Source: Akkermansiaceae bacterium (GTDB lineage: Bacteria > Verrucomicrobiota > Verrucomicrobiia > Verrucomicrobiales > Akkermansiaceae). From it: a stretch of DNA of 64,000 nt. This document shows positions 1 to 64,000 of the stretch, one piece after another. The first letter of the stretch is position 1. Each line of letters opens with the position of its first letter. The notes beneath the pieces were generated by a model that was given only the letters and a program-made list of their open reading frames with translations, was not told where the DNA came from and made no database searches. The position numbers and the translations under genes are program-made. The stretch lies in contig JAGYIT010000017.1 of assembly GCA_018402445.1 (NCBI GenBank), forward strand, positions 1 to 64,000, in the 5' to 3' direction.

Positions 1-3000
1 GCCGATGGCGGCGACGGGGTAGGCTGTAGGGACTGCGCCGGGGTTGACGATCCTGTTGTGGCGGATGACGGCGTTCCTGGTGTTGCGCAGGAGGATGCCG
101 TAGCCGCCGGGGTTGATGATGGTGTTGCCCTCGATGCGGAATCCGGAAAAGAGGCGCTCGGTGACCGGCTCGGATTCGGAGAATGGGAAGCGTCCGCTGT
201 CGCCTGAGCGCACCGTGTTGGCCCAGACGCTGATGGAGCCGGAGCCGCCCTCGCCGCTGACCGGCGCATGCACCGGGTTGTCGCGGATGACGTTGTTGCG
301 GATGATGACGTTGGAAGGTTGCGGGCCTTCCCACCAAAACTGGGCGAACTGCATGCTGATGGCCGGCCCAGTGGAGCGAAGCAGAAGGTTATTTTCGATG
401 AGACCGCTCCGGGCACCCTGGATAAGCATGATCTGGGCGACCTGGTCGCGAAACAGGCAGCCGCGGACGGTGATGTTGTCGCAGCGGTAATTGGAATACA
501 TCACCGGGGCGAAGGGAGAGAGCCGCAGCGGGCTTTCCAGGGTCACGCTCCAAAGGCCCCGCAACGCGTGGCTGGTGATGCTGTTCCGCACACACCATGC
601 CTCGGTGGCCTGGGCGGACTCCGCCTCCTTTAGCGGCTTTGAGGAGATGATTTTCGCCTCGCCGAGCTTCTTCCACGAATAGAAATCGTAAAACGTGAGG
701 GATTCGCCGGGCTTTGGTTCCGGCCCGGCGAGGACGAGCGTGTTGGCGCCTGTCTGGCGCAGGGTCATGCCGATGATCGAGAGCAGATTGATGCCATCGT
801 CAAGGTGGGGGCCGAATTCGGAGTCTTCGAACAGGAAGGTGCCGCCATTTTTGGAAAACTGCCCGAGGCCGGCGCAGATTTCGAGCCGGTTCGTGCCGAG
901 CCGCGGCGAGTTCCGCCAGTCGCGGTAGATGGTGTGGCCGGCCGTGCGGTGGTCGGCGGGGGATCCGCTGCCGTTCACGATGCGGATGGACTCGTAAGTC
1001 ATGTTGCGGCAGTCCCGGGTGGAGGCGAGATGGTGGGTGCGGATCCTGTGGGCCTCGGCGTTGTGCAGGGTCAGCAGGTTGCCGGGCGCAAGGGATCTGT
1101 TTTGGTTCAGGGGATGGCGAAGCGCGTTGACGGTCAAACGGAGCATCCGACCACCCAGAGACTGGTATTTTTCCCAGCCCATCTGCTGGATGTTGGCCAG
1201 GCTGCCATCCGGGCGGTAGGCCAGCATGCGTTCCTTTTCGGGAAGGACCATGTCGTAGCCAGGCAGAACCTCGACATCCAGGGTCATGTCCGCGGTGTTG
1301 ATCGCGACGATGCGGGCGAGCGAAAACGCGAGTTGTTCGGAGTCGATCGTGAGGCCGGTTTGCTTCGCGTCCGGCGCCCTCCCTGTCAGGACGACATCCT
1401 CACAATGGCTGAATGAAAACGCACCGCCGCTCTTTTCGTCATCGACGATGATTTCCACACCCGGGGCGCGAATCGTCAGGTTCCTGGCACCCTCCACGGC
1501 GAGCTGCCCGACATTTACCCGGTAAATTCCCGGCGGGATGGTGAGCTGCTGTCCTTCTGTTTTCGAGAGAGCCTTGAGCAAGGCTGCAAGCTCCTTGGCC
1601 CGGACTCGCTGGGCCTCCTTCTCCTCCGGGGTATAAGTGGTAAGGCGTTCGGGGTCGTTCGCATTGTATTTGCGCTGGTCGGCGCTGCCGGCGCTGCCGG
1701 CGAAGCGTGCGGGGATCTGTTTTTCCGGATCGAAGCGCATCGCGCGGGGCGTGTTGGCGGGCACCGACCATGCTCCGCGCGCGCCGTTTCCATGGATCGC
1801 GGCCACCCGCACAAACACCGTTTCAGATTGTTTACCGGGAGCATCCTTTAGAAAAATCGGGAAGCGTCGTTCCTCAGGCCATGCGTTGCCCGCGCTCTGG
1901 AATTTCTCACCGTCCTGCGACCATTCGACCGCAAATCCGCCTTCGGGATTGACCGGGAACGACCAGACCGCATCCACCCAGCGGTCGGTGGCCGAGGCGG
2001 TGACCGTTGGTGCTTCGGCGGGAACTGGCGGTGGCGTGAGGGACCGGGAGAACTGCGGGGATTTGTAGGACTTCGAGCCGATGGTGAGTGAACCCTCCAG
2101 CAGCACGAAATCCTGCGGCAGGTTCGTGCCTGCGGGGAGGATCACGCGGCCGGAGGTCAATGAACCGCCGATGACAGATGGAATGTTCGCAGGATTTGTT
2201 ACGACCAGCGTTCCGCCGCCACCGCCGAGCCGGAGGACATTGTCGCAGGGGGTGAGGATTCCGGAGTAGCTTGCCTCCCGCGTCGCGCCGAGAGTGGCGG
2301 CTCGCAGGATGGCACCGGCGTCTGAGTTGAAATCGAGAGCTGCGGAGCTGTCCGCTCCGAGGGCGAGGGTGAACGCCATCGCGCTCGGGCTTTCGAGCCG
2401 TTGGAGGAAGGCGTTGTCGATGGGGAAATTCGCGGCGATCACCGCGCCGTTTTCCGGGCAAATCGCCCGTCCGGCCCCGGCCATGGCGGCAGGAGAATCG
2501 AAGGCGAGGGTGCCTTCACGGATCACGGTGTTGCCATCGTAGGAATTGGCGGCCTTCATCGTGAGAGTCCCGCCACCCAGCTTGAGGATACCTGCGGGTT
2601 TGCCGCCGGAATTGGTCACGGGCCGGGTGAACATGGCCTCGGCGGCCTGCACGCTGATGCGATGCAGCGGGGTTGGAAGGTTTTTGCGGTCCACCTCTTC
2701 CCCGGCCAGATCGAGCGGGATATCGAGGGTGAGCAGGGAATCGGCGGTCGGGGCGTTGAGCACGAGGTGGTAATTGCCTGGCTTAGCCGACCCATCCGCC
2801 TGGGTGCCCCAGACCCAGGGATTTCCCTCGTCAAACCGAACGGTGAGCGGGCCTCCCTGCGCGCTGAATCCGCTGCCGCCATAGGGATCCCAGAGAATCG
2901 TGACCCCGCCCTCACCGTCACGCGCTTCTTTGTGAAGAACAAGCGGACGGTTAAATTCCCCGTGGCTCTCGAAGATCCCACCTAAAAGGAGGAGCCTCGC

Positions 3001-4640
3001 CTGCGCCGGGAGACCGAGACCATCCACGGCACGGAGAACCGTCCCCCTTTCCACCTGGACGCGCCGGGCGGAGTTTGGTGCCGCAGGAGACAAGTCCACA
3101 AGGTTTGCTTTGCCCAACGGAGCGGCCTTGTCGCTGCCGACGATCACGATTTCCGTGGACGCGACCACGCCCGTTAGCTTCAACCCCGAGCCCTTATCCG
3201 TGGCAAGTCGCAGCCGATGCGGGCCTGCGGTGACCGTGCCCGATAGGCTGGCCGTGCCGCCCCCGGCATTCTTAATCGTCCCACGGCCCTCCAGTATCAC
3301 GCTGTTGGGGAGATCGAAGTTATTGAGGTCAAGCTGGCAATTTCCCTCGTGGGTGAAGCGGTTTCCCATGGTGATATCCCCTGCTGGAATCGACTGGGCA
3401 TGACCGACGCGAAGCGTGCCACCGTCGATCCGGAGTCCAGCGGTGAAGGTGTTCGGCCCGGAGAGGGTCACGTTCCCTACAGTGGATGGGGCACCAATGA
3501 TCAGTTGCAAGGGGCCTGTGAGTGCAGAGCGGATATCGAGGTCGCCGCCGCCACCGCCGATGCGCAGAAGGGTTCCCGGGATTTCGAGACGCCCGGTCAC
3601 CACCGTCTTTCCGCACGAACCCAGAGACATGGCCGGGTATTTCTCAACGAATGGCTTCAAATCGATGATGCCCCCGACCTCCTCTTCGCCATCCCATGCC
3701 AGCGTGCCGTTGGATTCCGGCGCGATCCATCCGCTTTCCACCCAGGCATGCACGCCATCGAGAGCGCCGGAGGCAGCCAGCGCACCGGCTTGGGTGATGA
3801 GCAGCCTGGAACCTGCGGACAGTGAACCGGTCGAGGTTCTCAGGAGCCCTCCGTTGATCGTCGCATTCAGTTTGACGGGTTTTGCGGGTGCGAACTGGAT
3901 GTTGCCCAGCGAACCGATAAGCTGAACGCCGGGCTCGAAGCTTCCTGCGATCACGAGTGCGCCGCGCCCGGATTTTTCCAGTTCCCCGCCGCCGGAGATC
4001 GGCCCGTTCAGGGTGAACTCCGGCGCTTCCGTTTCGAGGGTCAGGCGAGATCCGGGCGCAATCGAGACCGGATTGGGCATGTTCATGTTGGCCGAGCCGG
4101 GCACAAGAGTGGCCGAACCCTCGGCCCGTAAGGCCCCTTGACCGAGTGATTCCATGCTGAAAAACCGCAACTTTCCTGCCGTGAGGGTGATGCCTGCGGG
4201 CAGGGAATTCATCCCGGCCAGGGAAAGGACGCCTTTGCCACGCTTGAGGAGGGGGCCATCCCCGCGCACCGCCGAGGAGAGGGTGATCTCTCCGTCGGTG
4301 GTGATCTCGATCCCGCCGGCGGGAAAACCGATGGCACCTCCCGCCAGATCAAGCGCCGCCGCCTCGATTCCGCCAACCTCCAGCGGCCCCTCGGCCAGGA
4401 CCAGGCACTTCTCCGGATCCCGAAAAACCGCGATCTTTCCCGCCCGCCATGCGACACGCGGACCGGCTCCGTCCGCGGACTCGTTCCAGTTTTTCGCCTC
4501 CATGCTCCAGGTGCCATTTCCGCCTTGCAGGCCCGGCGCATCCGCCGTGTCCCAATACAGACGCTCCGCACCGGAGGCCAAGCAGGCTGAGGCATGAAGA
4601 AGCAGGGCAATGGGAAACAAAATGGGGTGAATTTTCATGT
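1..4640 (-). CDS. Large secreted protein, partial at left edge: autotransporter-associated beta-strand repeats in the N-terminal half, right-handed parallel beta-helix in the C-terminal half
   Basis: Manual minus-strand translation from ATG at 4640 (MKIHPILFPIALLLHASACLASGAERLYWDTADAPGLQGGNGTWSMEAKNWN...) stays open to base 1, so a stop-terminated ORF caller misses it. Contains GGGTLTMKAANSYDGNTVIREGTLAF-type repeats, then many NNVIRDN/RIEGNTIINPGGYGI beta-helix rungs. Confidence 0.85.
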
Positions 4641-4691
4641 CAGCTGTCTTCATAGTACCACGCTACCCGCAAAAAAGTCATTGAACCTTCA

Positions 4692-4723
4692 CGTCAATCT
4701 TTTGGACTTTTGCGTCAATCTTT
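4692..4723 (-). promoter_or_regulatory. Two direct repeats CGTCAATCTTT (AAAGATTGACG on the minus strand) exactly 21 bp apart, upstream of the beta-helix gene
   Basis: Copies at 4692-4702 and 4713-4723; extended -10-like TGGTACTAT lies further downstream on the minus strand, close to the gene start. Confidence 0.5.
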
Positions 4724-4884
4724 ATTACCATGGAAGGTAGCAGGGTTATGATGGGGCGTGAATTTTTTCATGCTGTCATCGCGCAGGTGCATGGCAACGG
4801 GGCGGTTGATGGCCGGTGACGATTGTTGAAAAAGGTGGTTTTCACCTTGAAATCACGGAATCAATTCCGTATTTTCAAGATCGT

Positions 4885-6066
4885 ATGATCATACGTCAGC
4901 TCGCATCCATCCTGGCGAAGCGTTTGTCCCAAACTCCCGTGGTGGCTCTTCTCGGTTCACGGCAAGTTGGGAAAACAACGCTGGCAAGAGGTTTGGATGC
5001 GGGAAAACCCTGCCATTATCTGGATCTGGAGCGGCCCTCAAACATCGCGAAACTGGCAGATCCCGAACTCTACCTCGGCAGGTTCGCGGATCATCTGGTG
5101 ATCCTCGATGAGGTTCAGCGTTTCCCCGGTCTTTTTCCGGTGCTTCGCAGTTTGATTGATGAACGGCGCCGCGCCGGTGAAAGGACGGCCCAGTTCCTGA
5201 TTCTCGGCTCGGCCTCTCCCGAGCTTCTGCAACAAAGCTCCGAGACGCTCGCGGGCAGGATCAGCTATCTCGAACTCGACCCGCTCAACCTTACCGAACT
5301 CGAACCGGGTGACGACGTGATGGACCGCCACTGGTTTCGCGGCGGTTACCCGGACAGCTATCTCGCCGCTGACGATGCGGCCGCGCACCAATGGTGTGAG
5401 GATTTCATCACAAGTTACGTCGAGCGCCACCTGCCCCAGCTTGGGATCACTGCGGCACCACTGTTGTTGCGGCGGCTGTGCACGATGCTGGCCCACCAGC
5501 AGGGATCCACCCTCAATCTGAGCAAAATGGCCGGCTCACTGGGCATCGACGGCAAGACCGCCCGCCATTATCTGGATTTGCTCGAAGGCCTCTACCTCGT
5601 GCGCAGCATCCCGGCCTGGAGTCGCAACGCCGGAAAACGACTGGTAAAAGCCCCCAAAGTCTATTGGCGGGATGCCGGCCTCCTCCATGCCCTCGCCGGT
5701 CTTCTGGATTTGGAGCAGGTCCTGGGTCATCCGCTCTGCGGCCATTCGTGGGAAGGTTATTGCATCGAACAGATCGTGACCCGCCTGCCCAAAGGCACCA
5801 CTTGCAGCCATTACCGCACCCACGCCGGTGCCGAAGTCGATCTCGTATTGGAAATCCCGTCAGGTGAAACGGTTGCTCTCGAAATCAAGCGCACCCTCTC
5901 ACCCAAACGGAGTCCCGGATTTGTGGAAAGCATGAAGACCCTGCAAGCCACCAAGGGATACTACATCATTCCCCGGGGAGAAACATTCCCGCTCTCCGAA
6001 TCCGTGACCGCCATCAGCCTGGCGGATTTCCTCGCACAGCTTCTTCAAGGGCGGGATATTCACTAG
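4885..6066 (+). CDS. AAA+ ATPase with C-terminal DUF4143
   Basis: Walker A LLGSRQVGKTT, Walker B VILDEVQR, C-terminal GAEVDLVLE...EIKRTLSPK nuclease-like DUF4143 motif. ATG at 4885 (MIIRQLASILAKRL) preferred over 4816. Confidence 0.85.
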   Translation: MIIRQLASILAKRLSQTPVVALLGSRQVGKTTLARGLDAGKPCHYLDLERPSNIAKLADPELYLGRFADHLVILDEVQRFPGLFPVLRSLIDERRRAGERTAQFLILGSASPELLQQSSETLAGRISYLELDPLNLTELEPGDDVMDRHWFRGGYPDSYLAADDAAAHQWCEDFITSYVERHLPQLGITAAPLLLRRLCTMLAHQQGSTLNLSKMAGSLGIDGKTARHYLDLLEGLYLVRSIPAWSRNAGKRLVKAPKVYWRDAGLLHALAGLLDLEQVLGHPLCGHSWEGYCIEQIVTRLPKGTTCSHYRTHAGAEVDLVLEIPSGETVALEIKRTLSPKRSPGFVESMKTLQATKGYYIIPRGETFPLSESVTAISLADFLAQLLQGRDIH

Positions 6067-6198
6067 AGGCTACCCGGGCTCAGGTGATGAGGGGATTTCG
6101 CTTTTTCACCGCCGGGAAGCGGCGGAGCAAAGCGGTGGAGTGACGGCGCGGAAGCGCGGGCGGTTGGTTTATCCTAAAATCCGCAGTTCAAACGAAGA

Positions 6199-6401
6199 TT
6201 TTCACCGCAAAGGCGCAGAGGTCGCAGAGGGAACGCTGAGAAGAGTTTATGTTTCGGGATAGTGCAGGGCATTTTTCACGGCAATTCCATTTCACCCATT
6301 GGGTGAACCATGCAGTTCCATCGTTTTTCCAAATTTTCTATCTTCCCACATGCAAGGCTCTGCGTTCCTTTGCGACCTCTGCGACTCTGCGGTGAAAAAT
6401 T
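6199..6401. repeat. Paired inverted array element A
   Basis: Left arm TTTTCACCGCAAAGGCGCAGAGGTCGCAGAGGGAACGC; reverse complement of right arm (6358-6401) TTTTTCACCGCAGAGTCGCAGAGGTCGCAAAGGAACGC. Confidence 0.8.
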
Positions 6402-6717
6402 GATACCCAACTGCGGTATTTAGGTTTATGCCGGGCCATTGCCGGAGAACTGGGACAGCGGTGAGGCCGTAACGGCCATGCGGCAGCGGAGAACACGCCG
6501 ATGAAGTGCTTCCTCGGATGCGTTGCACGCACAGACCGCCAGGCTCTGCCATTGCACGGAAATCCGCACCCTCAATATCGGGCACTTCCGGCATGCCGCA
6601 CCAGACATGGTGGTTCGCGGACTGTAAATATGAGCGGGATCGTGTCATTCATGGAAGAATTTCAACCACGGATGGCACCGAGCACATGACTTCAGGGCCA
6701 ACATTCTCTTTCTCCAA

Positions 6718-7926
6718 TCAGCGCTGCGGCAAACCAGCCACGCCCGCTTGCTTGCGGAACTCGCCCGGGGTGATTCCCATCTTGCCCTTGAACAAGCGGC
6801 TCATGTATTCCGGGTGTTCGAATCCGGCTTTTCCTGCCACCTCGGCAAGCGTAAGATCGGACTCGGCCAGCAGGCGGCAAACCCTGTCCAGCCGGATGCG
6901 GAGGATTTCCCCCTTGGGAGAAATGCCGAGGATTTTCGAGAATCGCCTCTCCAGCACGCTTCTGGAAAGCGGAACCACTTTGAGGATGTCCTCCACATCA
7001 AGGCCGTGGCACGCGTGTTCGCGGATGTGCCTGAGCGCGGCGGCGATGAACCGGTCGTCGATGGCGAGCACATCGGTGGATTGCCGTGCCAGCACTCCCA
7101 AAGGCTTGACGAGGATGGATTGGAAATCGGTGCTTCCCTCAGCCATGAGCCGGGACAGCAACTCAGCCCCTTCGAAACCGATCTGCTGGGTGTTCAGAAT
7201 CACGCTCGACAAGGGCAAGTCCGAGAGTTCGCAATAGATCTCATCCTTGTCCACCCCGATGACAGCCACTTCATCCGGCACAGCCAAGCCCAGCTCCCGG
7301 CAGCAATTGAGCACTTGGCGCCCCCGGGAATCGTTGCATGTCATGAGCCCGCAGGGTTTTGGCAGGGATTGAAGCCAGCCTGCCAATTCCCGTTCGTATT
7401 GTTCACCATGTTCCTCATAACCGAGGCCTGAAAGGCTTTGCCGGGGCTCCGTTTTGTCAAACACGTGACAGGAAAAACCGCCTTCCGATACCCGCTGCTC
7501 AAAGCTGGATCGCCGCATATCCGACCAATCCATGCCGTTGAAGCCGCAGAACGCGTAGTTTTTGAAACCCCGCTCCATCAAATGCTCCGCAGCCATGCGC
7601 CCCACCAGATTTTCATCGGAACGTATCCGCGAAAACCGTGCCTCAGGCAAGCTTGCGCTCAGGTCGACCACCGGCACTCCGGTCCGGCTGAGCACCTCGG
7701 CCATGGCCGGACTCGAAACCCGGGCAAGGATCCCATCCCATTTCCAGCGGTCGAACCATTTCGGGAAATGCTCGCCGGGATCGCCCTCCTCGAACTCGAT
7801 CGACCAGGGGCCGTGAATCCGGACATACCTAGCGATCCCCATCAGCAGTTCACGACCGTAGCTGCGCGACGATTCAATGAGCAAGGCCACACGCGGCGCG
7901 GATTTTTTCCCGGTGGGTTTCTTCAT
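6718..7926 (-). CDS. XylR-like transcriptional regulator (periplasmic-binding-protein sensor domain plus AraC-type HTH)
   Basis: N-term KKSAPRVALLIESSRSYGRELLMGIARYVRIHGPW; C-term LAEVAGKAGFEHPEYMSRLFKGKMGITPGEFRKQ (AraC HTH). Confidence 0.9.
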   Translation of the reverse strand: MKKPTGKKSAPRVALLIESSRSYGRELLMGIARYVRIHGPWSIEFEEGDPGEHFPKWFDRWKWDGILARVSSPAMAEVLSRTGVPVVDLSASLPEARFSRIRSDENLVGRMAAEHLMERGFKNYAFCGFNGMDWSDMRRSSFEQRVSEGGFSCHVFDKTEPRQSLSGLGYEEHGEQYERELAGWLQSLPKPCGLMTCNDSRGRQVLNCCRELGLAVPDEVAVIGVDKDEIYCELSDLPLSSVILNTQQIGFEGAELLSRLMAEGSTDFQSILVKPLGVLARQSTDVLAIDDRFIAAALRHIREHACHGLDVEDILKVVPLSRSVLERRFSKILGISPKGEILRIRLDRVCRLLAESDLTLAEVAGKAGFEHPEYMSRLFKGKMGITPGEFRKQAGVAGLPQR

Positions 7927-7950
7927 GAGTTAATAGAATGCCTTGCCATT

Positions 7951-9129
7951 TTAAATTCTACCTTTCAAGCGATTAGCTACCAAGACCGCAAAACCAACGA
8001 CCAGCAACCCGCTCACCGACCAGACTCCAACATGCGGTGCATGCGGCACGATCAGTAGGCTCAAGGCTCCGATCCCCGGTCCCACGAAATTTCCCGCACC
8101 CATCATCGCCTCGTGGATGCCGCCTTGCTCGGCGCGCGCCTCACCCACATCCATCGAATAAAAGAGCGACGCATAATAAAGCACGCCCACCGCCAGCCCG
8201 AAGGCCACCTGCCCCGCACCGAGCCACCACAAAGCATCGGCCGTGAGCACGGTGGCGAAGCCAATGACCAGGAGAATGTAGCCACCCAGCAGCACCCGGA
8301 ACCGGTAGTGCCAGCCCGGCCATCGCCACATCACGACGAACGCCGCCAGCCGTGCGAAAAACCAGATCGAGCAGAAAAATCCTGCCATCGTGACGCTCAG
8401 TCCCATTCTCCGCGCAAGTTCCGGAATCATGGCCAGCAGGGTGAAGGCCGCGACGCAGGCAAAAGGATTCGCGATCCAGGCCATCCGCTGGAATGAGCGG
8501 GGACATGCCCCGTGGCTGACTGGAGGCATTTCCTCACGCGGCGGCGATTCCCTGAGAGGCAGGGGTGGCGCTTCCCCGTGACGGCGGGTGTATCCCCATA
8601 ACACGACCAGCTGCAACAGGTGCAATCCCGGAGGCAGCCAGAAAATGCTGCCGCTTCCAAGCCACTCGAACAGGCTGCCTCCGAAAAAATACGACAGCGC
8701 AGAGCACGTTGCCCAAACCACGCTGTAAACGCCCACGAGATGCGCCCGGGCGGAGCCGCTGACACCTTCTGTCACAAGCGATTCAAGGGCCGGCCACACC
8801 ATGAACTGCGAGGCGGCCCAGAGGACGAGAACGGCCAACTGCACGGGAAGGAACGAAAAGCACGCACCGATCGCCAGCGCCACGATCATCCCGAGGAGAC
8901 CCACAACCATCGTGCGGACGCAACCTTGGCGCTGCGCAAGTTTTCCGCCCCGCCATGAGGCCAGCGCGATCACCAGTCCCATCAGCGCGGCGACTCCAAG
9001 ATTGCCGAGATTACCGAAACCATGCCGGTCGCGGAACAGGAAAAAGACGTAGTTCCCGTAAAATCCGCAGGCCAGCGAACCCATGGCCTCGAAAACAAAC
9101 AGCGGAAACTTGGACGGAATAGGGCGCAT
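7951..9129 (-). CDS. MFS transporter
   Basis: 392 aa, about 12 hydrophobic segments; directly upstream of and co-directional with the XylR-like regulator. Confidence 0.75.
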   Translation of the reverse strand: MRPIPSKFPLFVFEAMGSLACGFYGNYVFFLFRDRHGFGNLGNLGVAALMGLVIALASWRGGKLAQRQGCVRTMVVGLLGMIVALAIGACFSFLPVQLAVLVLWAASQFMVWPALESLVTEGVSGSARAHLVGVYSVVWATCSALSYFFGGSLFEWLGSGSIFWLPPGLHLLQLVVLWGYTRRHGEAPPLPLRESPPREEMPPVSHGACPRSFQRMAWIANPFACVAAFTLLAMIPELARRMGLSVTMAGFFCSIWFFARLAAFVVMWRWPGWHYRFRVLLGGYILLVIGFATVLTADALWWLGAGQVAFGLAVGVLYYASLFYSMDVGEARAEQGGIHEAMMGAGNFVGPGIGALSLLIVPHAPHVGVWSVSGLLVVGFAVLVANRLKGRI

Positions 9130-9307
9130 GCGACGGTTCGAAAGCTTTCAGAACGCCTCACCATCCGCACCCTTCAGCGTAACGAGGCCGGGTTTCCAGC
9201 GATACAACGAACTCTATCCGGCTTCTTTGTCCACTCGCGCCTGACAAAACAGCACGGCTTTACGCGCTTGGTGTCGTTGGCCGAATTCATGGGCTGGGAG
9301 GGAGGGT

Positions 9308-9381
9308 TGGTAGCCTTACTAGGACTCGAACCTAGAATGACGGAATCAAAATCCGGAGTGTTACCATTACACTATAAGGCT
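9308..9381 (-). tRNA. tRNA-Gln (anticodon TTG), CCA encoded
   Basis: Reverse complement AGCCTTATAGTGTAATGGTAACACTCCGGATTTTGATTCCGTCATTCTAGGTTCGAGTCCTAGTAAGGCTACCA folds as a cloverleaf with 7-bp acceptor stem; T-loop GGTTCGAGTCC. Confidence 0.95.
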
Positions 9382-9739
9382 TTTCGGGGAACTCGCTGCC
9401 CGGGGCGCGGGAAAATACGCGAGCCATCCCGCCCTTGGCAATACGGAAATCCCGGCATCCTCAAATTTTGCCCGCGAACTGATTTCTTTGGGAGCAATGT
9501 CAGGAATGATTTCCAACGCTCCGGGCTTTCCAGTCCGGCTCCTCGCCGTTATGCAATAAAGGCGACCGAACGTGATGACAGGCAGACCCCTCATTCTCGT
9601 AGCGCTGGGAATCTTGCCGCAGATAGCATGGACTCGCTAACCTACACCGTCGCCGCACGGATGAAGTTCTGATTTTTCGCGTAATTTCTGGAAATATCCC
9701 CCTTCACAGCAATGATGCCGCTGACACGATAAGAATTTT

Positions 9740-10582
9740 ATGAAACCAATCCGCCATCTCACCCTTCTCGCCGTCGCCCTCACCGCGACATTGACCGCCG
9801 AACCCATCCCCGAATCGCTACGCCAGAACGGCTGGTTTATCGGTGCGCAGGCCTACACTTTCAAGGAGTTCACCACCTTCGAGGCCATCGCCAAAACCAA
9901 GGAAGCGGGCGGCAACATCATCGAGATCTACCCCGGCCAGAAGATGAAGCCGGACTCCGATGTGAAGATCCACCACACCATGCCCGAGGAGGCCATCGTG
10001 GAGCTTCTCGCCGAATGCGGGCGGCAGGGGCTGCGTATGGTCAATTACGGCGTCGTCGGCGCGGACAGCCCGGAGGAGGTGAACAGCATCATGGCTTTCG
10101 CGAAACGCCTCGGCCTATACGCCGTGAGCACGGAATCCGCCGAGCAGATCGCCGCGTGGGAGGCGGCCGCCATCGAACATGATGTCAAGGTGGCCTTCCA
10201 CCAGCACGGAGGCTCGATGAGCAACCCGAAATACAAGGTCTGGCACCCGCTCTACATCCGCGGGCTGGTAGAAGGCCGCGACGCGCGCCTCGGTGCCTCC
10301 GCCGACATCGGACACTGGCGCACCTCCCATCTCGATTCCGTCGAGGCCCTGCGCATTCTCGAAGGCCGCATCATCAGCGTCCACCTCAAGGATAAGGAAA
10401 AAGACGGCAACGCCCCCGTCGTCACCGTCGGTACCGGCGTGGTCGATGTCGCCGCCTGCCTCGAGGAGCTGAAAAGGCAGAATTTCAATGGGAATATTTC
10501 CGTCGAGCACGAGAACCACTGGAAGGACAACGTTTCGCACGTGAAAGCCGCCATCGACTTCGTGAAAAAACATCCGAAGTAA
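9740..10582 (+). CDS. Secreted sugar phosphate isomerase/epimerase (xylose-isomerase-like TIM barrel)
   Basis: Signal peptide MKPIRHLTLLAVALTATLTA; GASADIGHWRTSHLDSVEAL and ISVHLKDK motifs. Confidence 0.85.
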   Translation: MKPIRHLTLLAVALTATLTAEPIPESLRQNGWFIGAQAYTFKEFTTFEAIAKTKEAGGNIIEIYPGQKMKPDSDVKIHHTMPEEAIVELLAECGRQGLRMVNYGVVGADSPEEVNSIMAFAKRLGLYAVSTESAEQIAAWEAAAIEHDVKVAFHQHGGSMSNPKYKVWHPLYIRGLVEGRDARLGASADIGHWRTSHLDSVEALRILEGRIISVHLKDKEKDGNAPVVTVGTGVVDVAACLEELKRQNFNGNISVEHENHWKDNVSHVKAAIDFVKKHPK

Positions 10583-10594
10583 TTCGCAGGCTTT

Positions 10595-11320
10595 TCACCA
10601 AACTCCCAACTCCCTGAGTTGCCTCTCCGCGACCTCCGCCCAACCCCGATTCGCGGCCGGCGAGGCGGGTGAAGGATGGAGAATTTTTCCTATCTTCGCG
10701 CTGATACCAAGCGTGTCACGCGCGTTACTGAGTTGCATCTCCGCATAAGCCCCCACGCCGACCAGCCACTCCGGCTCCAGCAGTTCGATGACACGTCGCA
10801 AGTGCTTCTGGCACACCGCGTCCACCGCCGTCATCTCCGCCGCGCGGATCTTGTCGGGGGTGAGGTTCGCGCCGGTATCCTTCATCCACACAAGCGGGCA
10901 GAAATTGATCACGAGGTGGTCTTGGAAAAAATTCTCCGCATCGGGAAATTTCTCCGAAAACAGCCCCCAAAGCCTCCGGCCGCTGACCTCGGATTTCGGG
11001 CAATCCATACCGAGGATTTTCCGCTTCGGATGCTCGTCGGCGGGTTTGCCGATCTTCGGCTTCAGCCCCATCCAATCCCGCACCGCCGCGATCTCGCCGA
11101 ACGGAACCCCGGTCTGCGCCATGCCGTATGGCCCGGGATTCATGCCCAACATGAGCACACGCTTCCGCGTCGCACCGAATTTTGCCAGATACGCCTCATG
11201 CCCGGCACCCGCGTAATCGAGCGTCAGGTAGATATGAGTGACGGGATCCGAAAATCTCAGCGGGCGGAGCTCATCTGCCAAAGATCTACCCGCATCGATC
11301 AACTCCGTGCACAGTTCCAT
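10595..11320 (-). CDS. SMUG1-like single-strand-selective uracil-DNA glycosylase
   Basis: MLGMNPGPYGMAQTGVPFGE and INFCPLVW motifs; start at 11320 avoids overlap with the upstream CDS. Confidence 0.85.
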   Translation of the reverse strand: MELCTELIDAGRSLADELRPLRFSDPVTHIYLTLDYAGAGHEAYLAKFGATRKRVLMLGMNPGPYGMAQTGVPFGEIAAVRDWMGLKPKIGKPADEHPKRKILGMDCPKSEVSGRRLWGLFSEKFPDAENFFQDHLVINFCPLVWMKDTGANLTPDKIRAAEMTAVDAVCQKHLRRVIELLEPEWLVGVGAYAEMQLSNARDTLGISAKIGKILHPSPASPAANRGWAEVAERQLRELGVW

Positions 11321-11327
11321 GCCCGGA

Positions 11328-11981
11328 TCAATCCAGTTCTTTAATGCGCAGGTTACGGAACTTGTAGGTCTGCCCTTTCTCGCCGTGATGCTGAATGCCA
11401 ATTACGCCGCTCGCATCCTTGTCATCCTCCACATCGGTAGTGACTACACCGTTCACCTCGATGGTGATTTTGTTTCCTTTGCAGGTGATGCGGTAGGTGT
11501 TCCATTCGTTGCGCTTAAACGTGTCACCCGCGCGCTTGCGGAACGCTTCCTCGCTCTCCTTGTTGCCCTTGATCGGGCTAATGAACCATGCCCTGCGGCC
11601 TTCATCATACAATCCGCCCGACCACTTGCGTTTCGGATCCCCGTCCACCTCGGCCTGGTAACCGAAGACCTTGCCCGGCTCGGCGTGGGCGCGGAACATG
11701 AAGCCGCTGTTCGCCTTCCCTTCCGGCAGATGGACATCCCCCTCGAACACGAAATCGCCGTAGGCCTTCTCGGTCACGAGGAAAAATTTCTTATCCGCCG
11801 TGAGATAGATCTCTCCATCCACGACCTTCGCCTCACCGAATTTGTAGGGATTCTTCCAGCCCTCCAGCGTCTTGCCGTTGAAGAGAGGTTTGAACCCGTC
11901 TTCGGCATTGGTATCCTCCGCGAGGCAGGCGGGAAGGCTGAGGCAAAAAAGGGCGGCGATGAGAAGTTTTGCGGATTTCAT
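11328..11981 (-). CDS. Secreted DUF1080 (3-keto-disaccharide hydrolase family) protein
   Basis: Signal peptide; FKPLFNGKTLEGWKN, SGFMFRAHAEPGKVFGYQAEVD. Confidence 0.9.
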   Translation of the reverse strand: MKSAKLLIAALFCLSLPACLAEDTNAEDGFKPLFNGKTLEGWKNPYKFGEAKVVDGEIYLTADKKFFLVTEKAYGDFVFEGDVHLPEGKANSGFMFRAHAEPGKVFGYQAEVDGDPKRKWSGGLYDEGRRAWFISPIKGNKESEEAFRKRAGDTFKRNEWNTYRITCKGNKITIEVNGVVTTDVEDDKDASGVIGIQHHGEKGQTYKFRNLRIKELD

Positions 11982-12051
11982 AGTGTTGGTCGGACGTTGT
12001 TTGCTTGGGTTCGATTCGACCTTATCCGCTGCGACTCAGGAAGAAAAATAT

Positions 12052-12948
12052 TCACCTCCGCCACGCGATGAGCAGCAGGGTGAGCGCAGCGGGCAGATAG
12101 AGGAGAGTGGAGAAAAAGAGCACCCGGCAGGATTTCCGCTCGCCGTCCATGATGAAACGGAAGGCCAGCGCCATGATCGCCAGCCCGAAGAGCGGGCCGC
12201 CGACGAGCCACAGCACGCTGGTGAAACCCCAGATCCCCGGCACAAGCGAGAACACCGCGAGCACCAGCGCGAACACCGCACAGAGCACACCGCTTTTCTT
12301 TCCGCTGAAATCCCCGTTCGACCACATCCTGTAACCTGCATCCTCGTATTCCACTCGGCACAGCCAGTTGATCGCGACGAAGTGCGGGAGCTGCCAGAAA
12401 AACAGGATGCCGAAAAGGAACCACGCCTCGGGCGCGAAGATCCCTCCCCCGCCGCCGACCCATCCGATCACCGGCGGAATCGCCCCGGGGATGGCACCGA
12501 CCAGAGTGTTTATGGAGTTCATCCGCTTCATCGGCGTGTACACGAACACATAGATCGCCACGGTCGCCGCGGTGAGATAGGCCGCCGGGCCGTTCACCAT
12601 CACGGCGAGGTGGATGATCCCTACCGCCGAAAGCACCCAGCCCACCGCGAACGCCGTGACCGGGCTCATCCGCCGCGAGGGCAGCGGCCTGTCCGCCGTC
12701 CGTTTCATGACGGCATCGAGGTCGATCTCCATCAACTGGTTGAACGCCGCCGAACCGAACGCCGCAGCCGCCGTGCCGATCAGCGTGTGGAAAAGCGTCG
12801 CCCACTCCATCGGCATCCCTTTCCGCGCCAGCAGGTATCCGAACAGCGCCGTGACCAGCACGAAAAAATTCAGCCGCACCTTCATCAACACGCTGAGATC
12901 CTCCCGCAGGTTCGGGGCTTTGGTGATCAGTTCCTCTTTCTCCTCCAC
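12052..12948 (-). CDS. ctaB: Protoheme IX farnesyltransferase
   Basis: UbiA-family motifs AFNQLMEIDLDAVMKRTADRPLPSRRMSP and YTPMKRMNSINTLVGAIPGAIPPVIGW. Confidence 0.92.
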   Translation of the reverse strand: MEEKEELITKAPNLREDLSVLMKVRLNFFVLVTALFGYLLARKGMPMEWATLFHTLIGTAAAAFGSAAFNQLMEIDLDAVMKRTADRPLPSRRMSPVTAFAVGWVLSAVGIIHLAVMVNGPAAYLTAATVAIYVFVYTPMKRMNSINTLVGAIPGAIPPVIGWVGGGGGIFAPEAWFLFGILFFWQLPHFVAINWLCRVEYEDAGYRMWSNGDFSGKKSGVLCAVFALVLAVFSLVPGIWGFTSVLWLVGGPLFGLAIMALAFRFIMDGERKSCRVLFFSTLLYLPAALTLLLIAWRR

Positions 12949-13046
12949 GCCCGCACCTTGCCGCAGCCCAAGCGCGGAGTCCAGCAGGGATCGGCGATCA
13001 GCCGATAACCCCTCTTCCTTGAAAGTTGAAATTTGAGCTTTGAAAA

Positions 13047-14159
13047 TTAGCGAACCACTCTCGCTCCTCCTCCTGAGATCTGCTTCTCCACCTCCCTGCG
13101 GGTCGCCATCGAGGTATCGCCGGGCGTGGTCGATGCCAGTGCGCCGTGCGCCGCGCCGTATTCCACGGCCATCTGCGCGTCGTTGAACTCCAGGAAACCG
13201 AACTGCACGCCGGACGCGAAGGAATCACCGCCTCCAACACGGTCGAGGATTTCCAGGTCATCATATTTCCGCGACTCGTGGAATTTCCCGTTATGCCAGA
13301 GGATCGCAGACCAGTCGTTGATCGTCGCGGTTTTCACGCCGCGCAGCGTGGTCGCGGCCACCTTGAAGTTCGGGAATTCCTTCACCGCCGTCTCGATCAT
13401 CGCCTTGAACGCGTCGAGCTCGATGGTCGAGATATTGTGATCCACGCCCTCGACCTCAAAGCCGAGCGACGCGGTGAAATCCTCCTCGTTGCCGATCATC
13501 ACATCCACATATTTCGCGATCTCGCGGTTCACCTCGCGCGCCTTGTCGAGGCCGCCGATGGTTTTCCACAGCGACGGACGGTAGTTCAGGTCGTAGGAAA
13601 CGATGGTGCCGTATCTGTTCGCTGCCTTCACCGCCTCGACGGTCACCTCAGCCGTCGTCTCGGAAAGCGCCGCATAAATCCCACCGGTGTGGAACCAGCG
13701 CACGCCAAGTTTCCCGAAAATATGATCCCAATCCACGTCGCCCGGCTTGAGCTGCGACGCCGCCGTGTTCCCACGATCCGGATTCCCCACCGCCCCGCGG
13801 ATGCCGAATCCGCGCTCCGTGAAATTCAATCCGTTGCGCACCGAGCGCCCGATCCCGTCATCCTCACGCCACTGGATGAAATCCGTCGCCACCCCGCCCT
13901 GCATGATGAAATCCTCGATGAGATGACCCACCTCGTTGTCCACGAAAGCCGTCACCACCGCTGTATTGTAGCCGAAGCATTTCCGCAGACCCCGCGAGGT
14001 GTTGTATTCCCCGCCGCCCTCCCAAGCGGCAAATTGTCGGGCGGTGCGGATGCGTCCCTCGCCGGGATCAAGGCGCAGCATCACCTCGCCAAGCGAGATC
14101 TGGTCAAAGGCACATTCGGATTTCGGTTTAATGGTCAAAGGCATAACGCCGGGATTCAA
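13047..14159 (-). CDS. PfkB-family carbohydrate kinase
   Basis: LGEVMLRLDPGEGRI start and DRVGGGDSFASGVQFG catalytic signature; true start may be slightly downstream. Confidence 0.88.
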   Translation of the reverse strand: MNPGVMPLTIKPKSECAFDQISLGEVMLRLDPGEGRIRTARQFAAWEGGGEYNTSRGLRKCFGYNTAVVTAFVDNEVGHLIEDFIMQGGVATDFIQWREDDGIGRSVRNGLNFTERGFGIRGAVGNPDRGNTAASQLKPGDVDWDHIFGKLGVRWFHTGGIYAALSETTAEVTVEAVKAANRYGTIVSYDLNYRPSLWKTIGGLDKAREVNREIAKYVDVMIGNEEDFTASLGFEVEGVDHNISTIELDAFKAMIETAVKEFPNFKVAATTLRGVKTATINDWSAILWHNGKFHESRKYDDLEILDRVGGGDSFASGVQFGFLEFNDAQMAVEYGAAHGALASTTPGDTSMATRREVEKQISGGGARVVR

Positions 14160-14235
14160 CGTCCCGGGGCGTTTCCTGTAAAGACGTTTGGAAACAAGGA
14201 ATCAACCACCTCTGCAAATGCCATTACGGGAAGAG

Positions 14236-14369
14236 TTAACCGCGAATCGACGCCAATGGACGCTCATCAAGAGAAAATCAGAGACGCCTCAAGCGATAAG
14301 ACGGGCAAGCGAAGCGCTCATTGAAATTCTTCGACCATCATTCGAGAAAATTCGCGTTCATTCGCGGTT
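14236..14369. repeat. Paired inverted array element B
   Basis: Left TTAACCGCGAATCGACGCCAATGGACGC; reverse complement of right arm TTCAACCGCGAATGAACGCGAAT. Confidence 0.7.
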
Positions 14370-14402
14370 GAAATCCATCATCCTTAGCAAACCACACCTT
14401 GA

Positions 14403-14444
14403 CGTAACGAAATTTCTCGTCACGATTTTTCCCGTGACGAGAAA
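14403..14444. promoter_or_regulatory. Candidate ArsR operator: perfect 12-bp inverted repeat TTTCTCGTCACG-N8-CGTGACGAGAAA plus a third half-site
   Basis: Arms 14413-14424 and 14433-14444; additional half-site CGTAACGAAA at 14403-14412; overlaps the proposed GTG start of arsR. Confidence 0.65.
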
Positions 14445-14820
14445 CCCCGCTCCCTCCTTCTTCCGCGCCCTCGGCGATGAGACCCGCTGGCGCATCGTCC
14501 GGCTCGTGATGGATCGCGCGCTCTGCGTCTGCGAACTCGCCGATATCCTCGGCATGCCGCAATCCTCCGTTTCCAGCCACGTGCAGATCATCCGCAAGAC
14601 CGGGCTACTGGAGAGCGAGCGCTGCGGAAAATGGACGTATTTCCGCATCCACCCCAACCACTTTTCCCTGCTTTCCCACCTCACCGAATCCTTCCCGAGC
14701 AGCCCCGAACACAAGTCCGACCTGAAAAAAGCGAAAGCCCGCCTCAAGGATCGCGAAAACAGCTGCTGCCCGGGCCCCATCAAACTCGCCCAACCCACAT
14801 CATGCAACTCAACGAACTGA
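14434..14820 (+). CDS. arsR: ArsR-family metalloregulator
   Basis: FFRALGDETRWRIVRLVMDRALCVCELADILGMPQSSVSSHVQIIRKTGLLESERCGKWTYFRI; CVC metal site. Proposed GTG start at 14434 instead of 14188. Confidence 0.88.
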   Translation: MTRNPAPSFFRALGDETRWRIVRLVMDRALCVCELADILGMPQSSVSSHVQIIRKTGLLESERCGKWTYFRIHPNHFSLLSHLTESFPSSPEHKSDLKKAKARLKDRENSCCPGPIKLAQPTSCNSTN

Positions 14821-15281
14821 AATCCCTCCTCGCCGGAAATGCCGACCGCCATTTCCGCATCCGCCTGCCGGACGGCGATGCCATCCCGCAGTCCTTCCAC
14901 GTCACCGAGATCGGCCATGTCCGCAAGACTTTCCTCGATTGCGGCGGCACGCGGCGCGAAACCGAAACCTGCCAGCTCCAGGTCTGGGTCGGCGAGGATT
15001 ACGACCACCGCATCGAGACCGGGAAAATGGCGGGTATCCTTGAAAAGGGCAAAGCCGTCATCCCCGATGATTCCGTCCCCGTGGAGATCGAATACGAGGA
15101 TCGCGTAATTTCCCAATACACAATCACCGGCTACGAGATCAACAGCGACGCGGTTATCCTCGTCCTCGCCCACAAGCACGCCGAATGCCTCGCTCCGGAA
15201 CTCTGTGGACTGCCCTCGATCCACCGCCTCCCCGCCCTCGGCGGGAAATCCTCCTGCTGCGCCCCCGGCCAAACCTGCTGA
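14802..15281 (+). CDS. DUF6428-like protein in ars operon
   Basis: MQLNELKSLLAGNADRHFRIRLPDGDAIPQSFHVTEIGHV; C-terminal SSCCAPGQTC; start overlaps the arsR stop. Confidence 0.75.
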   Translation: MQLNELKSLLAGNADRHFRIRLPDGDAIPQSFHVTEIGHVRKTFLDCGGTRRETETCQLQVWVGEDYDHRIETGKMAGILEKGKAVIPDDSVPVEIEYEDRVISQYTITGYEINSDAVILVLAHKHAECLAPELCGLPSIHRLPALGGKSSCCAPGQTC

Positions 15282-15282
15282 A

Positions 15283-15942
15283 ATGATGAAGCATCGGTTT
15301 TTCGCGGAATTGCTCGGCACCTTCATCCTCGTTTTCGCGGGGACTGGAGCGATGGTCGTGAATGAAATCACCGGCGGTGTGATCGGCCATGTCGGCGTGG
15401 CTCTGACCTTCGGATTGGTCGTGGCGGCGATGATCTACACCTTCGGAGATGTCAGCGGCGCGCATCTCAATCCCGCCGTATCCATAGGCTTCGCGGTGGC
15501 CGGGCGTTTTCCCGCCGCAGATCTGCCCGCCTACCTGAGCGCCCAGATGCTCGGCGCGCTCAGTGCCAGCGGCTCGCTGAAACTCCTCTTCCCGGATTCG
15601 TGGAGGCTCGGAATGACACTTCCGGCAGACACTGCAGCGCAGAGTTTTTTCCTGGAGATCATCCTCACAGCCATCCTCATGCTTACCATTCTCAGTGTCT
15701 CGCACGGCGCGAAGGAGAAAGGCATCACCGCCGCGATCGCGATCGGCTCCGTGGTGGGGCTCGAAGCAATGTTCGCGGGGCCGATCAGCGGCGCATCGAT
15801 GAACCCCGCCCGTTCGCTCGGCCCCGCGCTCGTCAGCGGCCATTTCGATCACATCTGGCTCTACCCCTTCGCCACCATCATCGGCGCGATCCTCGCTATT
15901 CCCCTTTTCAAAATAACCCGCAAACCGGAATCCACCCCATGA
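15283..15942 (+). CDS. MIP/aquaglyceroporin family channel (AqpS-like)
   Basis: [17 protein letters not shown] and [17 protein letters not shown] carry the two NPA boxes. Confidence 0.9.
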
Positions 15943-16382
15943 AACCACCCGCCATCCTCATCCTCTGCACCGGCAACTCCTGCCGCTCCCATCTCGCCGA
16001 GGCGATCCTGCGCCGCGCGCTCGGCGACGGATTCCGCGTCGAAAGCGCCGGCTCGAACCCCGCCGGATACGTCCACCCGCTCGCGATCCGCGCGCTGGAG
16101 GAGATCGGCATCGACACCACCGGCCACCACTCGAAGCACATGAACGGTTTCCTCGAAGACCAGGTGGAAACGGTGATCACCGTCTGCGGCAACGCCGACC
16201 AGGCCTGCCCGATGTTCCCCGGCCAGATGAACCGCCATCACTGGCCTTTCGATGATCCCGCCCACGCCACTGGCAACGAGGAGGAACAGTTCGCCGTCTT
16301 CCGCCGCGTGCGTGATGAGATCCTCAAGGTCTTTGGAGCCTATGCCGCAGGGAGGCTGGATGGAATGAACCGAATCATTTAA
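15939..16382 (+). CDS. arsC: Arsenate reductase, low-molecular-weight-phosphatase/thioredoxin-coupled type
   Basis: [19 protein letters not shown]-loop; [17 protein letters not shown] second cysteine cluster; ATG overlaps upstream stop. Confidence 0.92.
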
Positions 16383-16499
16383 ACTCAAGCGCTGCTGGCG
16401 ATCTGTTCGGACGTGCGAGGAATACGACCGTCATTTCCAGTGATATTTTGACGACCGGGGAACAGTCCCATGCCGAAAGTTGAGTATCCGGAAGTATCG

Positions 16500-16805
16500 T
16501 CACGCGACCAGAGGCTTCACCCGCGCCCGGATCGCCGTTGCATGCTGAAACTGAACCACCCGGAGATCGTAGCGGCTTTGGAGGTTGATCCAGAACTGCG
16601 GATCCATGCCGAAGAACGTACCCAAGGTGAAGGCCACCTCCGCATTGATGGCACGTTTGCCTTTGACGATCTCGTTGATTGTTGAGCGGGGAATCCCCGT
16701 GCGCCGGTAAAGTTCGCTTTGGCTGAGTTGATACGCATCGAGAAACTCCTCTTTAAGAAGGCGTCCCGGTGTGACGGCAAGAATGGCTTTTTGTTCACGT
16801 GTCAT
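16500..16805 (-). CDS. higA: HigA-family antitoxin (XRE HTH)
   Basis: TPGRLLKEEFLDAYQLSQSELYRRTGIPRSTINEIVKGKRAINAEVAFTLGTFFGMDPQFWINLQ. Confidence 0.9.
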   Translation of the reverse strand: MTREQKAILAVTPGRLLKEEFLDAYQLSQSELYRRTGIPRSTINEIVKGKRAINAEVAFTLGTFFGMDPQFWINLQSRYDLRVVQFQHATAIRARVKPLVA

Positions 16806-16817
16806 TGTTCTGAAAGT

Positions 16818-17114
16818 TCAGTGGTAGTCGGTGATTTCGACATCGAAGGCATTTCCCTCACTCCAGCGGAAGCAGATGCGCCATTGATCGTTGATGCGAA
16901 TGCTGTGCTGGCCGGAGCGATTTCCCCTCAGAGCCTCCAGACGATTGCTCGGCGGAACTCGTAGGAAATCGAGGGTTGTGGCGGCATCCAGCATGTTGAG
17001 TTTGGTGATGGCACGATGGAGAAGATCGGCGGGGAAACGTGTCCTCTGGCCGCGCCAAAGCTTTTCCGTTTCCTTATCACCGAAACTTTCGATCACCTCC
17101 CCAATGTTCTGCAT
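16818..17114 (-). CDS. higB: HigB/RelE-type toxin
   Basis: IESFGDKETEKLWRG...NRLEALRGNRSGQHSIRINDQWRICFRW...DVEITDYH; immediately upstream of higA. Confidence 0.9.
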   Translation of the reverse strand: MQNIGEVIESFGDKETEKLWRGQRTRFPADLLHRAITKLNMLDAATTLDFLRVPPSNRLEALRGNRSGQHSIRINDQWRICFRWSEGNAFDVEITDYH

Positions 17115-17162
17115 TCCAGAACATTTCGCAAGCGGGAAAAGTTCAAATCCGTAGTCGTCGTG

Positions 17163-20100
17163 TCATTTTAACAAAGTACTCCCAGCCGCCGCTTTGATCT
17201 CCTCCAGCTTCGTGCGATCCGGAGCCGCGCCCCTTGCCTGATCCGGCTTGCCGCCGCCTTTGCCGCCGGCGATGGCGGCGAGGTCGCGGAGGAGGTCGCC
17301 GGCTTTGAGGCCTGCCGCTAGCGCATCGGCTCCACAGTGCACGGCGAGGTGGAGTTTCTCGCCGTCATCGACAATGAGCAGCGCGGGCCCGGCGAAATTC
17401 TTTTTCTTCAGGCCGTTCTGGAGTTCCTGGAGTAGGGACGCATCGGACTCGAAAGAGACGACGATGGGGTCGCCCTTCGCGATGAGATCCGCGAGGCGCT
17501 TCGTCGGCGAGCGCGGCGGCTTGAGCGGATTGGATTTTCTTGATCCGTTTCTCTGCCTCGATGGCGGCATCCTTGGTTTCCTCCAACGTTCTGATGCCGT
17601 GGGCGTAGGTCGCGTTCAATTCGCCAATGTCCGCGCGGCCAACAAGCATCGCACCCATGATGTGAGGGAATTCGTTCACAAAAATCGTCTCCCCGCCCAG
17701 CTCGGCGAGCTTGGCGTTGGCGGTTTTGAGCTTTTCCATCGCGGCCTTGAGATCCGCGTCCCATCGCTCGACGTTTTCGCGGATCAGTGACCACGCGGCA
17801 TCGCCGCAAGCTGCTTCGATGCGGCGCACGCCGGAGGCGATGGCTCCCTCGGACTTGATTTTGAAAAGGCCGATCTCCGAGGTGTTGCGGACGTGGGTGC
17901 CGCCGCAAAGTTCCATCGACGGGCCGTCGAGCTGGTTCGCATGCCCGCCGATCTGCACGACGCGGACGGTGTCTCCGTACTTGTCGCCGAAGAACTGCAT
18001 GATGTCCGTGCGGTGCTTGATGTCCGCGTGTTTCACCTCTGTCCATGAAACCTGCATCCCTTGCTTGATCGCGCCGTTCACCATCTCCTCCATCTCGGCA
18101 AGCTGCTCCGGTGTGACAGCGGCGCTGTTGAAATCGAAACGCAGGCGATACTCATCCACCGAGGAACCCTGCTGCGCGGCGTCCTTTGAAACGACCTCAT
18201 GCAGCGCCCAGTGGAGAAGGTGCGTGGCGGTGTGGTGGGCTTCGATGGGGCGGCGGCGTTGTATGTCTAGCTTGAGTGTGACTCTGTCGCCCGGAGAGAT
18301 TGATGATTGTTGATCCGACTTCGCTGAAGCTACGACGGACAGGTTGTTGATTTCGGATTGTTGAATAACCAGGGCGCGGGCTTTGCCGATTTGTTGGACT
18401 CCGGTGATGGGGATGCCGTTGAGCGTTCCCGTGTCGCCGGCTTGGCCGCCCATCTCGGCGTAGAAGACGGTTTTGTCGGTGATGACGAAGAGCGCATCTT
18501 CCTGCGGGTGGATTTCCAGGACGGTGGCTTCGCATTCGTCGGAATCGAAACCGAGGAAATCGGTGACCGCTTCGGTGGAGATGTCGAGGGCGCGGACGAT
18601 GTTGGATTTTTGGGCGGCGCGGGCTTTTTCGCGTTGCAGCTCCATGAGTTCCTCAAAACGGGGCATATCGACGGTCAAGCCGAGTTCGGCGCAGAGGAGT
18701 TCTGTCAGGTCAACGGGAAAGCCGAAGGTATCGTAGAGCTCAAAGGCGTTCTCGCCAGAGAACGGGGAGCACACGCGCCCTCGCGTGTCGCAGGAGACGC
18801 CCACGTCTCCTGCATGGTCCGCGTCACGAACAAACTCCCTACACCATGTCCATGCGTAATCATCCGCTTGCGGAACGAGCTTTTCCACGACGGGATTGAA
18901 TATGATATAATCATATTTCTCCCTGAGATCCGACTCACTGCGGATCAACCGGTCAAACCATTCCTTCTCCCATAGATGCTTGATGTTATCATTCTTAAGA
19001 TCCATTCGGCGTTGCTTGAGGATCTTGTGGGAAGTGACGGATTTGATCGGCTGGAGGATTTCCGTGAGGGTGAAAAACACCGGCTTGGAATCCGCATCAT
19101 AGGATTTCACCTGGGGCTCGATGAGGAGGTGGACATGATCCGGCATGACGCAGGCGGCATAGAGGTGGATCTGGCCGAGCTTGCGGGCGTGGAGGATGGA
19201 ATCGAGGACGATGCTGCGCTCGGCTTCGCTCAAAACGTCACGGTCAAGCGTGGTGAAAGTGACCATGTATTTCCCCCAGGGACGCTCGAAATGGGGGAGA
19301 TTGCGGCGGGTGTAGGTGGGTTCGGAGGCTTTTTGTGGATTCGGGTCGGCATGAGGCGAGGGCGCCTCATGCGACACGCGAGGGCGCGTGTGCTCCCCGA
19401 CCGCTTCTTCGAAGCGTTTTAATCCCCGATCCAATGTCTGGTTGAAGCTCGCCTCCTCCTGCGCCAGCGTCTGCTCGATCACCGCCTGCCGCGATTTCAG
19501 TTCCGGAAACACCCCGCCCATTTCCTCCACGAGCGTCGGCACCAGTGCGGCGAAGAACGGCTTTTCTCCCGAAAAACCGAGCTGGCGACCATATCTAACA
19601 GCCCTCCGCAGGATGCGCCGCAGGACGTAGTTGCGCCCGTTATTTCCCGGCATGATTCCATCCGCGATGGAGAAGCTGAGCGTCCGCAAATGATCCGCGA
19701 TCACGCGGAAGGCGATGGCCGTTTTCATCTCCTCGGTGAAGGCGGAGCGGTCGGCGCCGAGTTCCGGGTAGATGTTCACATAGGTCTGGCCGCTGAGTTC
19801 CTCCAGCTTGCGGAAGATGGGGGTGAAGACGTCGGTGGCGTAGTTGCTCGGCTTGATCGAGAAATCCGTAAAACCCTTGGTGTTCTGGATAATCGAGCAG
19901 GCGCGCTCGAAGCCCATCCCGGTGTCCACGTGTTTCGCGGGCAGCTCGCGGAAGGTGCCGTCGGCCTCGGCGTTGTATTGGATGAAGACGAGGTTCCAGA
20001 TCTCGATGCAGAGGTCGGAGTCGTTGTTGACAAGGTTGCGTCCGGTGACGGGATTGCCCTCGGGGGTGAGATCCACGTGGAGCTCGGAGCACGGGCCGCA

Positions 20101-20640
20101 GGGACCGGTTTCGCCCATCATCCAGAAGTTGTCCTTCACGTTGCCGTGCACGATCTGGATTTCCGGATCACAGCCCGCCGCGCGGAAAAGTTCCGCCCAG
20201 ATGTCGTAGGCCTCTTGGTCGAAATTCCCCGGATCACCCTCCTTCGGCGCGTAAACCGAGGCGTAGAGACGATGCGCGGGCAGCCCCCAGCGCCCGACGA
20301 CGAGTTCCCACGCCCAAGTGATCGCCTCTTTCTTGAAATAGTTTCCGAACGACCAGTTCCCCAGCATCTCGAACATCGTGTGATGGTAGGTGTCGTAGCC
20401 GACATCCTCGAGGTCGTTGTGCTTGCCGCCCGCACGGATGCATTTCTGGGTGTCGGCGGCGCGCGGCGGATCGTAGGGGGCTTTCTCCACGCCGAGGAAA
20501 TACGGCACGAAGGGGTTCATCCCCGCGTTCGTGAAAAGCAGGCCCGGCGACTGCGGCAACAGCGAGGCGGAGGGCACGATGGTGTGCTGTTTCTCACGGA
20601 AGAAATCGAGGAAAGATTGGCGAATCTCGGAGGCGGTCAT
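17163..20640 (-). CDS. alaS: Alanyl-tRNA synthetase interrupted in frame by a RAYT element, with an apparent single-base frameshift near the 3' end
   Basis: N part MTASEIRQSFLDFFREKQHTIVPSASLLP..., C part GENAFELYDTFGFPVDL...HHTATHLLHWALH...CGGTHVRNTSEIG. ORF 17365-20796 is stop-free across the insert; the C-terminal GLKAGDLLRDLAAIAGGKGGGKPDQARGAA continues in another frame (ORF 17163-17570). Confidence 0.92.
18763..18813. repeat. REP end 1: outer hairpin ACACGCG-CCCT-CGCGTGT plus inner hairpin GCAGGAGACG-CCCA-CGTCTCCTGC
   Basis: Direct reading of sequence; inner stem 18790-18813. Confidence 0.9.
19349..19399. repeat. REP end 2: inner hairpin GCATGAGGCG-AGGG-CGCCTCATGC plus outer hairpin (inverted copy of end 1)
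   Basis: Direct reading; inner stem 19349-19372. Confidence 0.9.
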
Positions 20641-20703
20641 AAGGCGGGGCGGGAAATTGGCCAAAGAGGGGGGAACTTGAAACCCTAAACTTCGGAACAG
20701 AAA

Positions 20704-20743
20704 GTTCACCGCAAAGGCGCAGAGACCGCAAAGGGACGCAGGG
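20704..20743. repeat. Single arm of the array family (E)
   Basis: TTCACCGCAAAGGCGCAGAGACCGCAAAGGGACGCAG shares TTCACCGCAAAGGCGCAGAG with element A. Confidence 0.7.
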
Positions 20744-20976
20744 CCGGGCAAATCTGTCTTCCTTGTAAGTTGACTTTTGAAATTTGAAATTTCCAAGCCA
20801 GTGGCACGTTTTCCGCTTCAATCCGGTCATTCCCGTGGTTAGCGGATGGGCTGCGGCGGATTCATGCTCTCCTTCGGGGGCGCAGGGTTCGCCGCAGCGA
20901 TCCCACCCCTTCTTTCTCTTGCCGCCGCTTGGCTGCTGTGTTCTCCTCCGTGTCCCCGGCAGCGGGAGAAAATCTT

Positions 20977-22347
20977 ATGGCGAACAAGGATGTTACGGAC
21001 CCGGTGCGGATGGAGAAGATCGTCTCCCTGTGCAAACGCAGAGGCTTCATTTTTCAGGCGGGAGAACTCTACGGAGGTCTCAACGGCTGCTGGGACTACG
21101 GCCCGCTCGGCGCGGAGCTGAAACGCAACCTCAAGGACTACTGGTGGCGCAAGACCGTCCAGGAACGCGATGACGTGCTCGGCATGGACGGCGCGATTTT
21201 GACCATGGAACAGGTGTTGCAATCCTCCGGCCATATCGGCGGTTTCAGCGATCCGATGGTCGACTGCAAAACCTGCAAGGGACGATTTCGAGCCGATAAC
21301 CTCGACACCTACGAATGCAAAGAGAAGCCGAGTGTTTGCCCCGGCGCATCTCCGAAATGCGAACTCACCGAACCGCGCGAGTTCAACCTGATGCTCCAGA
21401 CGAACTTCGGAGCCACGGGCGAGCAGGTCGCCTACCTACGCCCGGAGACCGCACAGTCGATTTTCTGCCAATACAAGAATGTGTTGGATTCCAACCGCGT
21501 GAAGCTGCCGTTCGGCATCGCGCAGATCGGCAAGTCCTTCCGCAACGAGATCAATCCCCGCAACTACATCTTCCGCTCCCGCGAATTCGAGCAGATGGAG
21601 ATTGAGTATTTCTGCCGCCCGGAAGACGGCATGCGCCTCACCGACGAGTGGCTGGAAACCCGCCTTTGCTTCTACGAGGAAATCGGCATCCCGCGCGCCA
21701 AGCTCCACATCCTCGATGTGCCGGACGGCGACCGCGCGTTCTATTCCAAGAAAACCTACGACATCGAATATGAGTTCCCCTTCGGCATCCAGGAGCTGGA
21801 AGGCGTGGCCTACCGCACGGATTACGACCTCGGCGTCCACGCGAAAGGCTCCGGCAGGCCGCTGGAATACTTCGACGAGGAGACCAAGGAGCGTTTCCTG
21901 CCGCACGTCGTCGAGCCGTCGGCCGGTTGCGACCGCACGGTGCTCGCGCTGATCTGCGAGGCCTTCGACGAGGAAGAACTCGGCACCGACGGCAAGAGCG
22001 ACATGCGCACGGTCATGCGCTTCATGCCATCCATGGCGCCGATCAAGGTCGCCATTTTCCCACTCCTGAAAAAGAACGAGGAACAGGTCCGCATCTGCCG
22101 CGAAATCCAGAAATCGCTGCAACCGTGGATGAACGTGTTCTACGACGACAGCGGAGCCGTCGGCCGCCGCTACCGCCGCCAGGACGAGATCGGCACGCCG
22201 TTCTGCGTGACCGTCGATTTCGAAACCCTCGGCGAGGAAATCCCTGATCTAAAAGGCACCGTCACCCTCCGCCACCGCGATTCCATGGAGCAGGAGCGCC
22301 TTAGCATCGATGAGTTGCTGCCGTGGCTTTTGGCACGGGTGAGGTAA
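20977..22347 (+). CDS. glyS: Glycyl-tRNA synthetase (dimeric, class II alpha2 type)
   Basis: RGFIFQAGELYGGLNGCWDYGPLGAELKRN; RPETAQSIFCQYKNV; GIAQIGKSFRNEINPRNYIFRSREFEQMEIEYF. Confidence 0.95.
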   Translation: MANKDVTDPVRMEKIVSLCKRRGFIFQAGELYGGLNGCWDYGPLGAELKRNLKDYWWRKTVQERDDVLGMDGAILTMEQVLQSSGHIGGFSDPMVDCKTCKGRFRADNLDTYECKEKPSVCPGASPKCELTEPREFNLMLQTNFGATGEQVAYLRPETAQSIFCQYKNVLDSNRVKLPFGIAQIGKSFRNEINPRNYIFRSREFEQMEIEYFCRPEDGMRLTDEWLETRLCFYEEIGIPRAKLHILDVPDGDRAFYSKKTYDIEYEFPFGIQELEGVAYRTDYDLGVHAKGSGRPLEYFDEETKERFLPHVVEPSAGCDRTVLALICEAFDEEELGTDGKSDMRTVMRFMPSMAPIKVAIFPLLKKNEEQVRICREIQKSLQPWMNVFYDDSGAVGRRYRRQDEIGTPFCVTVDFETLGEEIPDLKGTVTLRHRDSMEQERLSIDELLPWLLARVR

Positions 22348-22388
22348 ATTGAATTGCCGACTTTATCCCTGTAGGCTAGGTTTCATAC

Positions 22389-22607
22389 ATGATTGCAAAA
22401 GAAGAAATCCGCAAACTCCCGATGCAAGAGAAGCTCGCTCTATTAGAAGCAGTTTGGGCAGAAATCTCACCGGAGCCCGACGAACTCGAAGTGCCACAGT
22501 GGCATAAGGATCTTCTCGATGAGCGCCGCGATGCTTTGGCACGAGGAGAGATTCGTGTAATCGACTGGGAAGATGCGAAAAAGGAAATCGAGGCCTCGAT
22601 CCGGTGA
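22389..22607 (+). CDS. Addiction module antitoxin component (TIGR02574-like)
   Basis: MIAKEEIRKLPMQEKLALLEAVWAEISPEPDELEVPQWHKDLLDERRDALARGEI. Confidence 0.85.
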   Translation: MIAKEEIRKLPMQEKLALLEAVWAEISPEPDELEVPQWHKDLLDERRDALARGEIRVIDWEDAKKEIEASIR

Positions 22608-22945
22608 AAGTCAGGATACTCGAACCCGCCAAGGCCGATCTTATCAACGGATTTCATTTCTATGAAGATCAGGAGCCAGGTGCAGGACGTTATTTTCTCA
22701 ACAATCTCTATTCCGACATCGAAGGTCTGGCGACAACTTACGGAATCCACCGACAACCTTTCGGTGATTTCCATAGGGCTATCTCTAAAAAGTTTCCCTA
22801 CGCCATCTTCTATTCCGTCCGGGAATATGAAATTTGGGTGGAGGCGGTGATCGACTGCCGCAGAAAACCTGCTTGGATCCGCTCTAAAATCAGGAAACTG
22901 GAGAAAAATGATGCATCAGCTTCTCCCGATGACGAAACAATTTGA
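22604..22945 (+). CDS. RelE/ParE-family toxin
   Basis: EPAKADLINGFHFYEDQEPGAGRYFLNNLYSDIEGLA...FPYAIFYSVREYEIWVEAVIDCRRKPAWI; overlaps the antitoxin ORF by 4 bp. Confidence 0.88.
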   Translation: MKVRILEPAKADLINGFHFYEDQEPGAGRYFLNNLYSDIEGLATTYGIHRQPFGDFHRAISKKFPYAIFYSVREYEIWVEAVIDCRRKPAWIRSKIRKLEKNDASASPDDETI

Positions 22946-23001
22946 AGTTGCAAGACTCCCCTTCCGCATGCATCCAAGGGGCGGGAAACCACCTTACATA
23001 T

Positions 23002-23238
23002 ATGGCCGACAAGGAAGATAAGAACGAAGAGAACGTAGCCGGAAAATTCTACGTCGATAGCCAATGCATCGACTGCGATCTCTGCCGTGAGACCGCGCCG
23101 AGCAATTTCACCCGCGCGGACGACGAAGGGTATTCCTTCGTTTTCAAACAGCCGGAGAACGCCGAGGAGGAAGCCCAGTGCCGCGAGGCGATGGAGGGCT
23201 GCCCGGTTGAAGCTATCGGCGAAGACGGAGATGCCTAA
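23002..23238 (+). CDS. Single-cluster 4Fe-4S ferredoxin
   Basis: VDSQCIDCDLCRETAPSNF...GCPVEAI; start at 23002. Confidence 0.9.
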   Translation: MADKEDKNEENVAGKFYVDSQCIDCDLCRETAPSNFTRADDEGYSFVFKQPENAEEEAQCREAMEGCPVEAIGEDGDA

Positions 23239-23630
23239 TGGCCATGGCTGCGCCACGGAGACAGAAACCGACGCGGCGCGAGGTCATCCACGAGGAACTG
23301 ACGAGTGAGTGGCTGGGCTGCGACAAGCCGCACAACCCGAACAAAAACGTCTCCGCCGCCGGGGATTGGGTGGATGCGATTCTCCGAATGCAGTTTTTCG
23401 CCGACAGCCTCGACGAGGAGGAAGTGAAAAAGGCGTGGAAGGAAATCGCCGGGGATTTCATCGGCGCCAACACCGAGCCGGTCTCGGCAAAGGAAGGCAA
23501 CCTCGTCCTGCGCGTCACCCAGCCCGCGATGCGCTTCCACCTAGAGCAGATGAAACCCGAGCTACTCCGCAGGATCCGCGAACGCTTCGGCGAGGGAAAA
23601 ATCAAATCAGTTAGATTCGCGTTGGGATGA
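23238..23630 (+). CDS. DUF721/DciA-like protein
   Basis: WKEIAGDFIGANTEPVSAKEGNLVLRVTQPAMRFHLEQMKPELLRRIRERFGEGKIKSVRFALG. Confidence 0.8.
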   Translation: MAMAAPRRQKPTRREVIHEELTSEWLGCDKPHNPNKNVSAAGDWVDAILRMQFFADSLDEEEVKKAWKEIAGDFIGANTEPVSAKEGNLVLRVTQPAMRFHLEQMKPELLRRIRERFGEGKIKSVRFALG

Positions 23631-23707
23631 GTTAGCGAACTGCTTATCTGCGGGTATGTAATGAAGCCCAGCCTTGCGTTCGCGGGAGAATCAGGTAGGT
23701 TCGGTCT

Positions 23708-23971
23708 ATGTCAACCGACGCGTCCACCATCACCATTGACTGCCCCAGTGAGATCCTGCTCGAGCTGCATGTGAGCAAGGAAGAGCTTGCTGTCTTGTTG
23801 AAGGAGACGGTGGCAATCGAGCTGTTCCGCAGGGGCAGGCTCTCCTCGGGTCTCGCTGCCAGGTGGGCGGGCCAGGACAGGATGCCATTTCTGATGAAAG
23901 CGATGGAGCAAGGGGCGGCTTTGTTGGATGAAGGCAAGGAAGATTTCCGCCGCGAAACATCACTGCTTTAG
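23708..23971 (+). CDS. UPF0175 family small protein (putative antitoxin)
   Basis: LLKETVAIELFRRGRLSSGLAARWAGQDRMPFLMKA. Confidence 0.8.
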   Translation: MSTDASTITIDCPSEILLELHVSKEELAVLLKETVAIELFRRGRLSSGLAARWAGQDRMPFLMKAMEQGAALLDEGKEDFRRETSLL

Positions 23972-24461
23972 GCGCGCTGCGCATTTCACCGTGATCATCT
24001 CCAACACCACTCCCTTGTTTGCTTTCGCAGCGCTCGGACGCTTCGATTTGCTGGAGAAAGTGCATGGACGACTTGTCGTGGTGGAAACGGTGGTTCGTGA
24101 ATGTGAAGTGGGCGGATCGATCATCGTGCCTGACTTGCGTTTCCTCCCATGGATCCGGATCGTTGCCGCGCCACTGCAGCCCGACATACGGTTCCAAATG
24201 CTTGATGCCGGCGAGAGGGACACATTGGCCATCGCATTGGATCAGGGAGCTTCCAAGGTCTTGATCGACGAAAGGCTCGGCAGAAATATCGCTGAATCCT
24301 ATGGATTATCGGTTGTAGGCACCTTGGGCACCCTGTTGAAAGCCCGACAACTTGGCTTGATAGCGGAATTTCTGCCAGTCGTCCGCCAGCTGCAGAATGC
24401 CGGTTTCCGTTACCATGAGCCACTGGTTAGGCAACTTTCAGGGAATGTTGACGAGGGATAA
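23928..24461 (+). CDS. DUF3368 PIN-like nuclease (putative toxin)
   Basis: VIISNTTPLFAFAALGRFDLLEKVHG...LDAGERDTLAIALDQGASKVLIDERLGRNIAESYGLSVVGTLGTLLKAR; true start probably near 23990. Confidence 0.85.
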   Translation: MKARKISAAKHHCFRRAAHFTVIISNTTPLFAFAALGRFDLLEKVHGRLVVVETVVRECEVGGSIIVPDLRFLPWIRIVAAPLQPDIRFQMLDAGERDTLAIALDQGASKVLIDERLGRNIAESYGLSVVGTLGTLLKARQLGLIAEFLPVVRQLQNAGFRYHEPLVRQLSGNVDEG

Positions 24462-24508
24462 AACGATTTCTGTGGATTGGGATTTAGAGTTTAAAATTTG
24501 AAGTTTTG

Positions 24509-25546
24509 ATGTTCAGGAACCTGATATTTGATTGGTCCGGCACTTTCGTGGACGACATGGAGCCGGTGATTGAGGCGACAAACGCCGTGCTCGGGAAATA
24601 CGGCATTGCGCCCTATGACCGGGAAGGTTTCCGGCGCGGCTTCCGGCTGCCTTACCGCGAGTTCTACGCGGAGATCCTTCCGGGCGTTTCCCTCGAGGAA
24701 TTGGAATCGCATTTCCGCCCGGCCTTCGATGCGGCGGTCAGCCCGGTCACTGTCCTGCCCCACGCACGGGAGAAGCTGGAATGGGCGCACGCGCGCGGGA
24801 TGCGGATGTTCATACTCACCTCAATGGATTCCGATGCGTTCCTGCGGCAGCTTCACGGATTCGGCATGGAGGATTTCTTCGAAAAAACCTACGCGGGCGT
24901 TCTCGATAAAAGGGAACTGATCGATTTCATCATCGAGACCCACGCGCTCGACCGCGCGGAAACCGCCTTTGTCGGCGACATGACGCATGACATCGAGACC
25001 GCGCGCCACGGCGGTATCTCTTCCATCGCGGTGCTGACCGGATACCACCACGCGGAGGTGCTCGCGGCGGTCAGGCCTGACATCACGGTCCCGGATCTCG
25101 GGGTGCTGGTGCGGATGATGGAGAAGCGTAAAGCCGAGCGCCCGATCGCGACCGTCGGCGCTCTGATCCACGACGGGAACGGGAAAGTTCTAATGATCCG
25201 CACCCACAAATGGAGTGATCTCTGGGGTATTCCCGGCGGGAAAATCGAACGCGGCGAAACCTGCGATGCGGCTCTGATCCGCGAGATCCGCGAAGAGACC
25301 GCATTGGAAGTTTCCGACATCCGCTTCGTGGTCGTCCAGGAATCCATCTTTTCTCCCTCTTTCATCCGCCCGGAGCACTTCATACTGCTCAACTACATCG
25401 CAAAGGCTGGCTCACAGGATGTGATACTCAACGACGAAGCAGAGGAATTCCGTTGGGTAACTCCAGAAGAAGCCTTCTCGCTGGATCTCAACAAGGCGAC
25501 AATCCAGCTTCTCAAACAGGTGATCGAAGACAAGATGCTGCCATGA
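24509..25546 (+). CDS. HAD phosphatase - NUDIX hydrolase fusion
   Basis: HAD: IFDWSGTFVDDMEP, FILTSMDSDAF, FVGDMTHDIETARHGGI; NUDIX box: GGKIERGETCDAALIREIREETALEV. Confidence 0.92.
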   Translation: MFRNLIFDWSGTFVDDMEPVIEATNAVLGKYGIAPYDREGFRRGFRLPYREFYAEILPGVSLEELESHFRPAFDAAVSPVTVLPHAREKLEWAHARGMRMFILTSMDSDAFLRQLHGFGMEDFFEKTYAGVLDKRELIDFIIETHALDRAETAFVGDMTHDIETARHGGISSIAVLTGYHHAEVLAAVRPDITVPDLGVLVRMMEKRKAERPIATVGALIHDGNGKVLMIRTHKWSDLWGIPGGKIERGETCDAALIREIREETALEVSDIRFVVVQESIFSPSFIRPEHFILLNYIAKAGSQDVILNDEAEEFRWVTPEEAFSLDLNKATIQLLKQVIEDKMLP

Positions 25547-25902
25547 GTGAGGGAGACGAAATCGAGATCCGCCGCCTCGCCGTGGAAACCCACATCGGCG
25601 TGCCCGACGAAGAGCGTTCGGAACCCCAGACCCTTTGGCTCACCGTCCGGATGCGGCCTTCGCAGGGTTTCCATGGACTTCAGGACAAGGTCGCGAACAC
25701 CGTGGATTATTATGAGGTATCTCTGCGCCTTGCCAATCTAGCCGCAGAACGACCGAGGCATCTCATCGAGACGCTCGCCACCGAGATCGCTGAATTCCTA
25801 CTTTCCACCTATCCCCTCTACTACGTGGAGGTGGAGGTGGAAAAGCGCATCCTCCCCAACGCGGATTCCGTTTCTGTCAGGATTAGGCGGGAGAGGCCAT
25901 GA
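25543..25902 (+). CDS. folB: Dihydroneopterin aldolase
   Basis: IEIRRLAVETHIGVPDEERSEPQTLWLTVRM...DYYEVSLRLANLAAERPRHLIETLATEIAEFLL; ATGA overlap with the upstream gene. Confidence 0.88.
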   Translation: MSEGDEIEIRRLAVETHIGVPDEERSEPQTLWLTVRMRPSQGFHGLQDKVANTVDYYEVSLRLANLAAERPRHLIETLATEIAEFLLSTYPLYYVEVEVEKRILPNADSVSVRIRRERP

Positions 25903-25924
25903 GGAGAACCGCAGGCTTTTGACT

Positions 25925-25953
25925 GCGGGGAGTATCCCCGCTTTTGTATTTTT
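25925..25953 (+). terminator. Rho-independent-like terminator after folB
   Basis: GCGGGGA-GTA-TCCCCGC hairpin followed by TTTTGTATTTTT. Confidence 0.8.
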
Positions 25954-26318
25954 ATGCGCAGATCAACGGGGGATATCGGCCACCTCATGTGAGGCCGTCT
26001 CGAATGGCACGGGATTAAGCCCGAATCGGCAGGGATGGCTTTGACGTTGGCTATCTCCGCTTCGCTCCGGTTCCAAGCCGTCCGGAAAAGGGGCGGCACG
26101 ATCCAAGATGAAAGTGGAAGCATCCCGCATTTTGCGCCGGATACATAAATGCATCGGGATAGGATGTGGACGTATGATGAATCGATGCCGTAGAGGCGGA
26201 CGGCGCGGAGCGACCATCCCAGCCCGTTTCACGAAATCAGGCCTAGACCGTGCCATTTAGGCCCGTCTCCCAGAAAATATCGCGCTTCCCGCTGCGTCAA
26301 AAGCGCCACGTGTGCTGA

Positions 26319-26921
26319 CTACTTCGCACCACCGCCGACATGCAGCAGCATAAGGTTGCAATTGTGACGGAGGCCCGCCGCAAGGTTTGCCGATTTCGCG
26401 TTCTTGCTCCCACCAAGGCGGCTGAAAAGGTCGCGTTTTTCGGCGTCCTTACCCTCGCTGACCTTGCGCATTTCTGCGTCGTAGCGGTTGAAGAGTTCGA
26501 TGATGAGTTCCTCGGCAGCGTTGAAAGGCATGGCCTTAGGCGCGGGCTGCCCTTCGACAGCGACAGGCGGCACGGGCTCTTCCGGGCGACGAACAAGTCC
26601 GGTGTCGATCGTTTTCCGACCGATGGTCGAACGAAGCTGCGCACTAAGAAGTGTGCCGCCGCGGCTGAAGGTCATGTCAATGTGGGAGATCGCACCGGCG
26701 TCGCCGAAAGCGATGAGATCCACCTGCGTGGAAATATAAATGCCACCATCCGTCGTTTCCGTGATCGTAGGCATGTGGGTGCGGTAGGAGGCGTCGGTGA
26801 AGTCATAGACGGCCGTGCGGTTTTTCTTCCAGCCGTTGAGGCGCTGGCCGAAGCCTTCCGTATCGAATCCGACCGCAAAGGCCGGGGTAATGAGGGCGAG
26901 GGCAAGGAGGATGGATTTCAT
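26319..26921 (-). CDS. Secreted hypothetical protein
   Basis: Signal peptide MKSILLALALITPAFA; last gene of the minus-strand Ton cluster. Confidence 0.7.
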   Translation of the reverse strand: MKSILLALALITPAFAVGFDTEGFGQRLNGWKKNRTAVYDFTDASYRTHMPTITETTDGGIYISTQVDLIAFGDAGAISHIDMTFSRGGTLLSAQLRSTIGRKTIDTGLVRRPEEPVPPVAVEGQPAPKAMPFNAAEELIIELFNRYDAEMRKVSEGKDAEKRDLFSRLGGSKNAKSANLAAGLRHNCNLMLLHVGGGAK

Positions 26922-26949
26922 ATTCTTGGATGGTATTGGTTGTTTTCTG

Positions 26950-28266
26950 TTAGAATGAGAGTTGTGCGCCGGTCTGCCAGGTGAAGGCTTCCGTATTAAA
27001 ACTGTTCCCGACTTCGTCGTTGAGGATCATGTATTCGACACCGTTGCGGATCAGGAGGCTGTCCTTGTAGAGGTGAAGGTTGGTTCCGAGATAGAAGGAG
27101 TGATATTCGTCACCCGCGAAAAACGGCGAAGCGTCGTAGCGGAGATCGCCCGAGTTTCCGGGAGCGGCGACGATGCCGCGCGGGTCGTCCGTTCCGGCGT
27201 ATTGATAGCGGCCTACGAGGTTGAGCGTGCCGGGAATGAGCCAGTGCGTTGCGCCGAGGGTGAGCCCCCATACCGTGCTATCACCCTTGGCGAATTGAAA
27301 ATCGCCGGAGAAAGAGGAGCTGTCAGAATCCATTTTCACACCGACCGAAAATAGGTGTCGATAGGCAGGATTCTGAACAATGAGTTGATTCCCGTTCGCG
27401 GAGCGGCGGCCAGCGAGGTCGTAGCCCTGCGGGTTCGAGCGTCCGGCGTCGAAATTATGTAGGTAATCGACGTGCCACTTGGTGCGAGCGAGCGTATCGC
27501 CGGTTCTTTCCACGAAAGTGCGTGAGACGCTGAGATTGAACATCCCGTCGCGGTCCATGGAGCCGAAGTCAGGATCGAAGTCGCTAGAGAACCAACCGAT
27601 GTCATAGTCGAGAGTTTCCCCGGCGTGGTGGATACTGACTCCGAGTGCGGCAGGCGGCGCGACCATGTTGGTAAGCGTCCCACGATAGGGATAGGGGGAG
27701 AGTGACGGCTCGATTCTGGATTCCGTCCCGAAGTTGGGACGAAATTTCCCGAGAGTGACTCCGGTGGTTTCAGAAACCTGGGTGTAGGCTTTGAGACGCT
27801 CGACACCGCGATATTGTGTATCGCCGGCAAATTCGCCCATGGCCTCGATCTCCGTGTTGTTGAAGGCTAGGATGCGGGCGCCGAGCCGGGCGCGGCGGCT
27901 GCGCGTACCATCAAGATCCGTGTTGCGCGCAGGGATCGCGCCGGAGGGGATGGTCTCTGCCTTACCGAAACTGGCGCTGAAATCGTATTGTCCGGCCACA
28001 GCGAATTGCTGGATGAAGGGGTTCGCGGAGTTATCGTAGAGGACAGAGCGCGACCAGACAGCATCGAGAGGGCTAGGTGCCCACTCAGGCGGGAGGTAGA
28101 TGATGTTTTCCACCCGCTCCTGCTCAGCTTCCTCGCCTTCCGGAATTTCACGGGGCGGGAGGATGATGCTGTTGGCGTCGATTTTTCCCTCAAGTACATC
28201 CAGCGCCTCGTTCGCGTAGGCGAAGGGCGCAGCAAGCAGCAGGAAATGGAGCGGCGAGAATCTCAT
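26950..28266 (-). CDS. Outer-membrane beta-barrel porin (phosphate-selective porin O/P-like)
   Basis: Signal peptide; LGARILAFNNTEIEAMGEF...VTLGKFRPNFGTESRIEPSLSPYPYRGTLTNM; C-terminal TGAQLSF. Confidence 0.75.
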   Translation of the reverse strand: MRFSPLHFLLLAAPFAYANEALDVLEGKIDANSIILPPREIPEGEEAEQERVENIIYLPPEWAPSPLDAVWSRSVLYDNSANPFIQQFAVAGQYDFSASFGKAETIPSGAIPARNTDLDGTRSRRARLGARILAFNNTEIEAMGEFAGDTQYRGVERLKAYTQVSETTGVTLGKFRPNFGTESRIEPSLSPYPYRGTLTNMVAPPAALGVSIHHAGETLDYDIGWFSSDFDPDFGSMDRDGMFNLSVSRTFVERTGDTLARTKWHVDYLHNFDAGRSNPQGYDLAGRRSANGNQLIVQNPAYRHLFSVGVKMDSDSSSFSGDFQFAKGDSTVWGLTLGATHWLIPGTLNLVGRYQYAGTDDPRGIVAAPGNSGDLRYDASPFFAGDEYHSFYLGTNLHLYKDSLLIRNGVEYMILNDEVGNSFNTEAFTWQTGAQLSF

Positions 28267-29711
28267 GGTTCTTCTTTTTTCTGGCGATCCGCCTCACGGT
28301 CCGCCGCGCGGCGGACGCGGGATACGTATTGTTCGAGGCTATCGCTTTTCTTGATCGTGAGCGCGGCTTGCAAGTGTGGCATCGCCTCGGGGTAGCGACG
28401 CTCGCGGACAAGCATCTGCCCGAGCGAAAGGTTCGCGGAATACGCGACGGAATCGTTACGCGCGGCGAGTTGGTAGTTTGTGCGTGCCTCGACAACGAGG
28501 GCGTCGCGTTTTTTCTCATCCACTTCCTCGCGGGAAAGCAGATCCTTGTGGCGCGCATATTCCAGCAAGACCTCTCCGTCCGCAGGGTTCAGCTCTAGGA
28601 GCTGGTTGAGCAGCGCTTCCACTCGGTCGGTCTGCTTCTTGGCCTGAGCCACGCTAACTTCGGTGAGCATGAGTCTGAGCTTGTCGGAGTCAGCGATCGA
28701 ATCACCTGCCTTTTTCCTGACCTCGCTGATGAAATCGTCAGCCTTGTCCGGGTAGCCGTAATCGCTGAGGATTTTTGCAGACTTTACGGTCTGGGCGACA
28801 TTCAGTTTCTCCGATTTCTCCATCGCGGCAAGGTAGGCGTAGAGTGCGAGCTGCGGCTCGTTACGATCCATGTAGAGGTTGCCGAGGAGGTTGAGGTTTG
28901 ACTCGTCGGCCAAGCCTTTAAGGCGCAGCACCTCAAGGTTCACAGCGGCTTCTTCCTTTTTCTCCATGGAAAGGTAAGCATTCGTCTGCTGAAGCCACAG
29001 CTCCTTATCGTTCGGGTTCTCCTCGATGAGGGTGCCGATCAGGCTGGCGGATTCCGCATATTTTTCCTGCGCCATCAGTGCCTGCGCGAGGCCAAGCTTC
29101 CAATCCCGCGAGGCAGGATCTAACAGATATGCTTGGCGGTAGGCGTTCTCGGCAGCAAGTGAGTTTTTCTTGAGCAGGTGGCAGTAACCAAGCAGTCCGT
29201 AGGCGCGGCTGGAGTTCTCACCGAGCTCAATGGCCTTCTGCAACATGGGCAGCGCCTCTTCGGTCATGTTCTTGGAAATATAGAGATAGCCGAGGTTTGT
29301 GTGAGCGCGGCGGAAGCGGGGAAAACGGCGGATCGCCTCAAGGAAAGCCCGGCGCGCCTCGTCGCTGCGGTCGGCTTGGAAATAAAGGTTTCCCAGCACG
29401 AAGACCATCGCTGGGCTGATCTCACCTTTCGGGGTCTCTGGGTCGGTCGGATTCTCGATGATCTGGATAAAGCGTACGATTTCCTGTTCGGCATCGCGGA
29501 AGCGCGAGGCCTCGAACATTTCGCGCACGGTCACAAGCAGCGCCTGCTCCTCGCTCGAAACCTTCGGCTCCACATCGGAAAGAAATCCGTAGCTGCCGAC
29601 GAAGTCGCGGACGAAGGCGGGGTCGCGGAATAGATTTGCAGGAGGGATGATGCGCTCGGCGTGGACGGCGAGCGTGCCGAGGAAGGCGATGGCAAGGATG
29701 GGACGGAGCAT
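28263..29711 (-). CDS. TPR repeat protein, exported
   Basis: Signal peptide MLRPILAIAFLGTLAVHA; multiple TPR motifs (LGNLYFQADRSDEARRAFLEAIRRFPRFRRAHTNLGYLY). Confidence 0.85.
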   Translation of the reverse strand: MLRPILAIAFLGTLAVHAERIIPPANLFRDPAFVRDFVGSYGFLSDVEPKVSSEEQALLVTVREMFEASRFRDAEQEIVRFIQIIENPTDPETPKGEISPAMVFVLGNLYFQADRSDEARRAFLEAIRRFPRFRRAHTNLGYLYISKNMTEEALPMLQKAIELGENSSRAYGLLGYCHLLKKNSLAAENAYRQAYLLDPASRDWKLGLAQALMAQEKYAESASLIGTLIEENPNDKELWLQQTNAYLSMEKKEEAAVNLEVLRLKGLADESNLNLLGNLYMDRNEPQLALYAYLAAMEKSEKLNVAQTVKSAKILSDYGYPDKADDFISEVRKKAGDSIADSDKLRLMLTEVSVAQAKKQTDRVEALLNQLLELNPADGEVLLEYARHKDLLSREEVDEKKRDALVVEARTNYQLAARNDSVAYSANLSLGQMLVRERRYPEAMPHLQAALTIKKSDSLEQYVSRVRRAADREADRQKKEEP

Positions 29712-29728
29712 AGCTGAAGAATAAAAAA

Positions 29729-29838
29729 GAGAACCGCGAATGGACGCGAATGAACGCGCATCTTGGTATGCTCTGGTTGAATTTGGACTCATGAATGGTT
29801 GAAGTATCTGGACTAATTAGCGGTCATTGGTGGTTAAA
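29729..29838. repeat. Paired inverted array element F
   Basis: Left GAACCGCGAATGGACGCGAATGAACGC; reverse complement of right arm TATTTAACCACCAATGACCGCTAATTAG. Confidence 0.6.
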
Positions 29839-29842
29839 TACC

Positions 29843-30493
29843 TTAGCTTTTCTTGACCTCGAAATTAAACGGGACGACGGCGACGGATTTGACAGGTTTA
29901 CCGCCCTTGGTGCCGGGCTTGAATCTCCAGCGGTTGACCGCGTTGATGGCGGCTTTATCGAGATCGGGATGACCGGAGGAGGACTTGATCGTGGTGCCGA
30001 CAACCTTGCCGGTGGCATCGATCGTGCAGGAAACAAGGACCCGTCCGCCGATTCCCTTGCTGAGAAGCGAGCTAGGATAGGTAGGTTGGATCTTACTGAC
30101 GGGCTGTGGCGGGCCGTCGAGGTCGCCGCCGAAGGCGTCATCGCCGCCTTTCATGCCGAAGTCAGGGATCTCCATCTTAAAGCCACCTCCGCTGCCCACG
30201 GCAAAATCCGGCATATCCATATTGGAATCGAGATCGGTAGATTCCTCGACCATTTCCTCGGGCTCGGGTTCCTCTTCGATTTCCTCGGGCGGATCTTCGG
30301 TTTCAAAATCCATTTCCTCTGGCGGCTCGACGGTGATCTCCGGCGGCTCGCTTTGGTTCTTGTCGAGCATCTGGCTGAGTTTTTGAGAAAGCGGGATCGC
30401 TACGAAGACTGCGAGAGTCGCGATGAGTCCGCCAATCACCGCAAAGATGCTGGTGAACTTGCCTCTTGGCGGTCTGTAAACGTGTCGTGCCAT
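29843..30493 (-). CDS. tonB: TonB family energy transducer
   Basis: One N-terminal TM, acidic proline-rich linker, PTYPSSLLSKGIGGRVLVSCTIDATGKV...AAINAVNRWRFKPGTKGGKPV. Confidence 0.92.
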   Translation of the reverse strand: MARHVYRPPRGKFTSIFAVIGGLIATLAVFVAIPLSQKLSQMLDKNQSEPPEITVEPPEEMDFETEDPPEEIEEEPEPEEMVEESTDLDSNMDMPDFAVGSGGGFKMEIPDFGMKGGDDAFGGDLDGPPQPVSKIQPTYPSSLLSKGIGGRVLVSCTIDATGKVVGTTIKSSSGHPDLDKAAINAVNRWRFKPGTKGGKPVKSVAVVPFNFEVKKS

Positions 30494-30900
30494 TATTTCG
30501 TGGAAACGGAGATCTTATCCTTCATCGCACCCGCGAGGAGGGCTTGGCCATGAACTTGCTGGACGATGCCGTGGGTGCAATCCTTGTCGCCTTGGATGAT
30601 GACACTCATATCGGGCGTTTCAGTAAGCAGCGGCTTGATCTTTCCGATAACACCCTGCACCCCGATACTATCCCCGCCGTAGAAGACCTTATCCTCAGAT
30701 GTAACTGCCAGAAGGATGGAGTTTTTCTCGAGCGCGCTGGCACCACCGACATCCGGCTTATTCACTTTCACTCCGGTTTCCTCCACGAACACCGTAGATA
30801 CGATGAAGAAAATGAGCAGGATGAAAACGCAGTCGATCATCGATGAGAGATCAACGTTTACGGGCTCGTCGGGTTCGTCGCCTATATTGCGGCCTAGCAT
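30493..30900 (-). CDS. exbD: ExbD/TolR biopolymer transport protein
   Basis: VNVDLSSMIDCVFILLIFFIVSTVF. Confidence 0.92.
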   Translation of the reverse strand: MLGRNIGDEPDEPVNVDLSSMIDCVFILLIFFIVSTVFVEETGVKVNKPDVGGASALEKNSILLAVTSEDKVFYGGDSIGVQGVIGKIKPLLTETPDMSVIIQGDKDCTHGIVQQVHGQALLAGAMKDKISVSTK

Positions 30901-30903
30901 GAT

Positions 30904-31512
30904 TTAGATTTGGGGTTCGCGGTGGAAACGGGAAGTGAGGATGAGGCTTTCGAGGCGCTTGAGGGTGCCGGCGATGCGGTCGCGCTTTGACTTGATAATG
31001 AGTCCGATGAAAAGCCCGGGGAGGGCGATCGTCAGGCCGGTCTGGGTGGTGATCAGCGCCTGCTGCATGCCGTCCGCCACTTTCTCCATCCCGGCTGGGC
31101 CGGTGCCCTGCGAGAGACCTGTGAACATGGCGAGCATCCCGGTGACTGTGCCGAGCAAGCCCGCGAGTGGGGCGGCGGCGACGAGGGTGTTGATGACCAG
31201 TAGCCGGCGGTCGATACTGGAGACGAGGTTCAAACGAATCTCATCAAAACGGCGTCCCACGGTCTTGATCGTGAGGGTGGGACCGTGGAGAGCGTAGGTA
31301 AGCGCCTCGCCAAGGCGGCCTTTCGCCTTGCTGGGATCTTCTATCCACTCCGACCATTTTTCGATATCCTTATCGTTGAGATTACCGTGGTTGACGTAAG
31401 CGAGCGCGGCGAAGCAGAAACCATAGAGGATGCAGGCCACTCCGCCGAGCATATACATGATCGCCCCTCCGGAGAGGAAGAGATCAATGCCATCTTGGAA
31501 AATACCGGTCAT
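30904..31512 (-). CDS. exbB: MotA/TolQ/ExbB proton channel protein
   Basis: LVAAAPLAGLLGTVTGMLAMFTGLS...ALITTQTGLTIALPGLFIGLII. Confidence 0.92.
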   Translation of the reverse strand: MTGIFQDGIDLFLSGGAIMYMLGGVACILYGFCFAALAYVNHGNLNDKDIEKWSEWIEDPSKAKGRLGEALTYALHGPTLTIKTVGRRFDEIRLNLVSSIDRRLLVINTLVAAAPLAGLLGTVTGMLAMFTGLSQGTGPAGMEKVADGMQQALITTQTGLTIALPGLFIGLIIKSKRDRIAGTLKRLESLILTSRFHREPQI

Positions 31513-31520
31513 GGTTTGGT

Positions 31521-32978
31521 TCAGGCGGGGGTAGGCACAAGGTCGGTATCGTCATCCGCATCATCAGCATCGTCCTCCGCGTCACGCTCGGCCTTGGATG
31601 GCTTCGGCTTCTCGCGTTCTGTGGTGCCGTTGATCAGAGCGATGGCGGATCCCTCGATCTCTCCGAATTTCGCTTTCACCATGCTCTTGAGCAAGCCGTG
31701 GATCACTAGCACGGGAATCGCAACAATGAGGCCTTGGGCGGTGGTGATGAGGGCTTCGGAGATACCTGCGGTGAAGGCTTTTTGGTTACCACTGCCGTAG
31801 AGAGCCATCGCTTGGAAGGTCTTGATAATGCCGAGCACGGTGCCTAGCAGACCCATCAACGGACCGGCTGCTGCGGTGAGCGCTAAGAAGGGCAAGAAAC
31901 GCTCCAAGTGGGGCTTGATGGTGACGAGTTTCTCGAACAGGGACTCCTCCAAAACACGGCGTTTCTCATGGAATTTCGAGACACCAATCTGAATCATCGC
32001 GCCCGCCTCACCAGGGATCGCGGAGGCTTTTTTCATGGCGGCATCGCGATCACCAGAGAGGAGATCGTCGAGGATGAGGTTGAGATCGCGTCGACTTGGC
32101 ACCTTGAATTGCGAAACCTCCCAGACCTTGAAGATCGCGATCAGAAAGGAGATTCCACCGAGGGCGAGGATCGCGTAACCTACGTAACCACCCTTTTGCA
32201 CGGTTTCCCATAGGGTTTCCTGAGCGGCCTCGACCTCGATCGCCTTGCCCATCGAACCATCGAAGGGAAGTTCACCTTTCATTCCAGAAATTGCTTCAGC
32301 GATTTGACCCTCACCGCCCTTAATCGCGACGACGGTGGGCAAAGTGGTGCCTGTTTCCGCGAATGTCGCAACTCCCTCGAACCCGCCGCCTTTCTGTGCG
32401 AAGAACACGGACGGCCCCATGACAAGAAGCTGACCCTCAACCGATTCACTGCCGTTACGCAATGCCTTACCCTCGAAGCGGTGCCCGCCCGCGATGGAGC
32501 CGATGCGTTGGATACCGATCTCCAGCGCCTTCACTCGCTCCGTGATTTCCGCTTTCGGATCATCGGCGAGCGAGGTCGCTTTCTGGTCGATCGCTTCGAC
32601 ATTTTCCCGGTAAACTTGGTTCTCACCAGGGTGGAGGCGTGTCACAAAAGCCTTGGAATACTGGCCGAGCACGCCCACGGAGTAGTCAAAAATCGTCTTC
32701 AGGTTGGCCACTTCACGCTCAAGCGTCTTGGTCGTAGCGGTGCGGCGCTCCTCTTCGCGCTCAAGAGCGCGGAGCTCTCTGCCAAGTTTCAGCGCCTCGT
32801 CGTCGAGCGTGTTGATGTCCTTGTAAAGCGCACGGCGGAGGTCGGCATATTCCTTTTTCGTATCGCCGAGTTCCTTGACCGCTTTTGCAAGGTCGACCTT
32901 GGCAGTTTCGGTTGGGGTCTGCGCCGCAGCAAAAGAAGCAAGGCCCAGACAGAGGATCAGATGAAGTGGAAATCTCAT
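31521..32978 (-). CDS. Large ExbB-like protein with N-terminal periplasmic coiled-coil (TtpC-like)
   Basis: Signal peptide; coiled-coil; LTAAAGPLMGLLGTVLGIIKTFQAMALYGSGNQKAFTAGISEALITTAQGLIVAIPVLV. Confidence 0.88.
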   Translation of the reverse strand: MRFPLHLILCLGLASFAAAQTPTETAKVDLAKAVKELGDTKKEYADLRRALYKDINTLDDEALKLGRELRALEREEERRTATTKTLEREVANLKTIFDYSVGVLGQYSKAFVTRLHPGENQVYRENVEAIDQKATSLADDPKAEITERVKALEIGIQRIGSIAGGHRFEGKALRNGSESVEGQLLVMGPSVFFAQKGGGFEGVATFAETGTTLPTVVAIKGGEGQIAEAISGMKGELPFDGSMGKAIEVEAAQETLWETVQKGGYVGYAILALGGISFLIAIFKVWEVSQFKVPSRRDLNLILDDLLSGDRDAAMKKASAIPGEAGAMIQIGVSKFHEKRRVLEESLFEKLVTIKPHLERFLPFLALTAAAGPLMGLLGTVLGIIKTFQAMALYGSGNQKAFTAGISEALITTAQGLIVAIPVLVIHGLLKSMVKAKFGEIEGSAIALINGTTEREKPKPSKAERDAEDDADDADDDTDLVPTPA

Positions 32979-32985
32979 GGGTGTA

Positions 32986-33765
32986 TCAAAGGGAAATAGG
33001 AAGGGAGATGAAGGAGGGGTCACGGTCGCCTTTGGTGGACGAGATAAGATCACGGATCGCACCAGCGAGTTCCTTGCGCTCCGTAAACTTCCAACCGTCT
33101 TTCGGATCGGGCTTACCAACGAGAGCTAGACCACCGTCCTCATTGACCGCGTAGGCGACAGAAAGCCCGAAATAGATCACCTCCATGTTGAACTCACGCC
33201 CTGCCCCATCGCGGCGCAACTCTTGGCGGAGAACGACGGTCTGCTGGAATTGCTCGATCTCAGAGCTTAGGTTGATGAGGTTCTGTAGGCGCTTGGAAAC
33301 ATCGTCACCGCGTTTATCCTCAGGCAAGCCGAGATAGCGCTCCAGATCCTCGATGGCTTGGGCGACCTTAGGTTCTGCTCGCAGTGGCGCGGGTATCAAC
33401 GGCAGCTTGGCAGCCATATTTTCTTCCTGAACGCGCACAAGCTTCGCCATCTCGTCCTTGGCGGATAGGTAACGGTCGCGCTCTTCAGATTGCTTGAGAG
33501 ATTCGGTATCGGCTCCCTCCTTGCGGGTTTTTGCCTCGGCGATCCTCTCCTTCAGATCTGCGATCTCCTTCTCAAGTCCTTCGCGGTAATTCGTCAACAC
33601 CTCTTGATCACGCGTCCACTCGTTTTCCTCCTGCTGGATCATGCGCATGGTCTCGACCCACTCGTTGACGGTGACACGGAGTTCTTCCGTAGGCGAAATT
33701 TTCGGCTCCTGCCCTTGTAGGAAAAGGGGAAAACCGAGGATCAGATAAAACGGTAAATAGCGCAT
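32986..33765 (-). CDS. DUF3450 family protein
   Basis: Coiled-coil secreted protein with LPLIPAPLRAEPKVAQAIEDLE and FGLSVAYAVNEDGGLALVGKPDPKDGWKF; next to the ExbB-like gene. Confidence 0.85.
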   Translation of the reverse strand: MRYLPFYLILGFPLFLQGQEPKISPTEELRVTVNEWVETMRMIQQEENEWTRDQEVLTNYREGLEKEIADLKERIAEAKTRKEGADTESLKQSEERDRYLSAKDEMAKLVRVQEENMAAKLPLIPAPLRAEPKVAQAIEDLERYLGLPEDKRGDDVSKRLQNLINLSSEIEQFQQTVVLRQELRRDGAGREFNMEVIYFGLSVAYAVNEDGGLALVGKPDPKDGWKFTERKELAGAIRDLISSTKGDRDPSFISLPISL

Positions 33766-33842
33766 GGCGGTGAAGTGGCGGAAGTAAAAAGGGGTCGCCG
33801 GCAATTGCCGACGACCCCAGTGTGACGATTTCGTCAAATTAC

Positions 33843-36800
33843 TCAGCGAGCATCTGGTGCAAGACGGATGCGGTAGAACTCCTTGTCGGCGGGGACACCC
33901 TCAATGAGGAGTGTCGCGTCACCCTCGGGAGTGAACGGAGGCACGAGATCCACCGAGCTTTCGACCGGAATGGTCACAGTGACATCGTCGCCGACCTTCT
34001 GGACGATGAGGTCGTTCACGCTCAGATCCTGGATCGAGGTTTCGGTGAACAGCTCCGCGAAGAGAGCCGCATCGTTGGTTCCCACATTGAAGCCGAGGGC
34101 TTGCAGCGCGGGGCTGTTCTCAAGGTCGTCGGAGATACCGTCATTGTCGCTGTCCACGAACGGAGGCTCGCCGGTGCCGGGATCTTCGGTAGCACCGAAG
34201 TATCCTTGTTCGCTGACGTAGGTCCAGCCCTTCGCCCAGTTGGTTTTGTTGAAGGCACCGCGATAACTGACCGTACTCAAGCCCACGGGGACGGGGCTGA
34301 GCGGCGCGCTAAGCAGCGGGCTGCCCGTTGCTGGCACTGGGTTGATGTTAACGAGGTAGCCCTCTGCGGTGCGCTCATACTCCGTGAACATTGGAATCAC
34401 CCCGGGAGCCGTGTTGCCATCGACCGGGTCGCCCAAGCCATCGACGTAGAAGTCGTAGCCGGTGGGCGCGTTGTTGAGGGTGCTGCCCGCATCGCTGCCA
34501 TCGAATTGGCCGATCGCGCCGATCGTGTTGTTCGCGAAGCCGACCTCTCCTGGTCCGACGAGTCCGTCGTTGGAAAAGGAGACCGCGAAGTTCACCACAT
34601 CGTGAACCACCGAGTTATACAAGCCGCCCCTGAAGTGGTCGTCGATGAACAGGCCGTTGTCCTTGCCGACAGCGCCGGGAGCGAACGAAGTCGCGCCGGG
34701 GCCAACTGCGGTCACGTTGAAGAACTGCGGGTTGGAGGGGATCACGTCCGGGTTGGTCGAGTCCGTATCAGCACCACCGACACCGTCCCACTCGCCGAGG
34801 TTGTCGCCGAGGTTCGGGTTCTGGATGGTGAACAGGAACTGGTGGTTGCCCTGGTGCCCTTCATCCACGTCGAACGAGTCGTCACCGGAGAAGGCGGCTA
34901 CCAGGTTGTTTGTGTTGACCGTGCCGCCGAACCATTCGAAGGCGTCGTCAACGTTGGCCACCACTTCGACGAATTCGATCGTCGTGCCGCGACCGACACC
35001 GGCCATGGTCAGGCCGTTGATCTCGTTGTCGGATCCGAACTCGTAGCCGCCGTGGCGGATCGAGACATAGCGGATGGTTCCGCTGTTGTCATCGTCATCC
35101 TGAGCGAAGGTCGTGCCACCGAGGTGCTCGTTGGTCGTCAGGTCGAAGCCGTATTCAAGTGCGTCCGGACGTCCGTCGTCGTCGCCATCGACGGCTCCGG
35201 TCGGCACGAAGCCTTCGATGATCTTGTTGCCGATGTTCGTGCCATCGGCGGCGGTCATCGCGACATACGCGTTGCCGAGCACCACGACGCCGCCCCACAG
35301 GCCGGTTGAGCCGGCGGTGGGCTTCGGCCCGATCAGACCGTCGTTGTCCTGGGAGAGATCCACGCCAAGCTCAGCCTCGAGGGTCTGGATCGCGTCGAAG
35401 ACGATCGGCTCCCCGGCGGTGCCGTCGGCGATGAGCATGCCGCCGCGGCAGACAATCAGGGTGCCGACTTCGTCGTCTTCTTTCGCCTCGGTACCCTGGT
35501 CATCGAAGCTGCTGTAGATCTTCGTGCCGGGCTCGATGGTCAACGTCACACCGTTCGGGATATACACCCGGTCGGTCATGACATAAACGTTGTCCTTGGT
35601 CCAGGTGGTATCGGCGGTAAGGGTGTTCAACCCGTAAATCGGATTGAGAGAGGTCTGGGTAGCCATGACGTCCACCATGTTCGGCATGGCCGGACGGACG
35701 TCGAGGTAGCCTTTTTCGTCGAGGTAGGTCCAGCCCTTCGCCCAGTTGGTCGTGCCGAAGGCACCGCGATAGGTGACCGTCTCCAAGCCAACAGGGACGG
35801 GGGTAAGATCCGCACCCAGGAGCGGGCTGCCCGCTTGCGGCACTGGGTCAATGTAGCGGAGGTAGCCTCCTGAGCTGCGCTCATACTCCGTGAACATCGG
35901 ATCCACGCCGGGAGCCGTGTTGTCATCGACCGGGTCGCCCAAGCCATCGACGTAGAAGTCGTAGCCGGTGGGCGCGTTGTTGAGGGCGCTGCCCGGATCG
36001 CTGCCATCGTATTGGCCGATGGTGCCGATCGTGTTGTTCGCGAAGCCGACCTCTCCTGGTCCGACGAGTCCGTCGTTGGAAAAGGAGACCGCGAAGTTCA
36101 CCACATCGTGAACCACCGAGTTATACAAGCCGCCCCTGAAGTGGTCGTCGATGAACAGGCCGTTGTCCTTGCCGACAGCGCCGGGAGCGAACGAAGTCGC
36201 GCCGGGGCCAACTGCGGTCACGTTGAAGAACTGCGGGTTGGAGGGGATCACGTCCGGGTTGGTCGAGTCCGTATCAGCACCACCGACACCGTCCCACTCG
36301 CCGAGGTTGTCGCCGAGGTTGGGGTTCTGGATGGTGAACAGGAACTGGTGGTTGCCCTGATGTCCTTCATCCACGTCGAACGAGTCGTCTCCGGAGAAGG
36401 CGGCGACCAGATTGTTGGTGTTGACCGTGCCGCCGAACCATTCGAAGGCGTCGTCCACGTTGGACACCACTTCGACGAATTCGATCGTCGTGCCGCGACC
36501 GACACCGGCCATGGTCAGGCCGTTGATCTCGTTGTCGGATCCGAACTCGTAGCCGCCGTGGCGGATCGAGACATAGCGGATGATGCCGCTGTTGTCTTCG
36601 TCATCCTGGGCGAAGGTCGTGCCACCGAGGTGCTCGTTGGTTGTCAGGTCGAAGCCGTATTCAAGTGCGTCCGGACGTCCGTCGTCGTCGCCATCGACGG
36701 CTCCGGTCGGCACGAAGCCTTCGATGATCTTGTTGCCGATGTTCGTGCCATCGGCGGCGGTCATCGCGACATACGCGTTGCCGAGCACCACGACGCCGCC

Positions 36801-37271
36801 CCACAGGCCGGTCGTGCCGACGGTGGGCTCCGGCCCGATCAAGCCGTCGTTGTCGAAGGGATGATCCACGCCACGCTCCGCCTCGAGGGTCTGGATCGCG
36901 TCGAAAACGATCGGCTCTGCGGCGGTGCCGTCGGCGATGAGCATGCCGCCGCGGCAGACAATCAGGGTGCCGACTTCGTCGTCTTCTTTCGCCTCGGTAC
37001 CCTGGTCATCGAAGCTGCTGTAGATTTTCGTGCCGGGCTCGATGGTCAACGTCACGCCGTTCGGGATATAGACCCGGTCAGTCATGATGTAAACGTTGTC
37101 CTTGGTCCAGGTGGTATTGGCGGTAAGGGTGTTCAACCCGTAAATCGGATTGAGAGATGTCTGGGTGGCCATGACGTCGATATCGGCTGCCTGAGCCGTG
37201 TCGCAGGCGCAGATACCCGCTGTGGCCATGAGGGCAACGCGGGCAAATGGGTTCATAAATAGTAATTTCAT
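33843..37271 (-). CDS. Large secreted protein made of two near-identical ~502-residue copies
   Basis: DVMATQTSLNPIYGLNTL...GNKIIEGFVPTGAVDGDDDGRPDALEYGFDLTTNEHLGG appears twice; nucleotide period 1506 bp. Confidence 0.88.
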   Translation of the reverse strand: MKLLFMNPFARVALMATAGICACDTAQAADIDVMATQTSLNPIYGLNTLTANTTWTKDNVYIMTDRVYIPNGVTLTIEPGTKIYSSFDDQGTEAKEDDEVGTLIVCRGGMLIADGTAAEPIVFDAIQTLEAERGVDHPFDNDGLIGPEPTVGTTGLWGGVVVLGNAYVAMTAADGTNIGNKIIEGFVPTGAVDGDDDGRPDALEYGFDLTTNEHLGGTTFAQDDEDNSGIIRYVSIRHGGYEFGSDNEINGLTMAGVGRGTTIEFVEVVSNVDDAFEWFGGTVNTNNLVAAFSGDDSFDVDEGHQGNHQFLFTIQNPNLGDNLGEWDGVGGADTDSTNPDVIPSNPQFFNVTAVGPGATSFAPGAVGKDNGLFIDDHFRGGLYNSVVHDVVNFAVSFSNDGLVGPGEVGFANNTIGTIGQYDGSDPGSALNNAPTGYDFYVDGLGDPVDDNTAPGVDPMFTEYERSSGGYLRYIDPVPQAGSPLLGADLTPVPVGLETVTYRGAFGTTNWAKGWTYLDEKGYLDVRPAMPNMVDVMATQTSLNPIYGLNTLTADTTWTKDNVYVMTDRVYIPNGVTLTIEPGTKIYSSFDDQGTEAKEDDEVGTLIVCRGGMLIADGTAGEPIVFDAIQTLEAELGVDLSQDNDGLIGPKPTAGSTGLWGGVVVLGNAYVAMTAADGTNIGNKIIEGFVPTGAVDGDDDGRPDALEYGFDLTTNEHLGGTTFAQDDDDNSGTIRYVSIRHGGYEFGSDNEINGLTMAGVGRGTTIEFVEVVANVDDAFEWFGGTVNTNNLVAAFSGDDSFDVDEGHQGNHQFLFTIQNPNLGDNLGEWDGVGGADTDSTNPDVIPSNPQFFNVTAVGPGATSFAPGAVGKDNGLFIDDHFRGGLYNSVVHDVVNFAVSFSNDGLVGPGEVGFANNTIGAIGQFDGSDAGSTLNNAPTGYDFYVDGLGDPVDGNTAPGVIPMFTEYERTAEGYLVNINPVPATGSPLLSAPLSPVPVGLSTVSYRGAFNKTNWAKGWTYVSEQGYFGATEDPGTGEPPFVDSDNDGISDDLENSPALQALGFNVGTNDAALFAELFTETSIQDLSVNDLIVQKVGDDVTVTIPVESSVDLVPPFTPEGDATLLIEGVPADKEFYRIRLAPDAR
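34180..37180 (-). repeat. Intragenic tandem duplication, 1506-bp period
   Basis: Anchor pairs 35635/37141 and 34525/36031 both offset by 1506 bp; long near-identical stretches. Confidence 0.9.
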
Positions 37272-37409
37272 TTTCGTGTGGTTGTTTGTTTAGCTGCCAA
37301 CCGGTCAAGGGAACCGAGATGGACAGGAAGAAATTCGGTGCTGAGGCCCGCACTGCCGATATCGTTGATGTAACGTTATCGTCACCGTTCGATTTCCCCG
37401 CCGATCACC

Positions 37410-40400
37410 TCAGAATTCGTACTTCAGCTCCGCGAAATACAGGCGATCCGTCTGGATCTGGCTTTCGAGCTGTCCATCAATGGTCGCCGGCCCTTCGGAA
37501 TACCGAAACGTTTCATCGGTCCCGATCAGATTCTCGATTCCAATGGACACGGCGAGTCTCCCGCCACCCTCGATATTGAAGCCCTTGCGCAGCACCAGAT
37601 CCAGGGTGTGCCGCGGTTCGCGGAGCACATCCGGGGAAGTCGGGGTCGTGCGGAGAAGCGTGGCGTATTCCCCGGTGAAGTTATAAACCAGATTCGCGCC
37701 GAAATCCCATTCCTCGTTCTCATAGCCGAGATTGAGGTTCGCGATCCAGTTCGGTTGGTAGGGGAAATTAACCTCCACCTGCTGTCCGGTATTGAACTCA
37801 TAATTCAGGGTGGCGTCGATGTAGGTGACGTTGCCCTTGAGGCTGAACGGCCCCAGGTTGGAGAGTTCGGCTTCCATCTCGATACCGGAAATGAATCCGT
37901 CCTGACCGTTGATGAAGCCCAAGGAATCGGCCACACCCGGCGACCTCACGTTGACGATCGGATCGAGAATCGTCTTTTGGAAGACCGACAGGCGGAAGGT
38001 GCTGTCCTCGTTCGCCGAGTATTCCGCAGCGATATCCATGTTTGTGATGGTCGAGTTGATCAGTTCGGGGTTGCCTGAACGGATCAACCCGGAGGAAAGA
38101 TCAAGGGAGCGCACGGGAACCCATTCGAAGAAAGTCGGCCGTGCGACGGTTCGCGACCAGGCAGCCAGCAGGTTGAGCTTGCCATCGAATCTGGAAGTGC
38201 CGAGCGACACGGAAGGGAGCCATACCGTTTCCTCCAACGGCTCCGGATCCTGCTCGCCGATCGGCTTGGGTTCGACGAAGCGCGCGGTCCGGACTTCCGA
38301 TTCGTAGCGGACGCCGCCGCGGATGAAAGTGTCGCCCAGGAACAGATGGCCGGAGATGAAGAGCGAATCGAAATCGTGATTGGCGTCGGCATTGCTGGCG
38401 ACCAAGCCGGCGAAGTTATCGGTGCCTATCGATCCATCAATGAAATAGGGTCCATTGCTGCTGCTTCCGGTGAAAAAGTCCGAAATATTGTCATTTCCCA
38501 GCAATGATTCGCCGAGATTCGACAGACCATTGCCATTCGCATCATTGGAAGGATAGAAATCGTCTTCGTTGAAACCACCGTTGGACTCGCCGGATGCGTT
38601 CAAATTCTCGGAGACCAACTCGAAGCGGCTTCCGCGGGTAATGCGTTCGCGGCTGATGCGGCCGGCACCGAGGCCGAGCATGAATCCGCTCTCCTCGTTT
38701 TCCTCCGAGAAATACCAGGGGATGTCAAAGGCCAGACTGCTGTCCTTCGTGCTTTCTTGCACTGATTGGTTGGCGCGGGTCAGCAGGTTGCCGGGACCGA
38801 CCTCGCCGACGAAGCGTGAAACCGCAAGAGTGTCGATCTGCCCAAGTGACGGATCGCGCAGCGGCAGCAATTGCGATTCGAGACGCTCGAGGGTGCGGAC
38901 GCCTGACGGCCCGGCGTTGATGTAGGCCTGGCGTGCCTCGTCGTAAGTCAGCGAACCGGGCGGCAGTCTGAACACGCGCTCGGCACTTTCGACGATGCCG
39001 GCTTCGCCAGCCGCCTGCGCTCTGTCCAATGCCGTCGATTCGAAATCAAGGGTGGTGAACTCCTGGAAGGTTGTGTTCGGCCGTTCCTCCATTGCGTCGG
39101 AGTTGGTCAATCCCCATTTCACCTTGATTCCGCGCTCGCCTCCTATCCGGCTATTGCCGGATAGCTGAATGATTTCAAGATCGCGCTCGAGAGGGTCGAT
39201 CTCGAAGAAGTTGCCGAGCTGCTCGGCATCGGCACCGTAATACTGACGCGTTCCGCTGAGATTCCCGATCGAATCGTTGCCGAACTCGAATCTCCCGTTC
39301 GGATCCCGGACGTTGGTGCCGGAACTCACGTTGCTCTCACCGATGTGTTTGCGGAAATAGATCGCCGAAATCTCATGATCATCGTTCAAGCGTGCCGATC
39401 CAGCCAGATAGACATCCCATTCGACGGATTGAGTGAAGTCCTCCTGGGTCCAGCTCCGCTCCGGCTGGTTGAGATTCTCGCTGATGTTGTAATCGCTGCC
39501 GGTCTTCCAGCTATGGCCAAACACGAGGCCGAGATCCAGGTAGTCGGTCACCTCGAAGGTCTGTCCGAAACCGATGCCGTAAGAGTAATCCTCAACGGGA
39601 GATCCAACGGCTGGATAAGCCGAACTGGTGGCGTTGAGATTCTTCCAGACCTCGCGCGCTTGGGCGGGCGGGCTGGTGACCAGCGAGACCCGACCGGTCG
39701 CGGGATTGGTCTGGGTGAACTGGGAGGCAATGAGGTGATTCCACGTGCTGCCGGAAAACCCGAGCGAGCCACCGGGCACTTCGAGGAACTCTCCCGGCAC
39801 GCCGCTGACATATTCCCCTTTCACCTTGACAAAGGAGTAGGGTTCCTTGGGGAAATTCAGTGACAGGATGTCGATCGCGGCCCCCCCGAAGTCGCCCAGC
39901 AGGTTGGGGCTGTAGGTTTTCGCCACATTGATGCCCTGGAGCGCGGATGTCGGGAACAGGTCCAACTCGATGGCCTTGCGATCCGATACGGCGGAGGAAA
40001 TCTGCGCTCCGTTGAAAGTGGTTCCGATGTAGCGGTCCGACAATCCGCGGACCACGGCGAATTTGCCGCCGACAATGTTCGCTCCTGAAATTTTACCCAC
40101 CGCCTCACCGGCATCACTGACGTTTTCCTTGGCAAAATCTTCGGCAGTCAAGCCGCTGCTCAGCGATGGAGAATCCAATGCTAGGTCTAGGTTAAAATCC
40201 CCCGCCGAGTCGCCATCATATTCCCCGACGATCGTCTCCTCGTCGAGAGTGAACTCGTTGGCGGAGTCGTCGGTGGGGCGTGAGCGGAGGCCGAAGCGAA
40301 TTTCGGAGGGTGAGCCTTCGATGACGGTGACGACAGTGGTGTCGGTGAAGTAGCCGAGCTGGGAGGCCTCGATGTTGAAGGTTCCGGCGGGGAGGCCGGC

Positions 40401-40928
40401 GAACTGGAAGCGACCTTGAGCGTCGGCTTCGGCGGTGCGTCCAGTGCCGGCGATTTCGATGAGGGCGCCGGGAATGGGGTTGAGGGTGGTGGCATCGGAT
40501 ACCTCGCCGACGACGATCCCGTTGCCGACCGCTTGTTCGAGGAGCGCGAGGCCGGCAGGACCGCCTTGGACGGGCATGCCGTCGGGGAGCGGAATGGGAT
40601 CAAGATCGCCTGGTATCCAGACGTCGCTGGCAGGAGCCTTCGATAGCGTGGAGGATGGTGTGGTCGCAGCGGTGAAGTGTGGAAACTTTTCTCGTGCTAT
40701 GAATTTCCCGGGGACTTGAGCGGGAAGAGGCACGGAGGGCGGCGGCCATGCGAACGGATTGGGTTGGCCGGCGGGAAAGTCCCAAGTGGCGGCGATTAGC
40801 GGCAGTGGCGGCAAGCCGATGCAGAAGGCAGTGAGTAGTGCAATCAGACGGTGGCACGGCCCGAACTTACGGGTCGTATTGAAGCCATCAGTAGGCGCGA
40901 CGTGGGGCGTGTTTTTGGATGATGCCAT
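37410..40928 (-). CDS. TonB-dependent outer-membrane receptor with N-terminal carboxypeptidase-regulatory-like domain
   Basis: GEVSDATTLNPIPGALIEIAGTGRTAEADAQGRFQFAGLPAGTFNIEA; plug-like VVRGLSDRYIGTTFNGAQISSAVSDRKAIELDLFPTSALQGINVAKTYSPNLLGDFGGAAIDI; C-terminal FAELKYEF. Confidence 0.93.
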   Translation of the reverse strand: MASSKNTPHVAPTDGFNTTRKFGPCHRLIALLTAFCIGLPPLPLIAATWDFPAGQPNPFAWPPPSVPLPAQVPGKFIAREKFPHFTAATTPSSTLSKAPASDVWIPGDLDPIPLPDGMPVQGGPAGLALLEQAVGNGIVVGEVSDATTLNPIPGALIEIAGTGRTAEADAQGRFQFAGLPAGTFNIEASQLGYFTDTTVVTVIEGSPSEIRFGLRSRPTDDSANEFTLDEETIVGEYDGDSAGDFNLDLALDSPSLSSGLTAEDFAKENVSDAGEAVGKISGANIVGGKFAVVRGLSDRYIGTTFNGAQISSAVSDRKAIELDLFPTSALQGINVAKTYSPNLLGDFGGAAIDILSLNFPKEPYSFVKVKGEYVSGVPGEFLEVPGGSLGFSGSTWNHLIASQFTQTNPATGRVSLVTSPPAQAREVWKNLNATSSAYPAVGSPVEDYSYGIGFGQTFEVTDYLDLGLVFGHSWKTGSDYNISENLNQPERSWTQEDFTQSVEWDVYLAGSARLNDDHEISAIYFRKHIGESNVSSGTNVRDPNGRFEFGNDSIGNLSGTRQYYGADAEQLGNFFEIDPLERDLEIIQLSGNSRIGGERGIKVKWGLTNSDAMEERPNTTFQEFTTLDFESTALDRAQAAGEAGIVESAERVFRLPPGSLTYDEARQAYINAGPSGVRTLERLESQLLPLRDPSLGQIDTLAVSRFVGEVGPGNLLTRANQSVQESTKDSSLAFDIPWYFSEENEESGFMLGLGAGRISRERITRGSRFELVSENLNASGESNGGFNEDDFYPSNDANGNGLSNLGESLLGNDNISDFFTGSSSNGPYFIDGSIGTDNFAGLVASNADANHDFDSLFISGHLFLGDTFIRGGVRYESEVRTARFVEPKPIGEQDPEPLEETVWLPSVSLGTSRFDGKLNLLAAWSRTVARPTFFEWVPVRSLDLSSGLIRSGNPELINSTITNMDIAAEYSANEDSTFRLSVFQKTILDPIVNVRSPGVADSLGFINGQDGFISGIEMEAELSNLGPFSLKGNVTYIDATLNYEFNTGQQVEVNFPYQPNWIANLNLGYENEEWDFGANLVYNFTGEYATLLRTTPTSPDVLREPRHTLDLVLRKGFNIEGGGRLAVSIGIENLIGTDETFRYSEGPATIDGQLESQIQTDRLYFAELKYEF

Positions 40929-41000
40929 TGCAAACGGGATGGCATCGTTCCTCGGCCACCTGCGACGCGGTGGAGATAGTGTTTGGAGGCGGGATCACGA

Positions 41001-41040
41001 AGTGGCGCTTCGTGACGTTTTTGTGACAATTGAGTGAAAA
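41001..41040 (-). promoter_or_regulatory. Pho-box-like array: four 7-mers phased at 11 bp upstream of the TonB receptor
   Basis: Minus strand TTTTCAC-TCAA-TTGTCAC-AAAA-ACGTCAC-GAAG-CGCCACT; plus-strand unit starts 41001, 41012, 41023, 41034. Confidence 0.55.
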
Positions 41041-41045
41041 CCCTG

Positions 41046-41219
41046 TCACGATCTAGGCTGCAAGGTTCGCTCGTCCACGGGTGTGGCGCGGGGAGCGCGG
41101 ATCGTTCCGTCGTCCGCTGGTTGATCGAGGTTGCTTTTAATCAGAAACCAGATCCCGGTTGCCAGAAGGAGACAGAGGATCTTCGCGATCCATTTTTTCG
41201 ACAGTTTCAGTTTCATGCG
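41046..41219 (-). CDS. 57-aa single-TM protein resembling the N-terminal TM of CdaR/YbbR
   Basis: MKLKLSKKWIAKILCLLLATGIWFLIKSNLDQP...; overlaps the 3' end of cdaA in another frame. Confidence 0.55.
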   Translation of the reverse strand, partial: RMKLKLSKKWIAKILCLLLATGIWFLIKSNLDQPADDGTIRAPRATPVDERTLQPRS

Positions 41220-41982
41220 GATTCGTGTTCGGGCCGGAGAAGAAAATCGCGGAGAGTTTCTCGCGGAACTGCTTTTCGGTGAGGTTGCGTTCGAGAGTGC
41301 CGTTTTCACAGATAGAGATGCTGCCGGTTTCCTCGGAGACGACGATGGCGATGGAGTCTGTGCGCTCGGTGAGGCCGATGGCAGCACGGTGGCGCAGACC
41401 GGTGGAGCGGTCCTGTATTTCACGTTCGGTGACAGGAAAGACACAGGCTGCGCCGGCGACGCGATCTTCGGCGATGATCATGCCGCCGTCGTGGAGGGGA
41501 GATTTTGGGAAAAAGACGCTCATTGCCAGCTCGGGGGTGAACTGGGCGTCGAGGGTAACACCGGTCTCCAACTGCTCTTTGAGGGAGATGTCGCGTTGGA
41601 TGGCAAAGAGGGCGCCGACACGTTTTTTCGAGAGCGTTACGACGGCGTCCGCGAGGCGCTCAACGAAGGCGAGGCGGCGTTTGCTGGAGAAGGAGAAGAA
41701 TCGGCTACTGCCAAGCCGGGCGAGGCCGTTGCGGAGTTCCGGTTGGAAAATGACGAGCAATGCGAAGGCGAGGACGGCGGCTGAGCGGGTAATGATCCAG
41801 CCGATCACCTCGAAGTTGAAGATCTGGGTGATGAGTGCGAGAGCTACGAGAATGAAGCCGAGACCGACGAGGATCTGCGCGCCGCGCGTGGCGCGGAAGG
41901 CCTTGTAAAGCTGATAGATACAAAAGGCCAGCACGAGGATCTCGATCGCGTCCCGCCAATGTTGTCCTATGAATGTCCACAT
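41137..41982 (-). CDS. cdaA: Diadenylate cyclase (c-di-AMP synthase)
   Basis: Three N-terminal TMs; FPKSPLHDGGMIIAEDRVAGAACVFPVTER and GLRHRAAIGLTERTDSIAIVVSEETGSIS DAC motifs. Confidence 0.93.
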   Translation of the reverse strand: MWTFIGQHWRDAIEILVLAFCIYQLYKAFRATRGAQILVGLGFILVALALITQIFNFEVIGWIITRSAAVLAFALLVIFQPELRNGLARLGSSRFFSFSSKRRLAFVERLADAVVTLSKKRVGALFAIQRDISLKEQLETGVTLDAQFTPELAMSVFFPKSPLHDGGMIIAEDRVAGAACVFPVTEREIQDRSTGLRHRAAIGLTERTDSIAIVVSEETGSISICENGTLERNLTEKQFREKLSAIFFSGPNTNPHETETVEKMDREDPLSPSGNRDLVSD

Positions 41983-42104
41983 GCCTGAGGAGCAGACTAA
42001 GGGCAGGCGGGCATTCTGTCACTTGGAAAGGCGGGAAATGCCCGATTCCACCGTTCCGGATGAGTGCGGAAAGTCCTTGACAGAGGAGTGAAGGGCGCAA
42101 AGGT

Positions 42105-42788
42105 ATGTTTTCCGGGCTTCGGCCGGCAGCCGTCATGTTCCGCCGCCCTTCCGCCAAGCCCGCCCCTGCGGCACGGCGCACGTTCCCCTTTCTCAAAGCA
42201 GGCTTTCTCCTCCTGCTGGTATGGCTGCTATGGCATTACTGGGATCACGAGGCTTTCCTTATCTGGAAAAACAACGCGGGGCCGGTTCCCTTTTTCCTGG
42301 CATTGGCGATCCTGCCGGTGATCGGCTTCCCGACGACCCCTTTCTACCTGATCGCCGGCGCGACCTTCCACCTGCCGACGGCGCTCATCGGATCTCTGCT
42401 GGCGCTCATGGTGAACCTCACTCTGAGCTACTTGTTGGCGCGCGGCCCGCTGCGCTCTCTGCTTGAGAAATGGCTGGCCCGCTCCGGGCGGGAGCTGCCG
42501 AACGTGGAAAAGGTAGGCCATCTGCGCTTTACCGTGGTCATGAAATGCCTGCCCGGGCTGCCTGCCTTCCTGAAACATTCCGCCGTGGCGCTGGCGGGTG
42601 TCCCTTTCCCGATCTATTTCTCGGTATCGCTGATGTTTTCGGGATTCTATGCGGCGGGTTTCATCGTGCTCGGGGAATCTTTCCTGGATAAGGATTACAC
42701 ACAGGCACTCATCGCGCTGGGGGTTCTCGCCGGGATCGCGTCCGTGATTTTCATCCTCCGCCGCCGGAAGATCGCTGCGGACAATTGA
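42105..42788 (+). CDS. TVP38/TMEM64 (DedA-like) membrane protein
   Basis: GFPTTPFYLIAGATFHLPTALIGSLLALMVNLTLSYLLARG; VVMKCLPGLPAFLKHSAVALAGVPFPIYF. Confidence 0.8.
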   Translation: MFSGLRPAAVMFRRPSAKPAPAARRTFPFLKAGFLLLLVWLLWHYWDHEAFLIWKNNAGPVPFFLALAILPVIGFPTTPFYLIAGATFHLPTALIGSLLALMVNLTLSYLLARGPLRSLLEKWLARSGRELPNVEKVGHLRFTVVMKCLPGLPAFLKHSAVALAGVPFPIYFSVSLMFSGFYAAGFIVLGESFLDKDYTQALIALGVLAGIASVIFILRRRKIAADN

Positions 42789-42837
42789 TTGTGGAATGCG
42801 ACTTGCCGCGAGCAGCGGGCTGGCTTTTATTCGCTCC

Positions 42838-43383
42838 ATGCACGACGAAATCAAACTCTCCCGCGAAGTCACCGCCGTCCAGATCCCGAGCGGGGACTCG
42901 ATGACGCTACCCGCCGGGACTCCGGTTTTCATCACCCAGCGGCTGGGCGGCACCTATACGGTCGCGACCTCGCAGGGTCTCGCTCGGATTTCCTCGCAGG
43001 ATGCGGATGCGCTCGGGGTGGACGCGGAGGAGGAGAAACAGAAGCACGCAGAGGCCGTGCGGCTCAAGGACGCACCGCTGGAGGAGCAGGTCTGGGCGCA
43101 ACTCAAAGGCGTTTACGACCCGGAAATCCCCGTGGACATCGTCAACCTCGGACTCGTCTATGACTGCGCGATCGAGCAACAGGGCGAAAAGAAAGTCGTG
43201 CAGGTGAAAATGACCCTCACCGCGCCGGGCTGCGGTATGGGGCCGGTCATCGCCGCCGATGCGCAGGCGAAGATCATGACCATCGACGGCATCGACGAGG
43301 CGAACGTCGAACTCGTCTGGGACCCCGCGTGGAACCAGGACATGATCACCGAGGAAGGAAAGATGAAACTGGGGATGGTGTGA
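42838..43383 (+). CDS. sufT: SufT-like Fe-S assembly (MIP18/DUF59) protein
   Basis: VYDPEIPVDIVNLGLVYDCAIEQQ...KMTLTAPGCGMGPVIAADAQAKI...VELVWDPAWNQDMITEEGKMKLG. Confidence 0.88.
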   Translation: MHDEIKLSREVTAVQIPSGDSMTLPAGTPVFITQRLGGTYTVATSQGLARISSQDADALGVDAEEEKQKHAEAVRLKDAPLEEQVWAQLKGVYDPEIPVDIVNLGLVYDCAIEQQGEKKVVQVKMTLTAPGCGMGPVIAADAQAKIMTIDGIDEANVELVWDPAWNQDMITEEGKMKLGMV

Positions 43384-43474
43384 GGAGAGGAGAGGAGATT
43401 GGAGATTTTTGATCTGCCGGAACGGCGTTTCTTTATCTTCCCACCCTCGATCCTCGATCCTCGATCCTCGATCT
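43382..43474. repeat. Purine-rich array followed by CCTCGAT x4 heptamer array (weak candidate I of the paired-array family)
   Basis: CCTCGATCCTCGATCCTCGATCCTCGAT at about 43445-43472; upstream GAGGAGAGGAGAGGAGATTGGAGAT. Confidence 0.55.
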
Positions 43475-43956
43475 CAGCTCCGCGCTTGGGTGCCGTCGAT
43501 GTAGGCGATGATGGCGGGGATCGCGAGACCCAGCACCTTGGCGACGTCCTCGTAGGCGCGTTTGCCCATGCCGATGGGATCGGGCACGTCCGCGCCGATG
43601 CCAGCTCCCGGGAGATCGACGAACTCGCAGGTGAGATAATATTTCTCCGAGTGCTCTGGAAAACGGTCTTCGAGTATCGCGAGGTGGCCCGCAGTCATGG
43701 TGAAGACGTGGGTAGCCTCCTCCAGAAGGGCGTCGGAAACCGACTGGCTGGCGAAGCCGTCCAGCGGCGCCTTCATCCGTTGGCAGATGGCTTTCGTATC
43801 GCGGCTGGCGGGCGTGCCTTTCGAGGCGGCTACACCGGCGGATTTCACGGAGTAATCCCCCCTATCCTCCACCGCTTTGCGGAACATCGCCTCCGCCATC
43901 GGGCTGCGGCAGGTATTGCCGGTGCAGACGAAAAGAACCCTTTTGGTGGCTGACAT
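43474..43956 (-). CDS. Low-molecular-weight protein phosphatase
   Basis: VLFVCTGNTCRSPMAEAMF P-loop; DVPDPIGMGKRAYEDVA acid loop. Confidence 0.9.
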   Translation of the reverse strand: MSATKRVLFVCTGNTCRSPMAEAMFRKAVEDRGDYSVKSAGVAASKGTPASRDTKAICQRMKAPLDGFASQSVSDALLEEATHVFTMTAGHLAILEDRFPEHSEKYYLTCEFVDLPGAGIGADVPDPIGMGKRAYEDVAKVLGLAIPAIIAYIDGTQARS

Positions 43957-44088
43957 GGGAGCGACATTATGGGTGGATAGGTGAGGGCAGTCAAATGAAA
44001 GGAGGCGTCCGCATGAGTGCAGCATTAGAACTATTTTTGCAGAGTGCTTGCTCTAGGGGCTACCCGGTGTTAAGTGGAACTGAGAGCT

Positions 44089-44985
44089 ATGATAGATCGC
44101 ATGGAACTCAGGATCGACGCGTTCCTGAGGCATCTCGCGACCGAGCGGGGGCTCTCCGACGCCTATCAGCTCTCCGTTTCACAAACGCTGATGAGCCTCA
44201 ACGGCTGGTTGACGGAGCGTAGCATCGTAGCCGAAGAGACCGGAACCGAGGAACTCGCCGCCTTTCTAACAACCCGCAAGAAGGAAGGCCTTTGCTCGTC
44301 CTCGATCCGGCTGGTGACGGTTCACCTGCGGATCTTTTACCGTTGGCTCGCCGCGACCGGACAAGCCGCGATGGATCCCGCCGAACCGCTAGCGACTTCC
44401 AAAGAGGAGAAGAAACTGCCCGACACCCTCAGCGCCCGCCACATGGAGGCGCTGCTCGGAAGCATCGGCACCGACGAGAAACTGGGGCGGCGGGACAAGG
44501 CGATCATCGAGCTTTTCTATTCGGCGGGCGTCCGGCTCGCCGAGCTTTGCGCCGCGCGGCTGGAGTGGCTGGATGCCGAGGAAGGTTTCCTCCGCGTGAT
44601 CGGGAAAGGGAAAAAAACGCGGCTCGTCCGTGTCGGCAGGAAAGCGCTCAAAGCGCTCGCCGATTATCTCGCGAACGAGAGGCCGAAGCTCGTCGGACGG
44701 AAAACCTCCTCGCACATTTTCATCGGGGTGCGGGGCTTGCCGCTGACAGCGGAACGCGTGCGGCAGATCGTGAAGCGCCGCGCGGAGATGGCCGGAGTGC
44801 CGGTGCGAGTGCATCCGCATATGCTGCGGCATTCGTTCGCCACGCATCTCCTCGAAGGCGGCGCGGATCTGCGTGTGATCCAGGAACTGCTCGGCCATGC
44901 CGACATCGCCACCACCCAGATCTACACCCACGTCAGCTCCAAAGGACTCAAAGACGCGCACCGCAAGTTCCATCCGCGCGGATGA
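44089..44985 (+). CDS. xerD: Tyrosine recombinase XerC/XerD
   Basis: YSAGVRLAELCAARLEWL; VHPHMLRHSFATHLLEGGADLRVIQELLGHADIATTQIYTHVS. Confidence 0.93.
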   Translation: MIDRMELRIDAFLRHLATERGLSDAYQLSVSQTLMSLNGWLTERSIVAEETGTEELAAFLTTRKKEGLCSSSIRLVTVHLRIFYRWLAATGQAAMDPAEPLATSKEEKKLPDTLSARHMEALLGSIGTDEKLGRRDKAIIELFYSAGVRLAELCAARLEWLDAEEGFLRVIGKGKKTRLVRVGRKALKALADYLANERPKLVGRKTSSHIFIGVRGLPLTAERVRQIVKRRAEMAGVPVRVHPHMLRHSFATHLLEGGADLRVIQELLGHADIATTQIYTHVSSKGLKDAHRKFHPRG

Positions 44986-45015
44986 CGTTTCAGCGGATCA
45001 CGTTCTCCGCCTCTT

Positions 45016-45573
45016 TCACCCATGCCCCGTCGCGGAAAACCTCGGCTTGGACTCCATCAGCGCCCGTTGCTCGGAAAGGGCGGTCTCCTTTTCCCCGAGG
45101 AAATCCTTCAGGTAAGCCCGCGCCGCCAGCAGCTTGAAGGCGTAGAATTGCTCGTCGGCGCCGAGTTCCCGCGTCGAGTCGTTTCCGAAAAACGCGGCCG
45201 CGGCGTCCAGGGTCGCGATCGCCTCGTTCGTCCTGCCGACCATGTCGAGGAGCTCCGCCTCGCGCTCCAGCAAGCGCCAGCCGAAGCCGCGCAGAACCGG
45301 CGGGAGCGCGATGGCCTCTTCGAGGGTGAGCGCCTTCCCGTCCGCCGCCGCGTCCACGAAGTTCCCGCGCAGGGACTCCGCCGCCGCGCGGTTCGCCCGC
45401 ATCGCCGCGCCTAGCCGTCCTTCCGCGAGGAACCCACACTCCATGAATCCGAAAAACTGCACCCGCCGGGAGATCTGGGAGCGTTGCGGCGGCAAGGGCG
45501 TGAGCGCCGCGATGATCCGCGCCGATTTCACGTGCCGTTTCCCCCCGGGTTTGCTAGCCCTTGCCCATGGCAC
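45016..45573 (-). CDS. Hypothetical protein, possibly frameshifted near its C-terminus
   Basis: Open frame with plausible codon usage; a second frame (ORF 44990-45439) gives a more natural-looking tail AEVFRDGAWVKEAENVIR. Confidence 0.45.
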   Translation of the reverse strand: MPWARASKPGGKRHVKSARIIAALTPLPPQRSQISRRVQFFGFMECGFLAEGRLGAAMRANRAAAESLRGNFVDAAADGKALTLEEAIALPPVLRGFGWRLLEREAELLDMVGRTNEAIATLDAAAAFFGNDSTRELGADEQFYAFKLLAARAYLKDFLGEKETALSEQRALMESKPRFSATGHG

Positions 45574-46529
45574 AGCGAGTCAAGGCGGTCGCATCGATCA
45601 CGGTGGAGAAATTTTTCGCATCCTACGCGGAGCCGCTCAAGCTCAGCCTGCTCGGCGAGCGGGTCGGTTTTGATCGCCTGATCAGCGAGCCCGCAGTGAA
45701 CCGACCCGGGTTGGCGCTCGCGGGATTCTTCTCCTACTTCGCGAAAAAACGCGTGCAGGTGCTCGGCAATCTGGAGATGGCCTACCTCCGCAAACTCCCC
45801 GAGCAGATGCGCATCGACCGCTTCCGCCGCATGTGCGAGCGCGACATCCCCTGCATTATCGTATCGCGCGGCGCGACGCTCGGCCCCGAGCTGATGGCCG
45901 TCGCCAAGGAACACTCGATCCCCGTTTTCGGCACCTCGCAGGTCACCATGAAATTCCTCAACGCTGCAACGATCAGCCTCGAGCACGAGTTCGCGCCGAC
46001 GGTGACGATCCACGGCTGCATGGTCGATATGCGGGGGATCGGCGTGCTCATCGTCGGTAAGAGCGGCTCGGGGAAATCGGAAACCGCGATCGGCCTGCTG
46101 GAGCGCGGAGGCTCGCTGGTGGCGGATGACATGGTGCGGGTGAAACACGTCGGCGGCGAACTGATCGCCACCGCGCCCGCACTCTCGCGCGGCTACATGG
46201 AGATCCGGGGCATCGGCATCATCAACGTCGCCAACCTCTACGGCCTCGCCTCCATCCGCCCCGACAAGCGCCTCGATCTCGTCGTCACCCTCAAGCCCGC
46301 CACCGATCTCAACGAGGTGGACCGCCTCGGCCTCGAATCGAAAACCTACGAACTCCTCGGCCAGCAGGTCGCCCACGTCGAGGTGCCGGTCGGCCCAGGG
46401 CGCGACACCGCCCGCATGGTCGCCATCGCCGCCCTCGACCAGCAGCTCCGCCGCCTCGGCTATAACATGGCCGACGAGTTCAACGAGAAACTGCTGCACC
46501 ACATGTCCGCGGGGAAACGGGCGCTGTGA
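45567..46529 (+). CDS. hprK: HPr kinase/phosphorylase
   Basis: VLIVGKSGSGKSETAIGLLERGGSLVADDMVRV; GYMEIRGIGIINVANLYG. Confidence 0.95.
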   Translation: MAQRVKAVASITVEKFFASYAEPLKLSLLGERVGFDRLISEPAVNRPGLALAGFFSYFAKKRVQVLGNLEMAYLRKLPEQMRIDRFRRMCERDIPCIIVSRGATLGPELMAVAKEHSIPVFGTSQVTMKFLNAATISLEHEFAPTVTIHGCMVDMRGIGVLIVGKSGSGKSETAIGLLERGGSLVADDMVRVKHVGGELIATAPALSRGYMEIRGIGIINVANLYGLASIRPDKRLDLVVTLKPATDLNEVDRLGLESKTYELLGQQVAHVEVPVGPGRDTARMVAIAALDQQLRRLGYNMADEFNEKLLHHMSAGKRAL

Positions 46530-46532
46530 CTC

Positions 46533-47246
46533 TCAGCTGAGGGAAATTTCCCGCAGGCAGCCCACCACCCAATCCGCACCCGCCGCGGCGAGCTGGTCTT
46601 CGGAAAATTGCCCGGTCGCGACCGCGAGGCATTTCGCACCGACGGCGTGGGCGCAGGCGATGTCCTTGGGCGTGTCGCCGATGACCAGGGTACGCTCCGG
46701 GCCGTAGGCTTCGCCGGTGTGGGCGAGGGCGCGCTCCAGGGCGATGCGGCCAAGGAGGTTCCTGTCTGCCCGATCCGAACCATACGCGCCGAAGGCGAAA
46801 TGATGGTCGAGGCGGTAATGGCGGAGCTTGATCCATGCACCGGGCATCGTGTTCCCCGTGAGCAGCGCGGGCTGCATGTGTGCCGCCTCAGCGACGGTTT
46901 CCAAAAGCTCCACGACACCATCGAGCACCCTGCCAGCCGCCGGATTCGATGACAGGCTGGCCTCAAGATGGATGTGATACGTCTCGAAAAAACGATAGGT
47001 TCGCTCGGCGCAAGGCGCGGTGCCGAAATGGGCGTGGAGGTTTTCCAGAATCCCCAGATCGGTGGAACCCGCGAGATCGAGGGGCGGGCCTTCATCTCCG
47101 AAAATTTCGATGGCCGTCTTCCGCAACGCGGTCATCCCCTTCCCTCCGGCATCGACGAGGGTTCCGTCGATATCGAAAAGCAGCAGCCAGGAAGCGTCGC
47201 CGCTCCGCAGGCTTTTGTTGAGATCGTGGACGCTTCCCGGCATCAC
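46533..47246 (-). CDS. HAD-family phosphatase (Gph-like)
   Basis: LLFDIDGTLVDAGGKGMTALR; TLVIGDTPKDIACAHAVGAKCLAVATG. Confidence 0.9.
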   Translation of the reverse strand: MMPGSVHDLNKSLRSGDASWLLLFDIDGTLVDAGGKGMTALRKTAIEIFGDEGPPLDLAGSTDLGILENLHAHFGTAPCAERTYRFFETYHIHLEASLSSNPAAGRVLDGVVELLETVAEAAHMQPALLTGNTMPGAWIKLRHYRLDHHFAFGAYGSDRADRNLLGRIALERALAHTGEAYGPERTLVIGDTPKDIACAHAVGAKCLAVATGQFSEDQLAAAGADWVVGCLREISLS

Positions 47247-47968
47247 TCGGCGGGTTTGGCTTCCGCCTCCACCTTTGTTTCCACGACATCGTCGATGTCG
47301 TCGGTCGAGATCGAGGAGGACTCGTCCACCTCGTTGTCGTCGATTTCCTCGTCATCCTCTTCCTCGTCGTGTTCATCCTCCTCGATGAGTTCTCCGTGGA
47401 AGAGATGGAAGTGGCGCTTGCGCTGGTGCGCGGGCAGCGGGGAAAGGATCATCGCGACGGCGCGGCCGCTGAGGCGCGGCGGCTGATCGACGGCGGCCAT
47501 GGTCTTGAGGTCTTCGATGATGCGCTTGAGCATCACGAAACCGAGTTCCTTGTGGGCGTTCTCGCGTCCCTTGAACTGGAGGACGAAGCGCACCTTGTGG
47601 TTTTCCTCAAGGAAGGTCTCCGCGCGGCCGAGCTTGATGTTGTAGTCGTGCTGGCCGGTGCCGACCCGGAACTTCACCTCTTTCATCCGCGTCGAGGACT
47701 TGGACTTGCCCTTCTTGAGCTTCGCCTGGGTGTATTTGTATTTCCCGTAATCGATGATCTTGCACACCGGCGGATCCGCCTGGCCGGCGATCTCGACGAG
47801 ATCCAGCCCCACGGACTGCGCCTTGGCGAGAGCCTCGCGTGATGACATCACGCCGAGCTGCTCCCCGTTTGCGTTTACGACACGCACCTTCGGCGCGCGG
47901 ATCCGGTCGTTGATCCGCGTCATGTCGCGGTAACGGCCCCTGTTGTTGTTTTTCTGCGGCTTGGCTAT
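47243..47968 (-). CDS. infC: Translation initiation factor IF-3 with acidic C-terminal extension; proposed non-canonical ATA start
   Basis: RINDRIRAPKVRVVNANGEQLGVMSSREALAKAQSVGLDLVEIAGQADPPVCKIIDYGKYKY. ATA at 47966-47968 preceded by AAAGGA with 7-nt spacing; next in-frame ATG at 47923 lacks an SD. Confidence 0.85.
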   Translation of the reverse strand: MAKPQKNNNRGRYRDMTRINDRIRAPKVRVVNANGEQLGVMSSREALAKAQSVGLDLVEIAGQADPPVCKIIDYGKYKYTQAKLKKGKSKSSTRMKEVKFRVGTGQHDYNIKLGRAETFLEENHKVRFVLQFKGRENAHKELGFVMLKRIIEDLKTMAAVDQPPRLSGRAVAMILSPLPAHQRKRHFHLFHGELIEEDEHDEEEDDEEIDDNEVDESSSISTDDIDDVVETKVEAEAKPAE

Positions 47969-48345
47969 GGCTTTATCCTTTGGATGTTTGGGGGTGACGT
48001 CCGGGAAACACGTGTCGGCGATAGTGCCGTGCGGATCCGGTCCGTCGGGAGAATGCGGGAAGGCATGGAACGGCAAGTCATGGAAAAGAGACGAGGAACC
48101 CGCACCGGACAAAAGATCCGGTGGTGATGGGGGCGGGCTTGCGTTCCGGGGAAATCATAGGCTTGTGCCTCATCGCCTTTTGACGGGCGCGGGCTGCTTC
48201 ACGGAAACCAGATAACCGTCCCGACGCTCTCGGCGCAAGGATGAAATTTCCACGCTTTCCTCACGGCGATCAAGCTAGGGGAAACCAAGGTCTGTCGATC
48301 CTTTGGAGCAGCTAAATGAGCGAGTCTGGGTTCATGGATGGAAGA

Positions 48346-48446
48346 ATTTCAACCACGGAGGACACGGAGAACACGGAGGTCTTGGTTCGAAACCTGTAGA
48401 TCAGTCAGGAGAGTCTCTGTGTTCTCCGTGCCCTCTGTGGTAAAAT
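48346..48446. repeat. Paired inverted array element C
   Basis: Left ATTTCAACCACGGAGGACACGGAGAACACGGAG; reverse complement of right arm ATTTTACCACAGAGGGCACGGAGAACACAGAG. ATGGAAGAATTTCAACCACGGA also occurs at 6651-6672. Confidence 0.8.
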
Positions 48447-48516
48447 CCCAAAGTAGTCGGTTTTCACTCCCTAGCTTGATCGCCCTGACGCTTTCCGCAG
48501 ATCAGATCGGAGAAAA

Positions 48517-50700
48517 TTAAATCCGCGTCTTCTTCAGACGCAGCGCATTCAGGATCACGGAGACCGAGGAGAAGCTCATCGCCGCGCCCGCGATCATGGG
48601 GCTGAGGAGCAGTCCGAAAAACGGGTAGAGCACACCCGCAGCGATGGGGACGCCGACGGCATTGTAGATGAACGCGAAGAACAGGTTCTGGCGGATGTTG
48701 CGCATGACAGCGCGGCTGAGGTGGATGGCCTTGGAGATGCCCATGAGGTCGCCTTTCACGAGCGTGATGCCCGCACTCTCGATGGCGACATCCGTGCCGG
48801 TGCCCATGGCGATGCCGACGTCCGCCTCGGCGAGCGCGGGCGCGTCGTTGATGCCATCGCCCGCCATGGCGACGACGGCTCCGCCCGCCCTGAGCTTGCG
48901 AACGATGTCGATCTTGTCCTGCGGGACGACCTCCGCATGCACTTCATCGATGCCGAGTTCGCGCGCGACGGCTTCGGCGGTGAGGCGGTTGTCGCCGGTG
49001 CACATGATGACTTTCAGGCCGAGTCCGTGAAGGGCGCGGATCGCCGCGGCGCTGCTTTCCTTGATCGGATCCGCGATGGCGAGGATGCCCGCGACCTCGT
49101 TTCCGACAGCGACCCACACGACGGTCTTGGCGTTTCCCTGAAGGGCGGCGGCTTCCTTTTCCAGATCTTCCGGGATGGCGATTCCGTTTTCGGAAAGGAA
49201 ACCGGATTTCCCGACACGCACCGCCTGCCCATCCACGGTGCCGGTGACACCCCCCGCCGTGGTGGATTGGAAACCGGTGACGGAAAGCAGGTCGTGGCCG
49301 GCTTCTTGGGCCTCATCGACGATGGCGCGCGCCAAGGGATGCTCGCTGCTGGCCTCGACGGACGCGGCCAGTTGCAGGAGTTTTCCGGGATCGGTGCCGG
49401 GGTCGGATTTCGTATCCGTGACGCGGGGTTTCCCGGCGGTCAGCGTGCCGGTCTTGTCGGTGACGAGGTGGGTGACCTTTTCCGTGATCTCGATCGCACC
49501 CGCGTTTTTCACAAGGATGCCGATCTGCGCGGCGCGGCCCACACCGACCATGATCGACATCGGGGTCGCGAGGCCGAGGGCGCACGGGCAGGCGATGATG
49601 AGCACGGAAACGGCGTTCACCAACGCAAAGGCCAGCGCGGGAGCCGGGCCGAAAATCGACCAGAGGATGAAAGTGACGATGGCCACGCCGATGACGATGG
49701 GCACGAACCAACCCGCCACCGTGTCGGCGAGTTTCTGGATGGGCGCACGGCTGCGCTGCGCCTCGGCGACCATGTGGACAATCTGCGACAGCAGGGTGTC
49801 GCCGCCGATTTTTTCGGCGCGCATCACAAAGCTGCCGGTCTGGTTTACGGTGGCACCGATCACTTCGTCGCCCTCCTTTTTCCCGACGGGCATGGGTTCG
49901 CCGGTGAGCATGGATTCGTCGATGTGGCTGCCGCCTTCGGTGATGGTGCCGTCGAGCGGGATTTTTTCGCCGGGTCGCACGCGCAGCAGATCGCCTTTCT
50001 CGATCTCATCGACCGGCACATCCTGCTCCTTGCCATCGCGGATGCGGTGGGCGGTTTTGGCGGCGAGTCCCATCAGCGCCTCGATGGCCTGCCCGGTGCG
50101 GCTGCGCGCCCTCGCCTCCAGCAACTGCCCGAGCAAAACCAGCACCGTGATCACCGCCGCCGCCTCGAAGTAGAGGCCGACCTCGCCGTGTTCCTTGAAC
50201 GATTCCGGGAAAACGCCGGGAGCCAGAACCGCCACCGCGCTGTAGAGGAACGCCGCGCCGACACCCGTGGCGATCAGCGTAAACATGTTGAGGTTCCATG
50301 TTTTCAGCGAAACCCATGCCTTCGTGAAAAACATCCCGCCCGCCCAGAACACCACGGGGACGGTGAGGATGAACTCGATCCATTTCGTGATGTCCGTCCG
50401 GAAATGCACGCCCGGGATCATGTGCCCCATCGCCAGGACAAACACCGGCAGCGTGAGCGCGGCGGCGATCCAGAATTTGCGGGTGAGATCGCGGATCTCT
50501 TCGTCTTCCCCGTCCTGCGCGACCAATGGATTCCGCTCCAGCGCCATCCCGCACTTCGGGCAGTCGCCGGGCTTCTCCGACTCCACGCCGGGGCACATCG
50601 GGCAGAAATATTTCGCGCCGGGTGAGGGTTTCACATCCTGCTCAAGCGCGGGGCGTCCGCAACAGGACTGTTTCGAGGCGGAATCATTCATCAGCAACAC
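48517..50700 (-). CDS. copA: Copper/heavy-metal P1B-type ATPase with N-terminal heavy-metal-binding domain
   Basis: [56 protein letters not shown]. Confidence 0.94.
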
Positions 50701-50796
50701 GTTATCCTAGTCTGCCGGGGGACAAATGCAACCTTGCCTCCCCTGCCCTCTCCACCGAAGATCCGCACGCACCACGAACCCAAACCCCTTCCCCAC

Positions 50797-51840
50797 ATGA
50801 AATTCGGAATCATCGGCGCCGGCATGATCGGCCACTTTCACGCGAAAGCCATCACCGCCATGAAGGGCGGAGAACTCCAATCCGTCTTCGATCTGCGCGC
50901 CGAGGCAGCCGAGAAACTCGCGGCGGAATACGGCGGCAAGGCATTCTCGGACATTACCGAATTCCTCGCCGATCCCGAATTGGAAATCGTCACCATCGGC
51001 ACCCCCTCCGGCGCGCACCTCGATCCCGCGCTCGCCGCCCTCAACGCGGGCAAGCACGTGATCTGCGAGAAACCATTGGAAATCACCACCGAGCGCATCG
51101 ACCAGCTCATCGATGCCGCCGCGAAAAACGGCAAGACCCTCTCCGCCGTCCTGAACCGCCGTTTCCACCCCGGCATGGACGCGTTCAAGAAAGCCGCCGT
51201 CGAAGGCCGCTTCGGGAAACTCACCTCCGCCTCCGCCTATGTGAAATGGTTCCGCGATCAGGCCTACTACGACTCCGCCGGATGGCGCGGCACCTGGGCG
51301 CTCGATGGCGGCGGCGCGCTGATGAACCAATCCGTACACACCGTCGATGCCCTGCTCTACCTCGCCGGCCCAGCAAAGGCGGTCACCGCCGTCACCGCCT
51401 GCCAAGCTCACGAGCGCATCGAGGTCGAGGACAGCGTCGTCGCGACGGTCGAGTTCGAGAACGGCGCGCTCGGCGTGATCGAGTGCTCCACCTGCACCTG
51501 GTCCAAGGACGGCCACCCCGCCCGCGTGCAGCTCGCCGGAACGGACGGCTCCGTTTTCCTCGCCGACGAATCCTTCGAGATGTGGGACTTCCGCGAGGAG
51601 AAACCCGAGGATGCCGAAATCAAAGCCACCCTCATGAAAGGCCAGGAAGCCGGCCTCGGCGCGAACGACCCCACGGCGATCAATTTCTACCAGCACCAGC
51701 GGAATTTCGAGGAGGTCGTCCAGGCCATCCACGAAGGCCGCGAGTGCAAGACCCACGCCGCCGAAGCCCGCAAGGCCGTCGCCCTCATCCGCGCGATCTA
51801 CGAGTCCGCACAGAACGGCGGGAAAAAGGTGTTTCTCTGA
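50797..51840 (+). CDS. Gfo/Idh/MocA family oxidoreductase
   Basis: MKFGIIGAGMIGHFHAKAI; GKHVICEKPLEI. Confidence 0.92.
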   Translation: MKFGIIGAGMIGHFHAKAITAMKGGELQSVFDLRAEAAEKLAAEYGGKAFSDITEFLADPELEIVTIGTPSGAHLDPALAALNAGKHVICEKPLEITTERIDQLIDAAAKNGKTLSAVLNRRFHPGMDAFKKAAVEGRFGKLTSASAYVKWFRDQAYYDSAGWRGTWALDGGGALMNQSVHTVDALLYLAGPAKAVTAVTACQAHERIEVEDSVVATVEFENGALGVIECSTCTWSKDGHPARVQLAGTDGSVFLADESFEMWDFREEKPEDAEIKATLMKGQEAGLGANDPTAINFYQHQRNFEEVVQAIHEGRECKTHAAEARKAVALIRAIYESAQNGGKKVFL

Positions 51841-51845
51841 CCCGA

Positions 51846-52601
51846 TCATTTCCACACCGGCAACCCGCTCGCCGGATTGAGTTCCATGGGTGGCTCGATG
51901 GAAAATGATTTCGCGCTGCCCACGCGGTAAGGCCCGTAGGCGATGGGGATCACTGTCAGGAGCAGGGCGGGTTCGTCGTCGGCCACCGTTTTGGAGACGT
52001 GCAGAACAGCGGCGCAGTTCGGGTTTTTGTTCACCTCCAACACGTCGCCCGTGCTGAAGCGGTCGGCGGCATCGGTGTCTTCCGTGGGGAAAATGTATTC
52101 GATGACCACGGGGAAACCTACCGGCTGGGTGAAGTCATCCGCACGCACCATCGCCTGTGCGCGGATCGCGAAGCCGGGATACAGGAACGCGCCCTTGTCG
52201 AGCTTGCGGACATCAGTCACCTGGTATTCGCCCTCGACGTAAGTGAGCAGCAGGTTCTTGCCGAAGTTGCGCATGTAGTTGCGCAGTAACAGCGAGTTGA
52301 GGCGGTCGCGTTTCTCGCCCTCCAGGCCGAAGTATTTCCCGTAGAGCTCGCTTGCCGAGAGGGCGTTGCCGTTGGGCACGTCGAGGACGGTGTAGCGGCG
52401 TAGCTCAGGCAGGCGGCCAAGTTTTTTCAGAATCTCGTAATTCCTCGGTAGCTCGGGATTGCCAAAGACGTTGAGACAGACCGCCCAGCTCACAACGGCG
52501 AAACAGAGCGCTAGGACGTTCGCGAGGAACCACCAGAAGTAGGCGGGACGGCGCGGCACATCGTCCTCAACAGCCTTGTTCTTTCTCTTCTTCGAGGCCA
52601 C
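51846..52601 (-). CDS. Conserved hypothetical membrane-anchored protein
   Basis: 251-aa ORF with one N-terminal TM (FWWFLANVLALCFAVVSWAVCL). Confidence 0.75.
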   Translation of the reverse strand: MASKKRKNKAVEDDVPRRPAYFWWFLANVLALCFAVVSWAVCLNVFGNPELPRNYEILKKLGRLPELRRYTVLDVPNGNALSASELYGKYFGLEGEKRDRLNSLLLRNYMRNFGKNLLLTYVEGEYQVTDVRKLDKGAFLYPGFAIRAQAMVRADDFTQPVGFPVVIEYIFPTEDTDAADRFSTGDVLEVNKNPNCAAVLHVSKTVADDEPALLLTVIPIAYGPYRVGSAKSFSIEPPMELNPASGLPVWK

Positions 52602-52607
52602 GGGATA

Positions 52608-53000
52608 CTAGACAGCGCCTCCCCCGCCGCAAACCTCGCCATCCTCCGCGCCGGAACCTTCCGACTCATACTCCGGCTCGAAGGATGTCCCGCAGCCGCA
52701 CGCACGGCGCGCCTTGGGATTGCGGATCTTGAAACCCGCGTCTGTAAGATCGTCGGAAAAATCCACCTCGCAGCCGCGCAGCTTGTCGAGGCTGTCCGCC
52801 GCGACGATTACCCGCGCCGCCCCAAGCTCGACGATCTCATCGCCCGCCTCCGGCTCCGCCACTTTCATCTCATACTGCCAGCCCGCGCAGCCGCCCTTGC
52901 TCACGCCGAGCCGCAAGCCCGCCGTCGCCGAAGCCGCCTTGCTTTCCAGCAAAGCCCCAAGCTCCCGCCTTGCCTCTTCCGTAATTCCTATGATATCCAC
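52608..53000 (-). CDS. HesB/IscA/ErpA-type Fe-S assembly scaffold
   Basis: LRLGVSKGGCAGWQYEMKV; VDFSDDLTDAGFKIRNPKARRACGCGTSFEPE. Confidence 0.9.
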   Translation of the reverse strand: MDIIGITEEARRELGALLESKAASATAGLRLGVSKGGCAGWQYEMKVAEPEAGDEIVELGAARVIVAADSLDKLRGCEVDFSDDLTDAGFKIRNPKARRACGCGTSFEPEYESEGSGAEDGEVCGGGGAV

Positions 53001-53076
53001 GCCCGGAAAATATCCCGGATACCGGGAGTTGAAACACTAAACTTGCGCGGAAAGCCGGAACCTAGAGTGAGAGGAA

Positions 53077-53185
53077 ATGAACCGCAGATGGACGCAGATG
53101 GACGTTAATGGGGAAGCGTGGAGAGGGAGATTTCACATTTCCCCCTCTTCCATCTGCGTGAATCTGCGTCCATCTGCGGTTCAAT
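53077..53185. repeat. Paired inverted array element D
   Basis: Left ATGAACCGCAGATGGACGCAGATGGACGTTAATGG; reverse complement of right arm ATTGAACCGCAGATGGACGCAGATTCACGCAGATGG. Confidence 0.8.
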
Positions 53186-53218
53186 TCTCCACTAGAAAGA
53201 GGCATTGGTTTTCTCCCC

Positions 53219-54763
53219 TCAAAGCTGGAACAGATCATCCGCAGGGGTTTTCCCGATGGAGATCTGCGCTTCGCCGTTGTTGGCGAGGTGGACGAGGCAG
53301 TGATAGACGGCTTCGGGATCGCCATCGGCCTCGAAGGCGACCTGCTCCGCGGTCTTCGCCTCGGAGACGAGTCGGCCGCGGACGCGTCCCAGCAGATCGA
53401 GGAAAGTGGCGGCGGCGGCTTTCCCCGCCTCGACGCCCGGCTGGTGGTAGGCGTTGACGTTCACCAGCGACGCATAGAAGGAAACCGTGCGCTCGAACAA
53501 CGCGATGAGCAAGCCGAGGTTGAACGGGCTCACCTCGCGGATTGAGATTGTTAGGGAGTTGCGGCCACTTTCATAAAGCGCGGCACGGGTGCCGCGCAGG
53601 AAGCCTTGCAGGTAATCCTGGCTGGTGTTGCCGGGGTCGACCTCGATGGATTTCCCTTTACGCCCGTGGCGCACCTCGATGAAGCACGCGAAGAAATTGT
53701 TCACCCCGTCGCGGAGCTGCTGGACGTAGGCGTGCTGGTCGGTGGAACCCTTGTTTCCATAAACCGCGATGCCCTGGTTCACGGTCTTGCCGTCGAGGTC
53801 TTTCTCTTTGCCCAGTGATTCCATAACGAGCTGCTGAAGGTATTTGGAAAACAGCACCAGCGAATCCTTGTAGGGCAACACGACCATGTCCTTCTCGCCC
53901 TTGCCGTTGGTGGCCTTGTGCCAAGCGATTGCGAGACGCATCGCGGCGTTTTTGGCGGCGTCACGTGAGCGGGTTTTCTCATCCATCGCCGCAGCTCCGG
54001 CCAGCATGTTTTCGATGTCTAGTCCTTGTAGCGCGGCTGGGACGAGGCCCACAGTGGAAAGCACGGAGGTGCGCCCGCCAACCCAGTCATCCATCGGAAA
54101 GCGAGCGATGAAACCCTGCTCCACTGCGAACTTGTCGAGCTTCGAGCCCTCACCCGTCACCGCCACCGCATGTTTTCCGAAGTCGATCCCGGCCTTCTCG
54201 AACGCGGCCTTCGCCTCCAGCATCCCGTTGCGGGTTTCCGGAGTGCCACCAGATTTCGAGATCACGAGCACCAGCGTTTCCGCGAAGCTGAGCGTGGCGA
54301 GCGTGTCGTCCATGCCCTGCGGATCGGTGTTGTCGAAAAAGGAGATCGGCATCCGCGCTTTCTGGCCGATGGCCTGGGAGACAAGCTGCGGCCCCAGCGC
54401 CGAGCCGCCGATCCCGATCAGCAGCAGGTGCTTGAACAGGCTCCCGTCCGCCGCGCGGACTCCGCCGGTGTGGACGCTCTCCGCGAATTTTTTCAAGGCC
54501 TTGAGCGGCTCGGTGATCGCCGCCTTGAGTTCCGGAGTTGGGGCGAGATCTGCGTTGCGCAGCCAGTAGTGGCCCACCATGCGCCCCTCGTCGGGGTTTG
54601 CGATAGCTCCACTTTCCAGCGAAATCATGTCCGCGAAGGCCTTTTCCACTTTGCCACTCAGGCTCTCGACGCAGGCCTTGTCCACATCCATCAGGGAGAG
54701 ATCGAGGCTGAAGCCCAGATCATCGTAGCGCACCAAATTTTCGTTGTATGTTTTCCAGCTCAT
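53219..54763 (-). CDS. pgi: Glucose-6-phosphate isomerase
   Basis: [55 protein letters not shown]. Confidence 0.93.
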
Positions 54764-54779
54764 ATTGTATGGTAAATGT

Positions 54780-55298
54780 TCAGTAATTGAGGATAGCCCT
54801 CACTTTGTCGGCTGGGAGTTTGTCGCGCCCGCTGAGGAAGGAAAGCTCTATCAGGAAAGAGACTGCCACGATATCCGCGCCTAGGCCGTCGAGGAGCTTG
54901 ACCGCCGCGCTGGCCGTCCCACCGGTTGCCAGCAAATCGTCAACCAGCAGGATTTTTTCACCCGGCCTCACCGCGTCCTCGTGGATTTCCACAATCGCCT
55001 CGCCGTATTCCAGTGCGTAGGCCTCCTCCTTGCAGTTCCATGGGAGCTTGCCCTTTTTCCGCACCGGCACGAAGCCCGCACCCAAACGATCCGCCACCGC
55101 CGCCGCGAAAATGAAACCCCGCGCGTCGATCCCCACCACCTTGTCCACTTTCAACCCGCCCGCCGTCTCGCAGAGCAGGTCGATGGAACCCCGGAACAGC
55201 GCGCCATCGCCGAGGATGGGAGTAATATCCTTGAACACGATGCCCTCCTTCGGAAAACCCTCCACATCCCGTATCGCATTTCTCAAGCGCTCAACCAT
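54780..55298 (-). CDS. apt: Adenine phosphoribosyltransferase
   Basis: [78 protein letters not shown]. Confidence 0.94.
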
Positions 55299-55632
55299 GT
55301 CCGAGCATCCCTGCCTGACCATGGAAGGGCAAGAGCCGAGAACCGGATTGCTATGGAAATTGCCGTTATCCCCGTGAAACCCCTATGTTTTGCGCCTCGG
55401 GGTGCGATTTTTATCGGTGGATGAGTCCGCTGCGGAGCCAAGGAGGGACTGCCTTCCGATGACCAGCGAGGTTTTTGGGCTGATTCCAAGCTCAAGCTCC
55501 ACTACGAAATGCAACGGACGCGACTGGAAATCGGCGCCTGCATCGAGGCGAAAAGTGCAACCCGCCGCATGATACCCGGCGCGTAGCATTTTTTGGGTTT
55601 CTGGCCTCTGGTTTCTGGTGTCTCTTTCCCCC

Positions 55633-56841
55633 ATGCCCCAACACGCCCCCAGCCGCCCCCGCGTCAACGTCCGCCGTCCGGATGTGATGGAGCTCGTCTC
55701 CGCGGAGGTCGCGATCCATTATCGCTCCTCGCTCGTCGAGAAGATCAAGGATATGGGCGGCAAGATCACGCGCGGCGACACCACCCTACTGCTCGCCAAG
55801 GATTTCGGGTTCTGCTACGGCGTCGAGCGCGCCATCGACCTCGCCTACGCCTCGCGGAAAGTGTTTCCAGAAAACCGTATTTTCCTGATCGGCGAGATCA
55901 TCCACAACCCGGAGGTGAACCGCCAGCTCCGGGAGATGGACATCGTCTCGCTGCCTTGGAAGGAAATCGACTCCTCCTACGATGACCTTGGGCCGGAGGA
56001 TGTGGTGATCGTCCCCGCCTTCGGTGCTCCTACCCATTTCATGGCAAAACTCGAAGAATCCGGCTGCTACACGGTGGACACCACCTGCGGCGATGTGATG
56101 AAAGTTTGGCGGCGGGTGCGCGGTTACGCGAAGGACGGAGTGACCTCAATCATCCACGGTAAGTCCGACCACGAGGAGACCCGTGCCACCGCCTCCCGCG
56201 CCCTCGGCGAGGACGGGCAGGGACATTATCTCGTGATCCTTACGCTCGCGGATACAGATTATGTATGCGATTACATCCGCGGCGGAGGGGACGCGGCCGC
56301 TTTCTTGGAGCGCTTCCAAGGCTCTTACCGCGAGGGCTTCGATCCAGACCTACACCTCCAAAAAATCGGTGTCGCAAACCAGACGACCATGCTGAAAGGT
56401 GAGACCTTGGAAATCCAGAACCGCCTCGCCGCAGCCATGAAGGACCGCGACGGCTCGGCGGAGAATTTCCACGTCTTCGATACGATCTGCGGCGCGACGC
56501 AGGAGCGGCAGGACGCTCTTTTCGAGATGCTCAAGACCAAGATGGATCTGCTCCTCGTCGTCGGCGGATACAACTCCTCGAACACCGCCCACCTCGTCGA
56601 GATCGGCGAGAAGGAGCTGCCGACTTTCTTCATCCGCGATGCGGGCCAGATCAAATCCCTTGAGGAGATCGTCCACTACGACCTTCACCACAACGAGGAG
56701 CGCACCGCGAACTACGCGGACGTTTTTTCCGGAAAGGAGCACGTCGTCATCGGCCTCACGGCGGGCGCTTCCTGCCCGAACAACCTCATCGAGGCCACGG
56801 TGCGGAAAGTCTTCGCGCTGCGCGGAAGTCCGCTGGAGTGA
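55633..56841 (+). CDS. ispH: 4-hydroxy-3-methylbut-2-enyl diphosphate reductase
   Basis: LLAKDFGFCYGVERAIDLAY; VDTTCGDVMKVWRRV; HGKSDHEETRATAS; DTICGATQERQDAL; GLTAGASCPNNLIEATV. Start could be 55618. Confidence 0.92.
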   Translation: MPQHAPSRPRVNVRRPDVMELVSAEVAIHYRSSLVEKIKDMGGKITRGDTTLLLAKDFGFCYGVERAIDLAYASRKVFPENRIFLIGEIIHNPEVNRQLREMDIVSLPWKEIDSSYDDLGPEDVVIVPAFGAPTHFMAKLEESGCYTVDTTCGDVMKVWRRVRGYAKDGVTSIIHGKSDHEETRATASRALGEDGQGHYLVILTLADTDYVCDYIRGGGDAAAFLERFQGSYREGFDPDLHLQKIGVANQTTMLKGETLEIQNRLAAAMKDRDGSAENFHVFDTICGATQERQDALFEMLKTKMDLLLVVGGYNSSNTAHLVEIGEKELPTFFIRDAGQIKSLEEIVHYDLHHNEERTANYADVFSGKEHVVIGLTAGASCPNNLIEATVRKVFALRGSPLE

Positions 56842-56848
56842 TGGCCGT

Positions 56849-57151
56849 TCAAGCCAGATCCATCACCAGCACCTTCGCCCACATCTCGCGGTGGCCGCCG
56901 GAGAAGGCATCGTGGATGGGGTCTGCTTTCTGGTATCTTTCATGCGCCTGAAGGGAATCGAACTTCAGCGAGATCCCGTAATCCCAGGAGTGGTCTGTCA
57001 CAGGACGCGGCTCGGTAGGCGCGGGCTTGCCCCAGACTCCCTCCGCAATGTTCGGCGACTCCATGAGTTCATCGAGCGCAGCCTCCATGCGGTCGCGGCT
57101 TGCCTCGTTTTTATACTCATCCTTCAGCCAGAAATAGACATGGTGTTCCAT
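56849..57151 (-). CDS. Dabb family stress-responsive protein
   Basis: MEHHVYFWLKDEYKNEASRDRMEAALDELMESPNI...SWDYGISLKFDSLQAHERYQKADPIHDAF. Confidence 0.8.
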   Translation of the reverse strand: MEHHVYFWLKDEYKNEASRDRMEAALDELMESPNIAEGVWGKPAPTEPRPVTDHSWDYGISLKFDSLQAHERYQKADPIHDAFSGGHREMWAKVLVMDLA

Positions 57152-57199
57152 GCGGCGATTCTGCGGCACGGCGCACGCCGATGCCAAGAACGAAGCACA

Positions 57200-59092
57200 T
57201 CAGAGGTATTTCATGAACGCGGAATACACCTCCGGCGGGATGTCGAGCAGGCCGTAGTCCTTGGAGGAAACGAAAAGCAAACTCTGCTTGCCCTTGCCGA
57301 GGAGCTGGCCTTCCGATCCGAAAATCTGGTGCTCCAAGGTGCAGAACTTGCGATTGAAATCGCCGACCTTGATCTTGACCGTGATCGTGTCGAACTCGCG
57401 CGTCTCGCGGACAAACTTGTGCTCGAAGGAGCGGGTGAGGATGTAGAACTTCGTGGTCTTCAGGTCGAAGTCCGGCATGGCGTTGTTGAAGAACAGCTCG
57501 CGGGTTTTCCCGACGTAAAGGGGATACATGCCGAAATAGACGTTTCCCACCGAGTTCGTGTCCTGATAGGTGGCGACCATCGAATAGACGAACCATTTCC
57601 CCTCGAAGTGTCCCATCAGATCGTGAGTGCCAGCCGAAACGGGAGCAACGACCTCGGTGCGGGGTGCGGGCGTTTCGGGTTTGGCGATCGCCTTGATCGC
57701 GGGGATCTCGGCGGCCGCGCGCGTGACCTCTCCGGCCTTTTCCGTGACGAGGCGTAGCAGATCCGTGGTGGTGACGAGCCAGACCACATAGACCAGCGGC
57801 AGCAGGGAGCCAAGATACATGAGCACGTTGAGCTTCACCATATACCCGAAGGCGAAGACCACCAGGCACAGGCAGGCCATGGAGAACATGCGGATCTGCG
57901 GCAGTGGCTGCTGGCTGTTCGGAACGAAGCAGCGGGCGATGGCCAGCGCCGCGTAGCCGACGAAAAACGAGGCGTAGAACACCATGAAATACTCCACCTC
58001 GAATTTACCGAAGTACCCGCCCAGCGCGATCACCCCGATGATGAGGAACGTCGGAATCGGCGAGGCGATGAGCGGCTTCGGGATCAGCGAGATCAGCATG
58101 TTCTCGCTGCGCTCCACGTTCCGCCCGAGGAACCATTTCAAAGCGACATATCCGCTGTCGAGCGTGGTCAGGACGCAGATGGTGAGGAAACCGAAATAGG
58201 CGATGGGGACCAGCGAGTTCCCGTCCAATGCTCCGCCGAAATGCCGGGTGACGAGATCGTGGGCGTAATGGAGTCCGTCGAGGGAGCTTTTCCGCACCGA
58301 GAAACCGTCCGCCGCGTGCCCCATCACCCACATCGCCAGGGAGCCATGGAAGAGAAGAAGCAGGAAAAAGATCACCCCGCCGAAAAGGTAGCTGAGCCGG
58401 ATCGAGCTTTCCTCGCGGTGGATCTGGATCGCCCGCTGCCAATGCTGGAGATCCAGCCACGGCCCGACGAGCAAGCCCACCACCAGCGGGATCGCGTAGC
58501 CCCAGAAGCGGTTCGGCGAGTGGTCGTAGGCGGGATCTCCCGCCGCGCCGGTGATGCCTTTCCCGAGATCGAAAAGATTGTGGTGGAAAAGGATCGTACC
58601 CACGCACACCAGCAGCAAAGCCCCGAGTAGGGCGTGGCCGGCCTTGATTTTCCCGATCCCGAACTCCTCGCCGAAAAGGCAGCCCATCGCCAGCAAGACG
58701 AAAACGACCATGGTCATCGACAGTCCGAGCAACACCGGGGTGCCCATCTGCGTCGGCAGGAACAGGGGCAGAAACAGGTATTTCACCAGTGCGAAGACCG
58801 TCAACGAGAGTGCCACGATCTGGTAGATGTAAAAGATCAACCGGAAGGGCTTGGCGAACTTATCGAAAAACAGCGCCAGCGACTCGTGGCCGCCGGGGTG
58901 GCGTTTCGCGACAATCTGGGTGAGGCAGCCGAAGAGCGCGAGGCCAATCGCGTTCGGGATCGCGAACATCAGCAGCCCTTTCATCCCGAACATGAAGGAA
59001 ATTTGGACACTGAAAAACAGCCCCAGCCCCCACATCCACGCCAACGCCACGGAATTTCCCCACAACAACGCGTTCAACCACCGCAAATTCAT
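57200..59092 (-). CDS. Multi-TM transporter (SSS-like) fused to a C-terminal hotdog (4HBT) thioesterase domain
   Basis: N-terminal ~500 aa with about 12-14 TM; C-terminal ATYQDTNSVGNVYFGMYPLYVGKTRELFFNNAMPDFDL...FYILTRSFEHKFVRETREFDTITVKIKVGDFNRKFCTLEHQIFGSEGQLLGKGKQSLLFV. Start at 59092. Confidence 0.8.
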   Translation of the reverse strand: MNLRWLNALLWGNSVALAWMWGLGLFFSVQISFMFGMKGLLMFAIPNAIGLALFGCLTQIVAKRHPGGHESLALFFDKFAKPFRLIFYIYQIVALSLTVFALVKYLFLPLFLPTQMGTPVLLGLSMTMVVFVLLAMGCLFGEEFGIGKIKAGHALLGALLLVCVGTILFHHNLFDLGKGITGAAGDPAYDHSPNRFWGYAIPLVVGLLVGPWLDLQHWQRAIQIHREESSIRLSYLFGGVIFFLLLLFHGSLAMWVMGHAADGFSVRKSSLDGLHYAHDLVTRHFGGALDGNSLVPIAYFGFLTICVLTTLDSGYVALKWFLGRNVERSENMLISLIPKPLIASPIPTFLIIGVIALGGYFGKFEVEYFMVFYASFFVGYAALAIARCFVPNSQQPLPQIRMFSMACLCLVVFAFGYMVKLNVLMYLGSLLPLVYVVWLVTTTDLLRLVTEKAGEVTRAAAEIPAIKAIAKPETPAPRTEVVAPVSAGTHDLMGHFEGKWFVYSMVATYQDTNSVGNVYFGMYPLYVGKTRELFFNNAMPDFDLKTTKFYILTRSFEHKFVRETREFDTITVKIKVGDFNRKFCTLEHQIFGSEGQLLGKGKQSLLFVSSKDYGLLDIPPEVYSAFMKYL

Positions 59093-59142
59093 TTCCACAG
59101 AGCCTCCCCGCTTTTCCGGACTTCCGCAAGCCCTGCGTGGAT

Positions 59143-59265
59143 GAGAGACACAAGACGGAAAGATACAAGACACAAGAAAAGAGGCCGGAAGGCCGCGTCT
59201 CCCCTCTTGTGTCTCGCCGTCTTGTGTCTTGTGTCTCCGGGTCTTGTGTCTCCAAGTCTACTGTC
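59143..59265. repeat. Paired inverted array element G (unit GAGACACAAGAC)
   Basis: Left GAGAGACACAAGACGGAAAGATACAAGACACAAGA; reverse complement of right arm GACTTGGAGACACAAGACCCGGAGACACAAGACACAAGACGGCGAGACACAAGAG. Confidence 0.75.
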
Positions 59266-59334
59266 TTTATGCGAAGTTTAGGGTTTGAAATCCGCGCCAT
59301 CCCCCTTTTAATACCCGCCCCCAGCCACCGCGCC

Positions 59335-60981
59335 ATGATCGAAAACATTCGCAAATACACCGGACTCATCATCGTCCTCTTCGTCCTCGTCATCATCGGC
59401 TTCCTCTTCATGGACTACGGAAACATGAGCGGCGCCGGAGCCGGCGGCAGACCTTACATCAAGGTCGATGGCCGCACCTACACGGATAAGGAGTTCAACC
59501 AACTCGGCTCCTCCTCCTACCAGGTCACCCAGACGCTCGCGCAATCCGGAGATTTCCAGCTCTACAGCTTTCTATTCGGCATGGCTGGCGACGCCCAGTC
59601 CCAGGGCGAGGCCATGGAAAATTTCTTCGCCGGCCGCATGCTCCTGCGCTCCGCGAAGGCGGAGTTCGGCGTCCATCCCGGCGAGGAGGAGATCGACTCC
59701 TTCATCCGCAAGCTCCGCGCCTTCACCGGCACCAACGGCGAGTTCTCACAGGAACAATACCGGAATTTCATCGAAAGGGGCATCGGCCGCATGGGTCTCA
59801 CGGAAGGCGACATCCGCGAACTCGCCTCCGATGTGATCGCCCAAACCAAACTCGCCGAAATCCTCGGAGCCGGTCTCAGCACCGACCGCAACGCCGTCGC
59901 CAAGGAATCCGCCATCAACGGCCAGCGCATCTCCGCGGACGTGGCTCGCATCGACCTCGACCCCATCGAGGAAAAAATCGACCCCTCCGAAGAGGAGATC
60001 AAAACCTATTGGGAAACCATCCAGGACGCCTTCAAGACCGCGGAGAAACGTCGTTTCACCTACCTGATCGCGAAGCCGACCCTACCCGCAGAACCCGCCG
60101 AGATCCCCATTCCTGCGGAGGACGCCACCGAGGACGCCAAGGCCGAATACGAAACCGCCAAGGCCGCCCGCGAGGCCACCATCGCCGAGGATCGCCGCAA
60201 GGCCCAGCTCGAAGCAGGCGGCAAGGCCGATGATTTTCTCTACCAGCTCGAGAGCCAACCTGAACTTACCTTCGAAAAACTCGCGGAGGACAACAAGTGG
60301 GAACTCAAAACCACCGAACTCTTCGCTCTCTCCGAAACGCCCGAGGAACTCAAGACTCCCCTCCGCGCCTCCAGCTCCCAGGGCACCGCCGCCGACGAGC
60401 TTTTCCGCATGATTGTCACCACCGATCCCCTCTCCAAAATCTCGCCCGCCATCGCCATCGGGGAGAATGAGTGGCTCATCGCCCGCCTCGACGAGACCGA
60501 GGAAGTCCGACCCCAGACCTACGAGGAAGCCCGCGCCGAAGCCCGCGCCCGCCTCATCGCCGACCTGTCTGCCGCCGCGCTCAGAAAAGCCACTGACGAG
60601 GCTTCTGAGAAAATCAAGGGAGCCCTCGCCGAAGGCAAATCCTTCGCGGACGCCGCCAAGGAAGCCGGTATCACCGCGGAAACCATCAACCTCCCCGAGG
60701 TCACCGCCGGCTACCAAGGCGACACCACCAAGGCACCCTCAAACCTTTTCGACGCCGCCAAATACACCGACCCCGGCGCACTCACCGAGCCGGTCATCGA
60801 GTCCGACCGCGCCTTCATCATTGTCGTAGGTAATCGCGAGATCGTGAAGCAGGAAAACGCCGAACTCGCCCTCGAAGCCGGCTTCAAGCGCGCCGAGGAA
60901 GCCGCCCGCATCGCCGCCTTCTCTTCATGGCTTACCTCCCGCACCGAAGCCGCCAACATCGAGACGCTTTACGCGCAATAA
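59335..60981 (+). CDS. SurA_N/PpiD-like periplasmic chaperone, membrane-anchored
   Basis: MIENIRKYTGLIIVLFVLVIIGFLFMDYG; SurA_N-like helical region; long helical C-terminal region. Confidence 0.78.
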   Translation: MIENIRKYTGLIIVLFVLVIIGFLFMDYGNMSGAGAGGRPYIKVDGRTYTDKEFNQLGSSSYQVTQTLAQSGDFQLYSFLFGMAGDAQSQGEAMENFFAGRMLLRSAKAEFGVHPGEEEIDSFIRKLRAFTGTNGEFSQEQYRNFIERGIGRMGLTEGDIRELASDVIAQTKLAEILGAGLSTDRNAVAKESAINGQRISADVARIDLDPIEEKIDPSEEEIKTYWETIQDAFKTAEKRRFTYLIAKPTLPAEPAEIPIPAEDATEDAKAEYETAKAAREATIAEDRRKAQLEAGGKADDFLYQLESQPELTFEKLAEDNKWELKTTELFALSETPEELKTPLRASSSQGTAADELFRMIVTTDPLSKISPAIAIGENEWLIARLDETEEVRPQTYEEARAEARARLIADLSAAALRKATDEASEKIKGALAEGKSFADAAKEAGITAETINLPEVTAGYQGDTTKAPSNLFDAAKYTDPGALTEPVIESDRAFIIVVGNREIVKQENAELALEAGFKRAEEAARIAAFSSWLTSRTEAANIETLYAQ

Positions 60982-61012
60982 GGAACGCGGGTTCCCTTCC
61001 GATCCCGAAATT

Positions 61013-61345
61013 TTGAGCGAAGCGATCCAAGAAATCTTCGACGACGCCAGCGGCCACCTCGCCCTTGGCGAGCTGGACGAAGCCGCCGCCCTCTACCGGA
61101 AATGCGTGGAGGTCGATCCCACCCACTTCGATTCCTGGCACGCCCTCTCCATGGCCCTCCTCAAGACCGACAAGCTCAAGGAAGCCCTCGGAGCCTCCCT
61201 CCAGGCCACCTCCCTTCAGCCCAACGACCTTCTCGCCTGGACCGCCCTCTCTCAGATCTACGTCCGCCTCGGCGACATCCCCAACGCCGAAGCCGCCAAG
61301 GCCAATTCCCGCATCCTTTCCCTAGGGGGAAAAGTTATTCGTTAG
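61013..61345 (+). CDS. TPR repeat protein (TTG start)
   Basis: ALGELDEAAALYRKCVEVDPTHFDSWHALSMALLKTDKLKEALGASLQATSLQPNDLLAWTALSQIYVRLGD. Confidence 0.75.
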   Translation: MSEAIQEIFDDASGHLALGELDEAAALYRKCVEVDPTHFDSWHALSMALLKTDKLKEALGASLQATSLQPNDLLAWTALSQIYVRLGDIPNAEAAKANSRILSLGGKVIR

Positions 61346-61427
61346 TGGTTATTTGTTAAAAGTGACAATACCGACCGCCACGAGCATTCCCAATAACTTC
61401 TAACCAATAACTTTTAACTTCTAACAC
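61332..61427. repeat. Paired inverted array element H (unit about GTTATTNGTTA)
   Basis: Left AAGTTATTCGTTAGTGGTTATTTGTTAAAAGTG; reverse complement of right arm GTGTTAGAAGTTAAAAGTTATTGGTTAGAAGTTATT. Confidence 0.65.
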
Positions 61428-61429
61428 CC

Positions 61430-62988
61430 ATGTTCTTCCTCACCACCGCCATCGACTACACCAACGGCTCGCCCCACATCGGCCACGCCTATGAGAAGGT
61501 TCTCGCGGATGTGATCGCCCGCTACCGCCGCCTCGCGGGCGAGGAGGTTTATTTCCTCACCGGCGTCGATCAGCACGGCCAGAAAGTCCAGCAGACGGCC
61601 GAGAAGGAGGGCGTCTCCCCGGCGGAGTATGTGAAAACCGTCACCGCCCGTTTCTCCGCGCTGTGGGAAAGATCGGCGTGGAATACGACGGCTGGGCGGA
61701 GACCACAGACCCCCGCCACATCGCCTGCGTGCAATCCATCCTTTCCGATCTCCACGCGCGCGACCAGATCTACAAGAAATCCTACAAGGGTTTCTACTCC
61801 GTCCGGCAGGAGCAGTTCCTCACCGACCGCGACCGCGACGAGGCGGGTAACTTCGGCCCGGAATGGGGCGAGGTCACCGAAATCGAGGAGGAGAACTACT
61901 ACTTCAAGCTCTCCGACCACACGCCCTGGCTGCGGGAGTTCCTGGAGAAATCCGACGACACGATCCTCCCCGCTTTCCGGAAATCGGAACTCATCAACGC
62001 GCTTGAGAAAAACCTCGGCGCGGATCTCTGCATCTCCCGCCCCAAGGAACGCCTCACTTGGGGCATCGCCCTGCCCTTCGATGATGATTTCGTCACCTAC
62101 GTCTGGTTCGACGCGCTCATCAACTACATCTCCTTCGCGGGCTACACCCCGGATCCGACCCTGCCCGATTTCGCAAGCGTATGGACCGGCCGCCCCGTGC
62201 ATGTGATCGGCAAGGACATCCTCGTCCCCGCTCACGGCATCTACTGGCTTGCCATGCTCCGCGCGCTCGGCTTCTCCGACGCGCAGATGCCCCAGATCCT
62301 CGTCCACGGCTGGTGGAACCGCTCCGGCGAGAAAATGTCGAAATCCCTCGGTAACATCGTCGATCCCTTCGAACTAGCCGACACCTTCGGCAGCGACGCG
62401 CTGCGCTACTACCTCGTCCGCGATATCCACACCGGAAAGGACTCGAACTTCGACGTCGAGCGCCTCGCCATGCTTTTCAACACCGAACTCGCCAACGAAC
62501 TCGGCAACCTCTGCAACCGCGCGGTGAACATGAGCGTCCTCTACACCGCAGGCATCATCTCCCCCGGCGGCCCACTCACGGCGGACGACACCGCACTCCA
62601 GCAATCCCTCATCGACTCCACCGCCGCCTACCGCAAAGCGATGGACAACCACGAGATTTCCATGGGCCTTGAGGCGCTCAACCGCCACGTCGTCCACTGC
62701 AACCAATACATCGACCGGCTGAAACCGTGGGAACTCAACAAGAACCCGGAGAACAAGGCTCGCCTCGCCACCGTCCTGCACCACCTCGCCGAATCCGTTG
62801 CCCACTGCGCCGTCCTGCTTTCACCCGTCCTCCCCGCAGCCGCCGTGAAACTCGCCGCCCAGCTCAAGCTCCCCGAGCTTTCCGAACTGAAGCTCGACGA
62901 CCTGAAATGGGGGCTCGTCCCCAGCGGCCACACGGTCGAAAAGCCCTCCCCCGTCTTCCCGAGGATCGACGTCAAGGCGGCGGAGTGA
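61430..62988 (+). CDS. metG: Methionyl-tRNA synthetase, apparent single-base frameshift near 61668-61670
   Basis: Frame 1 MFFLTTAIDYTNGSPHIGHAYEKVLADVIARYRR...FSALWE; frame 2 continues KIGVEYDGWAETTDPRH...HGWWNRSGEKMSKSLGNIVDPF. TGGGAAAGATC in place of an expected TGGGAAAAGATC. Confidence 0.9.
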
Positions 62989-63117
62989 GCCTTGGCGGCG
63001 GAGTGCATCACCCGGTGTGAGCACCGCTTGCGGGCATGAAAAGCCCATGTCAAAACATCCACCCAAAACATCTTGTCAGGCATGGATGGGTTTCTAGCAT
63101 GGATCGATCTGATCTGC

Positions 63118-63262
63118 GAGTCATGGGCAGCCGAACTCCATCTCGCCGGACGGCTTGACCGCGCCACAACGGGTCTTGTCATCCTAACCAACGACAGCAC
63201 GTTTTCGGAATGCCTGACCCGGCCGGGAAACAAAGTCCCGAAAATATATCTCGTCGTGGATC
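63118..63262 (+). pseudogene. Fragment of an RsuA/RluB-family pseudouridine synthase
   Basis: AGRLDRATTGLVILTNDSTFSECLTRPGNKVPKIYLVV matches the GRLDxxTTGLxxLTND signature; the rest of the enzyme is absent. Confidence 0.7.
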
Positions 63263-63321
63263 ACATCGGCATAATCCCCGATGAGTTCATCTTCGGCCGC
63301 GTGCTCGCCCGCGCGTGATGC

Positions 63322-63807
63322 TCACTCTAGCGCCTTCCACTCCGCCTCGGTGGCGGGCGCTTTCTGGTACTCCATGATGATTTTCCAACCGTCGCCCTTC
63401 TTCAGCAGCAGGGCTTCGAGGTGGACGTATTCGTGCTTCATCTCGCCATCGCCTTGGCGGAAGGAGTAGAGTAAAAGGCCGGTCTCGTGCGCGGTCGTCG
63501 CGTCGCCGAGGCGTTGGGAAAAGCGGAACGCGGCGCTCGATTCGCGCACACCGGATTTCGTGTCATCAAATTCCTTTTTCCAGCGCACCAACGCCTGGGC
63601 CAGCGGGTAGCTTTGCTTTTTCGTCCCGGTGACAAGCACGGCTTCGGGATGGCAGGTCGCGGAGTATCCCGCGAAATCGCCCTCCTTCACGGTGCGCGAA
63701 ACCTCCGCCCAGAAGGCGTCGAGTTCCGCGAGCCTTGCCGCCTCCTGATCGGCGCGAGCGGAGATCGGGAAGGCGAGTGTTGCGATAAGGCAGAGGATCG
63801 TTTTCAT
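63322..63807 (-). CDS. Secreted NTF2-like/DUF4440 protein
   Basis: Signal peptide MKTILCLIATLAFPISARA; NTF2-like KEGDFAGYSATCHPEAVLV...GDGWKIIMEYQKAP. Confidence 0.7.
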   Translation of the reverse strand: MKTILCLIATLAFPISARADQEAARLAELDAFWAEVSRTVKEGDFAGYSATCHPEAVLVTGTKKQSYPLAQALVRWKKEFDDTKSGVRESSAAFRFSQRLGDATTAHETGLLLYSFRQGDGEMKHEYVHLEALLLKKGDGWKIIMEYQKAPATEAEWKALE

Positions 63808-64000
63808 GGCGTAGGACGCTTGCGGGAAAGTTCTCCCAGAACCGTCCACAAGCTTCAACGCTTTCCGGAAGGCATCAACGAACAAGACACCTTCAGTCAC
63901 GCCCACGCCCCCGGCGATCACCGCCCCACATCGGGCGTCCACTGAGGAGACGTTCCTTGACATCATCGTTGATCGCATCGGAGCCGTTGATGAACTGGGT

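Follow-up and report, generated by a model that had tools for sequence, protein, structure and literature searches.

Introduction

REP-associated tyrosine transposases (RAYTs) are regarded as domesticated transposases that copy REPINs; they occur in single copy and are inherited vertically, and their exact function and persistence are unexplained (PMC8049555). For TnpA_REP, HUH/Tyr action on REP hairpins as single-stranded DNA has been shown (PMC8266576). REPs located inside genes, including tRNA synthetase genes and the verrucomicrobium Opitutus terrae, are also known, as are Rickettsia RPEs, and RAYT-like genes with flanking terminal inverted repeats have been described as TIRYTs/TIRtrons (PMC3733652). 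A survey of TnpA_Y1 proteins dropped a few over-long proteins as gene fusions or annotation errors (PMC6006769).

Here, we describe a RAYT located inside the alanyl-tRNA synthetase (AlaS) gene of an Akkermansiaceae bacterium, in a stretch of 64,000 nucleotides analyzed as a whole (the window). Our search of the open-access literature retrieved no paper coupling a RAYT with alanyl-tRNA synthetase or with RecG/MetH and none on housekeeping enzymes with an entire RAYT among their domains. We consider it likely, judging from the sequence comparisons presented below, that the locus is a working REPIN-RAYT system in which the transposase lacks a separate gene and is maintained as a guest domain, not spliced out, of AlaS and other indispensable enzymes.

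Results

An Open Reading Frame Spanning alaS and the Insert

On the minus strand of the window, one frame stays open from an ATG at position 20640 to a stop at position 17365 and spans both alaS and the insert, as a first-pass annotation, which had proposed one stop-free AlaS-RAYT-AlaS frame, had it. AlaS residues 1 to ~413 are followed by the insert, which is located just before the xLYDTxGFPxDLT block, and AlaS resumes at FSGENAFELYDTFGFP. The features of the locus are as follows.

19400..20640, minus strand: 5′ part of alaS with the class II catalytic domain (AlaS residues 1 to ~413, as far as ...LDRGLKRFEEAV) (TIGR00344; PDB AlaRS alignments break here)
18763..19399, minus strand: the complete element of 637 bp, which reads through both ends in the AlaS frame (bounded by inverted repeats; junctions common to relatives)
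19349..19399, minus strand: palindromes of the upstream end, which form two hairpins and are translated as GEHTRPRVSHEAPSPHA (z −4.7 for the DNA fold; the outer palindrome recurs elsewhere in the genome)
18832..19314, minus strand: RAYT transposase core, 161 aa, chimera residues 443–603 (NF047646; AlphaFold pLDDT 90.8; PDB 4er8 TnpA_REP, E 4.7e-8)
19129..19137, minus strand: HUH motif H-V-H, residues 502–504 (first H in 115/117, second H in 117/117 guest RAYTs)
18907..18909, minus strand: candidate catalytic tyrosine, residue 578, in YIIFNP (aligned to DYIYINP of 4er8; Y in 114/117 guest RAYTs)
18763..18813, minus strand: downstream terminal palindromes, two hairpins, translated as ...GDVGVSCDTRGRVCSP (DNA fold z −4.1)
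17496..18762, minus strand: 3′ part of alaS, still in frame, with the xLYDTxGFPxDLT block and the editing domain (HHTATHLLHWALH ... CGGTH) (frame reading, NCBIfam)
17163..17494, minus strand: AlaS C-terminal (C-Ala) tail, out of frame in the assembly (one extra base near 17495)

When compared with NCBIfam, the chimera matched the alaS equivalog model TIGR00344, with catalytic and editing domains, at 726 bits (cut-off 457). Relative to the related loci L004/L005, one extra base near position 17495 shifts the frame after chimera residue ~1048, so that the last ~110 AlaS residues, the C-Ala domain, are found in another frame (17163–17494) and the domain is not intact in the window's AlaS. Since the closely related species are in frame there, we treat the frameshift as a sequencing error or a private mutation; it lies outside the insert and leaves it untouched. 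The earlier statement that AlaS motifs are intact on both sides of the insert holds for the catalytic and editing parts but not for the frameshifted C-terminal tail.

A second intact alaS, which together with decay of this copy would have refuted the reading of the first-pass annotation, was searched for, and none is present in the window genome (3.53 Mb, 17 contigs, 87.8% complete). Of the 17 genomes with a RAYT in AlaS, most of which are at least 90% complete, 16 have the AlaS-RAYT as their sole alaS. The exception, G005, has an additional alaS with 53% identity, which lies on another contig of a bin that is 4% contaminated.

Downstream of alaS, at window positions 16500–17114, there are two adjacent minus-strand ORFs of 101 and 98 aa that, by a reading of the sequence only, resemble an antitoxin of the HigA type and a toxin of the HigB/RelE type, respectively.

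The Inserted Element and Its Transposase Domain

The insert matches the NCBIfam model for REP-associated tyrosine transposases, NF047646, at 87.2 bits (cut-off 80; chimera residues 450–597), and its sole PDB sequence match is TnpA_REP 4er8. The RAYT domain was modeled by AlphaFold with a pLDDT of 90.8; the top fold match was 4er8 bound to a REP hairpin, followed by ISDra2/IS608 TnpA, which indicates a Y1 HUH fold. Both an HUH motif and a single tyrosine of the YIxxNP type are present, and the domain is not a free-standing gene with its own start and stop. In the model of the entire chimera, which is weak overall (pTM 0.45, residues 20–95 poor) and was used solely for the order of folded RAYT and disordered linkers, the RAYT is folded at ~450–603 between disordered linkers 418–451 and 604–624 that are mostly translated palindromes. 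There was no intein model among the NCBIfam matches, and the insert is bounded by REP palindromes.

The element had been given as 637 bp without a stop in the AlaS frame, and this is confirmed: it supplies no stop codon in that frame, and its bounds are set exactly by 51-nt inverted repeats that are 90% complementary (18763–18813 and 19349–19399). Each end contains two neighboring hairpins (fold z −4.1 to −5.6, either strand). The GTAG-type tetranucleotide found 5′ of the hairpin in classical REPs is absent, and the ends read GGGGAGC...GCTCCCC. Because RAYT-like genes with TIR-type ends are known (PMC3733652), the transposase is best classified as a RAYT-family member and not as a GTAG REPtron.

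The Same AlaS Site in Related Species

The same insert is present at the same place in 13 other species (G008, G360, G005, G269, G001, G013, G011, G030, G300, G162, G285, G031 and G026), whose RAYT cores are 76–93% identical and one of which, G162, belongs to another genus. We refer to the 14 species with this AlaS insert, the window species included, as clade A. The possibility of misassembly, raised in the first-pass annotation, is ruled out by the presence of the insert, with the same junctions, in these 13 other assemblies, which come from several projects. Also ruled out is another of its reservations, that the insert might be a normal AlaS domain in all relatives, as the site is empty in many congeneric species (e.g., G017, G007, G028, G004 and G022).

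Other RAYT lineages, about 45–51% identical, are located at the same place in G006, G036, G365, G287, G173 and G142, as well as in G058 from another family; these lineages occupy the loop independently. At the AlaS site of G019, there are repeats without a transposase, and in G023 a single in-frame palindrome; both are likely footprints of loss.

The AlaS loop before LYDT contains unrelated inserts of ~20–130 residues at L042, L044, L045, L046 and other loci (e.g., in G043, G056, G012 and G018), and it is therefore a general insertion hot spot in these AlaS proteins.

Besides the RAYT, AlaS of L222 and MetH of L209 contain extra in-frame insertions that resemble translated REPs (GSARASRA..., GSTRASRVADRALAVS...).

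Copies of the Terminal Palindrome

The outer palindrome of the element, ACACGCGAGGGCGCGTGT, has 34 copies in the window genome (at most 2 mismatches) versus 0 for a reversed control. Most of the copies form inverted pairs ~92 or ~128 nt apart with the same GGGGAGC...GCTCCCC edges as in the AlaS element. The AlaS RAYT is thus flanked by REP palindromes that are repeated genome-wide as inverted pairs, as in REPINs, at a copy number that is low for a REPIN population. None of the other RAYTs of the window genome is flanked by a ACACGCGAGGGCGCGTGT-type palindrome.

The number of copies outside alaS follows the insert, with a median of 14 in clade-A genomes versus 0 in 21 other genomes in which alaS could be read (p = 2.3e-5). 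Another five carriers have between 4 and 27 palindrome copies in all. An exception is G018, in which there are 16 copies and the insert is absent. G035 has 21 copies, and its alaS is interrupted by a contig end.

Outside the window, at G000:C5:96960 (L103), a lone REP palindrome is located in frame within an aconitase-like frame of 577 aa.

RAYTs inside Other Enzymes

A search of 387 genomes of the order (E ≤ 1e-10) retrieved relatives of the AlaS RAYT in 36 genomes, exactly one in each: 22 in AlaS, 13 in RecG and 1 weak match (G051) in a frame of 608–623 aa. There was no ordinary free-standing RAYT gene among these 36 matches. The 79 best loci in GTDB contigs with named records, nearly all of them labeled Verrucomicrobiota and one Kiritimatiellaeota, were distributed between the main AlaS site (37), RecG (22), MetH (9, at two sites), a second AlaS site (4), ThrS (4), PriA (1) and CarB (1), with a single locus being free-standing; host enzyme identities were checked with NCBIfam. 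Since the query patterns were built from embedded RAYTs, the proportion of these best relatives that are in frame inside housekeeping enzymes, 78/79, holds for this RAYT subfamily and not for all RAYTs.

At L179 (G051:C39), a 608-aa frame that contains DVGVPSIEDDADE repeats in tandem ends in a more distant RAYT; it looks as though a repeat had been amplified as coding sequence.

A multicopy insertion sequence in the window genome is ruled out, there being no other close copy, and the remaining Y1 domains belong to other families. A second RAYT family is found in the window genome, in frame inside MetH (G000:C5, 808.8 kb) and IspG (G000:C4, 289.5 kb). The first of these loci, outside the window at G000:C5:808400–809629 (L034), is a RAYT in the cobalamin-dependent methionine synthase MetH, with an open frame of 1154; at least 12 relatives have an occupied site, and in four others (G017, G015, G048 and G002) the matched region contains one stop. 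The second, also outside the window at G000:C4:289519–290130 (L035), is in frame in IspG/GcpE (841 aa), and relatives' matches are in frames of 809–941 aa.

We are inclined to think that there is a phylum-wide class of resident transposons without a gene of their own, which are permanent, unspliced and catalytically competent guest domains of AlaS, RecG, MetH, ThrS, CarB, PriA and IspG, move between enzymes by in-frame insertion and run REPIN populations from inside them.

Descent, Movement and Selection

On a RAYT tree of 90 rows, the host-site label requires 15 changes versus 40.9 when shuffled (0 of 200 shuffles were as low), and if only the starred branches are counted, the main AlaS site must still have changed at least 6 times. 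Gains and losses at the AlaS site are indistinguishable on the RAYT tree. The elements thus descend mostly in place and yet have repeatedly switched host enzymes; a strictly single origin of the AlaS insertion is not supported. On the AlaS gene tree, from which 14 loci were left out on motif grounds, carriers are clustered but patchy among non-carriers, and at least 3 gains or losses are forced.

Within clade A, RAYT distances correlate with AlaS distances (Mantel r 0.70, 0/9999). The dS of the RAYT core is not below that of AlaS, and recent horizontal homing within the clade is therefore not supported.

Over the 14 clade-A species, the RAYT core has a median dN/dS of 0.095, as compared with 0.072 in the N-part of AlaS and 0.19 in its C-part, which indicates that the embedded transposase is under purifying selection. 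The terminal (REP) regions behave differently: their dN/dS is 0.93, and dS is 0.03–0.29 versus 0.12–2.2 for the core (30 closest pairs), suggesting that the element ends are conserved as DNA, at the nucleotide level. Homogenization of the ends with other REP copies may contribute to the low dS. A core conserved at the protein level between ends conserved at the DNA level is the pattern that should be expected of a working transposase and its binding sites. One clade-A species has lost the catalytic tyrosine (Y to S, L010/L206), and so transposase activity does not appear to be always kept.

Expression and Proposed Mechanism

There is no intervening stop between the RAYT and the AlaS C-part. 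The 40 codons that precede the invariant LPHFE motif lack an in-frame ATG in 61 of 76 guest RAYTs, and in 18 guests they contain no ATG, GTG or TTG at all. Translation as part of the host enzyme is therefore, by sequence, the only general possibility, which agrees with the first of the two routes given in the first-pass annotation, translation within AlaS or from an internal start. Its suggestion of a selfish element surviving as an extra protein domain also gains support, namely from the 14 species, the independent reuse of the loop, the other host enzymes, purifying selection and the cognate REP copies.

We propose that the gene is translated as one AlaS of ~1150 aa, from which the RAYT would be looped out before the LYDT block on two flexible REP-encoded linkers. 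The tethered RAYT would bind and cleave hairpins as single-stranded DNA via its HUH and Tyr residues and would copy REPINs, and rarely the whole element, to new places. Since the element is open in frame at both ends, a large essential enzyme could take it up in frame in a tolerant loop, and the insertion would still be viable. Residence in an essential gene would provide guaranteed expression and also protection from loss, because a deletion or frameshift of the element would kill the host gene too. Selection would thus leave RAYTs of this group almost exclusively in indispensable enzymes. The strong bias to enzymes may be due either to the choice of target or to survival.

Discussion

The locus can be explained in other ways. 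One would see in the insert a dead passenger, namely an old in-frame transposon insertion that has simply been tolerated as an inert loop. The loop is indeed tolerant, as relatives have unrelated inserts of ~20–130 residues in it, repeats without a RAYT (G019) or a solo palindrome (G023), and the catalytic tyrosine is lost in one carrier. An inert loop is, however, unlikely given a transposase dN/dS of 0.095 across 14 species with substantial dS, retention of the HUH/Tyr residues in 114–117 of 117 guests, the conservation of silent sites in the ends and the presence of cognate REP copies. Domestication by the host could account for the fact that the RAYT has long been retained, under purifying selection, in one and the same AlaS loop; the RAYT domain would then serve AlaS in tRNA or ssDNA binding or in regulation, i.e., the moonlighting synthetase that the first-pass annotation had also considered. 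We find no support for it: the same RAYT group resides in the unrelated enzymes RecG, MetH, ThrS, CarB and PriA, the insert is dispensable to close relatives, which are without it, the DNA ends are conserved and REP copies track the insert. We rate this explanation as rather improbable.

It is very improbable that the RAYT is a separate protein, translated from an internal start and merely sharing DNA with alaS. A GTG is located 39 codons upstream of the core in 14/14 clade-A species, though inside the palindrome, but the missing stop means that any internal product would be RAYT plus AlaS C-part, and the scarcity of upstream start codons in the guests (no ATG in 61/76, no ATG/GTG/TTG in 18) argues against it as well. 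An assembly artifact or a decaying extra copy of alaS could be suspected from the one frameshift near 17495 in the window's gene and from the 87.8% completeness of the genome, which leaves room for a missed second alaS in the window genome alone; as the insert recurs with the same junctions in 13 other assemblies, which stem from several projects, and as 16/17 RAYT-AlaS genomes, most at least 90% complete, have a single alaS, there is hardly any chance that this is the explanation.

For a functional transposase housed in AlaS, residence in an indispensable enzyme would offer a concrete, testable reason for RAYT persistence, in that loss or frameshift kills the host gene. Large enzymes repeatedly tolerate a foreign domain of ~210 residues in the same loops. 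Enzyme-embedded RAYTs may be hidden in other phyla, since transposases of excessive length were removed from at least one survey as fusions or annotation errors (PMC6006769). The lifestyle inside enzymes appears to be new; the transposase itself belongs to the known RAYT family.

The AlaS RAYT shares with REPIN-RAYT systems and TnpA_REP (E. coli TnpA_REP, PDB 4er8) the transposase family NF047646, the fold, the HUH and Tyr residues, single copy, long-term inheritance and flanking hairpin palindromes that recur elsewhere as inverted pairs. Unlike them, it has no start or stop codon of its own, being open only within AlaS or another enzyme, its ends are without GTAG and its REP copy number is modest. 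As in TIRYTs/TIRtrons, the ends are long, partly self-complementary inverted repeats without GTAG that belong to a repeat family; TIRtrons, however, are described as transposase genes plus flanking repeats (PMC3733652), whereas the AlaS RAYT is an open-frame enzyme domain. Rickettsia RPEs and intragenic REPs are likewise in-frame palindromic repeats in housekeeping proteins, also in the same phylum and with tRNA synthetase and repair gene hosts, but they are repeats of 20–82 residues without a transposase (PMC3733652), and AlaS carries a complete transposase as a folded domain.

Enzyme-embedded RAYTs may be viewed as a non-spliced counterpart to inteins. Inteins and homing elements are in-frame guests of conserved indispensable enzymes, recurrent at the same site and so protected from loss. 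The AlaS RAYT is likewise an in-frame guest of an indispensable enzyme that recurs at the same site; in contrast to inteins, it is predicted to be unspliced and to stay in the mature protein, it occupies a variable loop and not the active site, and its chemistry would be that of single-strand HUH/Tyr enzymes and not of double-strand homing.
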